Shown here piece after piece: positions 1-64,000 of a stretch of DNA of 64,000 nucleotides. The DNA lies in contig OY730173.1 of the NCBI GenBank assembly GCA_963422465.1, positions 3,162,001 through 3,226,000 of the forward strand, in the 5' to 3' direction. Positions within the stretch are counted from its first letter, which is position 1. Each line of letters begins with the position of its first letter. The position numbers were made by a program, and so were the translations under genes. Source of the DNA: Lichina pygmaea (lineage: Eukaryota; Ascomycota; Lichinomycetes; Lichinales; Lichinaceae). The notes under the pieces are model-generated. The model saw only the letters and a list, made by a program, of their open reading frames with translations. It was not told where the DNA came from and ran no database searches.

Positions 1-1
1 G

Positions 2-3000
2 GCCGATGAGGCGCACCCCATGACCGATTCTGAGAGCCTCGGTGCTGCGAACGAACCGTCGACGGCTGTGAGCAGTTTCGAGTCCCCTTCAACAAAGCGG
101 CAGGAGCGGACGCCGGCAAGGAAAAAGCCGGTCTCTGTCCAGCAAGACGTCGAAGCCACCCGCGAGACAGCCTCAGTGGACGCCGACGGGACAGACCAGT
201 CACAATCAGTGCACTCGCGGTTCGATGCTCCGGCCACTCAGCAGCCGCTCGTCATCATCAACCCTCCTGGCTACAAGAAACCCAAATCGAATAAAAGGGG
301 ACGGCCGAAGAAAGCGTGCATCGTCGTGATCAAGTCCAAGCGGCTGATAGAGCTCCCGGGATTTGGCGTGCCGAAGTCAGTCCGCCGCGATGATTCGCCA
401 TCGGCTCGAGAAACAGTACCCGAACCCCAGCAAGCAATCGTACCGGTCACGCACGACTCGGACGCTACGATGCAGCCTGCTAGCGGTAAATCGATGACTG
501 ATGAGGCTCTTGTTGACTCAGCCGGACAGCACGGGGCGGGCAGTAAGGCCGCAGAGCCGATCAGCAACGTGGCACCAGCCCGCCAACAAGACGAGGCAAC
601 CGAAGCCTCGCATGGTGATGACACGACGCAGGCTGTATTGCAAGCCCAACCGACTGTCGACAAGGCCAGAGAGACGGCATCTGGGACTCCTTCGCGTCGA
701 ACCCTGACGGTGCACCAGAGAGGCTCGATCAGCTTCAAGCGCAGGCAGATTGTCCTGGATTTGATCGAAAAGGGAGATGGCGTCTTCCCGGGAGACCGGG
801 AACTTTGGTACGCTTTCAGCATCCTCTGGCTGAGGAAGAACAAGGAGTCGGGCACACCGGATCTCAAGACCGTCAAGACCCTGCAGAGACTCTTGATCGA
901 CTCCGGCCAGCTGAAGAGCTTCGTCTTCTGCTTCACCAATTCAAGGGGGTTGCAATGCGAGAAGAGAATCCTAGCCAGGCTGGATGTTCAACCGGACTCG
1001 CCAGTCGTGAAGAGATTGGAGCAGAAGATGAAGGACGCCGACACCACGTGTTACATACCTCCCGAGAGCGGCGTATCGGCCGAGGCAAAGCGACGGTTCG
1101 AGCTCAGCGGCGGCAACACACACGGATACATGCGAATGCCCAAGATCGATCGGGACAACACCTCCATCGTCACGCTCATGTCAAGGCCGGGCCAGCCAGA
1201 CCAAACTCAGAAGCAGACGACGTCTGCTGATCGTACCAGCGATAGAGCAAAGAAAAGGCTGGAACAGGCTAGACTCAGGCGGCAGAAGAACGAAGGCAAA
1301 GCGCAGCAGAAGGCGTACAAGAAGTCCTTGCGGCTAAGCAAGGAGATCGTCCGGTTGACCATGAATGAGCAGCGAGATGCTGCGCGAAAGATTGAGATGA
1401 TCTCCAGGTCGATGAATCAACCGCAACGGGGCCATGGCCCGCCAAGGGTCGCGCGGCTGCACGGTCTGCACAGGCCCAAGGACGATCGACCTACCCTCCA
1501 GCAGGGATGGCTGCGACAAGACGATGCAAGCCTCGCCGAGGGCGTGGGAACGCCGACTCAGATGCTGGCGGGGGCGCCGGGCTCAGTCATCGCCGCCATG
1601 CTAATGCCACTGACTTACAAACTCCATCGCACCTCCCTAAGCCAGTCCACGCAAGTCTTCTATCCCTCCAACGGCACGTTTGGAACCTTCTATCAACCCA
1701 TGCACAACAGGCTGAAAAGACCGCGAGAGGCGACACGGTATCCAGAGCAAGAGCTTCCGCAAAGTTTGGGTGACATCATGGCGCAAAGCCACAAGCGCCG
1801 CAGAGTCGACTCTTGCCGCACTGGAGATCCCGAGCACAGTCGGTTTGAGGACGAAATCGAGCGTGTTCAGGAGTGGGAGGAACGGCATCCGTCGTTGATA
1901 AGGCCGGGCGGACCGTCGAGCTGGGCCTTCATCAACCATACTGTCGATCTGTCAGAGCCAGGCACAGCTTCTCCTCGTGTACGGTGGAAGAGACCGACGG
2001 GAAAGCACGGTGTTCTAGACGTCACAGAAGTGGAAGAGGAAGCCAACAGCCGTGCTGCAAAGCGGCGTCGTACCGATGACATGGCAGTACCTGCCATAGC
2101 TTTGAATGGCAATGTCGGGGCGGCACAGCCTGCACCGTCTAGCCTCGTCCCCAGGACGGCAAGGGTCGCTGACCCAAGCAGACTTGCAGTACCCTCTCGC
2201 GCTTCGGCGGCGAGCCGGTTCAAGACTCGCAGACTTACAGCGCTGCCCGTCGACGAGAGCTTGGACTTCGATGCCGGTGAACCTAGCGCACCGCAAGCGT
2301 CCGCTGCAGTCGGAGTTCCGAAGCGAAGGCGTAAGTTGGGAAACGATGATTCTCTGGCTGTCTGGTTGATTGACGATTCCATAGCTCGCGCCCGAGGCCC
2401 TCGTCTCAAGACACCCGACGCAGTTCTTTCGGAACAGGATGTCCAGAAACTCCTTATCGCCGTTACAGTCGTGCGGTCTCTCACCGGTGGACTCGCCAGG
2501 AGCATCGACTGGGTCATCGTGGCTGGACTGTTCCCGCACCTCACTCGACTGTTCCTGAACAGGAAATGGGCCACCATTGCGACGAGATTCAGGTCACAGA
2601 TGGACAAACTGCAAGCGGATTTCCAGGAAGCATTCCTTGCTGCGTACGAGAAGCACGAAGTGCCGGCGATCGACTACGATGACCTGGTCAATTACGACTG
2701 GGCCAGACTGGTGGACTGGGCTATGAAGAACCTCGACGTGCCTGAGTAAGATTGTCGTGGTCGCTTCTGATGCGGACCGGGGCTGACTTGTGCAACAGGT
2801 CTCGAAGGCAGCCCAATCTTCCAGCTCAACGGGAGCAGCTCTACCAGTTCTACAACGTCCAGATTGAGCCCAAGCCGGCGCTGCACTGGAGAGACGAGTG
2901 TTTCCTGCCGACTGCACCCTTGATCAAGAGGACCAGTCTCGTGAACAGGAACATGCTATCGACGCCTCTGGCCGGTGTCGCGAGCGCCGAGAAGAGCGCA

Positions 3001-3831
3001 GCAGACGAGGACCGCCTCGCGAGGTCATGGGTCCGAGCGAACATCATCACGTCGGAAGAGAACTACAGCGCCGACGAGGCCAAGCGCAAGCTCCTCCGCC
3101 TTGGCGAGGAGCGCGTGAGCAAGGCGCTCGCGGGACTGTGCTCTCAGCGGATCGTCAGCCACGCGAACAAAAACCGGCCCATGCCCGGGCGCAGCTACGA
3201 CATCACCGAGACGTTCCTCAGCGGGATGCGAAAGGGCATCGACGAGAAGCAGTACGCGGCCGCGGCGGCATACAAGTTCCGGATGGACGATCTCTTCCGC
3301 AGGGGGGAGCCGTGCATGTACTCGTACATCGCCTCGGACGGCGAGACGCTGGCGGTGCTCAACCTCGTGGCGCAGCGGCGGGTGCGGCTCCAGGCGCGCA
3401 ACGTGCCGCACAACAAGTTCGGGCTCATGGACGGCAGCTACCGGACGCGATTCATGGACAAGGAGAGGTTGCGCTTCGGCATCGAAGTGGTGCCGACGGA
3501 GGGGTACTACGTCGAGGGCAACCCGCTCGGTCGTCTGCCGGCGCCGCCGCAGAAGCACCTCACGGACGAAACGGTGCCGATCCCGATCTGGTTCGACATC
3601 CACGGGAACTTTGTGGCGATCATGTGGCGCAAGGCGCTGGCGGCGGTGCTCAACGCCTTGGCCGTGCGCGCCGGCACCACCGTCTGCGAGCTCGCCAGGC
3701 TCTTTCGACAGAGCGTCGAGAAGCACGAGCTCGAGTTGCTCCTCGACTGGCTTGTCGCCGCAAACGTCGTGAGCAGGACCGAAGGGGGGGGATATCTGAC
3801 CAAGGAGTGGTGGTGGATGGTGTTGCCTTAA
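2..3831 (+). CDS. tfc3: TFIIIC largest subunit (Tfc3, B-block binding), 5' end outside window
   Basis: Subunit of TFIIIC, the factor that binds internal A/B-box promoters of tRNA genes and recruits TFIIIB and RNA polymerase III. The frame is open from base 2, so the gene starts upstream; about 1258 residues are visible. One intron is inferred at 2746-2798 (GTAAG...CTGAC...CAG). It joins the stretch ending DWAMKNLDVP to SRRQPNLPAQREQLYQFY in frame. The first half is a basic, disordered region followed by a winged-helix-like block (around KRRQIVLDLIEKGDGVFPGDRELW). The C-terminal third (VVRSLTGGLARSIDWVIVAG, then IWFDIHGNFVAIMWRKALAA, and a tail ending EWWWMVLP) matches what I know of filamentous-fungal Tfc3. 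The internal ATG at 20 is probably not the true start. The family call is from memory of the conserved C-terminus, not from a search. Confidence 0.83.
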
Positions 3832-5276
3832 GACCGCTTGTCTAACCATCTACCTGTCCGCTTATCCACTTGCCCACTTGTCCAATTCCTCCATTCCTCC
3901 ATTCCTCCACCAGTTCACTAGTCTACTAGTTCTGTTCTCCCATAAATGATCATCGCGTTCTTCGATGATGACCGGACCACGTCCTCGGTCCCATGACTTG
4001 ACCAATTTTGGTATTCTCTCATGACTAGCCATCTTCTCCCAACAGCTCGACATCATCTCTTCTGACAGACCACACTCTCACAACATGCAACACAATGCAG
4101 CGCACTCATGGTCAGTATCCAGGACATGACATTGTGTTTTCTTCTAGTACCGTGGTACAAAGACTTTGGGTGGACATGGGCATGTATTCATCATGATGCT
4201 CGTGAGTGGTCTATAGCTGTCTGTTGAGTGTTTGGAATTATCATTGTCATCATCATCATTCGTTGTTATTGTTATTACTGTTGTGGAACCAGCCTTCCTC
4301 ACAACCTCCCCTCCGTCTCCAGTCAAATATCCAGGCAAACATCCATTTCAATCTCCAGTCAGCATCCAGCCAAAAAAAGAATAACATACAGTACACCAGC
4401 TACAAGAGCACTGTAGTCCATCCCCATGTTTTTTTTGTGAGATGTCTATGATGTGTCTTCACGAGGCACATCAGACGTATCTCTGCAGTACCTCCCCCAT
4501 GCTACCCTATGAGATGTCCAGGACACGCCCTGCGTCTTTCCCGAGGCAATGTCGGGCGTCCTTGTCTCACGTGCTTGTCTGACCTCTCTCCGTGACACTC
4601 CAACAAGACATACAGTATCTTTCGGAGAGTCGCCGACTCTCGCCACCATCTCGCTATACTCTCACCGCACTCTCACTACATCCTCGCCCATCCTCTCACC
4701 ATCCTCTCCATCTCCAACGAAACATCCCGTGGGCCTTCAACTTTTGAGCAATCCTACGATAGGATCACGATCGGCCGACTAGGTACCGTAACACGGAGCC
4801 ACGAGGTCTCCGGCGCGGAGCCCCCCCAATCTCAGGTCGCGCCCAGGGCAGCGTCTCTGGCCTAGCGTAGGACACCGAGGAAGGGAAGTCACAGATGGCT
4901 TTGGTAGGATCGGAAGGCGTTGATCGCGGAGCATGTTTGTTTGGTGCTTAGCCCGACATTGCGAGGGCGCTTCTCCTTCGTGGGGAGAGCACGCTCGACC
5001 GAATCCTCATCTTCTGGTCTTTGCTCGGAGCCTCCGATGGGGTTGTTGCTGTTATCCTATCTGCAATCTCACATTAGGTCGTCGTTGCTGGATGGTGGGT
5101 TGTTGTTGAACGGCGTGTCATGATCGTGATCGTGTTGTACAGTACGGTACGCAGTACAGCTGTTGACTGTACGTCACGTACGCAGAGCTGATTATGCTCT
5201 TCTCCCATCATCTTCCCTCGCCTCTCTTCCGTTCTTTCCCTCCTTTCCAAATCTATTCAGCCAAAATCTGTCCAAG

Positions 5277-5292
5277 CCCCCCCCCCCCCCCC
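5277..5292. repeat. Poly(C) run, 16 nt
   Basis: Uninterrupted run of 16 C. It is one of several long G or C homopolymers in the intergenic and intronic DNA of this window. Confidence 0.9.
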
Positions 5293-5846
5293 AATCCATG
5301 CTGCATGTTCTTCCCATCTCTTGACATCCTTTCTTCAAACTTTAATCTGGCTTTCAAACTTCACTATTCACACTCCAACATCTAGAAGCTTTTCCTACCA
5401 GACACTACAAGATTTCCTTTTGCTACACTTTCTAGTCACCTCCCTGTCTTCAGTTTTTATTCCTTTAAAGGTTTTCTGAAGAAGTTCACTATTAGCTGGA
5501 AGATCTGCATGGCTGTAAAGCTACAAACAGTGTAAGAATCAAATTAAAAATAAAAAAATTTTTTCTTCAAACTTCACCACAAGGGAGAAACATGACAGAC
5601 ATGAGAACCGGAGAATGATGCATGAAACACTCTTTCTGCTGAGGAACAGACGGATACGATGTTAAGATGGAACATGGCATTGGTTTTGGGTGGGAAGAGG
5701 GAAGGAAGAGGTTGCTGGTGGGACTGGGAGGCTAGTTGGTGGTAGTGGCGGAATTTGGATGGAGTTGTGAATTGATCAAAGTACAGATTTCACTGGTAGA
5801 GGGTGGGTGGAGGGGGGTTGGGAAGAGGTTGAAATAGAGTAGTTCT

Positions 5847-5848
<2 letters not shown>

Positions 5849-5884
<36 letters not shown>
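5849..5884. repeat. (AG)18 microsatellite
   Basis: Perfect dinucleotide repeat about 0.3 kb beyond the 3' end of the minus-strand palmitoyltransferase gene. Probably variable in length between isolates. Confidence 0.95.
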
Positions 5885-5888
<4 letters not shown>

Positions 5889-6190
5889 AGATTGAAGTTA
5901 ATTGTGGGGGATGAGAAGAAGAGGAGGGGGGAGGGAAGGGGGGGTTGTTGAAAACGCCGAGTGAATGAGAGGAAAAACACGAATCACGAGATTATCAAAA
6001 ACGTAAAAATGTAAAGACGATGACGATGAACAGAGTGAGATTCTACTCTTTCATCCACCCACAAGCTAAACGAACTTCTATCGTACCGCTGCCCTTTAAT
6101 CATTGAACTGACAATGACGATGATGCTGATGACGATGCTGATGACGATGCTGATGACGATGATGATGATGATGATGCTGTGGATATCTGT

Positions 6191-8066
6191 TCAAGTGTCG
6201 GCGCGAGCACTGGGACTAGCCCCGTGACTGGCACCGGCACCAGCGCCGCCTCCAGCTCCAGCACCGCCGGAACTAGCACCCCCAGCCGTAGCTCCAGCTC
6301 TAGCACCAGAACCATAACCCGGGCTATACTGCAGCCGGATACCCTCGACGCCTTCTTCGAGTCGTTGGTCGTCGTCGTCGTCGTCGTCAACAACGTCGTC
6401 ATCGGCTCGTACGTGTCTGTTCGCAGAAAACATATTCTTCCGACGGTCTTCGTGGACAGGCTCGTCGCCACGATCGTCGTTGTGCGCACTTACATGGCTG
6501 TGATGTGTGGTGGGCGCGGCATGGCGTTGGTTGTGATGATCGCTTGGATAGTGGCGGTGGTCGTGCTGGTGATGCGTCTGGTAGCTCTGTTGGCTTTGAT
6601 GGGAATGGTGATAGTTCTGTCGGCCGTGATGGGGATAGTGCTGCTGCTGCTGCTGATGATGTTGATAAGGATGATGGTACCCCTCGTGCTGATGAGGCCG
6701 ATCGGAAGCGACACCCCAGCCGGCCTCGTGCTCCCTGGCGCGCTGCTCGGCGCGACTTCGGGCGAGTTCTTCGCGCGCCAGTTGCCACCGCGGACTGACC
6801 TCCCAGTACCAGCCGTCACCGACGGTGTTGCAGACCGGAACGAACCAGAGCAGGGACTTGTCCCCGAACAGGTGCCGCAGGTTGTGTCGCCACCCGAGAT
6901 CGAAGGCGTGCGGCAGCTTCTCCGAGTCCTGCTCGTCGAGGTACCGTTCGTACCTTTCGCGCTCGCGCTCGCGCTCGAGCTGGCCGTAGTTGCTCAGCAG
7001 CGATCGCTGCGCCGTCGACTGCGCGTAGTCGTAGGCCGACGACGACGAAGGCGACGGGATCCGGCCGGGTCCGGCCACGTCGTCCGGCCTCTCGACGCCT
7101 TCCTCCGGCCGCGTGATCCCAGGAAGAGCGTTCGCGTGGATCTCGCGCAGCTGTTCGCGGTAGCTCGGACCGACGCCGCCGTTGACGTGTCGTTGGCGCT
7201 GCTGGTGCATCGAGTTCCGCCACGTCGACAGATACCGTGTCGTCTCGAGCTTCTCGATCGTCGTCTGGTTGCGCCAGGCGAGCGAGATGTGCCACGCCGT
7301 GAAGCCACCCAGGGCGAGGGCGAAGATGCCGCTGACGACGGCCAGCACCAGATCGTTGACCGGCATGAGACTATCGTTGTACTGTCCGTCGCTGAAGATC
7401 TCGCTGTACAACCAGCCCATGGACACGGCGAAGCACACGAGGCAGAAGAGCGTGGTGTAGATGAGGAACAGCACGAACGCCTTGTAGTTCCTCAGGCCGA
7501 GACAGGTCGCCAGCCACGGGCAGTGATGGTCCATCTTCAGCACGCATCGTCTGCACGTCGAACAATGATGCGCTCGGTCCGGCTTGCGAGCCTCGCATTT
7601 CTTGCAGTAGCGCATCCCACCGCTCGACTTGACCGTCAGAGAGGAGCCCTGCTGGGCCTCATGGGCCGGCAGATAGCTGTAGCCACCATTGCTCGAGGCG
7701 GGCGAGCCGGGGTCTCGGAACACCGCCACCGTGTACGACCAGCTCAAGAGGACGTACAGCACAAGGCCGAGGAACGACGTGGGAACGCCTGTTTCGCGAT
7801 CCGTCAGCGATCGCCGTGAGAACGCACAGAATACCCCCGCTCATCCACGTACCAACCCACGACGGCTTCCTGTCCCTGATGCCGATGCGCGTCTCGACCC
7901 AGACCGCCCAGGCCGTGATCCCATACACGAAGAGCAGCGGAAGGTACGTCAAGGTCAAGCAGCAGGCCCGTTCACACCTCTGGATGGGCCCGCCTCCGCC
8001 TCGTCCCTTCTGGAGCTTCTTCATGACCGGCGACGACGGCACCGAAAGGGGACTTGGCGGTCTCAT
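6191..8066 (-). CDS. pfa3: DHHC protein S-palmitoyltransferase, Pfa3-like (603 aa)
   Basis: Transfers palmitate to cysteines of target proteins; yeast Pfa3 acts at the vacuole on Vac8. Two exons, 8066-7854/7853 and 7788-6191, with a 64-bp intron at 7789-7852 (GTACGT...ACAG) splitting a Gly codon. The N-terminus carries QRCERACCLTLTYLPLLFVYG, a Pfa3 hallmark, followed by a second membrane segment (FLGLVLYVLLSWSYTVAVF). The Cys-rich domain CKKCEARKPDRAHHCSTC leads to the catalytic DHHC at residues 158-161. Two further membrane segments follow (AFVLFLIYTTLFCLVCF; LVLAVVSGIFALALGGF). The tail is long and odd: a His/Gln-rich stretch at about 435-505, an Asp run, and a Gly/Ala-rich end. The tail encoded near 6191-6500 is low-complexity and its exact end is less certain than the catalytic half. 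Confidence 0.9.
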
Positions 8067-8463
8067 GATGCCAGCAATCGTCTATCGGCTTCCCCATCGA
8101 AGAGGATCCCCGGTTGAGGACTCGATTCTCGGCCGCTCGTTCATGCGACACGCCCATGTGGCCCAGGATTTCGGCGTGCGACACGCCAAGAGCGGAACAT
8201 AGTTCGGCCGGCTGGGACTAAAGATAGTAACATACGCTGACTCATGCGCTAACAAAGAACCTGCGATGGGTCTCGACATTTGCTATGAAAGACTATCTAG
8301 AGAGACATGCACGACACGATTGACCAGGTTCAAGAGGTGGTGGACCATCCCTTGAGACTCTTCATCGGCCACCCCATAATTACCATGAACTGTTGGGAGT
8401 TCTCGTCTTGGTATTTCCTTTCGTACGTACCGGTAACGTACATATGTACGTATGTACATAGTA
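8067..8463. other. Short intergenic region between PhoD and pfa3 genes
   Basis: About 400 bp holding the 3' end of the upstream PhoD-type gene and the promoter of the pfa3-like gene, both on the minus strand. The interval 8420-8460 is dense in GTAC and ACGTAC palindromic tetramers and hexamers. No other feature seen. Confidence 0.5.
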
Positions 8464-11019
8464 TCAGTGATCTCCCGTTGTATAAGACTCGTTCGACTTC
8501 AGTACCCGACCATTCCGCAGAAAGCCGCTCCGCACGGTACCGCCGCCGACGGTGGGATTCCGACTGAGACGGTTCTCGCCGTTCTTGACCTGGAATGCGG
8601 CGAGTTGGAGCTCCTGTGCGCTGCGCTCGCTGTTGGTCGGGACGCCGTAGTAGACGGCCTCGGCGCGCTCGTGCGTCAGCGACAGTTCAAAGTAGCCCCT
8701 GTAGTACAGCTCGGACCACTGCAGCTCGCGGTTGGCGTCGACGAGCCACTCGCTGGCGTCGTTGGCGGCGCGGATCGTGATGTTCCGTCCGGCCGGGCTC
8801 GGGCTCGACACGGCGGTGCCGGCAAACTCGACGCCGATCGACCCTTCGCCCGTCGTCGGGTCGTACGGGTGCTCGTCTAGCCACACAATGTCGCTGACCC
8901 AGTTCGCGTGGGAATCGCCCGCCAAGAAGATGTTGTTTCCGATCTTGTGTTCGTAGAGGAGGCTCAGGGTCCTGTTGCGGTTCGCCTGATACCCGTCCCA
9001 GGCGTCATAGTTCAGCGGATTGTCGTCGCCGCGAGCAAGGGACTGGTTGAGCCGCGAGAAGACTGGCACCTGGCCTCAGCAGGATCGCACGTGGCCATGC
9101 GGGCGCAGGGGAGATGTACTGATCTGGTCACCGATGACGCGCCACGTAGCACCCCGACGGTGCGACGACGCGAGCTGGTCGTAGAACCAATGCTCCTGAC
9201 GCGGACCCATCAGAGTGCGGCTGGCGTCGTTGGATATGGCGTTGACGTAGTCCGTGTTCCAGTACAGGTCGGTAATCGATCGGTCGTAGTTCCGCGTGTC
9301 CAGCATGATCAGATCCAACAGATTTCCAAACGAGAAGGATCTCCAGATCCGAAGACCATCGTCCATCTCAACTTGACTGAACTCCGTGGGTCAGTGGACG
9401 GGGACAGCGTCTCTGTTATCGACCGAGGACTCACCGGATTGGCATCCACTCGAAGTACGCCCGGACAGCATTCATCTTGCGCTGGTCGACGCTGACGCCG
9501 CCTGATTCGACAAAGGACTCTTCCGTGTTGTTCAGCTCCGCCGAGCCGCCACGCCAGGCATTGTCGGCCACCTCTGGCGGTCGGGAATCATTAAACATGC
9601 CCTGTGCTGCTCGCCGTGGGCGCCACACGTACCGTGGTCGTCCCATACAGGGATCCAGGGAAACTGTTGGTGGCTGGCGAGAAGATCAAGATCGGTGCGA
9701 TAGGTGGCCAGTCGTTTCCGGTAGTCGTAGAGCGTATAGATCTCACGGTCCGGCAGCGGGATGCGGCCAAGGGAGGTGCCATCGCCATACACCTTGTTTG
9801 CATACTCGTAGATGTAGTCCCCGAGATGGACGACGTAGTCGACAGAGTCCTTTCGCACGGAGTTGCCATAGGCATTGAAGAAGCCGAACGCTGTTCGACG
9901 TCAACGATGAGGATCGGGGGGCCTTGTCGCTGTCGGCTGAAGGAAAGAACTCACGGTAGTTGCTGCAGGAGTATATGGCCAGCTTGACCGCACTATCGAT
10001 CTCATCGTCGGCTCGCGGAGTCGTCTTCGTCCTACCTAGAGGGCTGCTGTTGTTGGAGCTGCAGACGGTAAATTGGTAGTAGTACCTGGTGAAGGGCTTC
10101 AGTCTCCTCGCCTCGACCTGTTTCCTGTCAGCATGCCTCCTTCTCATATCGAGAGAGGCTCGAGTTTCAGTACGTGGGAGAAAGGCATGAAGACGACTCC
10201 TGAAAAGATGAGGTTGATTCCGATGGATTGATCACGTTCTGTGTGAACTATGTAAGACGATGGGATGGAAACGGCGGGTACAACCATCGCAAAGGAGACC
10301 TCTGCCTCGAACGGTAGAGAAGGGAGTATGATACGCAACCAGAACAGCATGCCATGGACAAATAGGACATGCAAAAAACGCCGTTAAGGAGTGGGGCTGT
10401 GACCTGGCAAGGATCAAAGGACAAGGTGAACGCAGGCTAAAGCCGACGCTGACAGCACTGGTACCAGAGACAAGATGCTCGCTGCTTGACCACCCCCACC
10501 CATGTGCATGCCAACGCGGAACGATTGCGAGGTCGAGAAACGGACAGGCAACGAGGGAAAGCTCACCTTGACGGTGTAGTCGACATCGGAGCTCGTGTAG
10601 GCCTGCCCGGAGTCGGCGACTTTGCTCAAGCCTCGATCTTCTGCAATCTCGTACTCGACACAGACCGGCGCCTTTGACGCCTTGATGTAGATCTCCGTCT
10701 CGTGCCCGTACAACGGAGCGTACCCGTCGACGGTGACGTTGGAGCGGTCGTTGTCCGAGGCTGGCGCGACGCGGGTCCACAGGATGACCGAGTCCGGGTA
10801 GGGGTCGCCCGAGGCAACACCATGCGTGAAGTTGAGCGCGGACGGATCGTGCGAGAGACCGATTTCCTGACGCTTGACCACCTTATGCAGCGCGATCCCC
10901 AGGGCTTCGTGGCGCCGCGATGGACTGAGGTAGTTGAGGTTGCCCTCGAAGGAAGCTGACACTGCCGCGGCACCGAAGATTACCGAGAGAATTGGCCGCA
11001 TCTTGCCTTGGAAGCGCAA
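8464..11019 (-). CDS. Secreted PhoD-type alkaline phosphatase/phosphodiesterase (622 aa, six exons)
   Basis: Predicted metal-dependent phosphomonoesterase or phosphodiesterase acting outside the cell. Six exons joined in frame: 11019-10567, 10117-9955, 9890-9633, 9573-9435, 9376-9120, 9062-8464. Introns are 10118-10566 (449 bp, exceptional), 9891-9954, 9574-9632, 9377-9434 and 9063-9119. A signal peptide is evident (MRPILSVIFGAAAVSA, from the second Met at 11001; the first Met at 11019 is an alternative). Family motifs follow in order: GVASGDPYPDSVILWTRV, YYYQFTVCSSN, VVHLGDYIYEY, the spliced VWDDHEVADN, IMLDTRNYDRS and GDSHANWVSD. The Asp/His/Asn of these motifs are expected metal ligands. 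Several NxS/T sites suit a secreted glycoprotein. Length fits fungal PhoD proteins. Substrate cannot be inferred. Confidence 0.9.
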
Positions 11020-12677
11020 TATTCTGGAGCTCGATGGACGGAGATACCGTTGCCTCCTTCGTGAGCCTTGTTCCGGTAGCTGCTCGGCCGCTCAGAAGAC
11101 ATGCAGGCACGATACGGCGGCTTAAAAGGCCAACCAGAACTGCTTCGCAACAGATCCGGTCCGTTTCCCAGCGCCATCCGACATCATCATCTGGCCATTT
11201 AGGCTGCTGTTTGACTCAAGGAGTCGTCTCTCAGACCCCGCACGTGGGACAGACACTGGTACAGCATCATGGACGCGGCCGAGCTCCGGGCCCCAAGATC
11301 CAAGGCCTCGAGCCCATCGTCCGATGGCGCCATTGTAGGAACGTACTGCACGCACAGGGTTTTTGCTGCGTAATTGCCCTAGCTCGATGGCTTGCCCGGA
11401 GAGGGTTGCTCCCGCATCTCGGTGTAGCTGGATCCGGTGTTGATATGCATCGATCGCATTTCCCCTAAGGCTTGACGACTGTTCGAAGGTCTCCGCAGAA
11501 CCGCCCCACGTTGAAGATCCGTATCGCTTCATTGGCCAAGGGTCGGCCCTGCCGGAACCTTGGCTCCAGAAAAAGTGTCCCACCTGCATCTCGCATGTCG
11601 GCAGAGCTAGGACGACGTAACGGCGGAGACGAGCCCTAGGTCGTCCTAGTGGCTTGAGTAGTCAGTGAGGTCACGTGACCTGAACGTCTGTGGCCAGCAC
11701 CCCTTCAGCGATCTGAAAAACTCTGCCCTCTTGAATGAATCATGACACGGTTGAGACCGCTCGAGAGACATCATCTCGATCCATGGTATTATTAGGTACA
11801 GGTTTACCTCCAGACGCCCGAGCGCTATGCTTGTGTTCCGCGGTTGGAGAGAATCGACAAGTGACGGTGGTGCTTGGAATCAAGCGAGGATTGGAGAGGG
11901 CGATGGAACGGAAAGGTGACAGACTCGAAAGAAAGGATACGACGGGTGGCTGGGCAGCGATGGGGTACATGCAGGGTGCGCGATGGATGGGTAAGCATCA
12001 CAGACTCCTCCTCCAAGCAGCACTCTCATTCCTGCAATGTCGTAGACCGCGAGGTGGAAGACAAGTCTTCTTGTGCCCCGGGCGTGTGGACAGAATAGGG
12101 CGTGGAGAATATGGCGCGGAGTCGACGGGTGAAGACGGCCGGAAGAAGTAGACGAAGACAGCAGGCGTACACACGAGCACACACTGAAGTCGAGGTCGGG
12201 TGAGAGGGTGCCGTCGAGAACGCAAGGCCTATGTATGGAAAGCAGCACGCGGAAGAGCAGATCCAACGTGCCCTTCTTGCACGATGCAAGGGCAGGGCAA
12301 GGCGAGATCAGAGCATGGTAGAGCATAAGAGAAGAGAAGACCGATGGATGGAGAAACGGTAAGAATGCCGATGGATGATGACGTGCATCGCCAAGGGCAG
12401 GAGTGCCTCGGTCGACCGTTCTCATTGTCCCCCCGTCGGCGCTCTGAGAGTCGTGAGAAGAGGACGGCAGAACAGAATCCGGGGAAAGGTATGTATTCGG
12501 CCTTCTGCGTTTCAAGTTGATTGCGATTCGCAGCTGCAGCATCGACCCGTGCGTCCTCGAACGATGTGACACGATAGTGGATGTTAGGGCAGACGGTGTA
12601 TTCCAAGAGAGGAAAGGAGACGCTGTTGGATGAATCAATGGTGTAGGCTCAAGCGGTTGGGCCGAGCGGGAGACGAA
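11020..12677. other. Intergenic region between PhoD and rhomboid genes
   Basis: 1.66 kb. It holds the PhoD promoter (11020 upward) and the 3' flank of the rhomboid gene. A 252-codon minus-strand frame (11880-12638) is Ser/Pro/Leu-rich with no recognisable domain, and I read it as chance. No RNA gene or mobile element recognised. Confidence 0.5.
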
Positions 12678-14548
12678 TCAATGGAAGAGCGACGCAAGAT
12701 CACGCTTTGCCGGCGTCGTCGAGTCGGTGAACCTCATCGTGCCAATCTCGCACCAGTTCTTGATGGGCTGGTCGGGCGCACGGATCTTGTCAGCGTTGTG
12801 GTGGAGAGCGGAGAGGAAGCCGACGGAGGATCGAGCAAGGGGAGGGCGAGAAGATGGCAAGGTGGGCCGGATGGGTCCTGGCCGAGAGGCAGAAGTACGT
12901 ACCAGGCAGCTCAGGTACTTGCACCAGCGACATTCTGTCCGGTCCTTGTAAAAGTTGTTCATGAGCACGATGAAGACGATGAGAACGCCGATGAGTGCGC
13001 CGGCTCGACAGAGCCACCAGGCCCACCAGAGCGGCCTCCGACCCTTGAAGAAGCCGACGGGGCGCTTGATGAAGCCCGAGAGAGCCGTCTTGGCGTCGGT
13101 CGTCACGGGCCGGTACGGCGGCTCGCCCTGGCCTATCCGTTGGCGGAGCGCGCTCGGAGAGTGCAGGAGACATATGCCAAGGACGAGACCCATGAGGAAG
13201 CCACCGATATGCGAGAAGTTGTCGAGCCCCGGGAGCAGACCGAGGACGAAGCAGATGACGATGTCGAGCATGATGTACGCCAGCTCCTTCAGCGGCGAGC
13301 GTCGTTCCCTCCACTTGTACAGCAGGTCGAGCAGGTTCAGCGCGAAGATGCCGAAGAGGCAGCCTGACGCTCCGCTGTCGAAGAGGGCGGTCAGTGGCGG
13401 GGACGGGCAGAGCTGGTGGGCAGCAGCAGCCGCAGCGGCAGCAAGGCGGGAGAGACTCACGTCGAAGCGATCGTGGGCGGTGCAAAGTTGCCACCGAACA
13501 CGAAACCGAAGATGCCGCTGCTGAAGTAGACCAAGGCCAGGCGGAGCGGGCCGATGGTCTTCTCCATGTCCCTGCCCAAGGTCAACTGCAGCAGCATGTT
13601 GAAGCAGATGTGGATGATGCCGGCGTGCAGGAAGATGGGGACGATGAAACGGAACCACTGGTTCGGCTGCGGCGTGTCCTCGGGCGTCGAGCCGTCGCTG
13701 GGTAACGGCACGCCGGAGAAACCGCAGAGATCAGACAACGAGCATCGGTTGGTCGGGTCGTCCGGGTTCGATGTCGTGCTGTTGGGACACATGAACCGGA
13801 TCGAGGTGATGTTCTGTATCCCGCCCGTCCAGCGCATGCAGGGTACGAATCTCGCGCCCATGTTGATGAGAAGCTGTGGCGATGGCCCTATCATGGGATT
13901 GAACCGCGGCTTGATCATGATCGGCGATTTGGTGAGAACGGCTTTCTCGAGGCGCGCCGGCATCAGCATGGAGTTCGGCGTCGACCGTCGTCAAGCGCGG
14001 GCGTGGCACCCACCGTTCCTGATGAGCTCCCCGACGAAGACGGCCACCTGGATGGCCGTCATGGTGTAGACGAACCAGGTGATCCGTGTTCCCGGCTTCA
14101 GCAACCCGCCGACGCTATACTTCCTTCTCTTGCGACCCGGCTCGACATCGGTCGCGCCGGTAGCCGGATCTGGGTTGTAAAGGGTCTGCTGGTCCTGGCC
14201 GCCCTGGTAGTCGGTCGTGCCCTGCGCCGCGTGCGTCTTGAGGGGTATGTTGTCGGCGAACGGATTCGGTCCGTGTGGATCGCCGGGACCTCCGCCGACG
14301 GCGTAGTAGTCTGCGCTGGCTCCGTCATATGGTCCGTCATGGTACTGCTGTGGATGGCCTTGAGTCCTGCCGTCGGCGGGATCATCGAACGGAGAGGTCA
14401 GATGTGGATCATGCGATGTGGGACCAGAGACAGGGTAGCTTGTAGGAGGGTCTAGTGACGAGGGGGGCACTGGAGGGAGCGGCGCGTTGTAGTCGACTGC
14501 CGGCCGGCCTGAGGCTGGAGCACTGTTGTAGTAGTCGTTGGCAGCCAT
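12678..14548 (-). CDS. Rhomboid-family intramembrane serine protease (525 aa)
   Basis: Predicted to cleave membrane proteins within the lipid bilayer. Four exons: 14548-14014, 13941-13461, 13374-12903 and 12767-12678. Introns are 13942-14013, 13375-13460 and 12768-12902. Each junction keeps the frame and restores family sequence, for example GELIRN-AVLTKSPIMIKPRFNPMIG and TIAST-GASGCLFG. The N-terminal ~150 residues are a Pro/Asp-rich cytosolic tail. The rhomboid core shows FLHAGIIHICFNM, the nucleophile motif GASG (Ser), and the partner His in FSHIGGFLMG. A last membrane segment (ALIGVLIVFIVLMNNFY) and a Cys-rich CRWCKYLSCLPIKNWC end follow. Both catalytic residues are present, so it should be active rather than an iRhom. 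It is divergently arranged with the Pol delta gene. Confidence 0.92.
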
Positions 14549-15475
14549 GTCGAGATGGCGAAGCGGCGAGACGCGAAAGCAAGGTCAACTGGGATGGGTG
14601 ACGATCTCAGCAGTTATCGTGCGAGCCGACCAGGATGCAAACCAAGTCCGGTTTGATCGATACACGTACGTCCGGCTCGTACAGTACCTCCGCTCAGTAT
14701 TTGACCAGCTGGCGCCTGCTCCCGAGCCTGCAGGTGGGGGGTTCGGCTGAGCCAGTCCTTCCCGGCTGACGTTAGATGCGCCCCGGGGTCCGCTCGATCC
14801 CCTCCCTCTTCCTGTCCCTTCCACCCAAGCCGACCAAAGCCTCTCCTCGATACGGAAGTATATGCTCGTGATACTGATTATCTGGTCTTGGCCATCACCA
14901 TCACCACGCCGCTTGCGCTTCGGAAGACGACGTCGTCCTTGGGGTGCGATGACGAAGCAAAGTCGCTCTGGTCCCAGAGCGAGTTTCAAGAGGGATGGGG
15001 CCACCTGGGCACGCTAGGGATTTCCCCGATCGAGCTGACGATATATCAAGAGAAAATACTTTCTTGACAGCTTGCGCTGCAGTTCGAAACGAGTATCTGT
15101 CAGAATTCACAAGACGCTACTACGTGTCACGCCTCCTCCAAGCGAGAGGGGCGACTAGCACTGCCTCAGCCCAGGCGCGCTAGTGACACCGGGTTTTTTG
15201 TTTCAGCTTCTACGGTGTACTGGTAGTTACGTAGAGCACACCCTACAGTAATAAGCTTCACCGGGGAGGACCGATTACGTAAGCAGGTATGGAGGCGTAC
15301 CGTGGTCGAGTATCACGTGAGTACACGTGATGCGGCTCTCAGCGCGTCGCCGGCAGAGGCCCGCGAGAGGACGCGACGAATTAATTACCCGTGCCATTGG
15401 GGGGGGCACCGAGCTTCTTCTACTCGTAAGTCCGGAGCAGACGGCATCGGATCTCCCACCAGCGACACCACTACC
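14549..15475. other. Divergent promoter region, rhomboid / DNA polymerase delta
   Basis: 0.93 kb between divergent starts, serving both genes. No other gene seen. It contains two CACGTG boxes and ACGCG-type sites close to the Pol delta start, annotated separately. Confidence 0.6.
15314..15377 (+). promoter_or_regulatory. Paired CACGTG boxes and ACGCG-type elements upstream of Pol delta
   Basis: CACGTG occurs at 15314-15319 and 15324-15329, ten bases apart, about 150 bp before the Pol delta ATG. GCGTC (reverse of GACGC) lies at 15344-15348 and GACGCGAC at 15370-15377. ACGCG cores are the binding motif of the MBF G1/S activator in yeasts, and Pol delta is a classic G1/S gene. The regulatory role here is inference. 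Confidence 0.35.
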
Positions 15476-18400
15476 ATGGCGACAGCAGCAGCACGTAAGA
15501 ACAAGCGGGTGCTCGCCGATGCGACCAACGCCCGCACTAACATCGCGGCGTCCTCACCTGGCTCGGCCAAGAAGCGGAAACTGGAGGCTCCGTCTACACC
15601 GGCCAATGGATACCGAGCGGACTACGGTGGCCCTCCTGGCAAGATCGGCTCCAGCCAGCCAAAGAGTCAGTTCGAGGAGGAGGTTCTGGAGAAGCTGACC
15701 CAGGACATCAACGGCCTCAAGGAAAGGGGCTCCGAGAAGGATCAGCAATGGGCAAGGCCGCCCCTCGACGGCTTTGACGAAAGTCGCAGCGACCTGTGTT
15801 TCCAGCAGATCGAGGCCGAGGAAGGCACCATACACGGTGGAAAGACGGCGGTCAAGCTCTTCGGAGTCACAGAGGTGACGCTCGCGATGCATGCCCCCGG
15901 TCGGGAGACGGATCGCTGACGCGAGATTGGCGACAGGCCGGCCATTCGGTGCTGTTGCACGTGACCGATTTCCTCCATTATCTCTACGTCGCCGCTCCCG
16001 TGTCGTTCTCCCAGAAGGACTGCGAGCCGTACCGCGCCTACCTCGAGAGCCAGCTCGCTCAGCATCAGCCGGTCGTCCACTCGGTGCAGATGCTCCTTCG
16101 CGAGAACCTGTTCGGCTACCAGGGTGGCAAGCAGAGCCCGTACCTGAAGATCACCGTCACCGAGCCTCGATTCATCAATCGGCTGAGGGTGACGATAGAG
16201 GAAGGCAACGCCAACTGGAAGGGACTGTGGAAGCGTGCCGAAGGTGGCGTTCTCACCTTCGACAGCATCCAGTATGTCTTGCGGTTCATGGTCGACACCA
16301 AAGTCAGTGCCACGCCTCGAGACCTCGACGGCCGCGAACCGGACCGAGGCTGACCCTTGCGCAGGTGGCCGGGATGTCGTGGGTCGAAGCCCCTGCAGGA
16401 AAATATCGCCTGCTGCCGTTCAGGGACCGTCAGTCGAACTGTCAGATCGAAGCGGCTATCCACTACCGAGATCTCATCGCGCATCCTTCGGAGGGCGAGT
16501 GGGCGAAGATGGCTCCGCTTCGCATCCTCTCCTTCGACATCGAATGCGCCGGTCGCAAGGGCGTCTTCCCAGAGGCGCATCACGACCCTGTCATCCAGAT
16601 CGCGAACGTCGTCACGCGCTACGGCGAGACCAAACCCTTTGTTCGCAACGTCTTCTGCCTGGACACCTGCAGCCTGATCGTGAACACGCAGATCTTCGAG
16701 TTCGACGCCGAGCAGAAGATGCTCATGGCCTGGCGGGATTTCCTCGAGAAGGTCGATCCGGACGTCATCATCGGCTACAACATCGCCAACTTTGACTTTC
16801 CCTACCTCCTGGACCGGGCGAAGCACCTCAAGTGCGCCAACTTCTCCTGCTGGACCCGGCTGCTCAGAGTCACGTCGCACGCCAAGGACACCAACTTCTC
16901 GAGCAAGCAGATGGGGAACCGAGACACGAAGGCGACCAACACGAACGGCCGGCTGCAGCTCGACCTGCTCCAGCTGATCCAGCGGGACCATCAGCTGCGC
17001 AGCTACACCCTCAACTCGGTGTGCTCGCATTTCCTCGGCGAGCAGAAGGAGGACGTGCATCACACCATGATCACGGAGCTCTACAACGGAACGCCCGAGT
17101 CCAGGCGTCGGCTCGCCGTGTACTGCCTCAAGGACGCCTACCTGCCCCAGCGACTCATGGACAAGCTTCTCTGCCTGGTCAACTACACCGAGATGGCTCG
17201 GGTCACGGGCGTCCCGTTCAACTACCTGCTCGCGAGGGGGCAGCAGGTCAAGTTCATCAGCCAGCTGTTCCGGAAGGCGCTGGAGCGACAGCTCGTCATC
17301 CCCAACCTCAAGAGCGACGCGTCGGAAGAACAGTACGAAGGTGCCACCGTCATCGAGCCCACCCGAGGATACTACGACGTGCCCATCGCGACCTTGGACT
17401 TTGCGTCGCTGTATCCGAGCATCATCCAGGCCCACAACCTGTGCTACACGACCCTTCTGAAGAAGGACGTGGTCGAGAAGCTGGGTCTGAGGAAGGACGA
17501 GGACTACATCGTCACCCCCAACGGCGACATGTTCTGCACCGCCAAGGTCCGCAAGGGCCTTCTGTCCACCATCCTCGAGGAGCTCCTGACGGCGCGGAAG
17601 CGAGCCAAGAAGGATCTGGCGGTCGAGACCGACCCTTTCAGGAAGGCCGTGCTCAACGGTCGACAGCTGGCCCTGAAGATCAGCGCCAACAGCGTGTACG
17701 GCATCACGGGCGCGACCGTGGGCAAGCTGCCCTGTCTCGCCATCGCCAGCAGCACGACGAGCTACGGGCGCCAGATGATCGAGAAGACCAAAGAGGCGGT
17801 CGAGAGGCGGTACACGACCGCGGAGGGCTACGCCCACGACGCCCAGGTCATCTACGGCGACACGGACTCGGTCATGGTCAAGTTCGGCACCAGGGACCTC
17901 GACAAGGCGATGGAGCTCGGCCAGGAAGCGGCCGCGTACGTGTCCCAGGAGTTCCCGACGCCGATCAAGCTCGAGTTCGAGAAGGTGTACTTTCCCTATC
18001 TCCTGATCAACAAGAAGCGATACGCCGGTCTCTACTGGACCAGCCCGAAGAAGTACGACAAGATGGACAGCAAGGGCATCGAGACGGTGCGGCGAGACAA
18101 CTGTCGGCTCGTGCAGAGCGTCATCGAGACCGTGCTGCGAAAGATTCTCATCGACCGAGACGTCGAGGGCGCGCAAGAGTGAGTTGCGCAAACGGATGCG
18201 TCGTGTGCGCAGAACCCATCGCGCTGACACGAACCTTTTTCTCCCCATCCGGTCAGATTTGTCAAGGACACGATCTCGAACCTGCTGCAGAACAAGGTCG
18301 ACATGTCTCAGCTCGTCATCACCAAGGCACTGGCAAAGAGCGACTACGACGCCAAGCAAGCGCACGTCGAGCTGGCAGAGCGGATGAGAAAACGAGACGC

Positions 18401-18995
18401 CGGGTCGGCTCCTTCGCTGGGCGATCGGGTCGCCTACGTGATCGTCAAAGGTGCCGGCGGGGCCAAGAACTACGAGCGTTCCGAGGATCCGCTGTTCGTC
18501 CTCGAGAACAACGTTCCCATCGACACGAAGTACTACCTCGAGAACCAGCTGGCCAAGCCGCTGGGACGGATCTTCGACCCGATCCTGGGCGAGAAGAAGG
18601 CGGGGCAGCTGCTGACGGGCGAGCACACGCGCACCATCACCGTCGCGGCGCCAAGTCTCGGCGGCTTGATGAAGTTCGCCAAGAAGACCTTCACCTGCAT
18701 GGGCTGCAAGAAGCCCTTGACGGCCAAGGCCGAGATGACCGGCGCCGTGTGCGAGGACTGTCGGCCGCGCCTCGGCGAGCTGTACCAGAAGACCCTGCAC
18801 AAGGCCTCGGACCTCGAGGTGCGCTTTGGCCGGCTGTGGACGCAGTGTCAAAGGTGTCAGGGAAGCATGCACTGCGACGTCATCTGCAGCAGCAAGGACT
18901 GCCCCATCTTCTACATGCGCATGAAGGCGAAGAAGGACGTCGAGGACGCCGACAAGGAGCTGTCGCGCTTCGACCACGATGCCGCGCTATGGTGA
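15476..18995 (+). CDS. pol3: DNA polymerase delta catalytic subunit (1105 aa)
   Basis: Family B replicative polymerase with 3'-5' proofreading exonuclease; main lagging-strand enzyme. Four exons: 15476-15874, 15937-16302, 16365-18178 and 18257-18995. Introns are 62, 62 and 78 bp, the second with a GTCAGT donor. Joins restore known sequence ([54 protein letters not shown]). Exonuclease motif I is FDIECAG with Asp313 and Glu315, then [15 protein letters not shown]. Polymerase motif A is [10 protein letters not shown], motif [14 protein letters not shown] and motif [10 protein letters not shown]. The C-terminus has the zinc site CMGC...CEDC and the Fe-S site [14 protein letters not shown]. Length is nearly that of yeast Pol3 (1097). 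I chose the ATG at 15476 because it directly precedes a typical basic N-terminus; an in-frame ATG at 15302 would add 58 unlikely residues. Confidence 0.97.
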
Positions 18996-20231
18996 GACGA
19001 TCAGACGTTGGCAGGTGAATATCATCAGCATACCGCACGGCGTTTTGGTTCCTGGGGGTCGGAGATGGCAGACAGCTGGTCGAGAGTCCCCTATTTCGGT
19101 ATCGAGAGGGCGTCACTGTCTTTCTAATTAAAAGTCTGATGTTGCCTACGACCATATGAGACTATGTATCGAAGCTCTTCTAGCGTACCGTAACGATGGG
19201 ATACTGCAACAAGAGTCACGAAAAGCAGCACGGCCGTACGACAATCAGGTTGTACGCCTCCTGAAATGGTCGCATTGAATGCTAGCGACTTTGCTCTTCT
19301 CTGTGATCATCTCCATTACATGCCAGGAAGCAATCTGTTGATCAGAAATCAGGCTACTTGTCCGCGTACGTCGTCGTCGTCGTCGTCGTCGTCGTAGGGA
19401 AGAGCTTCAAGCGGGAAAAATCTTGCTTCATCTAGTAGCGACGGTAGGGGACTGCAGGGCTGCATACGAATGCGCCAAGATCCCTCTCTATGGCGTAACT
19501 CCAGATCTAGTAGCGATCTCGGACTGGTAATTAGTTTCTCTCTCCCACCCCGGTCGACGAGGTCTCATCCTTTCAGCAGCACTGGGTGTTGAAATTGCCA
19601 GCGTCAAGGCACCGAGGCCCCAGTCCACCGAGGCCTTACGGCCCGAGGCAGTCCCCCCACCAAGAACACCGGGGATCAGCATACGCAGTACCGGGAGCAG
19701 GCGTAGTGTATATAGCCGGGGCCATTCTGTCCACCTCGAGTCCCAGAAGGCAGAGCGAACCCCTTTGGCACCGCCCAAATCGAACGTCCGTCTCAACACT
19801 ACCGGGTTCGTATCGTAGGCATAGCCAGCTGTCGTTCGACTATTTAGGTGTGATGGCTGCTAGCCTACTACATTCATGGACCGAGATCTTGGTACCCAAG
19901 CCCAAGCTCAATGCTTTCAGTCACGACAGTCATCATTCTGCGCGCCAATGGCGCTTAAATACTACGGTCCGGTCCCGTGGCTCCCCCCTAAGTGAGCTGT
20001 CAGATGTCACATGGCTACGGCAGCGTGGCCGATCCCAGAACGATCAGTGCAGCCCTAAGGGTTAGGCTACTTTAGGCTAGTAAAAAGTTTATCACCCCTT
20101 AGCCCTAATTATCTGACGACGTCACTGGCAGAGTTCTGAGGAAAGCTCCACGTCCAAAAAACAACCCCCTCCCCCCCCCCCCTTCCCAACCCCTCCCACA
20201 CAACACAGAAGACGACAAATCCCAACGAGAG

Positions 20232-20262
20232 CACGTGCCCCAAAATTCGACGCGTATATAAA
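20232..20262 (+). promoter_or_regulatory. CACGTG box and TATATAAA core promoter
   Basis: CACGTG at 20232-20237 and TATATAAA at 20255-20262 are followed within 30-60 bp by C-rich and CT-rich sequence that suits a transcription start. If used, it gives a 5' leader of roughly 700 nt before the ATG at 20984. Position and use are inferred from sequence alone. Confidence 0.55.
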
Positions 20263-20315
20263 GGGGCCCTCCCCCCCCTTTTCTCAAATTTTCTTTCTCC
20301 CTCTTACAACTCACT

Positions 20316-20805
20316 CAACGAACACTCTCATCTGCACATCTCAACAGCACTGCTGAACTGCTTACAACTCTGTTCAACTTCGAGATATCTCAAGTCTACG
20401 GTGCGAAACAAAGCTAAACTGACGGTCTACTTCTCACGGTGAGATCATCAAGAGTTGTCACGTCGGTGGCTGCAACCAACGAGCTCTTTCATCCACCCAG
20501 CTCAACCGCACTTCTCGAGTGCTTAGAGCTTCATTCAACCTCGAGACATCGGGAGCGCACGGTGCGAATCATAGCCGAGCTGACGGTCTACTTCTTACGG
20601 TGAGAGTTATCAAGAGCTGTCACGTCGGCAGTTGGACATAGCTGCAACCCACGAACACTTTCATCCACACACCTCAACAACACTTCTCAGGTGCTCGGAG
20701 TTCGTTCAATCTGGAGACATCGGAAGCGTACGGTGCCAAAATCTGAGCCGACGGTGTACTTTTACGGTGAGAGCTTCGAAGAAGAGAATATCCACGGTGA
20801 TCGCG
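20316..20805 (+). repeat. Three-copy imperfect ~165-bp tandem repeat in a 5' leader
   Basis: Copies begin near 20316, 20477 and 20649. Each opens with CAACGA/CCACGA plus CTYTCATC and continues with TTCAAYNTSGAGAYATC. Each then has TACGGTGC or CACGGTGC and ends in GACGGTSTACTT plus ACGGTGAGA; those GACGG cores start at 20421, 20582 and 20750. The first two spacers also share AGTTGTCACGTCGG or AGCTGTCACGTCGG. The third copy diverges after the last core. It lies downstream of the TATA box and upstream of the next ATG. Confidence 0.8.
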
Positions 20806-20983
20806 TTGCATCCTCCGAGGAAGAGCAATCTGCGCAGCGGACCTACAGGGTCATCGGGAACAATCAAAGAACAACACAGATCACGGTCAGCTCCTACCGT
20901 CGGGAGAGTCGAACCAGCTAGAAGAGCGCAAGGGCAGCCAGACGTCGGAACATTCTACAGCGGACCCTTTAGGACGTCATAAG

Positions 20984-22489
20984 ATGAATTCGCAAGCCAT
21001 GGGTCAACCGGGGCGTGGCATCTCCAGTGCGGCGGTGAGTGCGAGCCTTTTCATGTGCTTGCCAAGTGGTGTGTTAATTTCTTTCTGACGTGTCATCAGC
21101 TCCTTGGTGTCCACCTGCCAATGGTCGAAGGTCATGTGCGCATGCTTCGCTTGATTCAGGAGAATGCCGCCGGGGGCAGTCGGGATTGGAATATTGTCAC
21201 CGCGATGTTGAATCGTGGAAATGCTATGTTGGACGACGTCAAAAACGCGTCTCGTCTCATGGTAAATTTCAAGCCTCTCCAATCTCTTCTACTGAGCTAA
21301 CACGCCTCAGGGTCACGGGGCCGAGGGCCTGGATGAGAATGAGGAGCCATATCTCAACGGAGAGGAACAGAAGCCGAGCACGGCCGAGACCAACGGTGAA
21401 GTGGCCGGACGTCCGAAGAAGGTTCCCAAGTCCAGGATGAAGTCAGTAGAGTCCACGGCGACCTCGGACCAGCCCTACATCAAAGTCGAGGAAAGCAGCC
21501 CACCACCAGGGATACAGTCACCAAGCATTCCCACGATGAAGGATTCGGCTCCCAAGGAGAGTTCCTCGCCCGCGGCTGCATTTATTGCCTCCGGGCTGAA
21601 TGCCCTACGCAAGCGCGATCTTGGCGAAAGGTCGTCGGAAGGAATCGAGGCATCCCCGACGAAGAAAGTGATGAACAAGAAGCCGACGAACGATCTTGCG
21701 CCTGCCATCGAGTTTGAAGACATCACAGACGAGGTGGACGCGCGTTTGAAGGCCAAGGAGCAGCTACGAGCCGGAGCCGAGGCTGAGCTTCAGGCTCAAG
21801 TCCAGACCCTGGCTCAGGCCCAGATCAAGAAAGAGGACATTGTCGAGAACAAGCGCAAGAGGGTTTACGAAGAGCCCGAGGCGGACGTCAAGCCCGCTCA
21901 ATCGGCCGCTGCTACGGAGGATGCGAAGCCGAGGGCGAAGCGTACCAGGAAGACCGTCGTCAAGACTGAAAACGGGTCAAAGGAGAGCACGGCGGACGGT
22001 GAGGAACAGAAGGGAACGAACGGCAAGGCCCAAGCGGCGAAGAAAGAGATCAAGCCCCGAGGAAAGAAGGCGGCGGCGAAGGCGGATTCCCCCAAGCCGA
22101 AGCTGAGAATCAGGATGCCGCGAGCCGCAGCCTCAGCCTCGACCTCCTACACGGAGAGCAGTGTCCAGTCCGAGAGCCCTGGTGCGAGCCTTGCTGGCAA
22201 GCAGCAGGAGAAGGCCAATCCCAAGGGCAAGGGCAAAGCAGTCAATGGAGGGACTGCCAAGGGGAAGAAGCGAAAGGCAGCGGATCCACCCGAATCTGCT
22301 TCGGACGACGATGGCGAGACCATTACCGTACGCGCCGACCCGACCACGGATGACACCGCAGATACTTCGTCCACGGACAAGGCGCCCAGGGGACGCCGTC
22401 GCACCCGCGGCACGGCCGCCGCGACCGTCGACGAAGGAGGTCAGGTGGGGCCGAAGAGGAGACGCAAGAACACCGCCGCCAAGGCATAG
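20984..22489 (+). CDS. Unrecognised basic, Lys/Ala-rich nuclear-type protein (463 aa)
   Basis: I do not recognise this family. Three exons: 20984-21034, 21100-21261 and 21311-22489, with 65- and 49-bp introns carrying CTGAC and GCTAAC branch sites; the small exons join in frame. Residues 18-71 form a compact, likely helical block (LLGVHLPMVEGHVRMLRLIQ... NRGNAMLDDVKNASRLM), the only globular-looking part. The rest is charged and disordered, with an AT-hook-like GRPKK at 104-108, several Lys/Arg clusters (PRAKRTRK, KGKKRKA, PKRRRK) and PRGRRRTRG near the end. Three psi-K-x-E motifs (IKVE, IKKE, VKTE) could accept SUMO. This points to a nuclear DNA- or chromatin-associated protein, which is inference. 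Its TATA promoter and long repeated leader are unusual for the window. Confidence 0.7.
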
Positions 22490-24567
22490 ATCGACGTCAG
22501 TGATCATGGGAGGGTGGGAGGGACCGGGCGGGACGGCAGGAGCGAGCGGATGATATCGAATGCCGCGTGCTGAAACGGAAGGAGGGTACGATTGCTCATT
22601 GTCGGGACCACGGCGTCTTGTCCTGTCAGTGGGTTGCGGACATTTCTGCGGTGTTATTCGGCGATCTCGGCGAGCAGTCACGGGGAGGACTTATACCCAG
22701 ATGGCTACCTATACTTGGCGGTCAAGGCGAAGCACGGCGCATGGACGGTCATGGACGGTACACATTGAACAGCGACAATCACAATGGGGCAAGCAGGGCA
22801 AGCAGAAAAGGGGAAAATGGCTCATGAGGTCATACGGCGGATGTCATGGAACGTGGCGAGGACGGTGGGTATACAATAGAAGAGCATGGTCAGGTGCGGC
22901 AGGAACATAATAGGTGGAGCTAGCCTAGGCCTGGGCAGCTGGGCAGGAATATCAGTACTTGACTCTCTGTCGTCTGGTGGTGGCTGGTGCTTGCAGTCTG
23001 TAGTCGGAGGTCTGGTGTCTGGCATTTGTAGTCTGTAGTCCGCACTCTCCTGTCTGCCGTCTGCGGTGGTATACATAGTCTACTGTCTTCTCTCTTCTGT
23101 CCGCTATCTTCCTTCTCCTGTCTTCCGTCTTCTGGATACTGTGGCCATGCTCTACACACAATCTATCCATTGTCTACATACAATCTACGGTACTGCCGTC
23201 ATCAAACACTCGGCATGTTACATGACAAGACCAGCCAGCACAGCCTGACCCACCAAAAGTGACACGATCGTGTCCCCTCGTAGGCCTTCCGCTACAAAAA
23301 GTCAACCACTAGTAGCTACACCCAAGCACAGCAAGAAAACAGCATGACACGACAACACCAACCTCTGACCCCACCAAGAGCTTATGATGTGCACCAAGAA
23401 GAGACGATCACAAGAAACAAGAGCAGATGATGAACCCATCGATCATCATACAACAGAAAGCGAAGAAAGGAAAGAAAAAAAAAAGAAACCACTGTGATGA
23501 CTGGCTCACCAGAGCCTGATGTAGATATCGTTGATGGCGTGTTCATCTGAAGAGATTTTGCTAGGAGATGATACTGCCCCAAGGATTGGCGTGGAAGGAC
23601 AGCGTGTCTTCTGCGTGGCTAGATGGGTGTGTCAGTTTGGGTGTGGATGTGGACATGGATATGAGTGGATACGGTATGGACAAGGGGTGTGAATGTTCAG
23701 GATAAGCACTTGGGTAAGAACATTTAGGGTACAGCTGTCAGGGCAGATATAGCTATCGGGTACAGATACAGTCATCGGTATGGGTACAGCTAGAGGTATG
23801 GGTACCGACAAGGCCATGGCTCCCTAACTATCGATATCGATCAAGAAGGGGGGAGTGAGTGGTGCTTCTTCTCCGCGTACGGTACCTGCCACTATACGCC
23901 CTGTATGTCGGGCTTTGTGCTCCGAGGATGGCATGTGGTAAATTGACCCGAGAGAACAGCAGGCATGAATACTAGGCGTGGACACTAGGCGTCGACACTG
24001 GGGATGAACACTGGGGATGGACACTGGGGATGGACACTGGGCATGAACGACGGGCATGAACACTCTTGGTGCTTCTTGATGGGTACCCTGTAGTAGATAA
24101 AAGTCGGCACGGTGGGGTAGAAAGGTCTTATACACCCTGCTGTGTACTATCTGCCATGTACCATCTGTCATCTGTCATCCGCCGTGTCTCCTCTTCTCTA
24201 GGTGCAATCTTCTGATATATCTGGCCCATGTACGTAACAATCTCTGGAGAAAAGCGGGTAGTTTGAGGGGCTTCATCGACAATGAGCTTTTGGGATTGGA
24301 TTGGCGTGAAAGGAGACACTGACGGAGCTAGAGAAGGAGAGGGATTAAGGAAAGAGAGATGAGCGTACGGTAGAGAGATACATGGTGGACTTGACAGAGG
24401 GAGGATACAGAGGGATACATGGGAGGAGGAAGAGGATTGAATCGGACAAGATAGAACCCTTGAACCTTGCATGTCTGACAAGACAAGATTTCAAGATCCT
24501 GACAATGCGCGTATCAGTCGACCTCCCTGCCTTGTTGCTTCCAGCACCTCCCGACTCTTGAGACAGA
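22490..24567. other. Intergenic region between convergent genes, repeat-rich
   Basis: About 2.1 kb between the 3' ends of the 20984 gene and the irc22-like gene. No gene seen. 22930-23140 is a CTGTC/AGTCTG-rich stretch of degenerate short repeats. 23620-23820 has repeated GGTATGGGTAC-like words. A 13-bp minisatellite follows at 23962-24065. Confidence 0.55.
23962..24065. repeat. 13-bp minisatellite, eight units
   Basis: Eight contiguous 13-bp units of the form GGSRTGRACACTG, for example GGCGTGGACACTA, GGGATGAACACTG and GGGATGGACACTG. Units at 24014-24026 and 24027-24039 are identical; the outer units are more diverged, as expected for a minisatellite homogenised from its centre. Confidence 0.85.
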
Positions 24568-25565
24568 CTACTCGGCCTTGCCTCTCGACTTGGTTCGGCT
24601 CGAGCTGCCGCTCTTGAAGCGCCGCGCCTCGGGCCTGTTGATGTGATGCTCGGGGATCCAGGATTCGTCGTAGGCGGCGGCGGCTTTCGCGCCGGACGTG
24701 ACGGCGGGCCCGTCGGCACCGACGACGGACACCTGCGCGCTCGGATCGGCCTTCCTGCCGCCGCGCCAAGACGTCTTGGCCCGGTCGCCGCCGCCGCGAC
24801 GCTTCTGCGGGAACAGCGTCGCGATCCAGGTGCGATAGATGAAGTACGCCGTGCCGCCAAAGGCCGCGAGGAGAAACAGATAGAGGAAGATGCTGTGTCG
24901 TCCGTTCACGGAGTCAGTATAGCGCCGCTGCAGCCTTCAAGGGGGAGAACGGGGGGGGGGGGAATCTCGGCGCACATCTGCGGGTCCAGGAGGCTGGTCT
25001 CCGGCTCGACCACGGTCACGGTCTCGTTGTAGGCCTGTAAGGTGTAGGCCAGCCCTTTGTTATCGCCCACGACGGCCGCGAGGACCAGCCTGAGATCGGC
25101 CGGTTGCATGTCCGTCGTGAAGGCGTAGCTCAAGCTCTCCTTCTCGCCGGCCGGGATCTCGATGTTGTACCGGACGGTCGACAGGTTCCGCAGGTTCTGC
25201 GAAGGCCCTCGCAGAGGTTCGGCCGTCCACAGGGACCCTCCGATGAAGGCGACGGTGATGGGCGAGGCCTCATTGTTGACGATCGACAGGATCGACTGTG
25301 TGGGGCGGCCGTTGATCAACTTGACCCCGAAGATCTCCGACTGCGGGAACGACGCTCGAACGCTGACGTCGATCGACGGCGACTGCGACGGAGCTTCGAC
25401 TTCTTCTTCCAGCTCGGGCGGGATCTGCTGCGCGGTGGGAGAGGTTGTCAGCTTGGTCCGTCTTCAGCTTCTCGCGTCGCGGACGGGACTTGCATCGGTG
25501 CCTGCGAGGGTGGCCAATGCACGTAACGACAACAGCAGAAACGCCGAGAAGCTGGAGATGGCCAT
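24568..25565 (-). CDS. irc22: Irc22/TRAP-alpha-like ER membrane protein (about 285 aa)
   Basis: Type I membrane protein of the ER related to the translocon-associated protein alpha subunit. Exons: 25565-25485 (end uncertain), 25427-24976 and 24892-24568. The second intron (24893-24975, GTGCGC...ACAG, containing a G12/C12 run) joins SLLDPQ-IIFLYLFLLAAFGG exactly as in the family. The first intron (57 bp) has a weak GTCCGC donor and a NAGNAG acceptor, so residues just after the signal peptide are uncertain. Visible parts: signal peptide MAISSFSAFLLLSLRALATLAG; a luminal beta-rich domain (VKLINGRPTQSILSIVNNEASPITVAFIGGSL... NLSTVRYNIEIPAGE); one membrane span; then a cytosolic basic tail with YDESWIPEHHINRPEARR, a strongly conserved ending. 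Divergent from the aprataxin-like gene. Confidence 0.85.
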
Positions 25566-25869
25566 GGATGAATCTGCAGCAGCTTGGTCACAGCTACCAA
25601 TGTACAGTAGGCCAAGTAAGTCCGGCTGGTGCACCAATGCTCTATCCTGAACTAAACAGAGTCGGGTGTAGCTCTGAGGGAGCGTCAACGTGTTCGTGTT
25701 TTTCTTTTAGCCGACAGCAGTCAGTCGGCAAACCTGAACTTGGAGGCAGGCGTGGCAGAATATTTAGATTACGCCACAACTACCGCGTCAGGCTCCATCT
25801 TCCCTTGCGATGATCATCAGAGCCCGGCTAGAACACTGCTGACGGCCATCCTAGCATCATACAGCCAAC
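25566..25869. promoter_or_regulatory. Divergent promoter, irc22-like / aprataxin-like genes
   Basis: A 304-bp gap between two divergent start codons must hold both promoters. No TATA box or repeat stands out. Confidence 0.5.
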
Positions 25870-26751
25870 ATGAGCTCTCCAAGGGCTGCGGAGCACATGG
25901 CGGAGGAGGGCGTCGCCCTTTCAGAGAACACCTCTGGGCCAGCAACCTCCAAGGCTCCAGAGCGAACGGCCTGTAAAGCCCCTTGCGGACGAATGCAGAG
26001 GCGCGACGGCTAAGGCGTCCTAGTCACCCAGCTGATGGCACGGAAACACGACACGGATCTTCCGGCGGCACGACGCAGGAGACCACTGTCCTTTGTCGGC
26101 CGAGAGGGGCTCGGCGCGTATCTGGAAGACCCGGCGTCGTTCCCACCCAGCCGAGTCATCTCCCACAGCGACAAGTGGGTCGTCATCAACGATCTCTACC
26201 CCAAATCCTCAGTGCACGTCCTGCTGTTGCCCAGAGACAGGTCCAAAGTCCGGCTGCATCCGCTGGAGGCGCTCGCCGACCCGGCCTTTTTCGCCGAGGT
26301 TCGAGTCGAGACGAAGAGGATCAGAGCCCTCGTGGCCAACGAGCTGAGGCGGAGATACGGCAGGTACTCGGCGCAGGAGCAGGAGCGCCGGCGCGCCACG
26401 ACTGCCGATCCAGTGCCGGATGAGCTCCCGCCGGGCCGAGACTGGGACAAAGAGGTCGTGAGCGGCATCCACGCCGGCCCGTCCATGAGCCATCTCCACA
26501 TCCACATCCTCTCCGTCGACCGCGTCAGCGAGTGCGTGAAGAAGAAAAACCACTACAACAGCTTTTCGACGCCGTTCTTCGTCCTTCTCGACGAATTCCC
26601 GCTGGATCGACTCTCGAGAGCGCTTCATGCGAGACACGGCTACCTCGAGAGCGACCTCGTCTGTTGGAGGTGCGGCGAGAACTTTGGCAACAGGTTCACC
26701 AAGCTGAAACTGCATCTGGCCGACGAGCTTGAGCTGTGGAGGAGCGAGTGA
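25870..26751 (+). CDS. hnt3: Aprataxin-like DNA 5'-adenylate hydrolase (276 aa)
   Basis: Removes AMP left on DNA 5' ends by abortive ligation; a nuclear repair enzyme of the HIT superfamily. Two exons: 25870-25972 and 26024-26751. The 51-bp intron (GTAAAG...GGCTAAG...CCTAG) yields KAPERTAFTQLMARKH, matching the conserved start of the family, so the ATG at 26035 is internal. The HIT domain begins at FVGREGLGAYLEDP with INDLYPKSSVHVLLLPR. The catalytic triad motif is SHLHIHILS (HxHxH). Next is KKKNHYNSFSTPFFV, the conserved DNA-binding segment. The C-terminal C2HE zinc finger is CWRCGENFGNRFTKLKLHLADELE. The protein is complete and close in length to yeast Hnt3 (217) plus a longer N-terminus. 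Confidence 0.92.
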
Positions 26752-27696
26752 AAAGAGCGACGACCGGCCCGGATCACGGTCCCACTCGGTGCTGCGGTGT
26801 CGCGAGAACCTGCCATCAGAATCGCGGACACGGTGGACAGCCAGTCTCCTGGCATGACCCCGGCAAGAAGTAGTCTGGGCCCGTCCGTTCGTGTACGTAT
26901 TCACTTACTGTACGTACGGGAGTACTTTGCGTCTCGTTTGCCAAAGGCTGCCATTCCCGTCCACAGCCTCGGTCTAGTCTGGCTGCATCGCCGTGGATGC
27001 TGCAGCCTCTCTGCATGTGTTATCAGCTCAGATGTCGTAGCCCAGTGTCTTGACCGTCATAAGCTAGCGTAACGGCGGTACCTCGTAACGCAAGACGGAT
27101 ATAAACCGGACAGCCTCGCCAGAATCGCTGTGCAAAGCACTTTGGATCGGGTGTCTTTGGCACTGCGGCTGTCTTATGTCGTCTCTTTTGACCCAACGCA
27201 TACCCAATGGACTTCCAAACGCTTCAGCTCCTCAGTACCGATGGCTACGGCATCATTGGTCTTTCGTCGATGGAAGTCTGCAAGCTTCCGAGCTTGCAGC
27301 AGCGTCTGCGTTGTTTCTCGCCGTCGTCGTTGTCGTTGCCGTCAGTCGTTGTTGGGTGCAAGTTTCCAACCGCAATGACATCCCGCAGCGTTCTGGTCGT
27401 GAATTTCAGAAGTCGCGCCGCCGGGCGGCACTGACAGCCAAGACGTACCTTCAGCGCTGCGCTAGAACCAGAACCACGGCCATTCACTCCCACGCCTATC
27501 CCAGCCCCAGAGAGTTCTGGAACAAGTACGGAAGTACTCTGTACGATCGCGATCGAAGCCCCGCAGCAACCTCGCCATAGTCCCTGTAAGGGCCTGACAA
27601 CGCTGCCCCTCTGGCACAAACAGACGTTGACGTGACCTGAGTGCTCGGCCCACGCGTCCCCATCTACGCGTTCTTGACCCTACCAAGACCGACACA
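26752..27696. other. Intergenic region, aprataxin-like to CCCH gene
   Basis: 0.95 kb. No gene supported. A TATAAA at about 27101-27106 with GC-rich flanks could be a core promoter for the CCCH gene, giving a leader of over 500 nt. Open frames at 27130-27580 have no recognisable features. Confidence 0.5.
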
Positions 27697-29638
27697 ATGA
27701 TGGAGACAATTTCACGCATGAGCGGGATGGCCTTGACAGAGAGCGACCAGCATTTTCGCGCCCGCTTCCAGCAGGTGCAGGATACGGAGCGGACGAAGAA
27801 CGCTCTCGTAGAGGTGCGTCGTCCGCCAGCCGAATAGGTCCTGAGGCTCAGCAGGTGCAGGATACGGAGCGGACGAAGAACGCTCTCATAGAGGTGCGTC
27901 GTCCGCCAGCCGAATAGGTCCTGAGGCTCACGGTCGGTCCCGTCCATCGCAGGAGGTGCTCGTCGAGCTCGAAGCCCTGAGAGAGCAGTATCAAACCAGT
28001 ATTATGGACCGAGAGCGCGAGGTTTTCTTCAACCGCGAGTCGCAACAGCTCAGGCACAAGCTAGAGGCGGAAAACCGACGATTGAGAGGCGTCATGGTGA
28101 ATCCCACCTTCGCCCGAGGATGCTCGTCCGAGAGCTCCACCGAGCTGTGCTGAGGCGGATCACAGGAGCGCAATCCATTTGTATTGGTGCTGCTCGACGG
28201 GGACGGCATGATTGTGGGTGGTATCTTTTTTCATTTCTTTTCTACCGTGGTCCTGACGTTTTCCTTCGAACGAGGCCGATGTGACGGCTGACGACGGGTC
28301 TTGACGATACCGTACAGTTCCAAGATTATCTACTACAGCGAGCCGAACAGGGCGGCAGGGAGGCTGCCGCGCTCTTGTGGACGGCCGTGTGCGATTACCT
28401 TGAATCCTCCGCGGGCCTGTCGCACTCGGATTGCAAGATCGTGGTCAGGATATATGCGAATATGAAAGGCTTGGCCGATGCCTGTTACAAAGCCGGCATC
28501 GTCGATTCACCCTCCAAGATTGAGGAGTTTGCCCGTGGATTCACGAGGAGCAAGCATCTCTTCGATTTTACGGACGTCGGGGGCGGTAAAGATCGAGCCG
28601 ATGACAAGCTCGCCGGTGGGCCCTGACCCCGGCACCCCCTGACTGCCCGTCTCAACGGCTAACGGTTCGCTCCGGTGCCCGTCAGAGGTCTTCAAACTGC
28701 ACCTCTACAATTGCAACTGCCGCCTGATCCTCTTTGGGTGCTCTCACGATAACGGCTACGCTCGATTGTTGGAGGACTTCGCGACCGACCCGACCTCGAT
28801 CGAGCGTATCACCATGCTCGAGGGCTACCCGTTTGAGCGCGAGATCGGCGCCTTGCGACAGCATTTTCGCTCGATCAAGTTTGAGAAACTGTTCCGAGAG
28901 ATGAGAATTACGCTGCCGGTGCCAGGGCAGCTTGCGTCGTCTGATTACTCGGCGCAGGCGCAGGCGCAGAAGCAGCATCTTGTTCATCAGCTGCAGCTTC
29001 AGCAGCAGCAGCAGCAGCATCAACAGCAACAACAGATATCAATGCAACAACATCAACAGCAGCAACAGATGCAACAGACCTCCCAGGTCCAGCTGCAGCA
29101 GCACCTGGCACTTCAGCGTTCGGCCACCACTCCCATCACCTCCCAGGGATTCGCCGGATCCGTCTCTCTCTCGGCCAATCCGATCCCGCAGTCGTGGGCT
29201 CTGGCGGCGACGGCGGCGGCCTCCCCTCCCACCACTCCGCACCCGTACTCGTCGGGGCTCGTGGGCAGCGGCAGCAACACGATCCCGCGGAACCGCAAGG
29301 GCCAGCGTGTCGACGCCGAGTTCAAGTACGACCGCTTCGACATCAAGCGCGTCAAGGCGATGAAGATGTGCAACGTGCACTACCTGCGGGGTGACTGTCC
29401 GTACGGAACCGACTGCACGCACGAGCACAATTACAAGCCCACGCCGACCGAGCTGGCGAGCGTCAGGTTCATTGCGCGTCAGGCGCCCTGTCGCATGCTG
29501 ACCGAGTGCGAGGATCCAAAGTGCATCTACGGCCATCGTTGCCCGGCCGGCACGCCCTGCGCCTTTGGCGAAAACTGTCGCTTCCCGCCGGACATGCATT
29601 ATCTCGACACGGTCGTGGTCAAGAGTATTAAGATTTAG
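27697..29638 (+). CDS. Q-rich CCCH zinc-finger protein (519 aa, five exons)
   Basis: Likely RNA-binding protein of a family common in filamentous ascomycetes: coiled-coil N-terminus, a central domain of unknown function, and C-terminal CCCH fingers. Exons: 27697-27813, 27953-28096, 28166-28213, 28318-28615 and 28686-29638. Introns are 139, 69, 104 and 70 bp, and all joins keep frame. The coiled coil spans exons 1-2 (ERTKNALVE-EVLVELEALREQ). The central domain starts NPFVLVLLDGDGMI-FQDYLLQRAEQGG and runs through FKLHLYNCNCRLILFGCSHDNGYARLL. A glutamine/histidine-rich linker follows. The end holds CNVHYLRGDCPYGTDCTHEH and CIYGHRCPAGTPCAFGENCRF. Oddity: an 80-bp tandem duplication copies the end of exon 1 and the first donor. 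Only the first donor gives an open frame, which makes intron 1 unusually long. Confidence 0.88.
27770..27929 (+). repeat. Near-perfect 80-bp tandem duplication over exon 1 / intron 1 boundary
   Basis: 27770-27849 and 27850-27929 are identical except for one G/A difference (27808 versus 27888). Each copy carries the last 44 bases of exon 1 and the first 36 bases of intron 1, including the GTGCGT donor (27814 and 27894). The near identity implies a recent event or an assembly artefact. Confidence 0.95.
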
Positions 29639-29710
29639 CTTTAAGTTTTTGGCGACTCCACTCATACACTGGACTCTGTCTTTTGCCTTGCCCTGGTTTT
29701 GGCCTCTTTT

Positions 29711-29788
29711 GCTTGTGCTTGTGCTTGTGCTTGTGCTTGTGCTTGTGCTTGTGCTTGTGCTTGTGCTTGTGCTTGTGCTTGTGCTTGT
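29711..29788. repeat. (GCTTGT)13 hexanucleotide array
   Basis: Thirteen perfect GCTTGT units starting 72 bp after the CCCH stop codon, so probably in its 3' UTR. Any frame through it is open for long stretches, producing artefactual LCLCLC or ACACAC frames. Confidence 0.95.
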
Positions 29789-31128
29789 TATTGCGCTCGT
29801 GCTCGAGGTCTCTTTCACAATGCACCATGCCACCTACCTCCAAGTTTGCCCACAGCCTCTTTATCAGATTATTGCTGCCGCTTGTGCTCCATGTCACGTC
29901 AATCCAGTGACTGGTCTCTTGTGAACCCTTGTGAAAATCATAGGTATCCACCCATCCACGAACACAATGTGGAGCCGATTGACCTATTGAAATTTTGACA
30001 CGTCATCATGCTGTCCCCCATACTTCATCATGCGCTACAGTATACCAGCGACTTTTTTTTTGGCGTGCAGCAAACAGATGTTTTCCCTTCAGCAAGGGCT
30101 GTTGCTGTCGCTAATCCTCGTACATCTTGTTGACATTTTCTGCCCTGCCTGTCAAGACATTGGGGCACTTATCTTTGTCGCAATTGACAAAGTGTGCTAA
30201 TCGTGCAAGCTCCGAAGAATTGACTCGTGCCTGTTCTTCCTCAGATGTCACGTTGTTCTTGTCATTTCCTCGGTTACTCTCTCTTCTATTTCTTCTATTC
30301 CCTTCCCCTTTGCTCTCTTTACCCCTTTTCTTTTCAACGGATAGCAAAGGTAGGGAGTGGGTACAACACTGCAACCTGCTGGATGTGTGCCACGCCATCT
30401 GTCACCGGACAATATCCCGAGGATGATGGCTGATCCAAGTTGAGCAAACGCTGAGCCAATGCGCGTCGAAGTGGAGGTTGATTAGCTGGAAGGCGAGCCG
30501 CGACAGCATTCATCATCTCGCCCTCTCCCTCCCGCCTCCCCTGCCCCAAAGAAATGAAGCAAAAACACTCTTTCGGCTGTTTACCAGTACACTCATCTAT
30601 CATATCTCTCTTGTTCACGATTTATCTGTCGAACTTTGACCAAGTGCTATACTTCTTCTGAGTGGGGGATGCCGAGAAATTGATCAGTTAGGGGTGTGAT
30701 GAGCTCGGGGCGACATCTCTGCTGAGAGAATGTCTTGCTGTTGTTCAACCTGATATTGTTGTTGTGTAGTTGTGGTTGTGGTGGTGGTGGTGGTGGTGGT
30801 GATGACTACCCGTGCTCAATTGCTTCAGTCAGCAGCCACCGGCACTTACCAAAAAAAGAAAAAAAGAAACCAAGAACCAAAAAAAGAAGGGGGGGGAACT
30901 ATCGTGACCGTGAGACCTATTCATTCCAAGTACCAACACTCAGATTAACTCCAAGCCACTCCTTTCTCAAGGCAGTCTCCCTATCTTCACCCGAGTACAT
31001 AACATGCCACATGTACTCCGTACATGAACGACATTCCACACATAGAAAGTGTTGTGAGCGTGTGGGAGATGTGAGTCGTTCATGTTGTAGATGACTTGGG
31101 TTGTTTGTGATTGATGGTGGGTTGGGGG

Positions 31129-31188
31129 GAGGGATAGAGGGAGGGATAGAGGGAGGGATAGAGGGAGGGAAAGAGGGAGGGAAAGAGG
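31129..31188. repeat. Purine-rich 12-bp tandem repeat, about five units
   Basis: Units of GAGGGATAGAGG, the last ones GAGGGAAAGAGG. One strand is almost pure purine. Confidence 0.85.
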
Positions 31189-31267
31189 TAAGGACGGTGC
31201 GGCAGGTTACGTGGGCAAGGAATCTAAAAGGGTCGAGTGTGTCACTGTATATTCTTGCAGGTTGAGA

Positions 31268-31360
31268 GGGACGGATAGACTGACTGACTGACGGACGGGC
31301 AGACTGACTGACTGACGGACGGACGAACGGAACAACAGACGGACGGACGGACGGACGGAG
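31268..31360. repeat. GACT/GACG tetranucleotide array
   Basis: Interleaved runs of GACT and GACG, with a repeated higher-order block (three GACT then GACGGACG). It ends in consecutive GACG units at about 31338-31360. Confidence 0.85.
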
Positions 31361-31595
31361 AATGGATAGGTAGAAAAGGGGAGCATCAGTTGGTTTGATG
31401 GGAGAGGCTACTATGGGAAGAGATCACTTTCGTCAATCCTCGCGCACACACTCTCCCACTCACTCTCTCAGCGCTGCCAACACTCCCAAGAATACGATTG
31501 ACGACACGATTCAAAACAGACACACGAGACACATGACAAGATCAAAACAAGGGAGGAGCAACAGAAAGCACCGGGACAGAAGCTACAGGCCAATT

Positions 31596-34500
31596 CTACA
31601 GATCCCTGCCGTCGCGCTCGACGGCGGCGCGCACGACCTGCACGACCTCGTCGCGCGAGCTGTCCCAGGACGGCTCGGCGGCCTTGCGGGCGAGGACCGC
31701 GTCGAGGAGGGAGCGCATGCGCGAGACGAGCACGGCGATGCGGGCCCAGCCGCGCAGGTAGAGCCAGCCGTCGACGACGAGGCCGTGGTGGGTGGGATCG
31801 AGGGTGATCGGACCGGAGAAGAGCAGCAGCGTCCATACGTTGAAGGGGGTCAGGTCGCGGATGAAGATCTTTGATGGAGAAATGGAGGATAAGGGCGGAA
31901 GAGGGGGAGGGTTGTTGATGGACGGCTTCGTCGAAGGCGCGTTCGTCGTGTAGGCGAAATGCGAGAGCGAGCTGGGATTGTACGGGTTGCTGGAGGTTTG
32001 GATCAACGGCGCTGAGAATGATGGGATGCCGCTGTTGGGGGCCGCTTGCCCCGTCTTGGCAGGACCCGTCCGAGGTGTGTTGCTCGTCGCCGACGTGATC
32101 TTGGAGAAATAACTCAGGTACTTGACGGCCGAGTCGGTGGTGAAGCCCGATGAGGTCGACGGCGGACCGGGACTGGATCCGACGCTGCCGATACCGGCAC
32201 CGCCGCCGCTGCCAGCACCGACCGAGCCCCCGACAGGACCACCCGTAAAGAGCGTCGAACCAGGATGCACAAACACCCGGCCATTCTCCTGGCTGAAGTA
32301 CTTGATGGTGCGGGCCTCCGGGTCCAGCTCGACGGCGCCGGCCATGGACGGTGCAAAGCGTTTCTCAGGGAAGACGATGCGCGCAATCTGCGGCGTAAAG
32401 GCGCCGGCGATCAAGGCGCGGATCAGAGCAGCGTTGTCGTGGTGGACGTTGTACCTGGCGACCACGTCGGTTGGTGCGTCGCTGTAACCGGAGGCAGAGG
32501 CCGTGTTGGCTATGGAGGAGGAAGAAGAAGAAGAAGCAGGATGGGTTCCCCGGTGGTGGTGCGTTGTAAATGAGGAATGAAAAGAGTACGACGGATCGTA
32601 AGAGCTCGGGATGAACCCGGATTCCTTCAACGACACGAGATACTGCGACCGTGTCGACGCAATGTCGTTCAACACCCTCGCCGACAAAAAGTTTCGATCG
32701 CACCAGGCTCGAACGTCGCCGGCGCGACACGACGACTGCACCCGGCACCATTCGTCGTAGGCGCGCAGATCGGTGAGCGCGTCGCCCTGCACGCCTCCGC
32801 CATCGGCGGAAAAAGCTCGTCTCGCGGCCTTGGCCTCGTCGCGCTTGTTCAGCGGGGCCACGAACGGACTGGCGTTGCCGCACGTCAGGATGGCGGCGAT
32901 GCTGAGAGAAGCCTCTAGACAGCCGAACGTGGCGCCGTACACCATCAGCTTGGCGCAGCGCAGGTCGGCCGGGATCGCCGCGAGATGGCCGCCGAGCGCC
33001 GTCAGCTCGTCGCCGTCCAGGGCGCCGATGCGGCCGAGCATCGTCATGGCTCCCTCGACCGACGCCGCGTGCGGCGGTGTCAGCGTCGCCGCGACAAACC
33101 CGCGCACGTCGCGGACGCCCATGGCCTTGACCGACAGACAGAGCTGCTCGAGCGGCACCCGTCGGATCTCGGGCTCGGGCCGGTCGCGCATGCGCGTCGT
33201 CTCGTCGCGCCGCGTGAACAGCTTGAAGCACTTGCCCGACTGGGCCCGCCCCGCTCGACCGCGCCGTTGCTTGCACGCCGCCTTAGAGGCCCACACCTCG
33301 CGCAGCGTGACGAGGTTGTTGCGCGGGTCGAACGACGTCTCCTTGACCCGGCCCGAGTCGATCACGGCGACGACGTCTTCGATCGTGATCGATGTCTCGG
33401 CGACGTTCGTGGCCGCGATAACCTTGCGCGAGCCTCGGGCCGGACGCAGAAACACCTTCTTCTGCTCGTGGGGAGGCAGAGACGCATGCAGCGGGAGCAC
33501 GTGCAGCCCAGGGAGCTGCCGCAGTGCCTGCATGGTCTTGTCAATCTCCATCACGCCAGGGAGGAAGATGAGGATGCCGCCGCTGTTCGAACCCAGCTGC
33601 TCGTCGATCGCAGCCACCGCCCGAGCGAGCAGATCGTAGTCGAGCCTGGCGGTGACAGCCTCTGAAGCGGTTGCGATGCTCATCTCTGTGTCGTAGCCCA
33701 GCAAAGAGCCGACACCACCGTCGATGCCGTCCGAGTCGGTCGCTGACGCTTCGTCCAAGCCGAAAGATGGCCTTATGCGACCAGCCCCTTTCACACCGTC
33801 CAAGTCCGTGTGCGAATGATCGCCCGTCATTCGGAGGACGTCTTCCAGGTAGTGGTCTTCGACGGGGAACGTCCTGCCCTCGATCTCGACCCTGCCGACC
33901 CTGTCGATAACGCCAAAGTACCTCGCAAAGATGTCCGCGTCCAGCGTCGCGCTCATGAGGATGACCTTCAGCTGCTTGTCCAGGTCTAGGACGCGCCTGA
34001 GCAGCGCCAAAAGCAGGTCGGTGTCGAGGCTGCGCTCGTGCACCTCGTCGACGACGACGTGGCTGATGCCGCTAAGGGCGTCCTTCAGCCCGTCGTCACC
34101 CTCCCGACACGAGCTCTGCAGCTGTCTGAGCAGAACACCCGTGGTGACAAACTTGATCTTCGTCACGCCGACCTTGTTCTTGGATTCCCCTCGGATGGCG
34201 TAGCCGACCTCTTCGCCGATGGGGCTGCACCGTTCGCTGCTCACGCGATCGGCCAGCCCAAGAGCCGATATCCTGCGGGGCTGGGTACAGATGATGTTCG
34301 CAGATGCACCCATGATCCTCTGTATCATGTCGTCGAGGATGAATTGCACAGACTGCGTCGACTTGCCCGACCCCGTCTCTCCGGAGATGATGGTCACTCT
34401 ATGCTCGTAGATCGTCTCAACAAGGCTCTCTTTGATGCGCCAAGCGGGCAACGAGCGCCGGATCTCCATCATCTCCCTCTGCTTGGTGGTACTCTGTCTG

Positions 34501-36302
34501 GCATGCCACTGTGCAAGCATCTTCTGGTTGGCTCCAGGGCCCATGTCGTGATTGGCATCCCTGCCATGGCGCCCTCGCGTGACGAGAGCGCGACTGGGGG
34601 CTCCCGTGCCCGGCGTGCCGTTGCGGAGAGCAGCTGCCGCCGGGGCAACTTCAACCAACTGCCCTGGATTGTCGATGACATTCACAATCTCGTCTTCGAA
34701 CCAACCGAGGACTGGGGAGGCCATTTGTTCGCCCAGGTGCGTCTCGGCGAAACGGACGGCTCTCTTGATCGCGGCCAGGCGAACATATGCCGGGAGAGGC
34801 GGTTTGGCCGCCAGAAACACAACTGGCACGGAGTGCGGATAATGACCTGCCACTGGCCTCCGTAGATGCACCCAGATCGTTGCCTTTTTGCGGTTGTGTA
34901 GCTCGACCTGGCAATGGTCTGGCGTCACACGTTGGTATCGTTCACCGTAGATAGCCTCGAGGACGTCCTGCTCCTCCTCCCACACCTCTAGCCCTCGACG
35001 TTCTGTTTCCAGCTGCTTCTGCGAGGGTGCTGTCGGGTCTCGCATGGTTCCTGTCATGAGAAAGCGCTGCAATGCCTCTGCCGCACTGCCTTCGTCCTCG
35101 TCGGCTTGATTGAGCGCTTGCTCGCATAGATCCTTCGCGTAGCCCGCCGCTGCTAGCCTGTTGATGGTGGCCTCTTTCTTGAGATCTCCTCTGGCAACAC
35201 TGGCGCCGGCTGAATAATGCTGCGGCAGACTCCACGCCGGTGCGTCGTCTTCCGGGACGTGGATGAGGAGCCACTCCAGCGTCTCTTCCCTGTCTTTGCA
35301 GTACTCGACAGCTTCCTCGACATGCGACCTCCTGAACCCTAGCTTGGTGACGTCTTGGACGATGTGGTCTTTCTGCGCCTGTGAGAGCTTGATCCCGTAA
35401 GGGTTCCACACGACCCGCTCCCGAACAAGTACCTCAACCCTAGTGCGCATTCGAGCGCCCATATCGACCTTAGGTGCCTGACTCCATCTGGTCGGTTTCT
35501 CTGGCTTGTCACTAGCTCCCTTGACGACTCCGCTGGCCTTCCTTGAGGCTACCTCCTGTCTCGCCTTATCTGCGGCGGCTTGCTTTTCCGCTTGCTCGCC
35601 GATGGCCCGAAAGGGATCCGCCTCATAGAGCCAAGCCCGTTCTTTGCCGTCTTCTTTTTTGAGGTCCTGGAAAGCTCCCTTCCACAGATCTCTATAGTTC
35701 GGTGGCAGGGTCATATGCACGTTGCGCATACTGCAAACGCGGAACAACGTGTAAGTGGCTGCAAAGTGACGAGCTTCTACCGCCGTCGGCTGGAATGAGA
35801 GATGTCTATGGTTTTGCGGCAGCACAATGGCAGGTATCGTCGTCATCTCCCCAGTCTTTGGGTTCTTGGATCGTAGGATGACAGCGGACGAGAAGCCTTC
35901 CTTGGATTGTCTCTAGTACGTCATCAGTCGACTGTTTGAGATCCCCTAAAAAATGCGTACCATGGTATACTCTGGCTTCTCCCATTTCTGCTTCTGACAA
36001 TGCTCCGACAGTAGCGTCACGGGAAGTTTTCCGGTCCACGATGCTCCTCCGATTAGCGTCCTGGTGTCAGGCCGCTTCGGCGTAGTTTCTGGAGTCTCGG
36101 AGGCGGTCCCTGTCTCGGCTTTCGAGGTCTTACTCTCGTTGCCTGTGGAAGCCTTTTCCTTTCCCGGTTTGGCATCTGGCTTGGAGGACTTGCTCTTGGA
36201 GGATTTGGCCGGGCCATCTGTCTCGTTCGCTGAAGGAGGCTGCTTCTTAGGTTTGCCTCCACTACCGCCACCACCACCAGACCCCTGTCCTTTTTTGACC
36301 AT
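31596..36302 (-). CDS. ucp12: DExH-box RNA helicase with UBA-like and RWD domains, Ucp12/DHX57-like (1552 aa)
   Basis: ATP-dependent RNA helicase of the DEAH/RHA group, orthologue-like to S. pombe Ucp12 and yeast YLR419W. Two exons: 36302-35961 and a single 4.3-kb exon 35912-31596. The 48-bp intron (GTACGC...CTAG) joins KWEKPEYTM-RQSKEGFSSAVILRSKNPKTGE, which is the conserved family sequence. Domains: a Gly/Ser/Lys-rich N-tail; UBA-like helices at about 288-340 and 358-400; an RWD domain at about 418-520 (LEAIYGERYQRV); helicase motif I GETGSGKST near 626, DEVH near 736, then SATL; motif V TNVAETSITIEDV and motif VI QRRGRAGR near 996; HA2 and OB-fold regions to the end. The insert GGPVGGSVGAGSGGGAGIG and an SSSSSS run are low-complexity insertions in the OB-fold part. 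Start is the ATG after an upstream GTG-GCG in frame. Confidence 0.94.
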
Positions 36303-37527
36303 CGCCACGGAGAGCTCAACTCATTCGATACACTCAGGTCGGCCAACGCTCAGCTTCATCTTTTGGTCAAGATCTCCGTTCTCGACGTTTCCAGACTTTC
36401 ACAGAAGCATCACTCAGCCCAGACTCTTCGAGCGATAAGCTCTTGAGATGCACTTGCAAGGATCTGATTGTTCAGTGCCAGCATTCCATTGAAATGCCCG
36501 CAATTCCAATTCAACTCCTCGACGCTGGGCGCCAGACGCGCCAGCTCCAAACCACGGACTAGGCTCGTACCGTGTGCCGTAACATACCCTACGTACCGTA
36601 CCGTACCGTACCGTACCGTACTGTACAGTACGGTATACTCGTACCGTCTCCACCCGTGCCATCATATAGACAGCCCTATAGGGCTGAAGTTTCCAAACAT
36701 CATCGGCGCGTCAGGAATAACACTGGGGAGACGAGCCAGACTCGGGGCTGAAAAAACAGACAGCAAAGCAGAGCTCTCGGACTCCACATCTTATGGTGTC
36801 AGAGGTACCATCTGATCCTCCTACGGTACCGTGGGTGGCTGGTGGACCGACTCGTATCTCTGCATACACTCATTCGCCGGTCAAGACTTTTCACCTGTGA
36901 ACCAACCTTTGTTGCGTCTGTGCCTACAGTCTCGCATTTTATGAACCCCGCGCTAAAGTCGCAGTCACTTACACCAAGGGACTGGTTCAGAGCCCCGACA
37001 GGGGACTGTACGGTAGCTCTACTCTACCAGTCCTCCTGCCAGCCTATCAGGCCCCTTCCTGACTCTGGCTGCACTGCAGCAAAGGCACGTGTCGGATCAC
37101 TGTTGTCTCTCCTATACCAGCAGTCGTACAGCCCTATAGCATTGGCCGCCTTTGAAGCCTGTAAGAGAGGGTGCAAGTGGGGAGATTCTGAAGATGGGAG
37201 TTTACGATATTCTCCAGGCAGCTACTACGTAGCTAGGACTACGAAAGGGCCACCACGACGTACTGGTATACGATATTGCGTCGCCAAGACTCTTCCTTGG
37301 CAATGGCTTTACCGTACCCTTTCACCCCAACATCCTGAGCTCGACCACGAAACTCCTCTTTGAAAAAACTAGCGTTGTCACACTCAGCAAACGACGTCCC
37401 TCACCTCGCTCATACGCATTAGCCCAAAAGGCAAAGGAATGAGCTCGGGCTTCTTGCCTCAAGCTACACGCTTTGGATTATTTGTACTTACGTACTTCTC
37501 TTACTCTCTCGTCTTTATACATATCAT
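36303..37527. other. Intergenic region, helicase promoter and rpc4 3' flank
   Basis: 1.2 kb. Contains a CGTAC pentamer array ending in a perfect palindrome (annotated separately). A 173-codon plus-strand frame at 36842-37363 has no domain or favourable composition and is not called. Confidence 0.5.
36592..36642. repeat. CGTAC pentamer array with 22-bp perfect palindrome
   Basis: Five or more tandem CGTAC/TACCG units run from 36592. They end in a palindrome at 36614-36635 whose left arm is TACCGTACTGT and right arm its exact reverse complement. It lies about 300 bp upstream of the helicase start. Confidence 0.9.
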
Positions 37528-39864
37528 CTATTTCAACAACTTTTCCCAATCCGGGGTGACGATAAACTTGCCGGCAATCTGGGCGATGCCACACGCGAGT
37601 CCACTGACCTGGTGCTCGGCTTTCTTGTCCTCTTGGCGAGAAGAAGTACTGAGACCGCGCTGCGTCTGAGAAGGAAGAGTAGGGTTGACGTGCGCCAAGA
37701 CAACGTCCTGCAAGAATTCGACGTCCGTGCCTCGATGAACGAGTAGCTGTAGCGTCGATTGGGCAAGTGGAGTAGAAGTTGATGTGGATGTAGGGTTGAA
37801 ACTTGAAGGGGCCTGCGTGGTGCTGGCGGCGGTGCTGTCGCTGGTATCGCCGTTGCCCCATCTCAGAGCTACCTTGCCAGACGCGTGCACTCGAAGTTTT
37901 CCAACAAGACCATCTGGCCCCCTCGCGTTCGGGGTCAGCAGTCGTGGATGATCGGCCTCTTGAGCGCCAGACCCTTCGGCTGCTTCATCAACGATGACCT
38001 CCTCGGTGGCTTTGCTTGGCCTGTCAGGTGCGGCGGCGGTTGGTGGCGGAATGGGCCGTCCGCCAGGGGCTGACTGGACTCTTGCAGAATCGACGTCGGT
38101 CGCGCTGGGAACTGTCTCGACGGCGACTGCGTCCTTTCCTTCCCTCGTGACGGGATTGTAAAGACCGGGCAGAATTGGTGGGAATTGCAAGAGATAGAGA
38201 CGTCCAAATTTCGGGTCTTTAGCACCAGTTTCCGGGGTGTCCTGCCGGGTGCACATGACAGTCAGACGTACAGACAGTCAGATGGATAATCAATGGAACA
38301 GTATAAGCAGCCGCGACGGAGGAACCTACCGACGAGACATCACCGCCTTTGTCCACCTCAGGTTCCGTCGAGGCCAGATCTGGTGGCATACGTCCGAGTT
38401 CAGCCGTCAGCATCTGGATATCTTGCTCCTTGGTAGCCCATTCAAGCCGGTCCTGTTCCGTGTGGAGGACGGGCTGGTCCTCGGTTTTGACTCGCGACCG
38501 GCCCTTGGTCTTGGCTTTGGCCTTGGCTTCTTGCGACTCGGACGCCGACTCGGCAGCACCGGACACGGCAAGGCCAGCGCCTAAAGGCGCCTCTGGAGCA
38601 GTCGCATCATCGACAGCCATGAGCTCCGTTTCGTCGACCGGCTCATCCTTCACTATGAATGGTGTCAGAGTCAGGTCGCTCCTATCGCGCGGTACTGGTC
38701 TTACCTTCAACTTCCCCTTGTTCTTCATCTTCAGGGTACACGCCTTTCCATTTTCTTGCATCGCGGACGAACTGCACCTCTCCAGCCTTCTCTTTGCCTC
38801 GCCGGCGGACTTTGTCCGGCTTGGCATCAAGCGGTGCGAACACACTGTCTTCGTGGGCTGCATTCCCAGCACCCGACTTGGGCCCAGATCCGGTGCCCCA
38901 TTGAGCATCCACAGAGACGACCGTACCCCGATCGGCATGCTCCTTCGCATCGAGCCGGATCGGTCTGAGACCGCGGGAGACTCTGTGCGAGGGTCGACGC
39001 TGGGGTTTCCCGGGTTCCTCTTCGATCTGTTCATCGTCGCTGATCAGGTTGATATACTCAATGTCAACGCGCGGGACTTCACCATCAACGTCGTCATCAC
39101 TCGAGTCGTGCCGCCCTTCTGACGCCTCGTCCTTGAAGTCGCTTCCGGCGCCAACTGATTCGCCGTGAGAACTACGCCGTTTTGCCTTGGCCATCGCCGA
39201 AGACTTGTACTCGGAGCTGTGACGAGGGTTCATTTCGCGCTTGAGACCAGGTATGGCCATCTTCCTCTTGGTGGCTGATGATCGCCCCTGTCAGAAAACT
39301 GGCTCCATCGAACGGTGTTGCTCCCAGGAACATGGGGGACATGCCGGGTGGTCACTCCTGCCACATACCAGTACCAAGACTTCCTGCCCCAAATGGGCCG
39401 CTTGCCATTCCTAGCCCAATCCGTTCCGGCGGAGGCATGCCGAGTCCCCGAGGCGTGCCTCCGCGGCCGTATGGTCCACGACCCCTTGTGTTGATATAGC
39501 CTCGAGCCCTGTACGCCCCGCGTCCACGAAGACCCGACGAGCCAGTGTAAGCTGCATTGGCGTCGATGGTACGAGCAGCTGCACGCTCTCGTTCTTCCTG
39601 CTCGATCCTCGCTCTCTCCTGGGCGCTGCGACGACCTTGAGTTTTCGGTCTGTATTTCAACCTCGACGCATCGGAGCCGCCACGTCCAGTTGATCCTCGA
39701 CCGCGACCTCGTGAGGGGGGATCTAGCGTCAATGCCGAACCGGGAGGTGATCCCGAGAGACCTGGGATGTCCTCCAGTGGTGGCATTGCTGAAGTAGAGT
39801 TGGATTCGGAAGCGGGGTTTGGCTTAGCAGCGGATGACTTGGTCGGTCGACTTTTGGGAGGCAT
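37528..39864 (-). CDS. rpc4: RNA polymerase III subunit Rpc4 (Rpc53) (700 aa)
   Basis: Subunit of the Pol III Rpc53/Rpc37 heterodimer, which acts in initiation, termination and reinitiation in the nucleus. Four exons: 39864-39369, 39274-38705, 38652-38330 and 38241-37528. Introns are 94 bp (GTATGT), 52 bp (GTAAGA), 88 bp (GTAGGT). The N-terminal half is disordered and Arg/Gly-rich with RGRG repeats. The diagnostic C-terminal RPC4 domain starts at FGRLYLLQFPPILPGL. It includes VGKLRVHASGKVALRWG and ends VDFLQ-type sequence (TDVEFLQDVVLAHV), then GKFIVTPDWEKLL. Motifs VKDE and VKTE could be SUMO sites; yeast Rpc53 is known to be sumoylated. Longer than yeast Rpc53 (422 aa) because of the disordered N-terminus. 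Intron 1 could use another nearby donor. Confidence 0.92.
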
Positions 39865-42800
39865 TCTTCGATGGTGACGAGCAACAACAGCTCAATCAAG
39901 ATTCAAGATGATACCCGCGAGAGCATGAAGCTCCACCAACCAGGACCCAGTATAGTATCGACTGTTCAGAGCAGTGTTCCCCGGATGTGCGCTCCCGCTT
40001 GCCCCAATGCGGTACGAACTGTATCATAGGAGCCTTTACTCACTTCCAAACAAGTGACAGCAATATGCAGAGCTAGCTAACAAGAGGAGATTTCGATGTC
40101 AGCCACACTATCTCATGACTAGAATTACTTGTTGGTACGTTCTGGTAGGGGTGCGAGGTACATACGTCCATCTATTTTTAACTTGTGCGCAGTGACTGCA
40201 AAGTGAGCTTTGGCCCGCGCGCTTACCCACCCCTTGTCGCTCTCCGTAGGCGGCTACATCATCCAACCACACCCGCGACAGCGGCTATCTTAAAGACTAT
40301 CTCAGCGGCCTTATGTGCTTACGGACATCCGAACAGCGACTTGATCATGACAAGAAGATGCCATTGCCGGTTCTTCTGTATACCAAGTACGCGTACTACA
40401 GATAACATTGACATCTCCGTTCCACATGTCATAGACTTTCGCGAATGGTATCGGTACGGTAATATTAGCAGTGGCAGCTTCCCAAGGTTGCGAGATCCGT
40501 TTCTGTCTCAAGAGCACTATATATGAACATGTTCAAGGAATAAGTCATGGAACCTATCTGTTAACAGAGCTTCCTGAATCAGTCTCTTGACTCCGTCAGT
40601 GGATCATTTTCAACCTGCTTGATGATGCTTGAATACAGCAAATGTTAGCAAAACACAAACTTCCTCCCTTTTTGGACCAAATCAGGTTCTCCACCCAGAA
40701 GGACGACTTCCTAGAGCCTTCGACCAGCATTTCTGGAAGATGCAGCCGTTACACGGCCTCAGTCTCGTCGTCCAGACGCCTCCTGCATTCTTCATCACCT
40801 CCTGTCGTAGATCAGAAGCCGCAACGGCAACCAGACTGAATCATCACGCCACCCTCAGGCTTCGATTAACGGTGGCACCAACAGCTTCTCTCCGGCCGGG
40901 CCCATTTCCGAGGACATGCAGTACCAGGACCAGGTAATCAAGACTGCCTGCCAAACGAAGGCCTAAATCGACGCAGACAACGCTACAAGCCCATTGGAAG
41001 CGCCACTCTGGCAGATTGAGACAGTGACCAGCCGTCTCCAACGTCCCAGATCCGTATTCGCCAATCCAAGGGGGAGTGCAACACGGGCACAATCGGCGTC
41101 ACAGGAAGCTACGGGGCCAATCTCTCCGGACGAATGGGCGTCAGACCCCTTGATGATGCCTGAGTGTAGCAAGGAGCTACATGGCTGCCAACTGAGACCA
41201 TTTCACCTGCTTTGGACGAGTCCTTACTCATCAAAGTACGTGTGTACTTTGCCTCGTGATGAGACCAGAAGACGCAGAGGACAAGCGAGACTCGGATATC
41301 GCACACATCGAGTTACTTATCCTCAGGATGAAAAGTCTCGATATGTCTGACGTTCTCCTACCACTCTCCCGCTGCATCCCGGTACCTCCCACCACCTGTC
41401 TTCTCGCGAACCAATCTCCCCTACCACTCTCGGCACGCTCGGCTACTCCTCGCCTCGCCCCACCTTTCCCTAGCCGCGCAATGCCGCGCATTGCCGCGCC
41501 ACCCTGTCACAGCCGCTCCAAAAAGCAAATGGTCGAGCTAACCGAGCGGGAATGGCGTCAACCCCACAGTAGCGCCTCGGTAAGCAAACACAAGCGCCTA
41601 TCTAGCTTTCGAGCCCCCCACCCCACCATCTCTGCCCCTCTTCGCATTCTTCCTAGATCTTATCTTATCGATAAGATATGACTGTAAACCTTAAATCGTC
41701 GAGGGACGATAAATGCGACCAACGACAATGAGAGGAAAACACAGACGGTCGACGAATATGGTAAACAATCTATATAACAGCGCGAAGGAGAGACAGCGAA
41801 AAGATTTGGAGAGAGAGAGCGTGGGACGGAGGCGGGACGGAGGTGGGAGGTGGGAAGATTTAGTGGTACGGTACTTGGGAAGGCGCTGGAGCGGGGAGTA
41901 AAGTACAGTAAATCTACTTGAAAGTTCATATACTGTGGCTCAGGAATTCAAAGACACCGTCATACTGTTGAAAGGATGTTTGTGTGTAGGTACGTACGTG
42001 TTGGGTACGGCGTCAGGAGTTGTCACAGGCCAAAAGGGGGGGTCTCTCTAACGGATGAGGAATCGCCCAGATTATCAATGCCCACGATGCCCTACCAACA
42101 AAGATAAAGAATGGAGAAACATTGAAGGGAAGGTGAATACTAGCAGGGTAGTAATTGCCCTCCCATCGTACTTGATGTTGCTGCTGCTGATAACCAGTAA
42201 GCATGGAAAGAACAACACCAGTGAAAATACTCGACAAGTCGGGACCAATGGCTGTTCAGTGAAGGTAAAGCAAGGCGAAAGCGCCTGGGCAAAGAGGAGA
42301 AGCTCCCAGACACCATCCAGGAGGACATGCCTGGACGTCGTCGGCATTTTCTCCCCTCGCGCGACCTGTACCAGTCCAGAGCACGTTCTCTCGTCGACAT
42401 CTGTTCGTTGCCACATTGCAGAGATCCATGGACGTTCGGTTGCTGCGATCGTCAACCGTAAAGTCCTCCTGGACCGTCGTCCAGATGTCTTCTCATGGGG
42501 CCCTCGAACAGCGCTTCGAGCGTTGATCGCGTACCATGAACATGAAAATCCCAGTGCTAGCAGTGCGTGGTAGGAGGAAGAGGGACCAAGACTAGACAGA
42601 GGAAGAATCAGACAGAAAACCAAGGAGAAGCGGAGACAGCTTTTTTTTATTGGGCTGGGAAATTAGTTTCGAAGAGGGACCCAACAGTTAACCCTCTTCG
42701 ACAAGAAAGCAATCAAACAGAGGCCAAGAAAGAGCAAGTGGAATGACAGGAGATACCGCGACGGGCTTTGATGGTCGAGCGGCTCGCGGTGCCATGTCCC

Positions 42801-43189
42801 ACCAAAGGGCGACGTTCCTAGCATCCAAAGCTGTCAAAGCAAAGGCAAGTTGGAAGTGAAAGTAAAGAGTGAAAATGAAAGGCGAAGGAAAAAATCAGGG
42901 GATGGAAAAGTAAGGAAAATCGGAGCAGAAGCAACTGTCGCAGAAGCCATCACGGTCACCGCCATCATTTCATTGCGGTTCGCAAAGCACGCTCCGTGTG
43001 TTGTACGCCGAGAGGGATAGAGAAAGGGGTCCAGTCTAGAACGCCGATCCGACCGAAGCAGACAGTATCAAAACGCCGGGATGGACGAGTCGAAGACCAC
43101 CGGTCGGGATCGCATCCGCAGAGGAGAGACGGTCGACGCAGAAGCCAAAGAAGAACAGAAAGCCGCGATCCAGGCGGGCGTGAAGGCGC
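39865..43189. other. Long intergenic region between rpc4 and the Zn2Cys6 gene
   Basis: 3.3 kb: the rpc4 promoter side and the 3' flank of the 43190 gene. Several frames of 100-180 codons on both strands (for example 42055-42573 and 42075-42623) have no family features and overlap each other antisense; I do not call any. GTAC-containing words recur (41236-41250, 41990-42012). No RNA gene or transposon recognised. Confidence 0.5.
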
Positions 43190-45632
43190 TTAACGTTTTC
43201 GCTTCTTGCCCTTCTCGACGGCGCCGGTTGCGCCCTGCGATGCGGCGGCGACGGCGGCGGGAAGAGGGAAGCCCTGGCCACCGGCCGACGCCGGTCCCGA
43301 TGCGACGTCCACCGGCGAGACCGGCGCGCGGCCGTTCTTCTTCACCGTGACACCCATGTGCCGGCCGTATCGACCCTTGCGTCCGTTGGCTTCGTCCTCG
43401 CTGATGCAGCCCTCGATGCCGATGCCACCGTCCTTGCACCGTCCGCACGGTCGCATTCGATCGCAGCCTTTCTTGCTCGTGCGGCATCGCTGGCAGCGCG
43501 GCTTCGACGACAGGTCCTCTTCGTCCGCGGCCAGCGTGTGCTGGAAGTTGATCGTCGACGCGGTCGACGTCTTGCGCGAGTGCGACGGTATCGTGGCCGC
43601 GGGTGAGATTGGCGCCTGAGGTTGGACGAGGGCGTCGTGGACGGCGAGAACGGCCTTGGGCTTGACCTTGGTAGTCGTGTTTGCGCGAGCCTTCGACACC
43701 CTTCCTTTGCCGGACGTCGCCTGTCCGGCCCGAGACTTGGACGGGTTCTGCGACGCTGCCATCGACCGTCCACCTCGCTTCGGGTCGACACCGCCCTTGG
43801 CTCCCTTGGCCGGGGTCGGAGGCGGGGGCGGCGACGGCGGCGGCGCGGCATCGTACTCCGCCGTCGCGGCCATCTCGGCGCTGGCCACGCCTGCAAAGTC
43901 GTGGCGAGCGGCGACCTCGTCCTCATCCACGTAGTCCTCCTTCTTGTAGTTATGGGTGGTGGCCACGTCGTCGGTGCTCGGGTCGGAGCTCGGGTCGGTG
44001 CTGTCGGAGCCGGGCAGGTTCTCAGCCGGACCGACCCGGTGCACCTTGGTGGCAGTCGACAACGGCATCGGCATCGGCAACGCGCTCCACTCGACGCGGT
44101 TTCGCTGCTGTGGTCGAGCGGCTTGGTAGGTGTGCGCCGTCGGCTCGGTACCGTCACTGGGGTCGTCGCCACCCTCGTCGACCGTCGTGGCCGAGAGGCG
44201 AGCGGTGCCGTTCGAAAGGTTCGATGCGTCCCCGAGACGCATCAGCTGGAGCGCGGCATCTTCGTCCGAGATGCAGCTCGCCGTCGTCGGTTCCGGCGTG
44301 AGGATGGCGGCGGGCGGACCTGGTGGCGGCACGGTCGTCGCGACACCGCCCTGGTAGGCCAAGGGTTGCGACGGTCGGGGGCGATCGCGCATGTACGATT
44401 CACGTCGGGACTGGTCCGCCAGCAGTTCCAGGCTCGAACCAGGCTCGAAGGCGTGACGCTGGCCAAACTCGGCGGTGCCGTAGCGCATCGTGGACAAAGA
44501 ATCGAACGGACGCGCGTGGGAGAGGCCAGGGTGGTCGATCGGCGGGAAGACCGAGGGCCCGAGGGCGCGGAAGGGACGATCGGCCAGGGACGTCGAGGAC
44601 GCCGAGGGCAGCGCTTGAACGTGCGGTGGCATGAAGAGCGGCAGCTCCTATGGAACCATCGGGTCAGCTCTCGCGCTGGGACGACGTTGCGCGAGGGCAC
44701 GCAATGGGCAGATCCGTCCGAGGGACGGGGTCGGGGGCGCAGCGGATCGGGGATGGAGGAAAACCTACGGAGCTCTCAAACTTGGCGCGCTTGCGGCGGC
44801 CGCCTTCGACAATGTTCTCGACGCTGATGTCGGCGCGGCCGTGGTGGTCCGACCTGGGTCGACGAGCGCCGTCGGCGCCGTCGGCGCCATTGTAAGAATC
44901 CAGGCTCGCTTCGCGGACGCTGGAGCCGCGACCCTTGCCGGCGGCGATCGGAGCGTTTCTCGAGGCGCGACCGGCAGCGGGCGAGGTGGTTCGCTTCCGG
45001 GCGACCCTGGATGAGGGGCGCGACGTTGACCGGCCGACGGCTTGGGCGGAATGCGTCGAGCAGCTCCCGTCGTCGGCGAGATGGGCGTTGGAGGCCACCG
45101 GCGGCGAGACCGAGACCGAGACCGACGTCGACGGCGTGGCGCCGTACGGCGAGGCCGGGTTGGCGACGGTACGGACGTAGACGGTCATGCCGTCATAGAA
45201 GCTCTCGTGGCGCGCGATCAGGACGTCGCCGTTCTCCTCCTCGAGGGTGAGGCCCAGGCGCTCGTAGGGGACGAGAACGGCCTTGACGGCTTCGAGGATG
45301 TCCTCGGTGGAATAATGACGGTGGACGAGGATAGCCATCGGCTGGCGCGGAAGAGTCTGGGCGCCGGCGTAGCGCCGCACCAAGTAGATCGTCTTCCCCT
45401 TGTCGGCGTTCTTGGGCGACCCGATCGAGGGCGGGGTGATGGCGGCCGACGAATCTGCCTTGGCCGGGAATGGCGGGGTGGTCGGACCATCGGTGAGGAG
45501 CTGCTGGCCCTGCGACGCGACCGCATGGCGGGTCGAGTACTGGTGGACGTGCGTGTGCGACGACGGCGCGCCAGAGGGGGGGCGGTTCAGGCGCGGCGAC
45601 GGTTCGCGCGAGAGCAGATCCGATACGTCCAT
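43190..45632 (-). CDS. Protein with C-terminal Zn2Cys6 cluster (773 aa)
   Basis: Probable DNA-binding regulator in the nucleus. Two exons: 45632-44769 and 44647-43190, with a 121-bp intron (GTAGGT...CCATAG) joining KFESS-ELPLFMPPH in phase 0. ATG at 45632 begins MDVSDLLSREPSPR. Residues near 80-155 (IYLVRRYAGAQTLPRQPMAI... MTVYVRT) look like a compact alpha/beta domain I cannot name. The middle is Ser/Pro/Thr-rich. The zinc cluster is near the C-terminus: CQRCRTSKKGCDRMRPCGRC, then nine residues and the sixth Cys of EGC, spacing CX2CX6CX5CX2CX9C. It is followed by ISEDEANGRKGRYGRHMG, which I recall as conserved in this subgroup, and ends in a KKRKR nuclear signal. No Fungal_trans domain is present. 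Targets unknown. Confidence 0.8.
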
Positions 45633-45897
45633 GGCGACTCGGGCGCGATCAACGGTCGGGGTTGCCGACGGCGCTCGAGCTCTGAACAAGGGTCACAGCG
45701 TGACCCGGGGGGGAGCCTCCTGGGGGGTTATGAGAGTCACACAGCGATGTCGGTGCACACGGCGGCCGACGCAAGAGTCGGAAAGAGGCCGGTGGTGGCG
45801 GTAGCAACAGTCAAGGGCTCTCTTAACTACGAGACGGAGGCAGCGTCAGTGAGGTGGATCGATTGGGCCATCATGAGCGTGTGCGACAGAAGGCGGT

Positions 45898-45898
<1 letters not shown>

Positions 45899-45929
<31 letters not shown>
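45899..45929. repeat. Poly(G) run, 31 nt
   Basis: Uninterrupted G31 about 270 bp upstream of the start codon of the minus-strand Zn2Cys6 gene, so poly(C) in its sense direction. Length may be affected by sequencing. Confidence 0.85.
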
Positions 45930-45930
<1 letters not shown>

Positions 45931-46068
45931 AGTGGGCAGACACGATGATCACCCCAGGTGACCCTCGTCGGATCAACGACGGCCAGCGAGATCACTCGGG
46001 TGTCCAAGCGAGCAGCAGACTGTCTGAGGTGGAGAGGGATGGAGAGCGACAGCGACAGCGACAGCGAG

Positions 46069-46124
46069 TGAGAGAGAGAGAGAGAGGGAGAGAGAGAGAG
46101 AGAAAGAAAGAGAGAGGGCGGGAG
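46069..46124. repeat. AG-rich microsatellite
   Basis: Mostly AG dinucleotides with a few GG and AA interruptions, preceded by (CGACAG)n at 46046-46066. Confidence 0.85.
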
Positions 46125-47542
46125 AAGGAAAGGGCGCCGGGAAGGAAGGAAGTGCAGAGGCGGTTACACCGATCGGGACATACCTCGACGACCAAGAAAA
46201 AGCCGATGACTGACGGTCCTTCTGAAGGGCGGCGCTGAGCTCGTGCCTGACGGCCGCGACGACGATGGCGACGAGGCCTTCTTGCTGTGGCCGCGAACGA
46301 GATTCTCGAACGCTGACAGTTGTCGTGGGGCGGTGGGTCGCGAGGAGGAGGAGGATGATGATGAGGAGGAGGAGAAGGGATGAGCAACGTTGGAATGGGG
46401 ACGGAATCGAGAGAAGCCGGCGTGGTCGGTTTGCGTGTATGCGGACTGCTATTGTGCGTGCTTATCGGGGTTGGAGAACAGGAGAGAGAAAGAGGAGTTC
46501 GGTGGGACGACGAGGAAGAATTTGTGGACGAGCGGACAGACAGGCCGCCCGGTGTCGGCACAAGAATGTTGGGCTCGTCCTCCGACTCTCTCTCGTGGTG
46601 TCTGATCTGCCGTGACTTCGATCTTGACGGACCAGGCGGGAGAGCAGAACTGGCCGGGTCGCCGGGGACCCAGCTGGCTTGCGACAATGGGTCGACTGGA
46701 TGGAAGAGCTGACGCGGACGCGGACGTGGGTGAGGGCGCGGATGGGCGAGCGGATGCTTTATGGGTTGAGGAGAGAAGAGGAGGGGAGAATCGAAGAAGA
46801 CGAGGAGGGGAAAGAGGAAGAAGAAGAAGAAGCAGAAGAAGAAGTGGATGAGATATCGTGGGTGGGTGTGAGTTGGGGAGGAAGAATCCGATCTGGAAGC
46901 CGGCGGAAGAGCCCCCGGACAGGGACACGATAGCGCTGCACTACAGGGTCACCAGAGCCTACAAACAGTGATGCGATGTGCTGTACCGTGCCTGCTGTAC
47001 AAGCTAACGTGCCTACGTTGGCTCCGAAAGTAACCATGACTATTGCTTGCGACCCCTCACAACCTGGCCGGCTGGCGACCACCCCGAAACCCGCGCGGTT
47101 TCTTTCCGAGAACATCGCTGGCCGGTCGCATGAGCAGCGCGCCCGGTCTACGATGCCAGCAGGTCTTCTGAACCGTTGCTGCGTTGGCTGAATCGATCTT
47201 GATGCTGATGTTTACTTTCTTCGGTCCGCTGCACCAACGGCTCCTTGGCGACGGCCGTCCCCCTCCGCAAAACCGCGGCTATGATGCGCACAGCACACGA
47301 GGAGTTTTCTCGTTCTCTACTTTACGGCATGTGGAAGTGCTGATCTGGTGATCGGATCCACCATAAAAGTCTGCGCTCAGGGAGCCAGTTTACCACCGTC
47401 GGATAGGACCTTGGGGGAAACCAGCGAGATGATTCCGTCGTGCCTCGAGCCAAAGGGTACCTAGCTTGCTTTGTCTTCTGGCGAGATGTCTTGAGCGTCA
47501 GTAAAACTCGATGACTGTCTGTAGAAGTCTCCCTGCGAGACG

Positions 47543-47567
47543 TCGCCGTCGCCGTCGCCGCCGCCGC

Positions 47568-47612
<45 letters not shown>
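47543..47612. repeat. (GTCGCC)n / (GCC)n / (CTG)14 compound trinucleotide repeat
   Basis: GTCGCC units grade into GCC and then about 14 CTG units at 47570-47612. On the minus strand this reads as polyglutamine followed by polyarginine, but no gene around it is supported. Confidence 0.9.
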
Positions 47613-47614
<2 letters not shown>

Positions 47615-50368
47615 GCGCCACGGCCGTCGCGACGACGACGACGGAGACGACCGTCGTCGCCAGGCCACCAAGCGAACACGACGACTTCTAGGCGTGCGTC
47701 CCACTGTGGCTGAATCTGCGTTCCAGTTAACTTTGGCCTCGCCCCCTTTCTTCAAGACCCCACGTCCCGAGTGACAGTGCGACGAGTAGGAAAGATGATC
47801 TTACTTGAGCCACAGCGCGCCCGAGTCTGTTCCTTACAAAGGCCGCTCGGCCATCGTTCAGGATGTTAGTCCCGGCTGCCGGGAACTCGTCCGCTGCAGA
47901 CTAGAAGACCTAGCCCTCGTCGATTCCCCCCAAGGTTGGTGACGTTGAGCGTCGGTGGCACGATAGCGTTGAGACGGACAATTGTTTCTGTTGCAACGGC
48001 ATGAGAGCCTGCAGGTCGGACGGACGACCGCCATCTGCGCCGCGACGATGGCCCCGCCACCGTCGCTGTCATCGTCGTGGTTCGTACTCGTTTTTCGACC
48101 CCCTTCGCTGCCCCTCTTGCCCCCCACTGTGCTCCGTTGTCTGCGCCGGACCAAGTCTCCCTGCGCTTGCGCCCTGTTCCCCCAAGATGCGCGCCGTCTG
48201 CCGGATAGAGTTCCGCGCCGGCATGACTGACTTTCCCTTCGCAAGACGCAGTCGAACCAACCGTAGACGAAGCGATCCCGGGCCCTCCCTTCCTCTGTCC
48301 CCTCGAACCCTCCTCGCCCCCTTCGAGTCGTTCCGGCATGTGCTGAAGGCAGCGCAGGCGCGGGAAACGGGTCGTCAGACGACAGATCTGAGCAGGCTTC
48401 TTTCCGCCGGTGCGATCAGCGCTGTACCGGAGTACTTCAGGTTAACTCGGTACCTCGTAACGTATGCTTAAGGGGTTGCCCCAACCGGCTCGTGACGGTC
48501 AGTGGCCGAGGCCTGGGCTGTACAGGGCTCTTCTGCTTGCTGCGCTGTGCTCGTACAAAGGTGCTGTAGCCCGTACGGAAGGGGGATCGAATGGAAACGT
48601 CTCCAAAACGGGAGGGGGCGGGAAAGGCGGCGCGAGCGATCCCAGGTCGATCCCGTTCGTTCGCCTATTCGTTCATCTGTTCGGATTTTCGTTCTGTCCG
48701 GGGTCGTCGCAGAACTTCCATCTGAAGTTAGAAACAACTCCGGCCAAATGCGGACGTGGAGCCAGTGAGCAGGAAGGGAAGCAAGGAAGGAAGGGGCGGC
48801 ATTGTTGGCATCATGCGACGCGCGGTTGCCATCTCCTGGCGCGAGACACTCCGTCGTCCGCAGCCGGTAGTGTCAACGCCTTAGGGGCGCGATTAGAACC
48901 TGCAGCGCCGGCGACTGTCTGGACCCCGGCTGACGCCGGCGCGCGTCGCAAGGAGAAAAAGGAAACATCGCAGGAGTCCATGGAGGAACCACGATACGCA
49001 GAGGAGCGTCTCTGCGCAAGAATGCTGATCGTCGCGGCCGCGATAGGGGCTCGCGCCCTGCAACAAGTCTGCGTGCAGCCTGTCCGATCGGATTCTGACT
49101 ATCCTCCAAGGGAAAAGACAGATCTAGTAAGTCGAGTTGACCGTGCATGTGCCCGCAGCTGGGGGTCGATCCGGGGCTGCATTGCCTAGCCTTCACCACC
49201 GTGTTCGACGTGTTTCAAGGATCAGAATTCGCCTCGACCGTGGATGGGTACCGGCTTGCACGATAAGGGGGGTCCCGCAGGCGAAAAGACGTGTTGGTTG
49301 ATTGCATTGAATTCGTACAGTGTGCTGGAACAGCAATATGTCCTGGTAGAGAACCGAAGATGATGGGGGAATGGATGATCTAGAAGACGGGTCCCTGGCC
49401 ATTGCATCTGCACTGCGCGTGGTCGCGACGCCGTACGCTGTCGTCGCCTCCCTTCTCCCCGCGGCATCTTGATAGGCCAAGGGCCGTCCTCGCCTAGTCT
49501 GCTAATGTAGTGAGTCTGCGGGCGCCACTATTGTCTTGGTTTCGGGACTGACTTGGCAGGCTGTTCCGTATTATGCGTACGTCTGTACGTACACCGCACT
49601 CCTTAGGGGTCGATTCCGTGGGGAGAGTCGCTATCTTGACATCTCAGCCACCTCGGTCGGACTCGCTGGCGCAACCGCGACGCCACGACAGGGTTCAGCG
49701 AACATGGTCCTGGTCGCCGAGCGCCACAATACTCGAGAAATGAATAGCGATCACTTTGCTTGATGGGAATGTGTCCGACTAACTTGACCTGCGAGTGAAC
49801 GCATCGTCAACACTTTACCCAATCGATGAAGTGAGGAAGTGTCGAAACCCGGAGCACGTGATCAGGCGTTGAGGACGTGTAAAGGACAGCTGAAACTGAA
49901 ACCGCGTGATAAAGCCAATACCATGAGACTGGGGGCTGTTCAGACTCTAGAGTAGAAATCGCAAGACTGTATTCTAGCACTTGTGACCATCGTGAAGCTC
50001 CCTTGATGACCGCAGTGGTCCTGATGCCTCGTCGACGCATATCGGGCATCATTTTGAAGGTGCCTGGGAGACGCGTCGTGATGAGCATGTCCGGGTGTCG
50101 TGCTGACTAAGCGACGGATTTACCCGTTACGGCAGTCTGTTGATAAGCGGATCGGATTTTCTATTGTTCCGGCCTGCATCACCAACCACAACAAACATCC
50201 GTCGCGACAACATTTAATCCGAACTTTTTTGGTGAAGCCCGCCCTTTTGGATGCCCTCACTTCGCTAAGCTGGCCATCTCCGGGGCACGTGTGGTGTTAT
50301 ATCTTGGAGGCAAGGTCATAGCGCACTTGGAAATTCGGAAAGAGATTCTTTTGTGGACACAGAAGGAG

Positions 50369-50370
<2 letters not shown>

Positions 50371-50400
<30 letters not shown>

Positions 50401-50412
50401 AGAAGAAGAAGC
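50371..50412. repeat. (GAA)n microsatellite
   Basis: Run of about 12 GAA/AGA units with one GAG interruption, about 400 bp upstream of the cyclin start; a purine-only strand in the cyclin promoter or leader. Confidence 0.9.
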
Positions 50413-50804
50413 TGCGAACCCTGCCCTGATCCCAACGTCAACAACGGCCAATTGAAAACCTTGAAAAAGGTATATCATCTCGACCGTCCTCCTTCTCCTC
50501 TCCTTCTTCTTTCTATCTGCTGTTCGCCTTCGACATACTCGTACTACGCCTCTACTACTATTGTCAGATCCCCAAGTCACAGCTCAAAAGGATCCATATT
50601 CTCCTCGGCTCTATCGTTCCCTGCATACTTTGATGGTCAGCACTTGACAATCCTCGACGGCTAGACGGATCGACGAATAGACGCTCTACAGCAGCCCCCT
50701 CATTCCGCGATCGGTCCAGCGTCGGCTCGTCGATCGTCGACGACGTCGCTCGCCGCGAGCCGAACCGAATCGGTCAACGGGTGATAAGCTCGCCGTCGTT
50801 CGCG

Positions 50805-52869
50805 ATGGACGCTAAGGTCAGTGTCCCCTGCTATCACGGCTCACGGTCTCGAGCACCGAGCCCTGCAACCTCCAGTCGCCTCCAGCGCGTGATCGGCGAC
50901 GCCTCTGCGAGAGTTCTTGCGGCTATTAACACCCCCTTATGTCACTCAATTGCACCCGCCATCTCGCATCGCGGCCCTGCTACGCATGTCAGCGATTTCA
51001 GCCGCTGACTCGAACTACTCGCATCCAGCCACAGAGACCGCCTCGAGCGCCCCGCCCCGTGGAGATGGACGAGAACGCCTCGGCCGTGGGGCCCAAGATG
51101 CTACATCAGCGATTCAAGTCGACCAGTGCCTTGGCGGCGGCGGTGCCGGGCAACACGGGGTTCAATGGCGCCGTCAAACGGACCGCGTTCGCCGAGATCA
51201 GCAACCTCAACCGCAGGGTGGTGCAGGACGACTCGAACATTGGAACCAAGAGTCCCGCCGTGCTTGCCGAAAAGGGAGCGGCAGCTCAGCGCAACGAGAA
51301 AGGCTCGACGGCTGCGCTGCTGCGGCCGGCCCAACGAGGCCCCTACCTGGCGCCCGGAGTCCCGCAGGAGAAGATCGACGCTCTTATCCGAGAGGAGGGC
51401 TTGAATCCTGCCCTTGCGGCCATGGCTGCCACGGTCACTGCGCCGCTCACGTACCGCGTCTTCAACAACAGGCGCTCGGCCGTCTTCGAGCCAGAGATGC
51501 TCGTCTACAAAGACAACGAGAATGAGGCGCCCAAGCAGGCGGCCCCGGCCGACGACGACGCCGCACAGCGGCGAACTTCCAAAATCGCCAAGGTTCCCGA
51601 GCCCGCCAAACCGGCCGCAGTCAATGCCAACGGTCACCAGTCGCGTGCCATCCTCGCGCTGCAGGAGGCCAAATCCGAGGCAGCCAAGGAGACCCGCGCC
51701 GACGTGGCTCGGGACGAAGTGGTCGATGTCAAAGGCGACTCCCAAGGCCATCGGCCGTCGATCCCGCCGCCCCACTTGAGCGAGCTCAACGAGCCTTCGG
51801 AGCGGTCGGGCGACGACGACGAGCAGCACGGGGCGGATGAGGCTCTGGCAACGCAGCCTGCGACCACGGCGTCCTTTGAGCATGCCGTCGAATCAGCGTA
51901 CAAGGAGACGGAGAACCAATCCGGCGAGGATGACGAGTACCACTTCGTCGAGGACGATGGCTACACGACGGCGCGGTCGTTCCGCTCGCGCGGCGACAAC
52001 ACGACCGGGGGTGCGCCGACGGTGGTCTTCCCGCCGCGCACGATGCCCAAGGATCGCATCGAGCTCATTGCCGCGAAGCGTCTCATCGAGAGGTCGATCA
52101 CGGCCGAGCAGATCGAGGAGGACGTGTTCGACCCCAGCATGGTAGCAGAATATACCGAAGAAATCTTTGAGTACCTGGCCGAGCTCGAGGTAAGTTTGGC
52201 GGATCCGAAAGTATGAAACCGCGCTAAGCAGAGGCTCGGATTCGGCCGCGAAACAGATCAAGATGCTGCCGAACGCGCACTACATGGACAACCAGACCGA
52301 GATTCAATGGTCGATGCGGTCCGTGCTCATCGACTGGATCATCCAGGTGCACGCTCGTTTTCATCTGCTGCCGGAGACGCTGTTCCTGAGCGTCAACTTC
52401 GTCGACCGGTTCCTGTCGTGCAAGATCGTGTCGCTCGGCAAGCTGCAGCTCGTCGGCGCGACGGCGCTGCTGATCGCGGCCAAGTACGAGGAGATCAACG
52501 CGCCCTCGATCCCGGAGATGGTGTACATGGTCGACAGTGGCTACACCGTGGACGAGATCCAGAAGGCCGAACGCTTCATGCTCAGCATGCTCCAGTTCGA
52601 GCTTGGCTGGCCCGGTCCCATGAGCTTCCTGCGTCGGGTCTCCAAGGCCGACGATTACGACCTGGATACCCGCACCCTTGCAAAGTACTTTCTCGAGGCC
52701 AGCGTCATCGACGAGCGCTTCGTCGGCTGTCCGCCCAGCTTCATCGCCGCCGGCGCACATTGTCTGGCTCGGTTCATGCTCAAGAAGGGAGACTGGGTGG
52801 GTTTTACGTTTCTTCTCCACCCTTGATATCAGACGCGTCATGCCGCCCAGCCCTCTCCCTCCTTCTTCC

Positions 52870-52903
<34 letters not shown>

Positions 52904-53230
52904 ACCCAACGAATAACCTACAAAGCCCACTACTAACAAGCTTTCCTTCGAAAAACACAGAGCCCCGCGCATATGTACTACTCGGGCTACACCTTCTCTC
53001 AGCTGCGCCAGCTGATGACGGTGCTGCTGGACACGCTGGACGACGCGCGCGCGCACCACACGGCCGTGTTCGAGAAGTACATGGACAAGCGCTACAAGCG
53101 CGCGGCTCTCTTCGCCGAGGCGGAGCTGACGAAGCACTGCTTCCGTCTGCCGACCCTGGCCGAGCTCGAGCCGAACGGCTACCATCCGATCCTAGGCTGC
53201 TCCCCCTCCCTCTACGAGGATTGGTGCTAG
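50805..53230 (+). CDS. B-type mitotic cyclin (660 aa)
   Basis: Regulatory partner of Cdk1 driving G2/M; degraded by the APC. Four exons: 50805-50816 (only MDAK), 51029-52189, 52257-52796 and 52961-53230. Intron 1 (212 bp) has a GTCAGT donor and gives MDAK-PQRPPRAPRPVEMDENASAV. Intron 3 (164 bp) contains C32 and a perfect TACTAAC branch site. The destruction-box candidate is R55-TAFAEIS-N63, with Phe where Leu is usual. A long acidic, disordered region precedes the cyclin box, which starts around residue 391 (MLPNAHYMDNQTEIQWSM-RSVLIDWIIQVH) and includes VDRFLS and LLIAAKYEEI. The C-terminal cyclin fold (KGDW-SPAHMYYSGYT) ends GCSPSLYEDWC. If the mini-exon is wrong, the alternative start is the ATG at 51065. 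Confidence 0.92.
52872..52903. repeat. Poly(C) run, 32 nt, in cyclin intron 3
   Basis: Uninterrupted C32 lying 28 bases before the TACTAAC branch site of the last cyclin intron. Confidence 0.9.
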
Positions 53231-53276
53231 AATCCCGACCGGTGACCGCGTGGGTGCTTGTGTCGGGGAAGAGAGT

Positions 53277-53304
53277 GGGGGGGGGGGGGGGGGGGGGGGG
53301 GGGG
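53277..53304. repeat. Poly(G) run, 28 nt, just after the cyclin stop codon
   Basis: Uninterrupted G28 beginning 47 bp after the stop, so probably in the cyclin 3' UTR. Complementary in principle to the C32 tract in intron 3. Confidence 0.9.
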
Positions 53305-53509
53305 CGAGAGAAGTCCGTCGGTGTTTGTTGTCGACCTTGCATTGGCCGTCTGATCGTCCGTCGACTACTCGTTCCATCTTGCGTCATCTTCCGTTGTCGT
53401 CCGCGAAGCACTCGTCTGCGAAGCACTCAAGAACAATGGCGACGACGAAGGCGACAATGACCGTCCATCGACGACCGACCGACCAACGATCGACCACCAA
53501 CAACCCCCT

Positions 53510-53515
<6 letters not shown>

Positions 53516-53540
<25 letters not shown>
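53516..53540. repeat. (CT)n microsatellite
   Basis: About 12 CT units; a second (CT)n tract of similar length lies at about 53911-53938. Both are in the cyclin 3' flank. Confidence 0.85.
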
Positions 53541-53907
53541 CCCTTCTCTTCCCGACCAAAAGAGACCGCGCACACTTGACGACCGAACGAAACTCCACAC
53601 CCACCCCGAAGAAGAATCAAAAAGAAGAACACCAGCAGTTGATGGCCTAACCCAATGACGACTTTTCCCGGTTACCAAACACGGAGTGGGATGGGAGTGT
53701 GGGATATGGGGGTCTGGCGCAACGGGCTTTTTCTCTCTCTTTTTTTTTTTTCTTCTCCTCTCTTCTCTAATACCTCCTTCCCCCGCGAACCAGTGTTCAT
53801 CACATCTCGTCACGCAGTATCTTACTCCACCTACCGACCATTGCTTCTTTGCTTCTTCTATGCTTCTTCTTTTGCTGCTTACCTACCTTTACCCACCCCA
53901 TCGATCT

Positions 53908-53942
<35 letters not shown>

Positions 53943-56900
53943 TACACTCGGGCATGATTCCCAGGGGCGTCTCAGGGTGTATGCGTGTGTCTGTGTGTGC
54001 GCAGGATCAGGAGGAGGAGGAGTTGTTGCTTTCTTCCCTCTCTTCTTCTTCTTCCTCTTCTTCTTCTTTCTGCCGTCATGGCTTTTCCTTTGCTTTTCGT
54101 TCTTTGCTACCTAATAGATATCACACTCTCACACGCCTGCGTCCCTCTTGTCAATCTTGCTTAGTGGTGTGTGAGCTGTAGTTTGTAGGATGTGTGTGTG
54201 CTGTGGGATGTGTGGCTTCGAGGATGTGTGCTGTACAGTGCGTGCTGTGCCTTGGATTCTGTGCTCTGTGTGCTGTGTTTCATGTGCTGTGCTCCATGTG
54301 CCTGGTCACATGTGCCGTGCATTGTGTATTACAAGTGAATCCTTTGCTATAAGCACTGCTGTATCAACAATGACGATGACCACAACCCCCTCACCAACCA
54401 GGGCACTGTCACGGGAGCCTGGGGACTCGGCATGGTGACCGCAAGGCAATATCTCTATATACCGTACCGGAAAGCAGGAGACGTTCAAGAAGACCACAGT
54501 TCAGACTTGCCACGGTCCAGTCATGAGACAATGACCTTTTCATGTCTAGGATATCTAGACTAGACAGAAGAAGAAGAGGAGGAGAAGGGAGAAGAAGAAG
54601 ACAGCTCGTGATGCTGCTCAATGACAGAAGGTCCAGTTCTTTCGCAATTCCTTTATCATTCTTATCATTCCTTGCTCATCGTGCAACATTTTGATAGGTC
54701 CTCGAGAACGTAGCCATTGTAAGATATAATCATTGCCCATAGAGTAGGCGCTGGCTCCTGGAAAAATCTTAGAGCTGTACCGTATCCCGCAACAGATGTC
54801 CACCCCCCTCCCCCCTTTCGAGCCACAAAGGACAACATTTCCTCGTTGCTGAGAGTCGGCTAGGTTCAGACTCCGAGTCCACAGTAGTACTCCCGGTTTC
54901 TCTACCCTCGTGCGTGATCTTGCTCGAAGTCATCGATGAGGTCCTTGGCCTTCTCCCTGTAGGGCTGTACCATTCCATCCTTCATGCTCAGGCCATACGG
55001 CAGCCCCTACCAGCGGACAGGCCATCCTGCGACTGTCTTCTGTGCCTCGACCGTGGCGACGTCCACGGCGATCTAGCAGGCGTTCAATTCCAAGTCGTCT
55101 GGCGAGGACCTCTCGTGGTCTGTAGGCATCGTCGACAGGTGGCGTGCGGTGGCTCCGAATGTGTCGGTGTCGTCTCTGTAATTGGAGCAAGGAGACTTCT
55201 TCGTGGCTCAACGTTGACTGCACCGTAGGCTCCTGAGGCTGGTCGAGTCTTGTGAGGATTCAGAATGTGATGATAGCTAGCTGTCGACTGTCGGACCAGG
55301 GCCAGGAGTCTAGAACAGTCGAGATTGAATCTCGACGTCTCGAGGATCCAATCAAGCGACCTTCTCCAATAGGAGACCTACTGGTCATGTTGCTGGTTCC
55401 TCTCTGGGTTCTGCTGATTCTTCTCTGGGCCCTAATGGGCTTCTCCGCTGGCCTTTGATCCGTCCACGGCCACCAACATTTGCGGCCTGGTCTTCTCGGG
55501 CCTCGTGAGGCTAGTTCTTTTCTTGCCGGAATGCTACGCAGGCTTCTTTCTCTGTGCGCGCATCTCGGATACAAACTGCCCTTCTGGCTGGCTTCGGTCC
55601 TAGGTGGCCCCTGCCTTCTTTTGCTGGTCTCCGCGACCTTTTGCCACCATCGTGGCCTTGCGACTGGGCTGCTCTGAGCGGCCGCTGGTCAAGATGGTTG
55701 ACGCGACGAATCCTGAATGCCGGATGATCTCGGTGGGGTGTCTGGGCTCGCACTCCTTGGCTGCCCACGGACTTATGATCTTCTGGATTCTGTCGTCTGA
55801 TCGCTCCAACCCTTAGCGCCAAGCGGAGTGTTACTAACGACAAATCCCCACATAGACGTGAAGAACTTGGAGACAGCGGATGTGTTTCCGAAATTATACT
55901 CAGAGGAGATCTATATAGGTCCAGTAAGGTCACATATGGGACAGCTTGACGACGTGCGAGCGCAGGGTGATCTTTCCGCCACGACGTATGTACTCAGCTT
56001 GAGCCATGGTCGGCCCGTGGTCGGCCCGCACTCTCCGTCGCAGTCCACTTGATATTGGCTTAGGACTGCTATTCTGCATTGTTGTCCTGGTTCTGAAGTG
56101 CTGGAGGGTGGTAGACTTGGGGCTATTCCACGAATTCTCGGCTTTGACAGACTCCAGCTGTGTCATAGAGATGACTGGGTGGGCTCTTATGGTTGCGAGG
56201 TGTTGAGAAAAGCTTATGGACTAATCTGTCTGTTTACCTGTTGACTCTGAAAGGACCTAGACATTAGATTGCAACTTTTGGGTGCGTCTTAGCACTTGGT
56301 GTCGTATATTCATGATGTAGCTGCAGGTAGACTGCATGTCTTTTTGCATTCTTGTATATTAGGTAGTCGATCTTGGTCTTGAGTGGCAATATGTAGTTCC
56401 TTGCGCCATGACCTGTAGGTGCTGGGATATTGTATCACTTCTTTATGCGGGCAGTGAGAAAGTCAACTGTATCTTTCGCTGTATGCGGGAGGATGACCAT
56501 GTCCTCAGATATTTGCTGGGCCCGGCCCAGGTCAGCCATAGCGTATTGACTATTTGCCTAGAAGCAGCAGCCTAGTTGGCATGGATTGGTCTATAGAGGT
56601 GTTGATCAGCTTGAGTGTCACTTTGTGGGTTTCGAAGACTGCGAATACCTGGTCGGTGCCCTCTGTATGCGAAGGTCTAAGTGTTCTTTTCTTAATATCC
56701 CCAGGTATCAACTCCACCAGAGCAGTACCAGTTGAAAGACCAGACAGCCCACATATCTGTCGTATTCCTGGTGGACACTTTGCCCAACTACGTAATATCT
56801 TGAACCAGAATCAGCAGTCCCCTTTCCCTTGGGTGACTCACATCTGTGACGACCTCAGTCGACAATAACATCAGAGATGACTGTAAGTGAAGTGTTGTCT

Positions 56901-58852
56901 TGGATGAGGAGCGACATCTGCTTGATAGCATCGTCTGTAGAGCTGTTTCGACTTTTCTCATCCCGGCGCATTGTGTCTCCTGGCTTTGGAATGAAGTTGG
57001 TTGGCTTCAACGAGGCTGGATCAGTGGTTGGTAGATGGGAGATCTCCATTTCCTTTGTTTCATCTTGTCTCTTGACCTGCGAAATATCCGGGGCGAGCAG
57101 CATTCTTCCGTGATGCCAGCACAATCTTGCTAAGGTGTTAGCAACGCTACGAGGTAATGAGAACAATCGTTAGTTTAGGTGATTACAGACACTTACTACA
57201 TTTGATAGACTGACGAGCCGTTCTCCACTTGGTTCTTAGGTCGAACGAGGATGAATATTGCGGTATCTTGATCATCCCTCGTGGCCTTTGCTAATCAGCC
57301 TTTGACCTTGTGCAAGAGATCGTGAGCTACTTGCCCACACGATGTACCGGCTGGGGAGCCCAAGAGACTGGCTCAAGCATGTGTAATCGGGCTACACTCG
57401 ATGACGTATTTACCGGTGAAGGGTCCATGGACATGATCATAGGTAAAAGCAATTCTGACTCTTTCCACAGCGTTAGCTCTCCCTCTAACACAGTGTCTCC
57501 TAAGTTTAGGCCAAACCAGTCTCGGGAAGCATACAAGCGTGGCCATACTGCTATAGGTTTGAACTCACTTTACCTATCAACGATCACGTCCACGGACCCC
57601 CTCCATAGTCCCCTTTCCATCTCAGACGACTGGGTAGATGGGAGTTGTAGCATACTGTACTCGTATTTTGGTGGAACCAGAGAACAGCGGGCAGGGAACT
57701 TTTCCTGGTCGAGGAGTCTAGCTGATTGCCGTATCGATCTGTGCCATCGTAGTTCCATACCGGTACCGGTACAACACCAGCAGAAACTGTGCGGAGTACG
57801 ATGTCGGGTCCTGAAAACTCTCCACGACTTTCCGCGCAAAGCGCGCAAGTTTCGATGATGGAGAAAGTCCGAGAAAGTCCTGGAAAGACCGACGTAGAAA
57901 GGGACGCCGCTTACACAGATGCCCGAGGAACACGCCTCGACCAGCCGAACACGACTATGTGGATACAAATACTACGCACACAGGTGATGGGGCACCTCTA
58001 CTAGATTCGAGGCAGCTGCAGATAGGAGACCAAGACAGTTAATTACCTATCTGCCCAGCTTCCTGGCCTCATAGCTCGAAGATGAATATCACGAGTCTTC
58101 TAGCAACCTCGCGATAAGCCTTTTCATGCGCAGTTCAAGCAGAGTTTGTGGGCTTGGTCAGCGAGGCCCCCAGTTGAAGCGGACCTGTCGAGAACCTTTG
58201 ATATCAGTCTCATCAAGCTTGGTGGTTAGTACCTACGCACGTATACGTATATGCCGGGTTGGAAGCTGAGAATACTCTTCCACCTGAACCTTGGTAGCGT
58301 CGCAATGGCACATCACCACTCTGCCAACTACGGCAAAAGCGATGCCACTGGTCACCTCAGGGACGGTGATTGCTGCAGTGTTCAGATATATTGCCAACAG
58401 TACTATACATCACAACTGACAAATTGTGTCAAGATACATACATACAGCCTGTATGTTCTGTAGACATGGAGTCAGGTCCACCAAGAACACTGACCACCAA
58501 GTTGCTGAAAGACTAGAGTAGCACTATTACTGTCAAAGCAGGGCACAGCATAACTGTGTACTTGGCCAGCGCTATTCCCCCTCATCTCCACTAGTTACTT
58601 AGCTGGAGCAGCAAGCGCACTCAACATTGAACAGCCTCTCGGTAGGGGGGGTGGAATATATTGTCTGCATTCTTGCAAGCTGTTTTCCATCGGGTGTTTC
58701 ATAGACTCCCCAAAAAGAATATCTTGCAGTCCACATGTCCAGCTGCCAGCTTCATCACAGGTTGAGTTGATACTTCAAGAGAGGTTTGTCTTGGATGAAA
58801 AAGAACATTGTTAAGGCCTAGGCCGGAACAGCCCAGGTAAGCGAGGGAGGAG

Positions 58853-59199
58853 TGTTAGTCATGCGGAACAACATCCGACCGATCCGGTGGACGAGCAGGA
58901 GCTAAGCGAGGAGCTCGTCCGGTGGACGAGCAGTCCCTAAGCGAGGAGCTCGTCCACGCAAAAGGATGATACCCCTCGAGGAGACCCCCCCCCCTCGGGG
59001 CATCTGTATAAAGACCCCCCAAAGGGCCCGGAGGGATTAGCTCTCCAGGCTGAACACCAATGCACACATCGTACTGAGACAATAGCACAGGAGAGTTACC
59101 CCACCTGTCTATTCCTCTACCGAGTCCCTGTCTAGAATCCGCCCTGCGAAGCAGCAAGACCGAACCGCCTTCTGTGTGAACCCGGCCCGGCCTTTAACA
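58853..59199 (+). mobile_element. LTR-like fossil (347 bp), retrotransposon family undetermined
   Basis: Begins TGTTAG and ends TTTAACA, a TG...CA structure with a 5-bp terminal inverted repeat (TGTTA/TAACA). It contains a TATAAAG near 59009 and a GC-rich 5' third. It is immediately preceded by a polypurine tract (GAGGGAGGAG), as expected before the 3' LTR of a plus-oriented element. The five bases on each side differ (AGGAG, AACAT), so it does not look like a solo LTR with intact target duplication. I saw no second copy in the window, and no recognisable gag or pol next to it, so the element is broken. Age and family cannot be set without a second LTR. Confidence 0.5.
58886..58955. repeat. 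35-bp tandem direct repeat with hairpin arms
   Basis: Two 35-bp copies (58886-58920 and 58921-58955) differing at three to four central positions. Each begins GGTGGACGAGC and ends GAGCTCGTCC, so each copy can fold with GGACGAGC pairing to GCTCGTCC. Lies inside the LTR-like fossil. Confidence 0.85.
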
Positions 59200-60049
59200 A
59201 ACATCTAGTACCTCTGTACAGAGTACGATACATAGAACAAGTTACCCAGGATAGATTGCCTTGGAGAGCTGCACACCATAACAGCTGCACGCTAGGACAC
59301 AACAGGACAGGGCAGGACAGAACAGAATAGGACAGCATGGCCAAGCATCACAGAATAGGTAAGACAGAGGATCCAGCCCCCCCTCCTGTAGGATTAAATA
59401 CAGCTGTATGTTTCTAGATACACAGCAAAGTAGACTTGGAAAAACAGCTTGCAGAGCACAGAAAAAAAAGTGTATGACATGGCACAGAGGAAGGTGTGAG
59501 GTCTGGCAGAGCAGATGAGTGTGAGTGGGTGAGTGGAGGTGGATGAGTTGCTGACACAGGTGGATAGATAGGTACATAGGTGAGTACATACAACTATGTA
59601 GTGACAGCAGATCAGAGTGGAGGGTGGTGTGAGTGGTATCACATGACATGGTTGAGTAGAGGATGGTTGTGTGTAGCCAAGAAGGCAGAATGGGATCAGG
59701 TGAAGTAACTTAGAGTGTAGCAGGAAAGAACAGGGTGCACAGGCAAAGGCACACACAGAGAGACATGTATATAGGTATATACATGCAGAGACAAATGGCG
59801 TGTGCACCAGATGGAGGATGAGCACCTGTACTAACGCATCGAAGAACGCACAAACAAGAACACAGACAAGTTACGCTAGAAAGAGCAAGCGGCGAACAGC
59901 AAGGGAGTATATCATCAGTAAAGGAACATCGTCAATGGCAGCAGAGCAATTAGAGTGGAGTTGGAGTTCGGAGCGAGTGAAATCTAAATCAATGGAATTG
60001 ACAACATGACCCGTCCGTAAGATTGGGTCCGATATGGGGTCGACGTTAG

Positions 60050-63000
60050 TTAGTACACACTAGCTTCAGCATGTTGGTGTGGATGATGCTGTGGGTGAAG
60101 GTGGTGATGAGGGGACTGATGATGGTGATGATGAGCGTGGACGTGATGCGCGCCGTAGGCGAGGGGTGTGGCCACGGGCGAGGCCGATGCGAGCGCCTCC
60201 TCGTATCCAACAAGCGCCTGGGAGTGGAGTTTGAAGGATTCGCCGAGAAGGCGAGTGATTCTGTTTCGGAACGTCAGTACCAGTGATCATGAAGCACGAG
60301 GGCAGGGGTGCTGTTTGATCTTGGCGTGATGAAAGGGGAAGATGATAGATGAAAGAGGACGAGACGTACCCCCACACGACCACCTCGTCCAACATGCCTC
60401 CCCACACCCGCGCCACGGTGCCGCTGAGTTTCAAACTCGGCGGTTCACCACCACCGTTGGCCGGGTTCCTCTGACCGTCATCCTCCTCGAACAGATTTCG
60501 CACCTTGTTGTATAGCTCGAGCTCGTCGTCGGTGGCCGGCTCGTCGTCGTGCTCGACGCGCCAGAGCCAGAGACTGAGGATGACGACAAGGTCGACGGCG
60601 CAGAGCGGATGCTCGACGCTCCAGTTGGTCGGCGACGTGCGCGCGATCCAGCGGATGCCCTGCAGCGCCGCCACCTCGATGCAGTCGAGACACTCGCGGA
60701 TGACGTTGGTCATCGTCGGCGACCGCTTCACCTGGTCGCGCGCCAGCGTCATGGCCGCGGCCACCTCGTACGGGTCGTGATAGCGCAGCGCCTCCTGCAC
60801 GCGCCGCAGGTCGACCTCGAGCCGGGCGCGCGAGTTGCGGAACATGGCCATGGCGTTGAAGATGAGCGGGTGGGCGCCGTGCGGGGCGCTCGGCGCCAGT
60901 GCCACCGTCACCGTCTCGGCCTCGCACAGGTCCAGCGCCCGCTCCCACGTCTCGAGCGCCCGACGCAGCTTGTACTCCGTCACCACGTCCTGGAGCGCCT
61001 CGGGGCTACGCTTGTGGTACCACACCTCGAGGAACAGGGCGTTCATCATGACGCGCGTGGCCAGGGCACTGTACCGCGCCGGCTCACCCTGGAACAGCTT
61101 GTCGTGCGCCTCGCGAAACCGGATCACGGTCGCGTCCGCGACCTGGGCCTGCCACGTCTCGTCGTCGCCGAGCCCGAGGCTCCAGAGCGACTCGGACGAC
61201 GGCAGCTCGAGCGAGTCGATCTCGTTGAAGCTGATCGTCGGCGTGTGGTTGTAGGACATCGTCAGCAGGCCAAAGTAGATGTACGCGGCGAAGTAGGTCC
61301 GTCGACATCCCTCGTCCTCGATCCACTCGGCGTAGGTCGGTTGTCGACCTTGGCGAGCCTCGCTTCGGAGTTTCAGCTCGTACCGGTTTCCGTCGACCAT
61401 CTGACATTGCATGCGAGAGTCAGCGCCGGAGGAGGTTTCGATAAGCACCGATGCGCGACCGGCGTCGAAGCGAGGGAGGGAGGGGAGAGGGGCCGGTTCC
61501 TCTGTCGAAGGAACGGAGGGGCGCGTATCACGCGACTCACGTTGGCGAGGAGACCCTTGATCGAGCAGGCCCACTCGAGACCTTTGGGCTCGCCGCTCCA
61601 GCTGGCGAAGATCATGTTCAAGAGCGAACTTCGCATCGTCCAGAGCGGGCATTTCCGCGAGCTGAAATTTTCCTTGTTCTGGAGGAACTGGCTGACGAGT
61701 ACCTTGGAACCGATGTGCAGCACGTAGGCTTCTTCGTGCTCGAACGTGTAGAGCGCCCCGATGGACAGGACGGCGAGGAGCAAGGCCGGCGAGACCTCGG
61801 CCGGCCGGAACGAGGCCGGGTGCAGGAACGGCAGGTGGTGGTGGAAGAGGTTGAAGTAGGTCGACAGGTAGCGGTTGAGGCTCGGCAGCGCCGGCAGCCG
61901 AAAGCTCTCGACGAGGCCGCCCTCGGGGTCCTCGGTTCGGATGTTCTCCAACACGGTGCTTCGGTCCTCCTCGGACGCGAGGCGGGGCGTGCGCAACGTC
62001 GACGGCGACGACGGCGACGACGACGGCGACGGTGGCGGCGGCGAGGCCGACGACCTCGCCGAGGACGGTCCGACCGGGGTCGGCGACCGCGAGTACGCCG
62101 CCGGCGACGGCGCCGCCGCGATCAACGGGTGCGGCGAGTACGGACCGAGCGACTGCGACGCCGGCGCACCGCCGACGCCGGGCGGCAGGCCGGCGCCCCA
62201 CCCGGGCCGACCCCGCTGCTCGACGGGCGAGGGCGGGTCGAGGTGAGGCTGGGCGGTGCTCACGCTGGTCAAAGACGGGTGCGAGTCCTGCGAGCCGGAC
62301 ACGCTCGACGCGATCGAGTGGGCCTTGTGCTGGGCAGGGCCACCAGGGGGCAGCAGGGCATCCCACGGCATCGGCGGCAGCGGTACGGATCCGGCCGCCA
62401 GCGCGACCGACGGGTCGAGCAGGGCCGCCTCGGTGACGGGGGCCAGGTGTCGATGGGGGTGGTGGTGGTGGTGGTGGTGGTGGTGGAGGCTCTGGTTGTC
62501 GTGGCGACGGCGGTGGAGATGGTGGTGGTGGCGGTGGTGGGGATCGTGGGGATCGTGAGAGCGAGACTCGTCGAGGTCCTCGACGTCCTCGAGCGCCTGG
62601 CTCGAGATGGCCGCCGTCGCCTTGTGATGGAGGTCGGTCATGAGCATCGCCGCCGTCTCGAGGTCGACGAGGCCGTCGCTGCCGACCTCGATCTGCTCCA
62701 GCGTGGCCGGGTCGATGGCGGCGATGGAGGACTTGGACGGCGGCCGTCGCGGAGTCGACACGGGCGACGACCTGGTCGTGGCCGTCCGCCGTTTGACGTC
62801 GGCGGGCAACGGGACGCCGCCATCCTTGGCGTGCACGGTGCGATCGTGTCGGAGCAGCAGGTCGCGCCGGACGAAGGTGCTGCGGCACTTGAGGCACTTG
62901 AAAGGTCGCTCCTTGGTATCTGTCGGCACCGTCGTCGCATCTCGTCAGCCTCGTCCTGGGCGGCCGACACGGCCCAGGCCGAAGGGAGGAAGTAGAGTGT

Positions 63001-63169
63001 ACTCACGCGATCGCTCGTGCCGACTTCGATGCTCGCTCCGGCTGAAGGCGGTGTGGCAGAATTGACACTTGTACTTCTTCTCCGGCGCCAGCGACGCCCT
63101 GCGCGACGGCGGCGCCGACGTCGAAGCCGACCGGGCCATGGCGGTCATGGCGGCCGTACGCGCGGGCAT
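60050..63169 (-). CDS. C2H2 zinc-finger / Fungal_trans transcription factor (927 aa)
   Basis: Sequence-specific nuclear regulator. Four exons: 63169-63007, 62919-61541, 61400-60370 and 60260-60050; introns are 87, 140 and 109 bp. Finger 1 is YKCQFCHTAFSRSEHRSRHERS-H, whose last zinc-binding His codon is split by intron 1; this supports the splice. Finger 2 is FKCLKCRSTFVRRDLLLRHDRTVH. After a long linker with a His-rich tract (nine consecutive His) comes the fungal transcription-factor domain: FRLPALPSLNRYLSTYFNLFHHHLPFLHPASF, then SLLNMIFASWSGEPKGLEWACSIKGLLAN-MVDGNRYELKLRSEA, WIEDEGCRRTYFAAYIYFGLL and onward. The C-terminus is again His-rich (HHVHAHHHHHQ...) and ends HAEASVY. Target genes unknown. 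Confidence 0.9.
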
Positions 63170-64000
63170 TCAAGTGGCCGCGATGCGCGACGAAGCCGAC
63201 GGTGGTGGTCTCGCGTGCGTAGCGTCGTGGTGGGGTAGGCGGCTAGTTGGCGAGAGTTCGTCGAAGCCGGTCGCGTGCGACGACGAAACTCGAGGTGCGC
63301 CGACAGAACTATATCGAGCCGACTCGACTCGGGCGCGGTCAAACGTGGCACCCTCTTCCGCCACCGTTTGTCGCGAGGGGGACGTGATTCGGGAGGACGG
63401 TTGGGAGCGTGGTCCAACCTCGTCGACGTTGGGCGCCCGTTGCAGGGAGCCGGCGAGCGAAGCGGGAGCAAGCGTCTGTCGCCCCGGAACTGAGGGGGAG
63501 GGAGTCGCGGGAATTTTCCTTCAGTGAGACGAGAAAGGAGTGAGCGAGAACAGAGCAAAGCAGACGTGACGTGGCGGTGATCGCGACCGGCGGGCGGGTG
63601 GTGGGGCGTCTGCGATGCAGTGGCGATCGACAGAAAGAACGGTGTCGTCGTCGCGAGAGTCGCGAGCCTGACGTGGGGCGACGTCGATGGCCAATGACCG
63701 AAGAGAAACAATGAACGAACGTCAGAAAGAAGGTACGTGTGTTGATGGCTGATTATTACGATGGTCGCAAGATTCGCGCTGGTGAGTTGGGAGAATGAGA
63801 AAGGCAGATGAAGGAGGGGGGGGGGGGGGGGGGGGGATGAAGTGAATCTTCCAGACGTGATAGAGAAGGGACGATCGTTTTCTTTAAGGGGAACCAAAAA
63901 AGGGCGTTCGCTTTTCGCGCGCGAACGAAAAAAATTCTGGAGGAAGCTTGGACCTGGTGGCAGTAGACGACGCAGCAGGGAGACAGCGGGGGAGGGGGGG
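63170..64000. other. Upstream region of the C2H2 factor, to window end
   Basis: 830 bp. No gene supported; a 250-codon minus-strand frame (63145-63897) is Ser/Pro/Arg-rich and overlaps the expected promoter and leader. Contains a G21 run at 63816-63836. Confidence 0.5.
63816..63836. repeat. Poly(G) run, 21 nt
   Basis: Uninterrupted G21 about 650 bp upstream of the C2H2 factor start codon. Confidence 0.9.

Follow-up and report, generated by a model that had tools for sequence, protein, structure and literature searches.

An 80-bp tandem duplication spanning the exon 1/intron 1 boundary in a Lichina pygmaea DUF7923/CCCH gene and the probable competition between two identical donors

We analyzed a 64,000-nt stretch of the Lichina pygmaea genome (OY730173.1, positions 3,162,001-3,226,000 of the forward strand), referred to below as the window, in which all positions are counted unless stated otherwise. 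It contains a gene for a DUF7923/CCCH zinc-finger protein, which is divided into five exons:

27697..27813, + strand, exon 1 of the DUF7923/CCCH gene (39 codons, phase 0), running from the predicted start to donor 1
27953..28096, + strand, exon 2, which contains the ATG at 28003
28166..28213, + strand, exon 3, in which DUF7923 begins, placed on the basis of the PF25540 match
28318..28615, + strand, exon 4, DUF7923
28686..29638, + strand, exon 5, with the end of DUF7923, a glutamine-rich tract, the CCCH zinc fingers and the stop codon

Joined, the five exons encode a protein of 519 aa, the only stop being the terminal one. Exon 1 is open from tandem ATGs at 27697/27700 and joins exon 2 in frame; the ab initio gene model begins at 27718, not 27697, and its introns for this gene (41, 59, 221 and 70 nt) conflict with the DUF7923-based exon 3. 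When the spliced protein was compared with Pfam, three models scored above their cut-offs, which assigns it to the DUF7923/CCCH family: DUF7923 itself (PF25540) in the middle of the protein (235.1 bits, E 6.4e-70, cut-off 24.5), and the CCCH fingers at its end (PF25543, 64.9 bits, cut-off 24; PF25542, 31.7 bits, cut-off 27). DUF7923 was found in the genome at this gene alone, both matches being its own exons, and no paralogue of the N-terminal 87 aa was found in the genome, all three matches lying at the gene's own locus. A literature search found no mention of DUF7923. The genome contains introns and fungal domains (Fungal_trans, GPR1/FUN34). Upstream on the same strand, at 26035-26751, lies a gene of one exon that encodes HIT, DcpS_C and C2HE zinc-finger domains, a set that we take to be an aprataxin-like architecture; just 3' of the stop codon of the CCCH gene, the hexamer CTTGTG is repeated about 16 times (29706-29803).

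The interval 27769-27928 consists of two adjoining head-to-tail units of 80 bp that are identical at 79 of 80 positions:

27769..27848, + strand, copy 1 of the 80-bp unit, made up of the final 45 nt of exon 1 and then 35 nt from donor 1 onward
27849..27928, + strand, copy 2 of the 80-bp unit, with one mismatch to copy 1

The sole mismatch is G at 27808 in copy 1 versus A at 27888 in copy 2. Where copy 2 has ATA (Ile), members of the family presumably often have Ile. These adjacent direct copies span both exon and intron sequence and thus form a tandem duplication at an exon-intron boundary; each holds 45 exonic nt, GTGCGT and further intron bases, and its end falls, according to how the unit is phased, on the branch adenosine or no more than 2 nt from it. 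The match between the copies continues for 2 bp (CA) up to 27930, a microhomology common to the left breakpoint (CTTC/CAGCAGG) and the right breakpoint (GGCT/CACGG). Because of this extension, phases beginning at 27769, 27770 or 27771 are equivalent. The sequence-only reading had described two copies with one difference in 80 bases and a start at 27770; the copies and their single difference were confirmed, and its start is one of the three equivalent phases.

This arrangement is not a product of chance, since the best 80-nt self-match of the window at offsets of 20-500 was the duplication itself (79/80), whereas the same test on first-order Markov resamples of the window gave a best match of only 41-45 of 80 in all ten cases. 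With the duplication set aside, the best self-match in the window was 72/80, at offset 24, in the CTTGTG array. When the 32.5-Mb, 8-contig genome was searched, the 80-bp unit was found at no second place. In addition, no relatives were found among 5 pattern matches in viral contigs and 58 in genome contigs, a result that says little about relatives because these collections are viral and prokaryotic. The single-copy form was presumably the ancestral state.

Other repeats were also observed. The stretch 58860-58980, which has a 35-bp tandem unit, is a member of a dispersed repeat family: of 353 candidates, 40 (self included) were scored as matches, with 91-100% identity and spread over seven contigs, and 27 of these 40 cover all 121 bases. 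It is probably part of a mobile element. Elsewhere in the same genome, the 40-kb stretch C1:2000001-2040000 (pieces L023-L026) is rich in repeats, with a 79-bp unit present twice (98%), a second 79-bp pair (93%), a 147-bp unit present twice, a 50-bp unit repeated 4.5 times, a 42-bp unit repeated 3.5 times and two 35-bp arrays. In the joined pieces L007-L010, direct repeats at 23053-23087 and 23258-23312 lie 170 and 172 bp apart, with exact 30-mers in common.

Splice signals were scored against introns from our own ab initio splice predictor, which was run without RNA support on 264 kb (the window together with a further 200 kb from this genome). It predicted 88 introns, 84 of them outside the CCCH gene; 47 were strong (score 8 or more), and removal of the three belonging to the CCCH gene left 44 reference introns. 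The relevant signals at the duplication are listed below, with branch sites scored by a motif model from the same genome under which the 44 reference introns span 2.86-6.73:

27814..27819, + strand, donor 1, GTGCGT, score 3.80
27894..27899, + strand, donor 2, GTGCGT, score identical to donor 1
27847-27851, + strand, copy-1 counterpart of the branch site, CTCAG, score 2.12
27850..27860, + strand, possible acceptors within copy 2 (after 27851, 27854 and 27860), giving in-frame mini-exons of 42, 39 and 33 nt up to donor 2
27927..27931, + strand, the sole complete branch-site motif, CTCAC, with its A at 27930, score 4.76

At the donor, 35 of the 44 reference introns score equal to or lower than the 3.80 of donor 1; under an updated splice model both donors score 3.92. 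The branch site was not copied intact, its interior being where the right breakpoint falls, so that two equal donors are accompanied by one complete branch site. There is likewise one good acceptor, at 27952, which is shared by both donors. The distance from donor 2 to the branch point is 36 nt, compared with a reference minimum of 37 (n=44).

The two donors lead to different products:

27814..27952, + strand, intron 1 via donor 1, 139 nt, giving the intact 519-aa protein
27894..27952, + strand, intron 1 via donor 2, 59 nt, keeping 80 nt with an in-frame stop
27835..27837, + strand, TAG in frame with donor 2, closing a 46-codon reading frame

The two donor positions, the intron lengths of 139 and 59 nt and the in-frame TAG had all been read from the sequence before this analysis, and each of them held. 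After the donor-2 stop, the next exon junction follows 56 nt downstream, and four junctions follow in all; a premature stop ahead of a downstream junction is the configuration of unproductive splicing. In Neurospora, according to excerpts of PMC6173133, junction complexes take part in nonsense-mediated decay (NMD). The location of the donor-2 stop before four junctions fits junction-dependent decay, so reduced productive expression is plausible, and the donor-2 mRNA is probably unproductive and degraded. The first ATG after this stop, at 28003-28005, is in frame with the main coding sequence and opens a reading frame of 463 aa in which DUF7923 and the fingers are intact; reinitiation there could yield a shortened protein instead of none.

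The sequence-only reading had treated the 139-nt intron as atypical for this genome, a view that the predicted introns do not bear out. While 17 of the 44 reference introns measure 49-75 nt, eight fall at 111-170 nt and 13 are 139 nt or longer; introns of 48 nt or less account for none of the 44 strong and 2 of the 84 predicted introns. As a control for false predictions, decoy donors GA, GC, CT and TT yielded 2, 6, 7 and 2 strong introns, where GT gave 41, 42, 46 and 45 in the respective runs. At 111-170 nt the corresponding numbers were 1, 2, 0 and 0 for the decoys versus 8, 6, 8 and 8 for GT, and above 170 nt they were 1, 0, 4 and 1 versus 7, 8, 9 and 8; the long end of the reference set is the least certain, because decoys reach up to 4 versus 9 there. 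Moreover, three Pfam domains span long predicted introns: Fungal_trans one of 140 nt, GPR1/FUN34 one of 150 nt and Cyclin_C one of 164 nt, the last of which scores only 5.2 and lies outside the strong set. On the basis of these predictions, a 139-nt intron is apparently ordinary in this genome.

RNA folding around the donors was considered as well. The 80-nt units fold fairly well (z -2.1 and -2.6), and equally good folding was seen in 23 of 600 GC-matched 80-nt windows and in 117 of 1590 windows overall; the 201-nt region does not stand out in its folding (24 of 200 shuffles), and the unit boundaries do not correspond to the best-folding phase. The predicted mean unpaired fraction is alike at both donors (0.19-0.21). 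The probability that 9 nt are fully unpaired is below 1%, and which donor leads depends on the window size (donor 1 in two of three settings); for 6 nt it is 0.3-2.1% at donor 1 versus 0.2-0.4% at donor 2, donor 1 being higher in all three settings. RNA structure as the selector of the donor was rejected, given the unremarkable folding, the like pairing of the donors and a lean in accessibility that is too weak.

Taken together, these data suggest the following course of events. A tandem duplication with ends of 2-bp microhomology would have copied 80 bp over the exon 1/intron 1 boundary, taking the donor with it and breaking off within the branch site. In the pre-mRNA, two identical donors would then compete for a single branch site and acceptor. 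Use of donor 1 would skip copy 2 and restore the presumed pre-duplication mRNA by means of a 139-nt intron, whereas use of donor 2 would retain the presumed old 59-nt intron, keep the 80 nt and bring a stop after 46 codons. Donor 2 may take a substantial share through nearest-site pairing, in which case productive mRNA would drop. Excerpts of PMC6616335 give as a working principle for Aspergillus stwintrons, and for Pezizomycotina, that each splice site joins its closest partner, so that the smallest possible intron is excised; this rule favours donor 2 and makes less productive mRNA plausible. Against donor 2 stand its branch spacing of 36 nt, one below the reference minimum, the 6-nt accessibility that leans to donor 1, and Lipomyces starkeyi, where, in excerpts of PMC7138796, the downstream of two abutting donors is found in fewer cDNA clones (an internal intron being present there too). 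The 36-nt spacing presumably worked before the duplication. Near-total use of donor 2 would all but eliminate the full-length protein, yet the coding sequence farther downstream remains intact; the duplication may be too young for coding decay. Because the donors are equal in score and alike in pairing, and the nearest-site rule is set against the 36-nt spacing, both forms are expected, with productive mRNA reduced. We infer that both donors are used, that nearest-site pairing gives donor 2 a substantial share and that productive mRNA falls. As a whole, a recent duplication that created competing identical donors, the second of them unproductive, and so reduced productive mRNA is the account we regard as probable, and the duplication is read as recent and neutral or mildly damaging.

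The chief alternative is that the duplication is silent, with donor 1 used nearly exclusively and the intron merely lengthened from 59 to 139 nt at unchanged expression. A length of 139 nt within the normal range, the intact 519-aa protein from donor 1, a branch spacing for donor 2 shorter than in any reference intron and the accessibility lean in three of three settings all agree with this; the equality of the donor scores does not, nor does nearest-site pairing (excerpts of PMC6616335), which should favour donor 2, presumably functional before the duplication, and we consider silence rather unlikely. It is improbable, to begin with the duplication itself, that the second copy is nonexistent and the locus an assembly artefact, as the copies differ at one base and the locus lies on a 4.0-Mb contig of a 32.5-Mb, 8-contig assembly, which suggests long reads that would easily span 160 bp. 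A similarly slim chance is given to splicing of a mini-exon, in which an intron of 38-47 nt from donor 1 into copy 2 would be followed by the 59-nt intron, adding 11-14 residues in frame that repeat the end of exon 1. Such splicing would keep the frame and remove the stop, three in-frame CAG acceptors are available for it, and the ab initio gene model chose a pair of 41-nt and 59-nt introns by itself, probably because the retained copy resembles coding sequence. This possibility ranks low because the upstream intron (38, 41 or 47 nt versus a reference minimum of 49, n=44) would be shorter, and its branch site CTCAG (2.12 versus a minimum of 2.86) weaker, than in all 44 reference introns; introns this short are nearly missing from the predictions, as noted above, and the available part of PMC2397502 reports 37 retained introns to 1 cassette exon in fungi and protists. 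For the same two reasons, branch score and intron length, a stwintron or nested intron was not found here.

The remaining readings are weaker still. The duplication might have turned the locus into a two-product gene, with 519 aa from donor 1 and 463 aa from donor 2 and donor choice tuning the isoform ratio instead of simply reducing expression, which we hold to be very doubtful; in that reading the 46-codon frame would serve as an upstream ORF, and the 463-aa form would lack the first 56 residues while retaining DUF7923 and the CCCH fingers. That the duplication was kept by selection as a switch, since regulated donor choice tunes the CCCH protein, is extremely unlikely: the geometry does permit productive and unproductive forms, but the donor scores are identical, the mean pairing is alike, the unit folds unremarkably by the GC-matched comparison, and 79/80 identity leaves little time for selection. 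The suggestion in the sequence-only reading of reduced expression or a poison-exon switch therefore survives in its first half, as geometry and premature stop make lowered expression plausible, while equal scores and like pairing speak against the switch; the label 'poison exon' is also loose, as the feature is an alternative donor with no cassette exon. Three features were overlooked in that reading: the incomplete copying of the branch site, the in-frame acceptors of copy 2 and the in-frame ATG at 28003. Just as remote is recursive removal, in which an 80-nt intron (27814-27893) would leave first, re-creating the original donor, and the 59-nt intron would follow. In copy 2 the exonic portion closes with AG right before GTGCGT, as in the AGGT model (excerpts of PMC4974935), and the best branch motif, CGGAC, scores 3.46, within the reference range at its low end (5th percentile 4.50). 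What places this route low is its GAG acceptor, which scores -1.25 against a reference minimum of -0.13, GAG being used by none of the 44 strong introns and 1 of the 84 predicted ones; intron gain of the AGGT type was not found at this locus on that account.

With competition between the donors as the preferred reading, the locus amounts to a clean experiment of nature: in a genome of short introns, two identical donors separated by 80 nt share a single branch site and acceptor, and their products are easily told apart. The ratio of donor usage would reveal how closely nearest-site pairing is followed in this fungus, and a ready test of fungal splice-site pairing is the main use of the locus. 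It also illustrates how a gene may be endangered, and one of its introns lengthened, by a small duplication that leaves the final coding sequence untouched. The scope is one locus in one assembly. Two-copy units with a period of at least 30 and at least 97% identity occur twice in the 264 kb, one of them in a repeat-rich stretch; as a very rough extrapolation from these 2 units and 88 predicted introns per 264 kb, several such cases per genome would be expected if they are neutral.

Several known systems resemble this locus in part; what follows on them is limited to excerpts of the cited papers. In a Lipomyces reticulon-like gene, donor duplication was suggested as the origin of nested introns ('stwintronisation') (PMC7138796). 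As in Lichina, a donor was possibly duplicated and the same intervening sequence can leave the transcript by more than one route; unlike in Lichina, the duplication suggested there measures 4-7 nt, an internal acceptor evolved and the introns are nested, whereas the Lichina duplication covers 80 bp, reaches into the exon and has no good internal combination of acceptor and branch site. In a potato RdRp gene, a duplication over an exon-intron boundary created an intron (PMC4974935). Both are recent boundary-crossing tandem duplications that alter intron structure, but the potato gene copied the acceptor side of intron 1 and acquired a new intron, while the Lichina locus copied the donor side and needs no new intron, a longer intron or a competing donor being sufficient. 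The AGGT model of exonic tandem duplication (Rogers 1989; Hellsten 2011, as described in PMC4974935) is matched in that the copied unit has AG directly before GT, so that a restoring intron of exactly 80 nt is formally possible; it is not matched in the GAG acceptor with its weak branch site, nor in that the unit already held a real donor. No published parallel for a duplicated donor in fungi was found among the matches listed, in a narrow search that could easily miss one. Competing 5' donors of fungal genes (PMC2397502) likewise combine two donors with one acceptor, although in Lichina each donor is a copy of the other at a distance of 80 nt, and splicing from the second would introduce a stop. 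The Lichina locus is thus ordinary in kind: no first report is claimed, and it belongs with the known duplications of donors and exon-intron boundaries.
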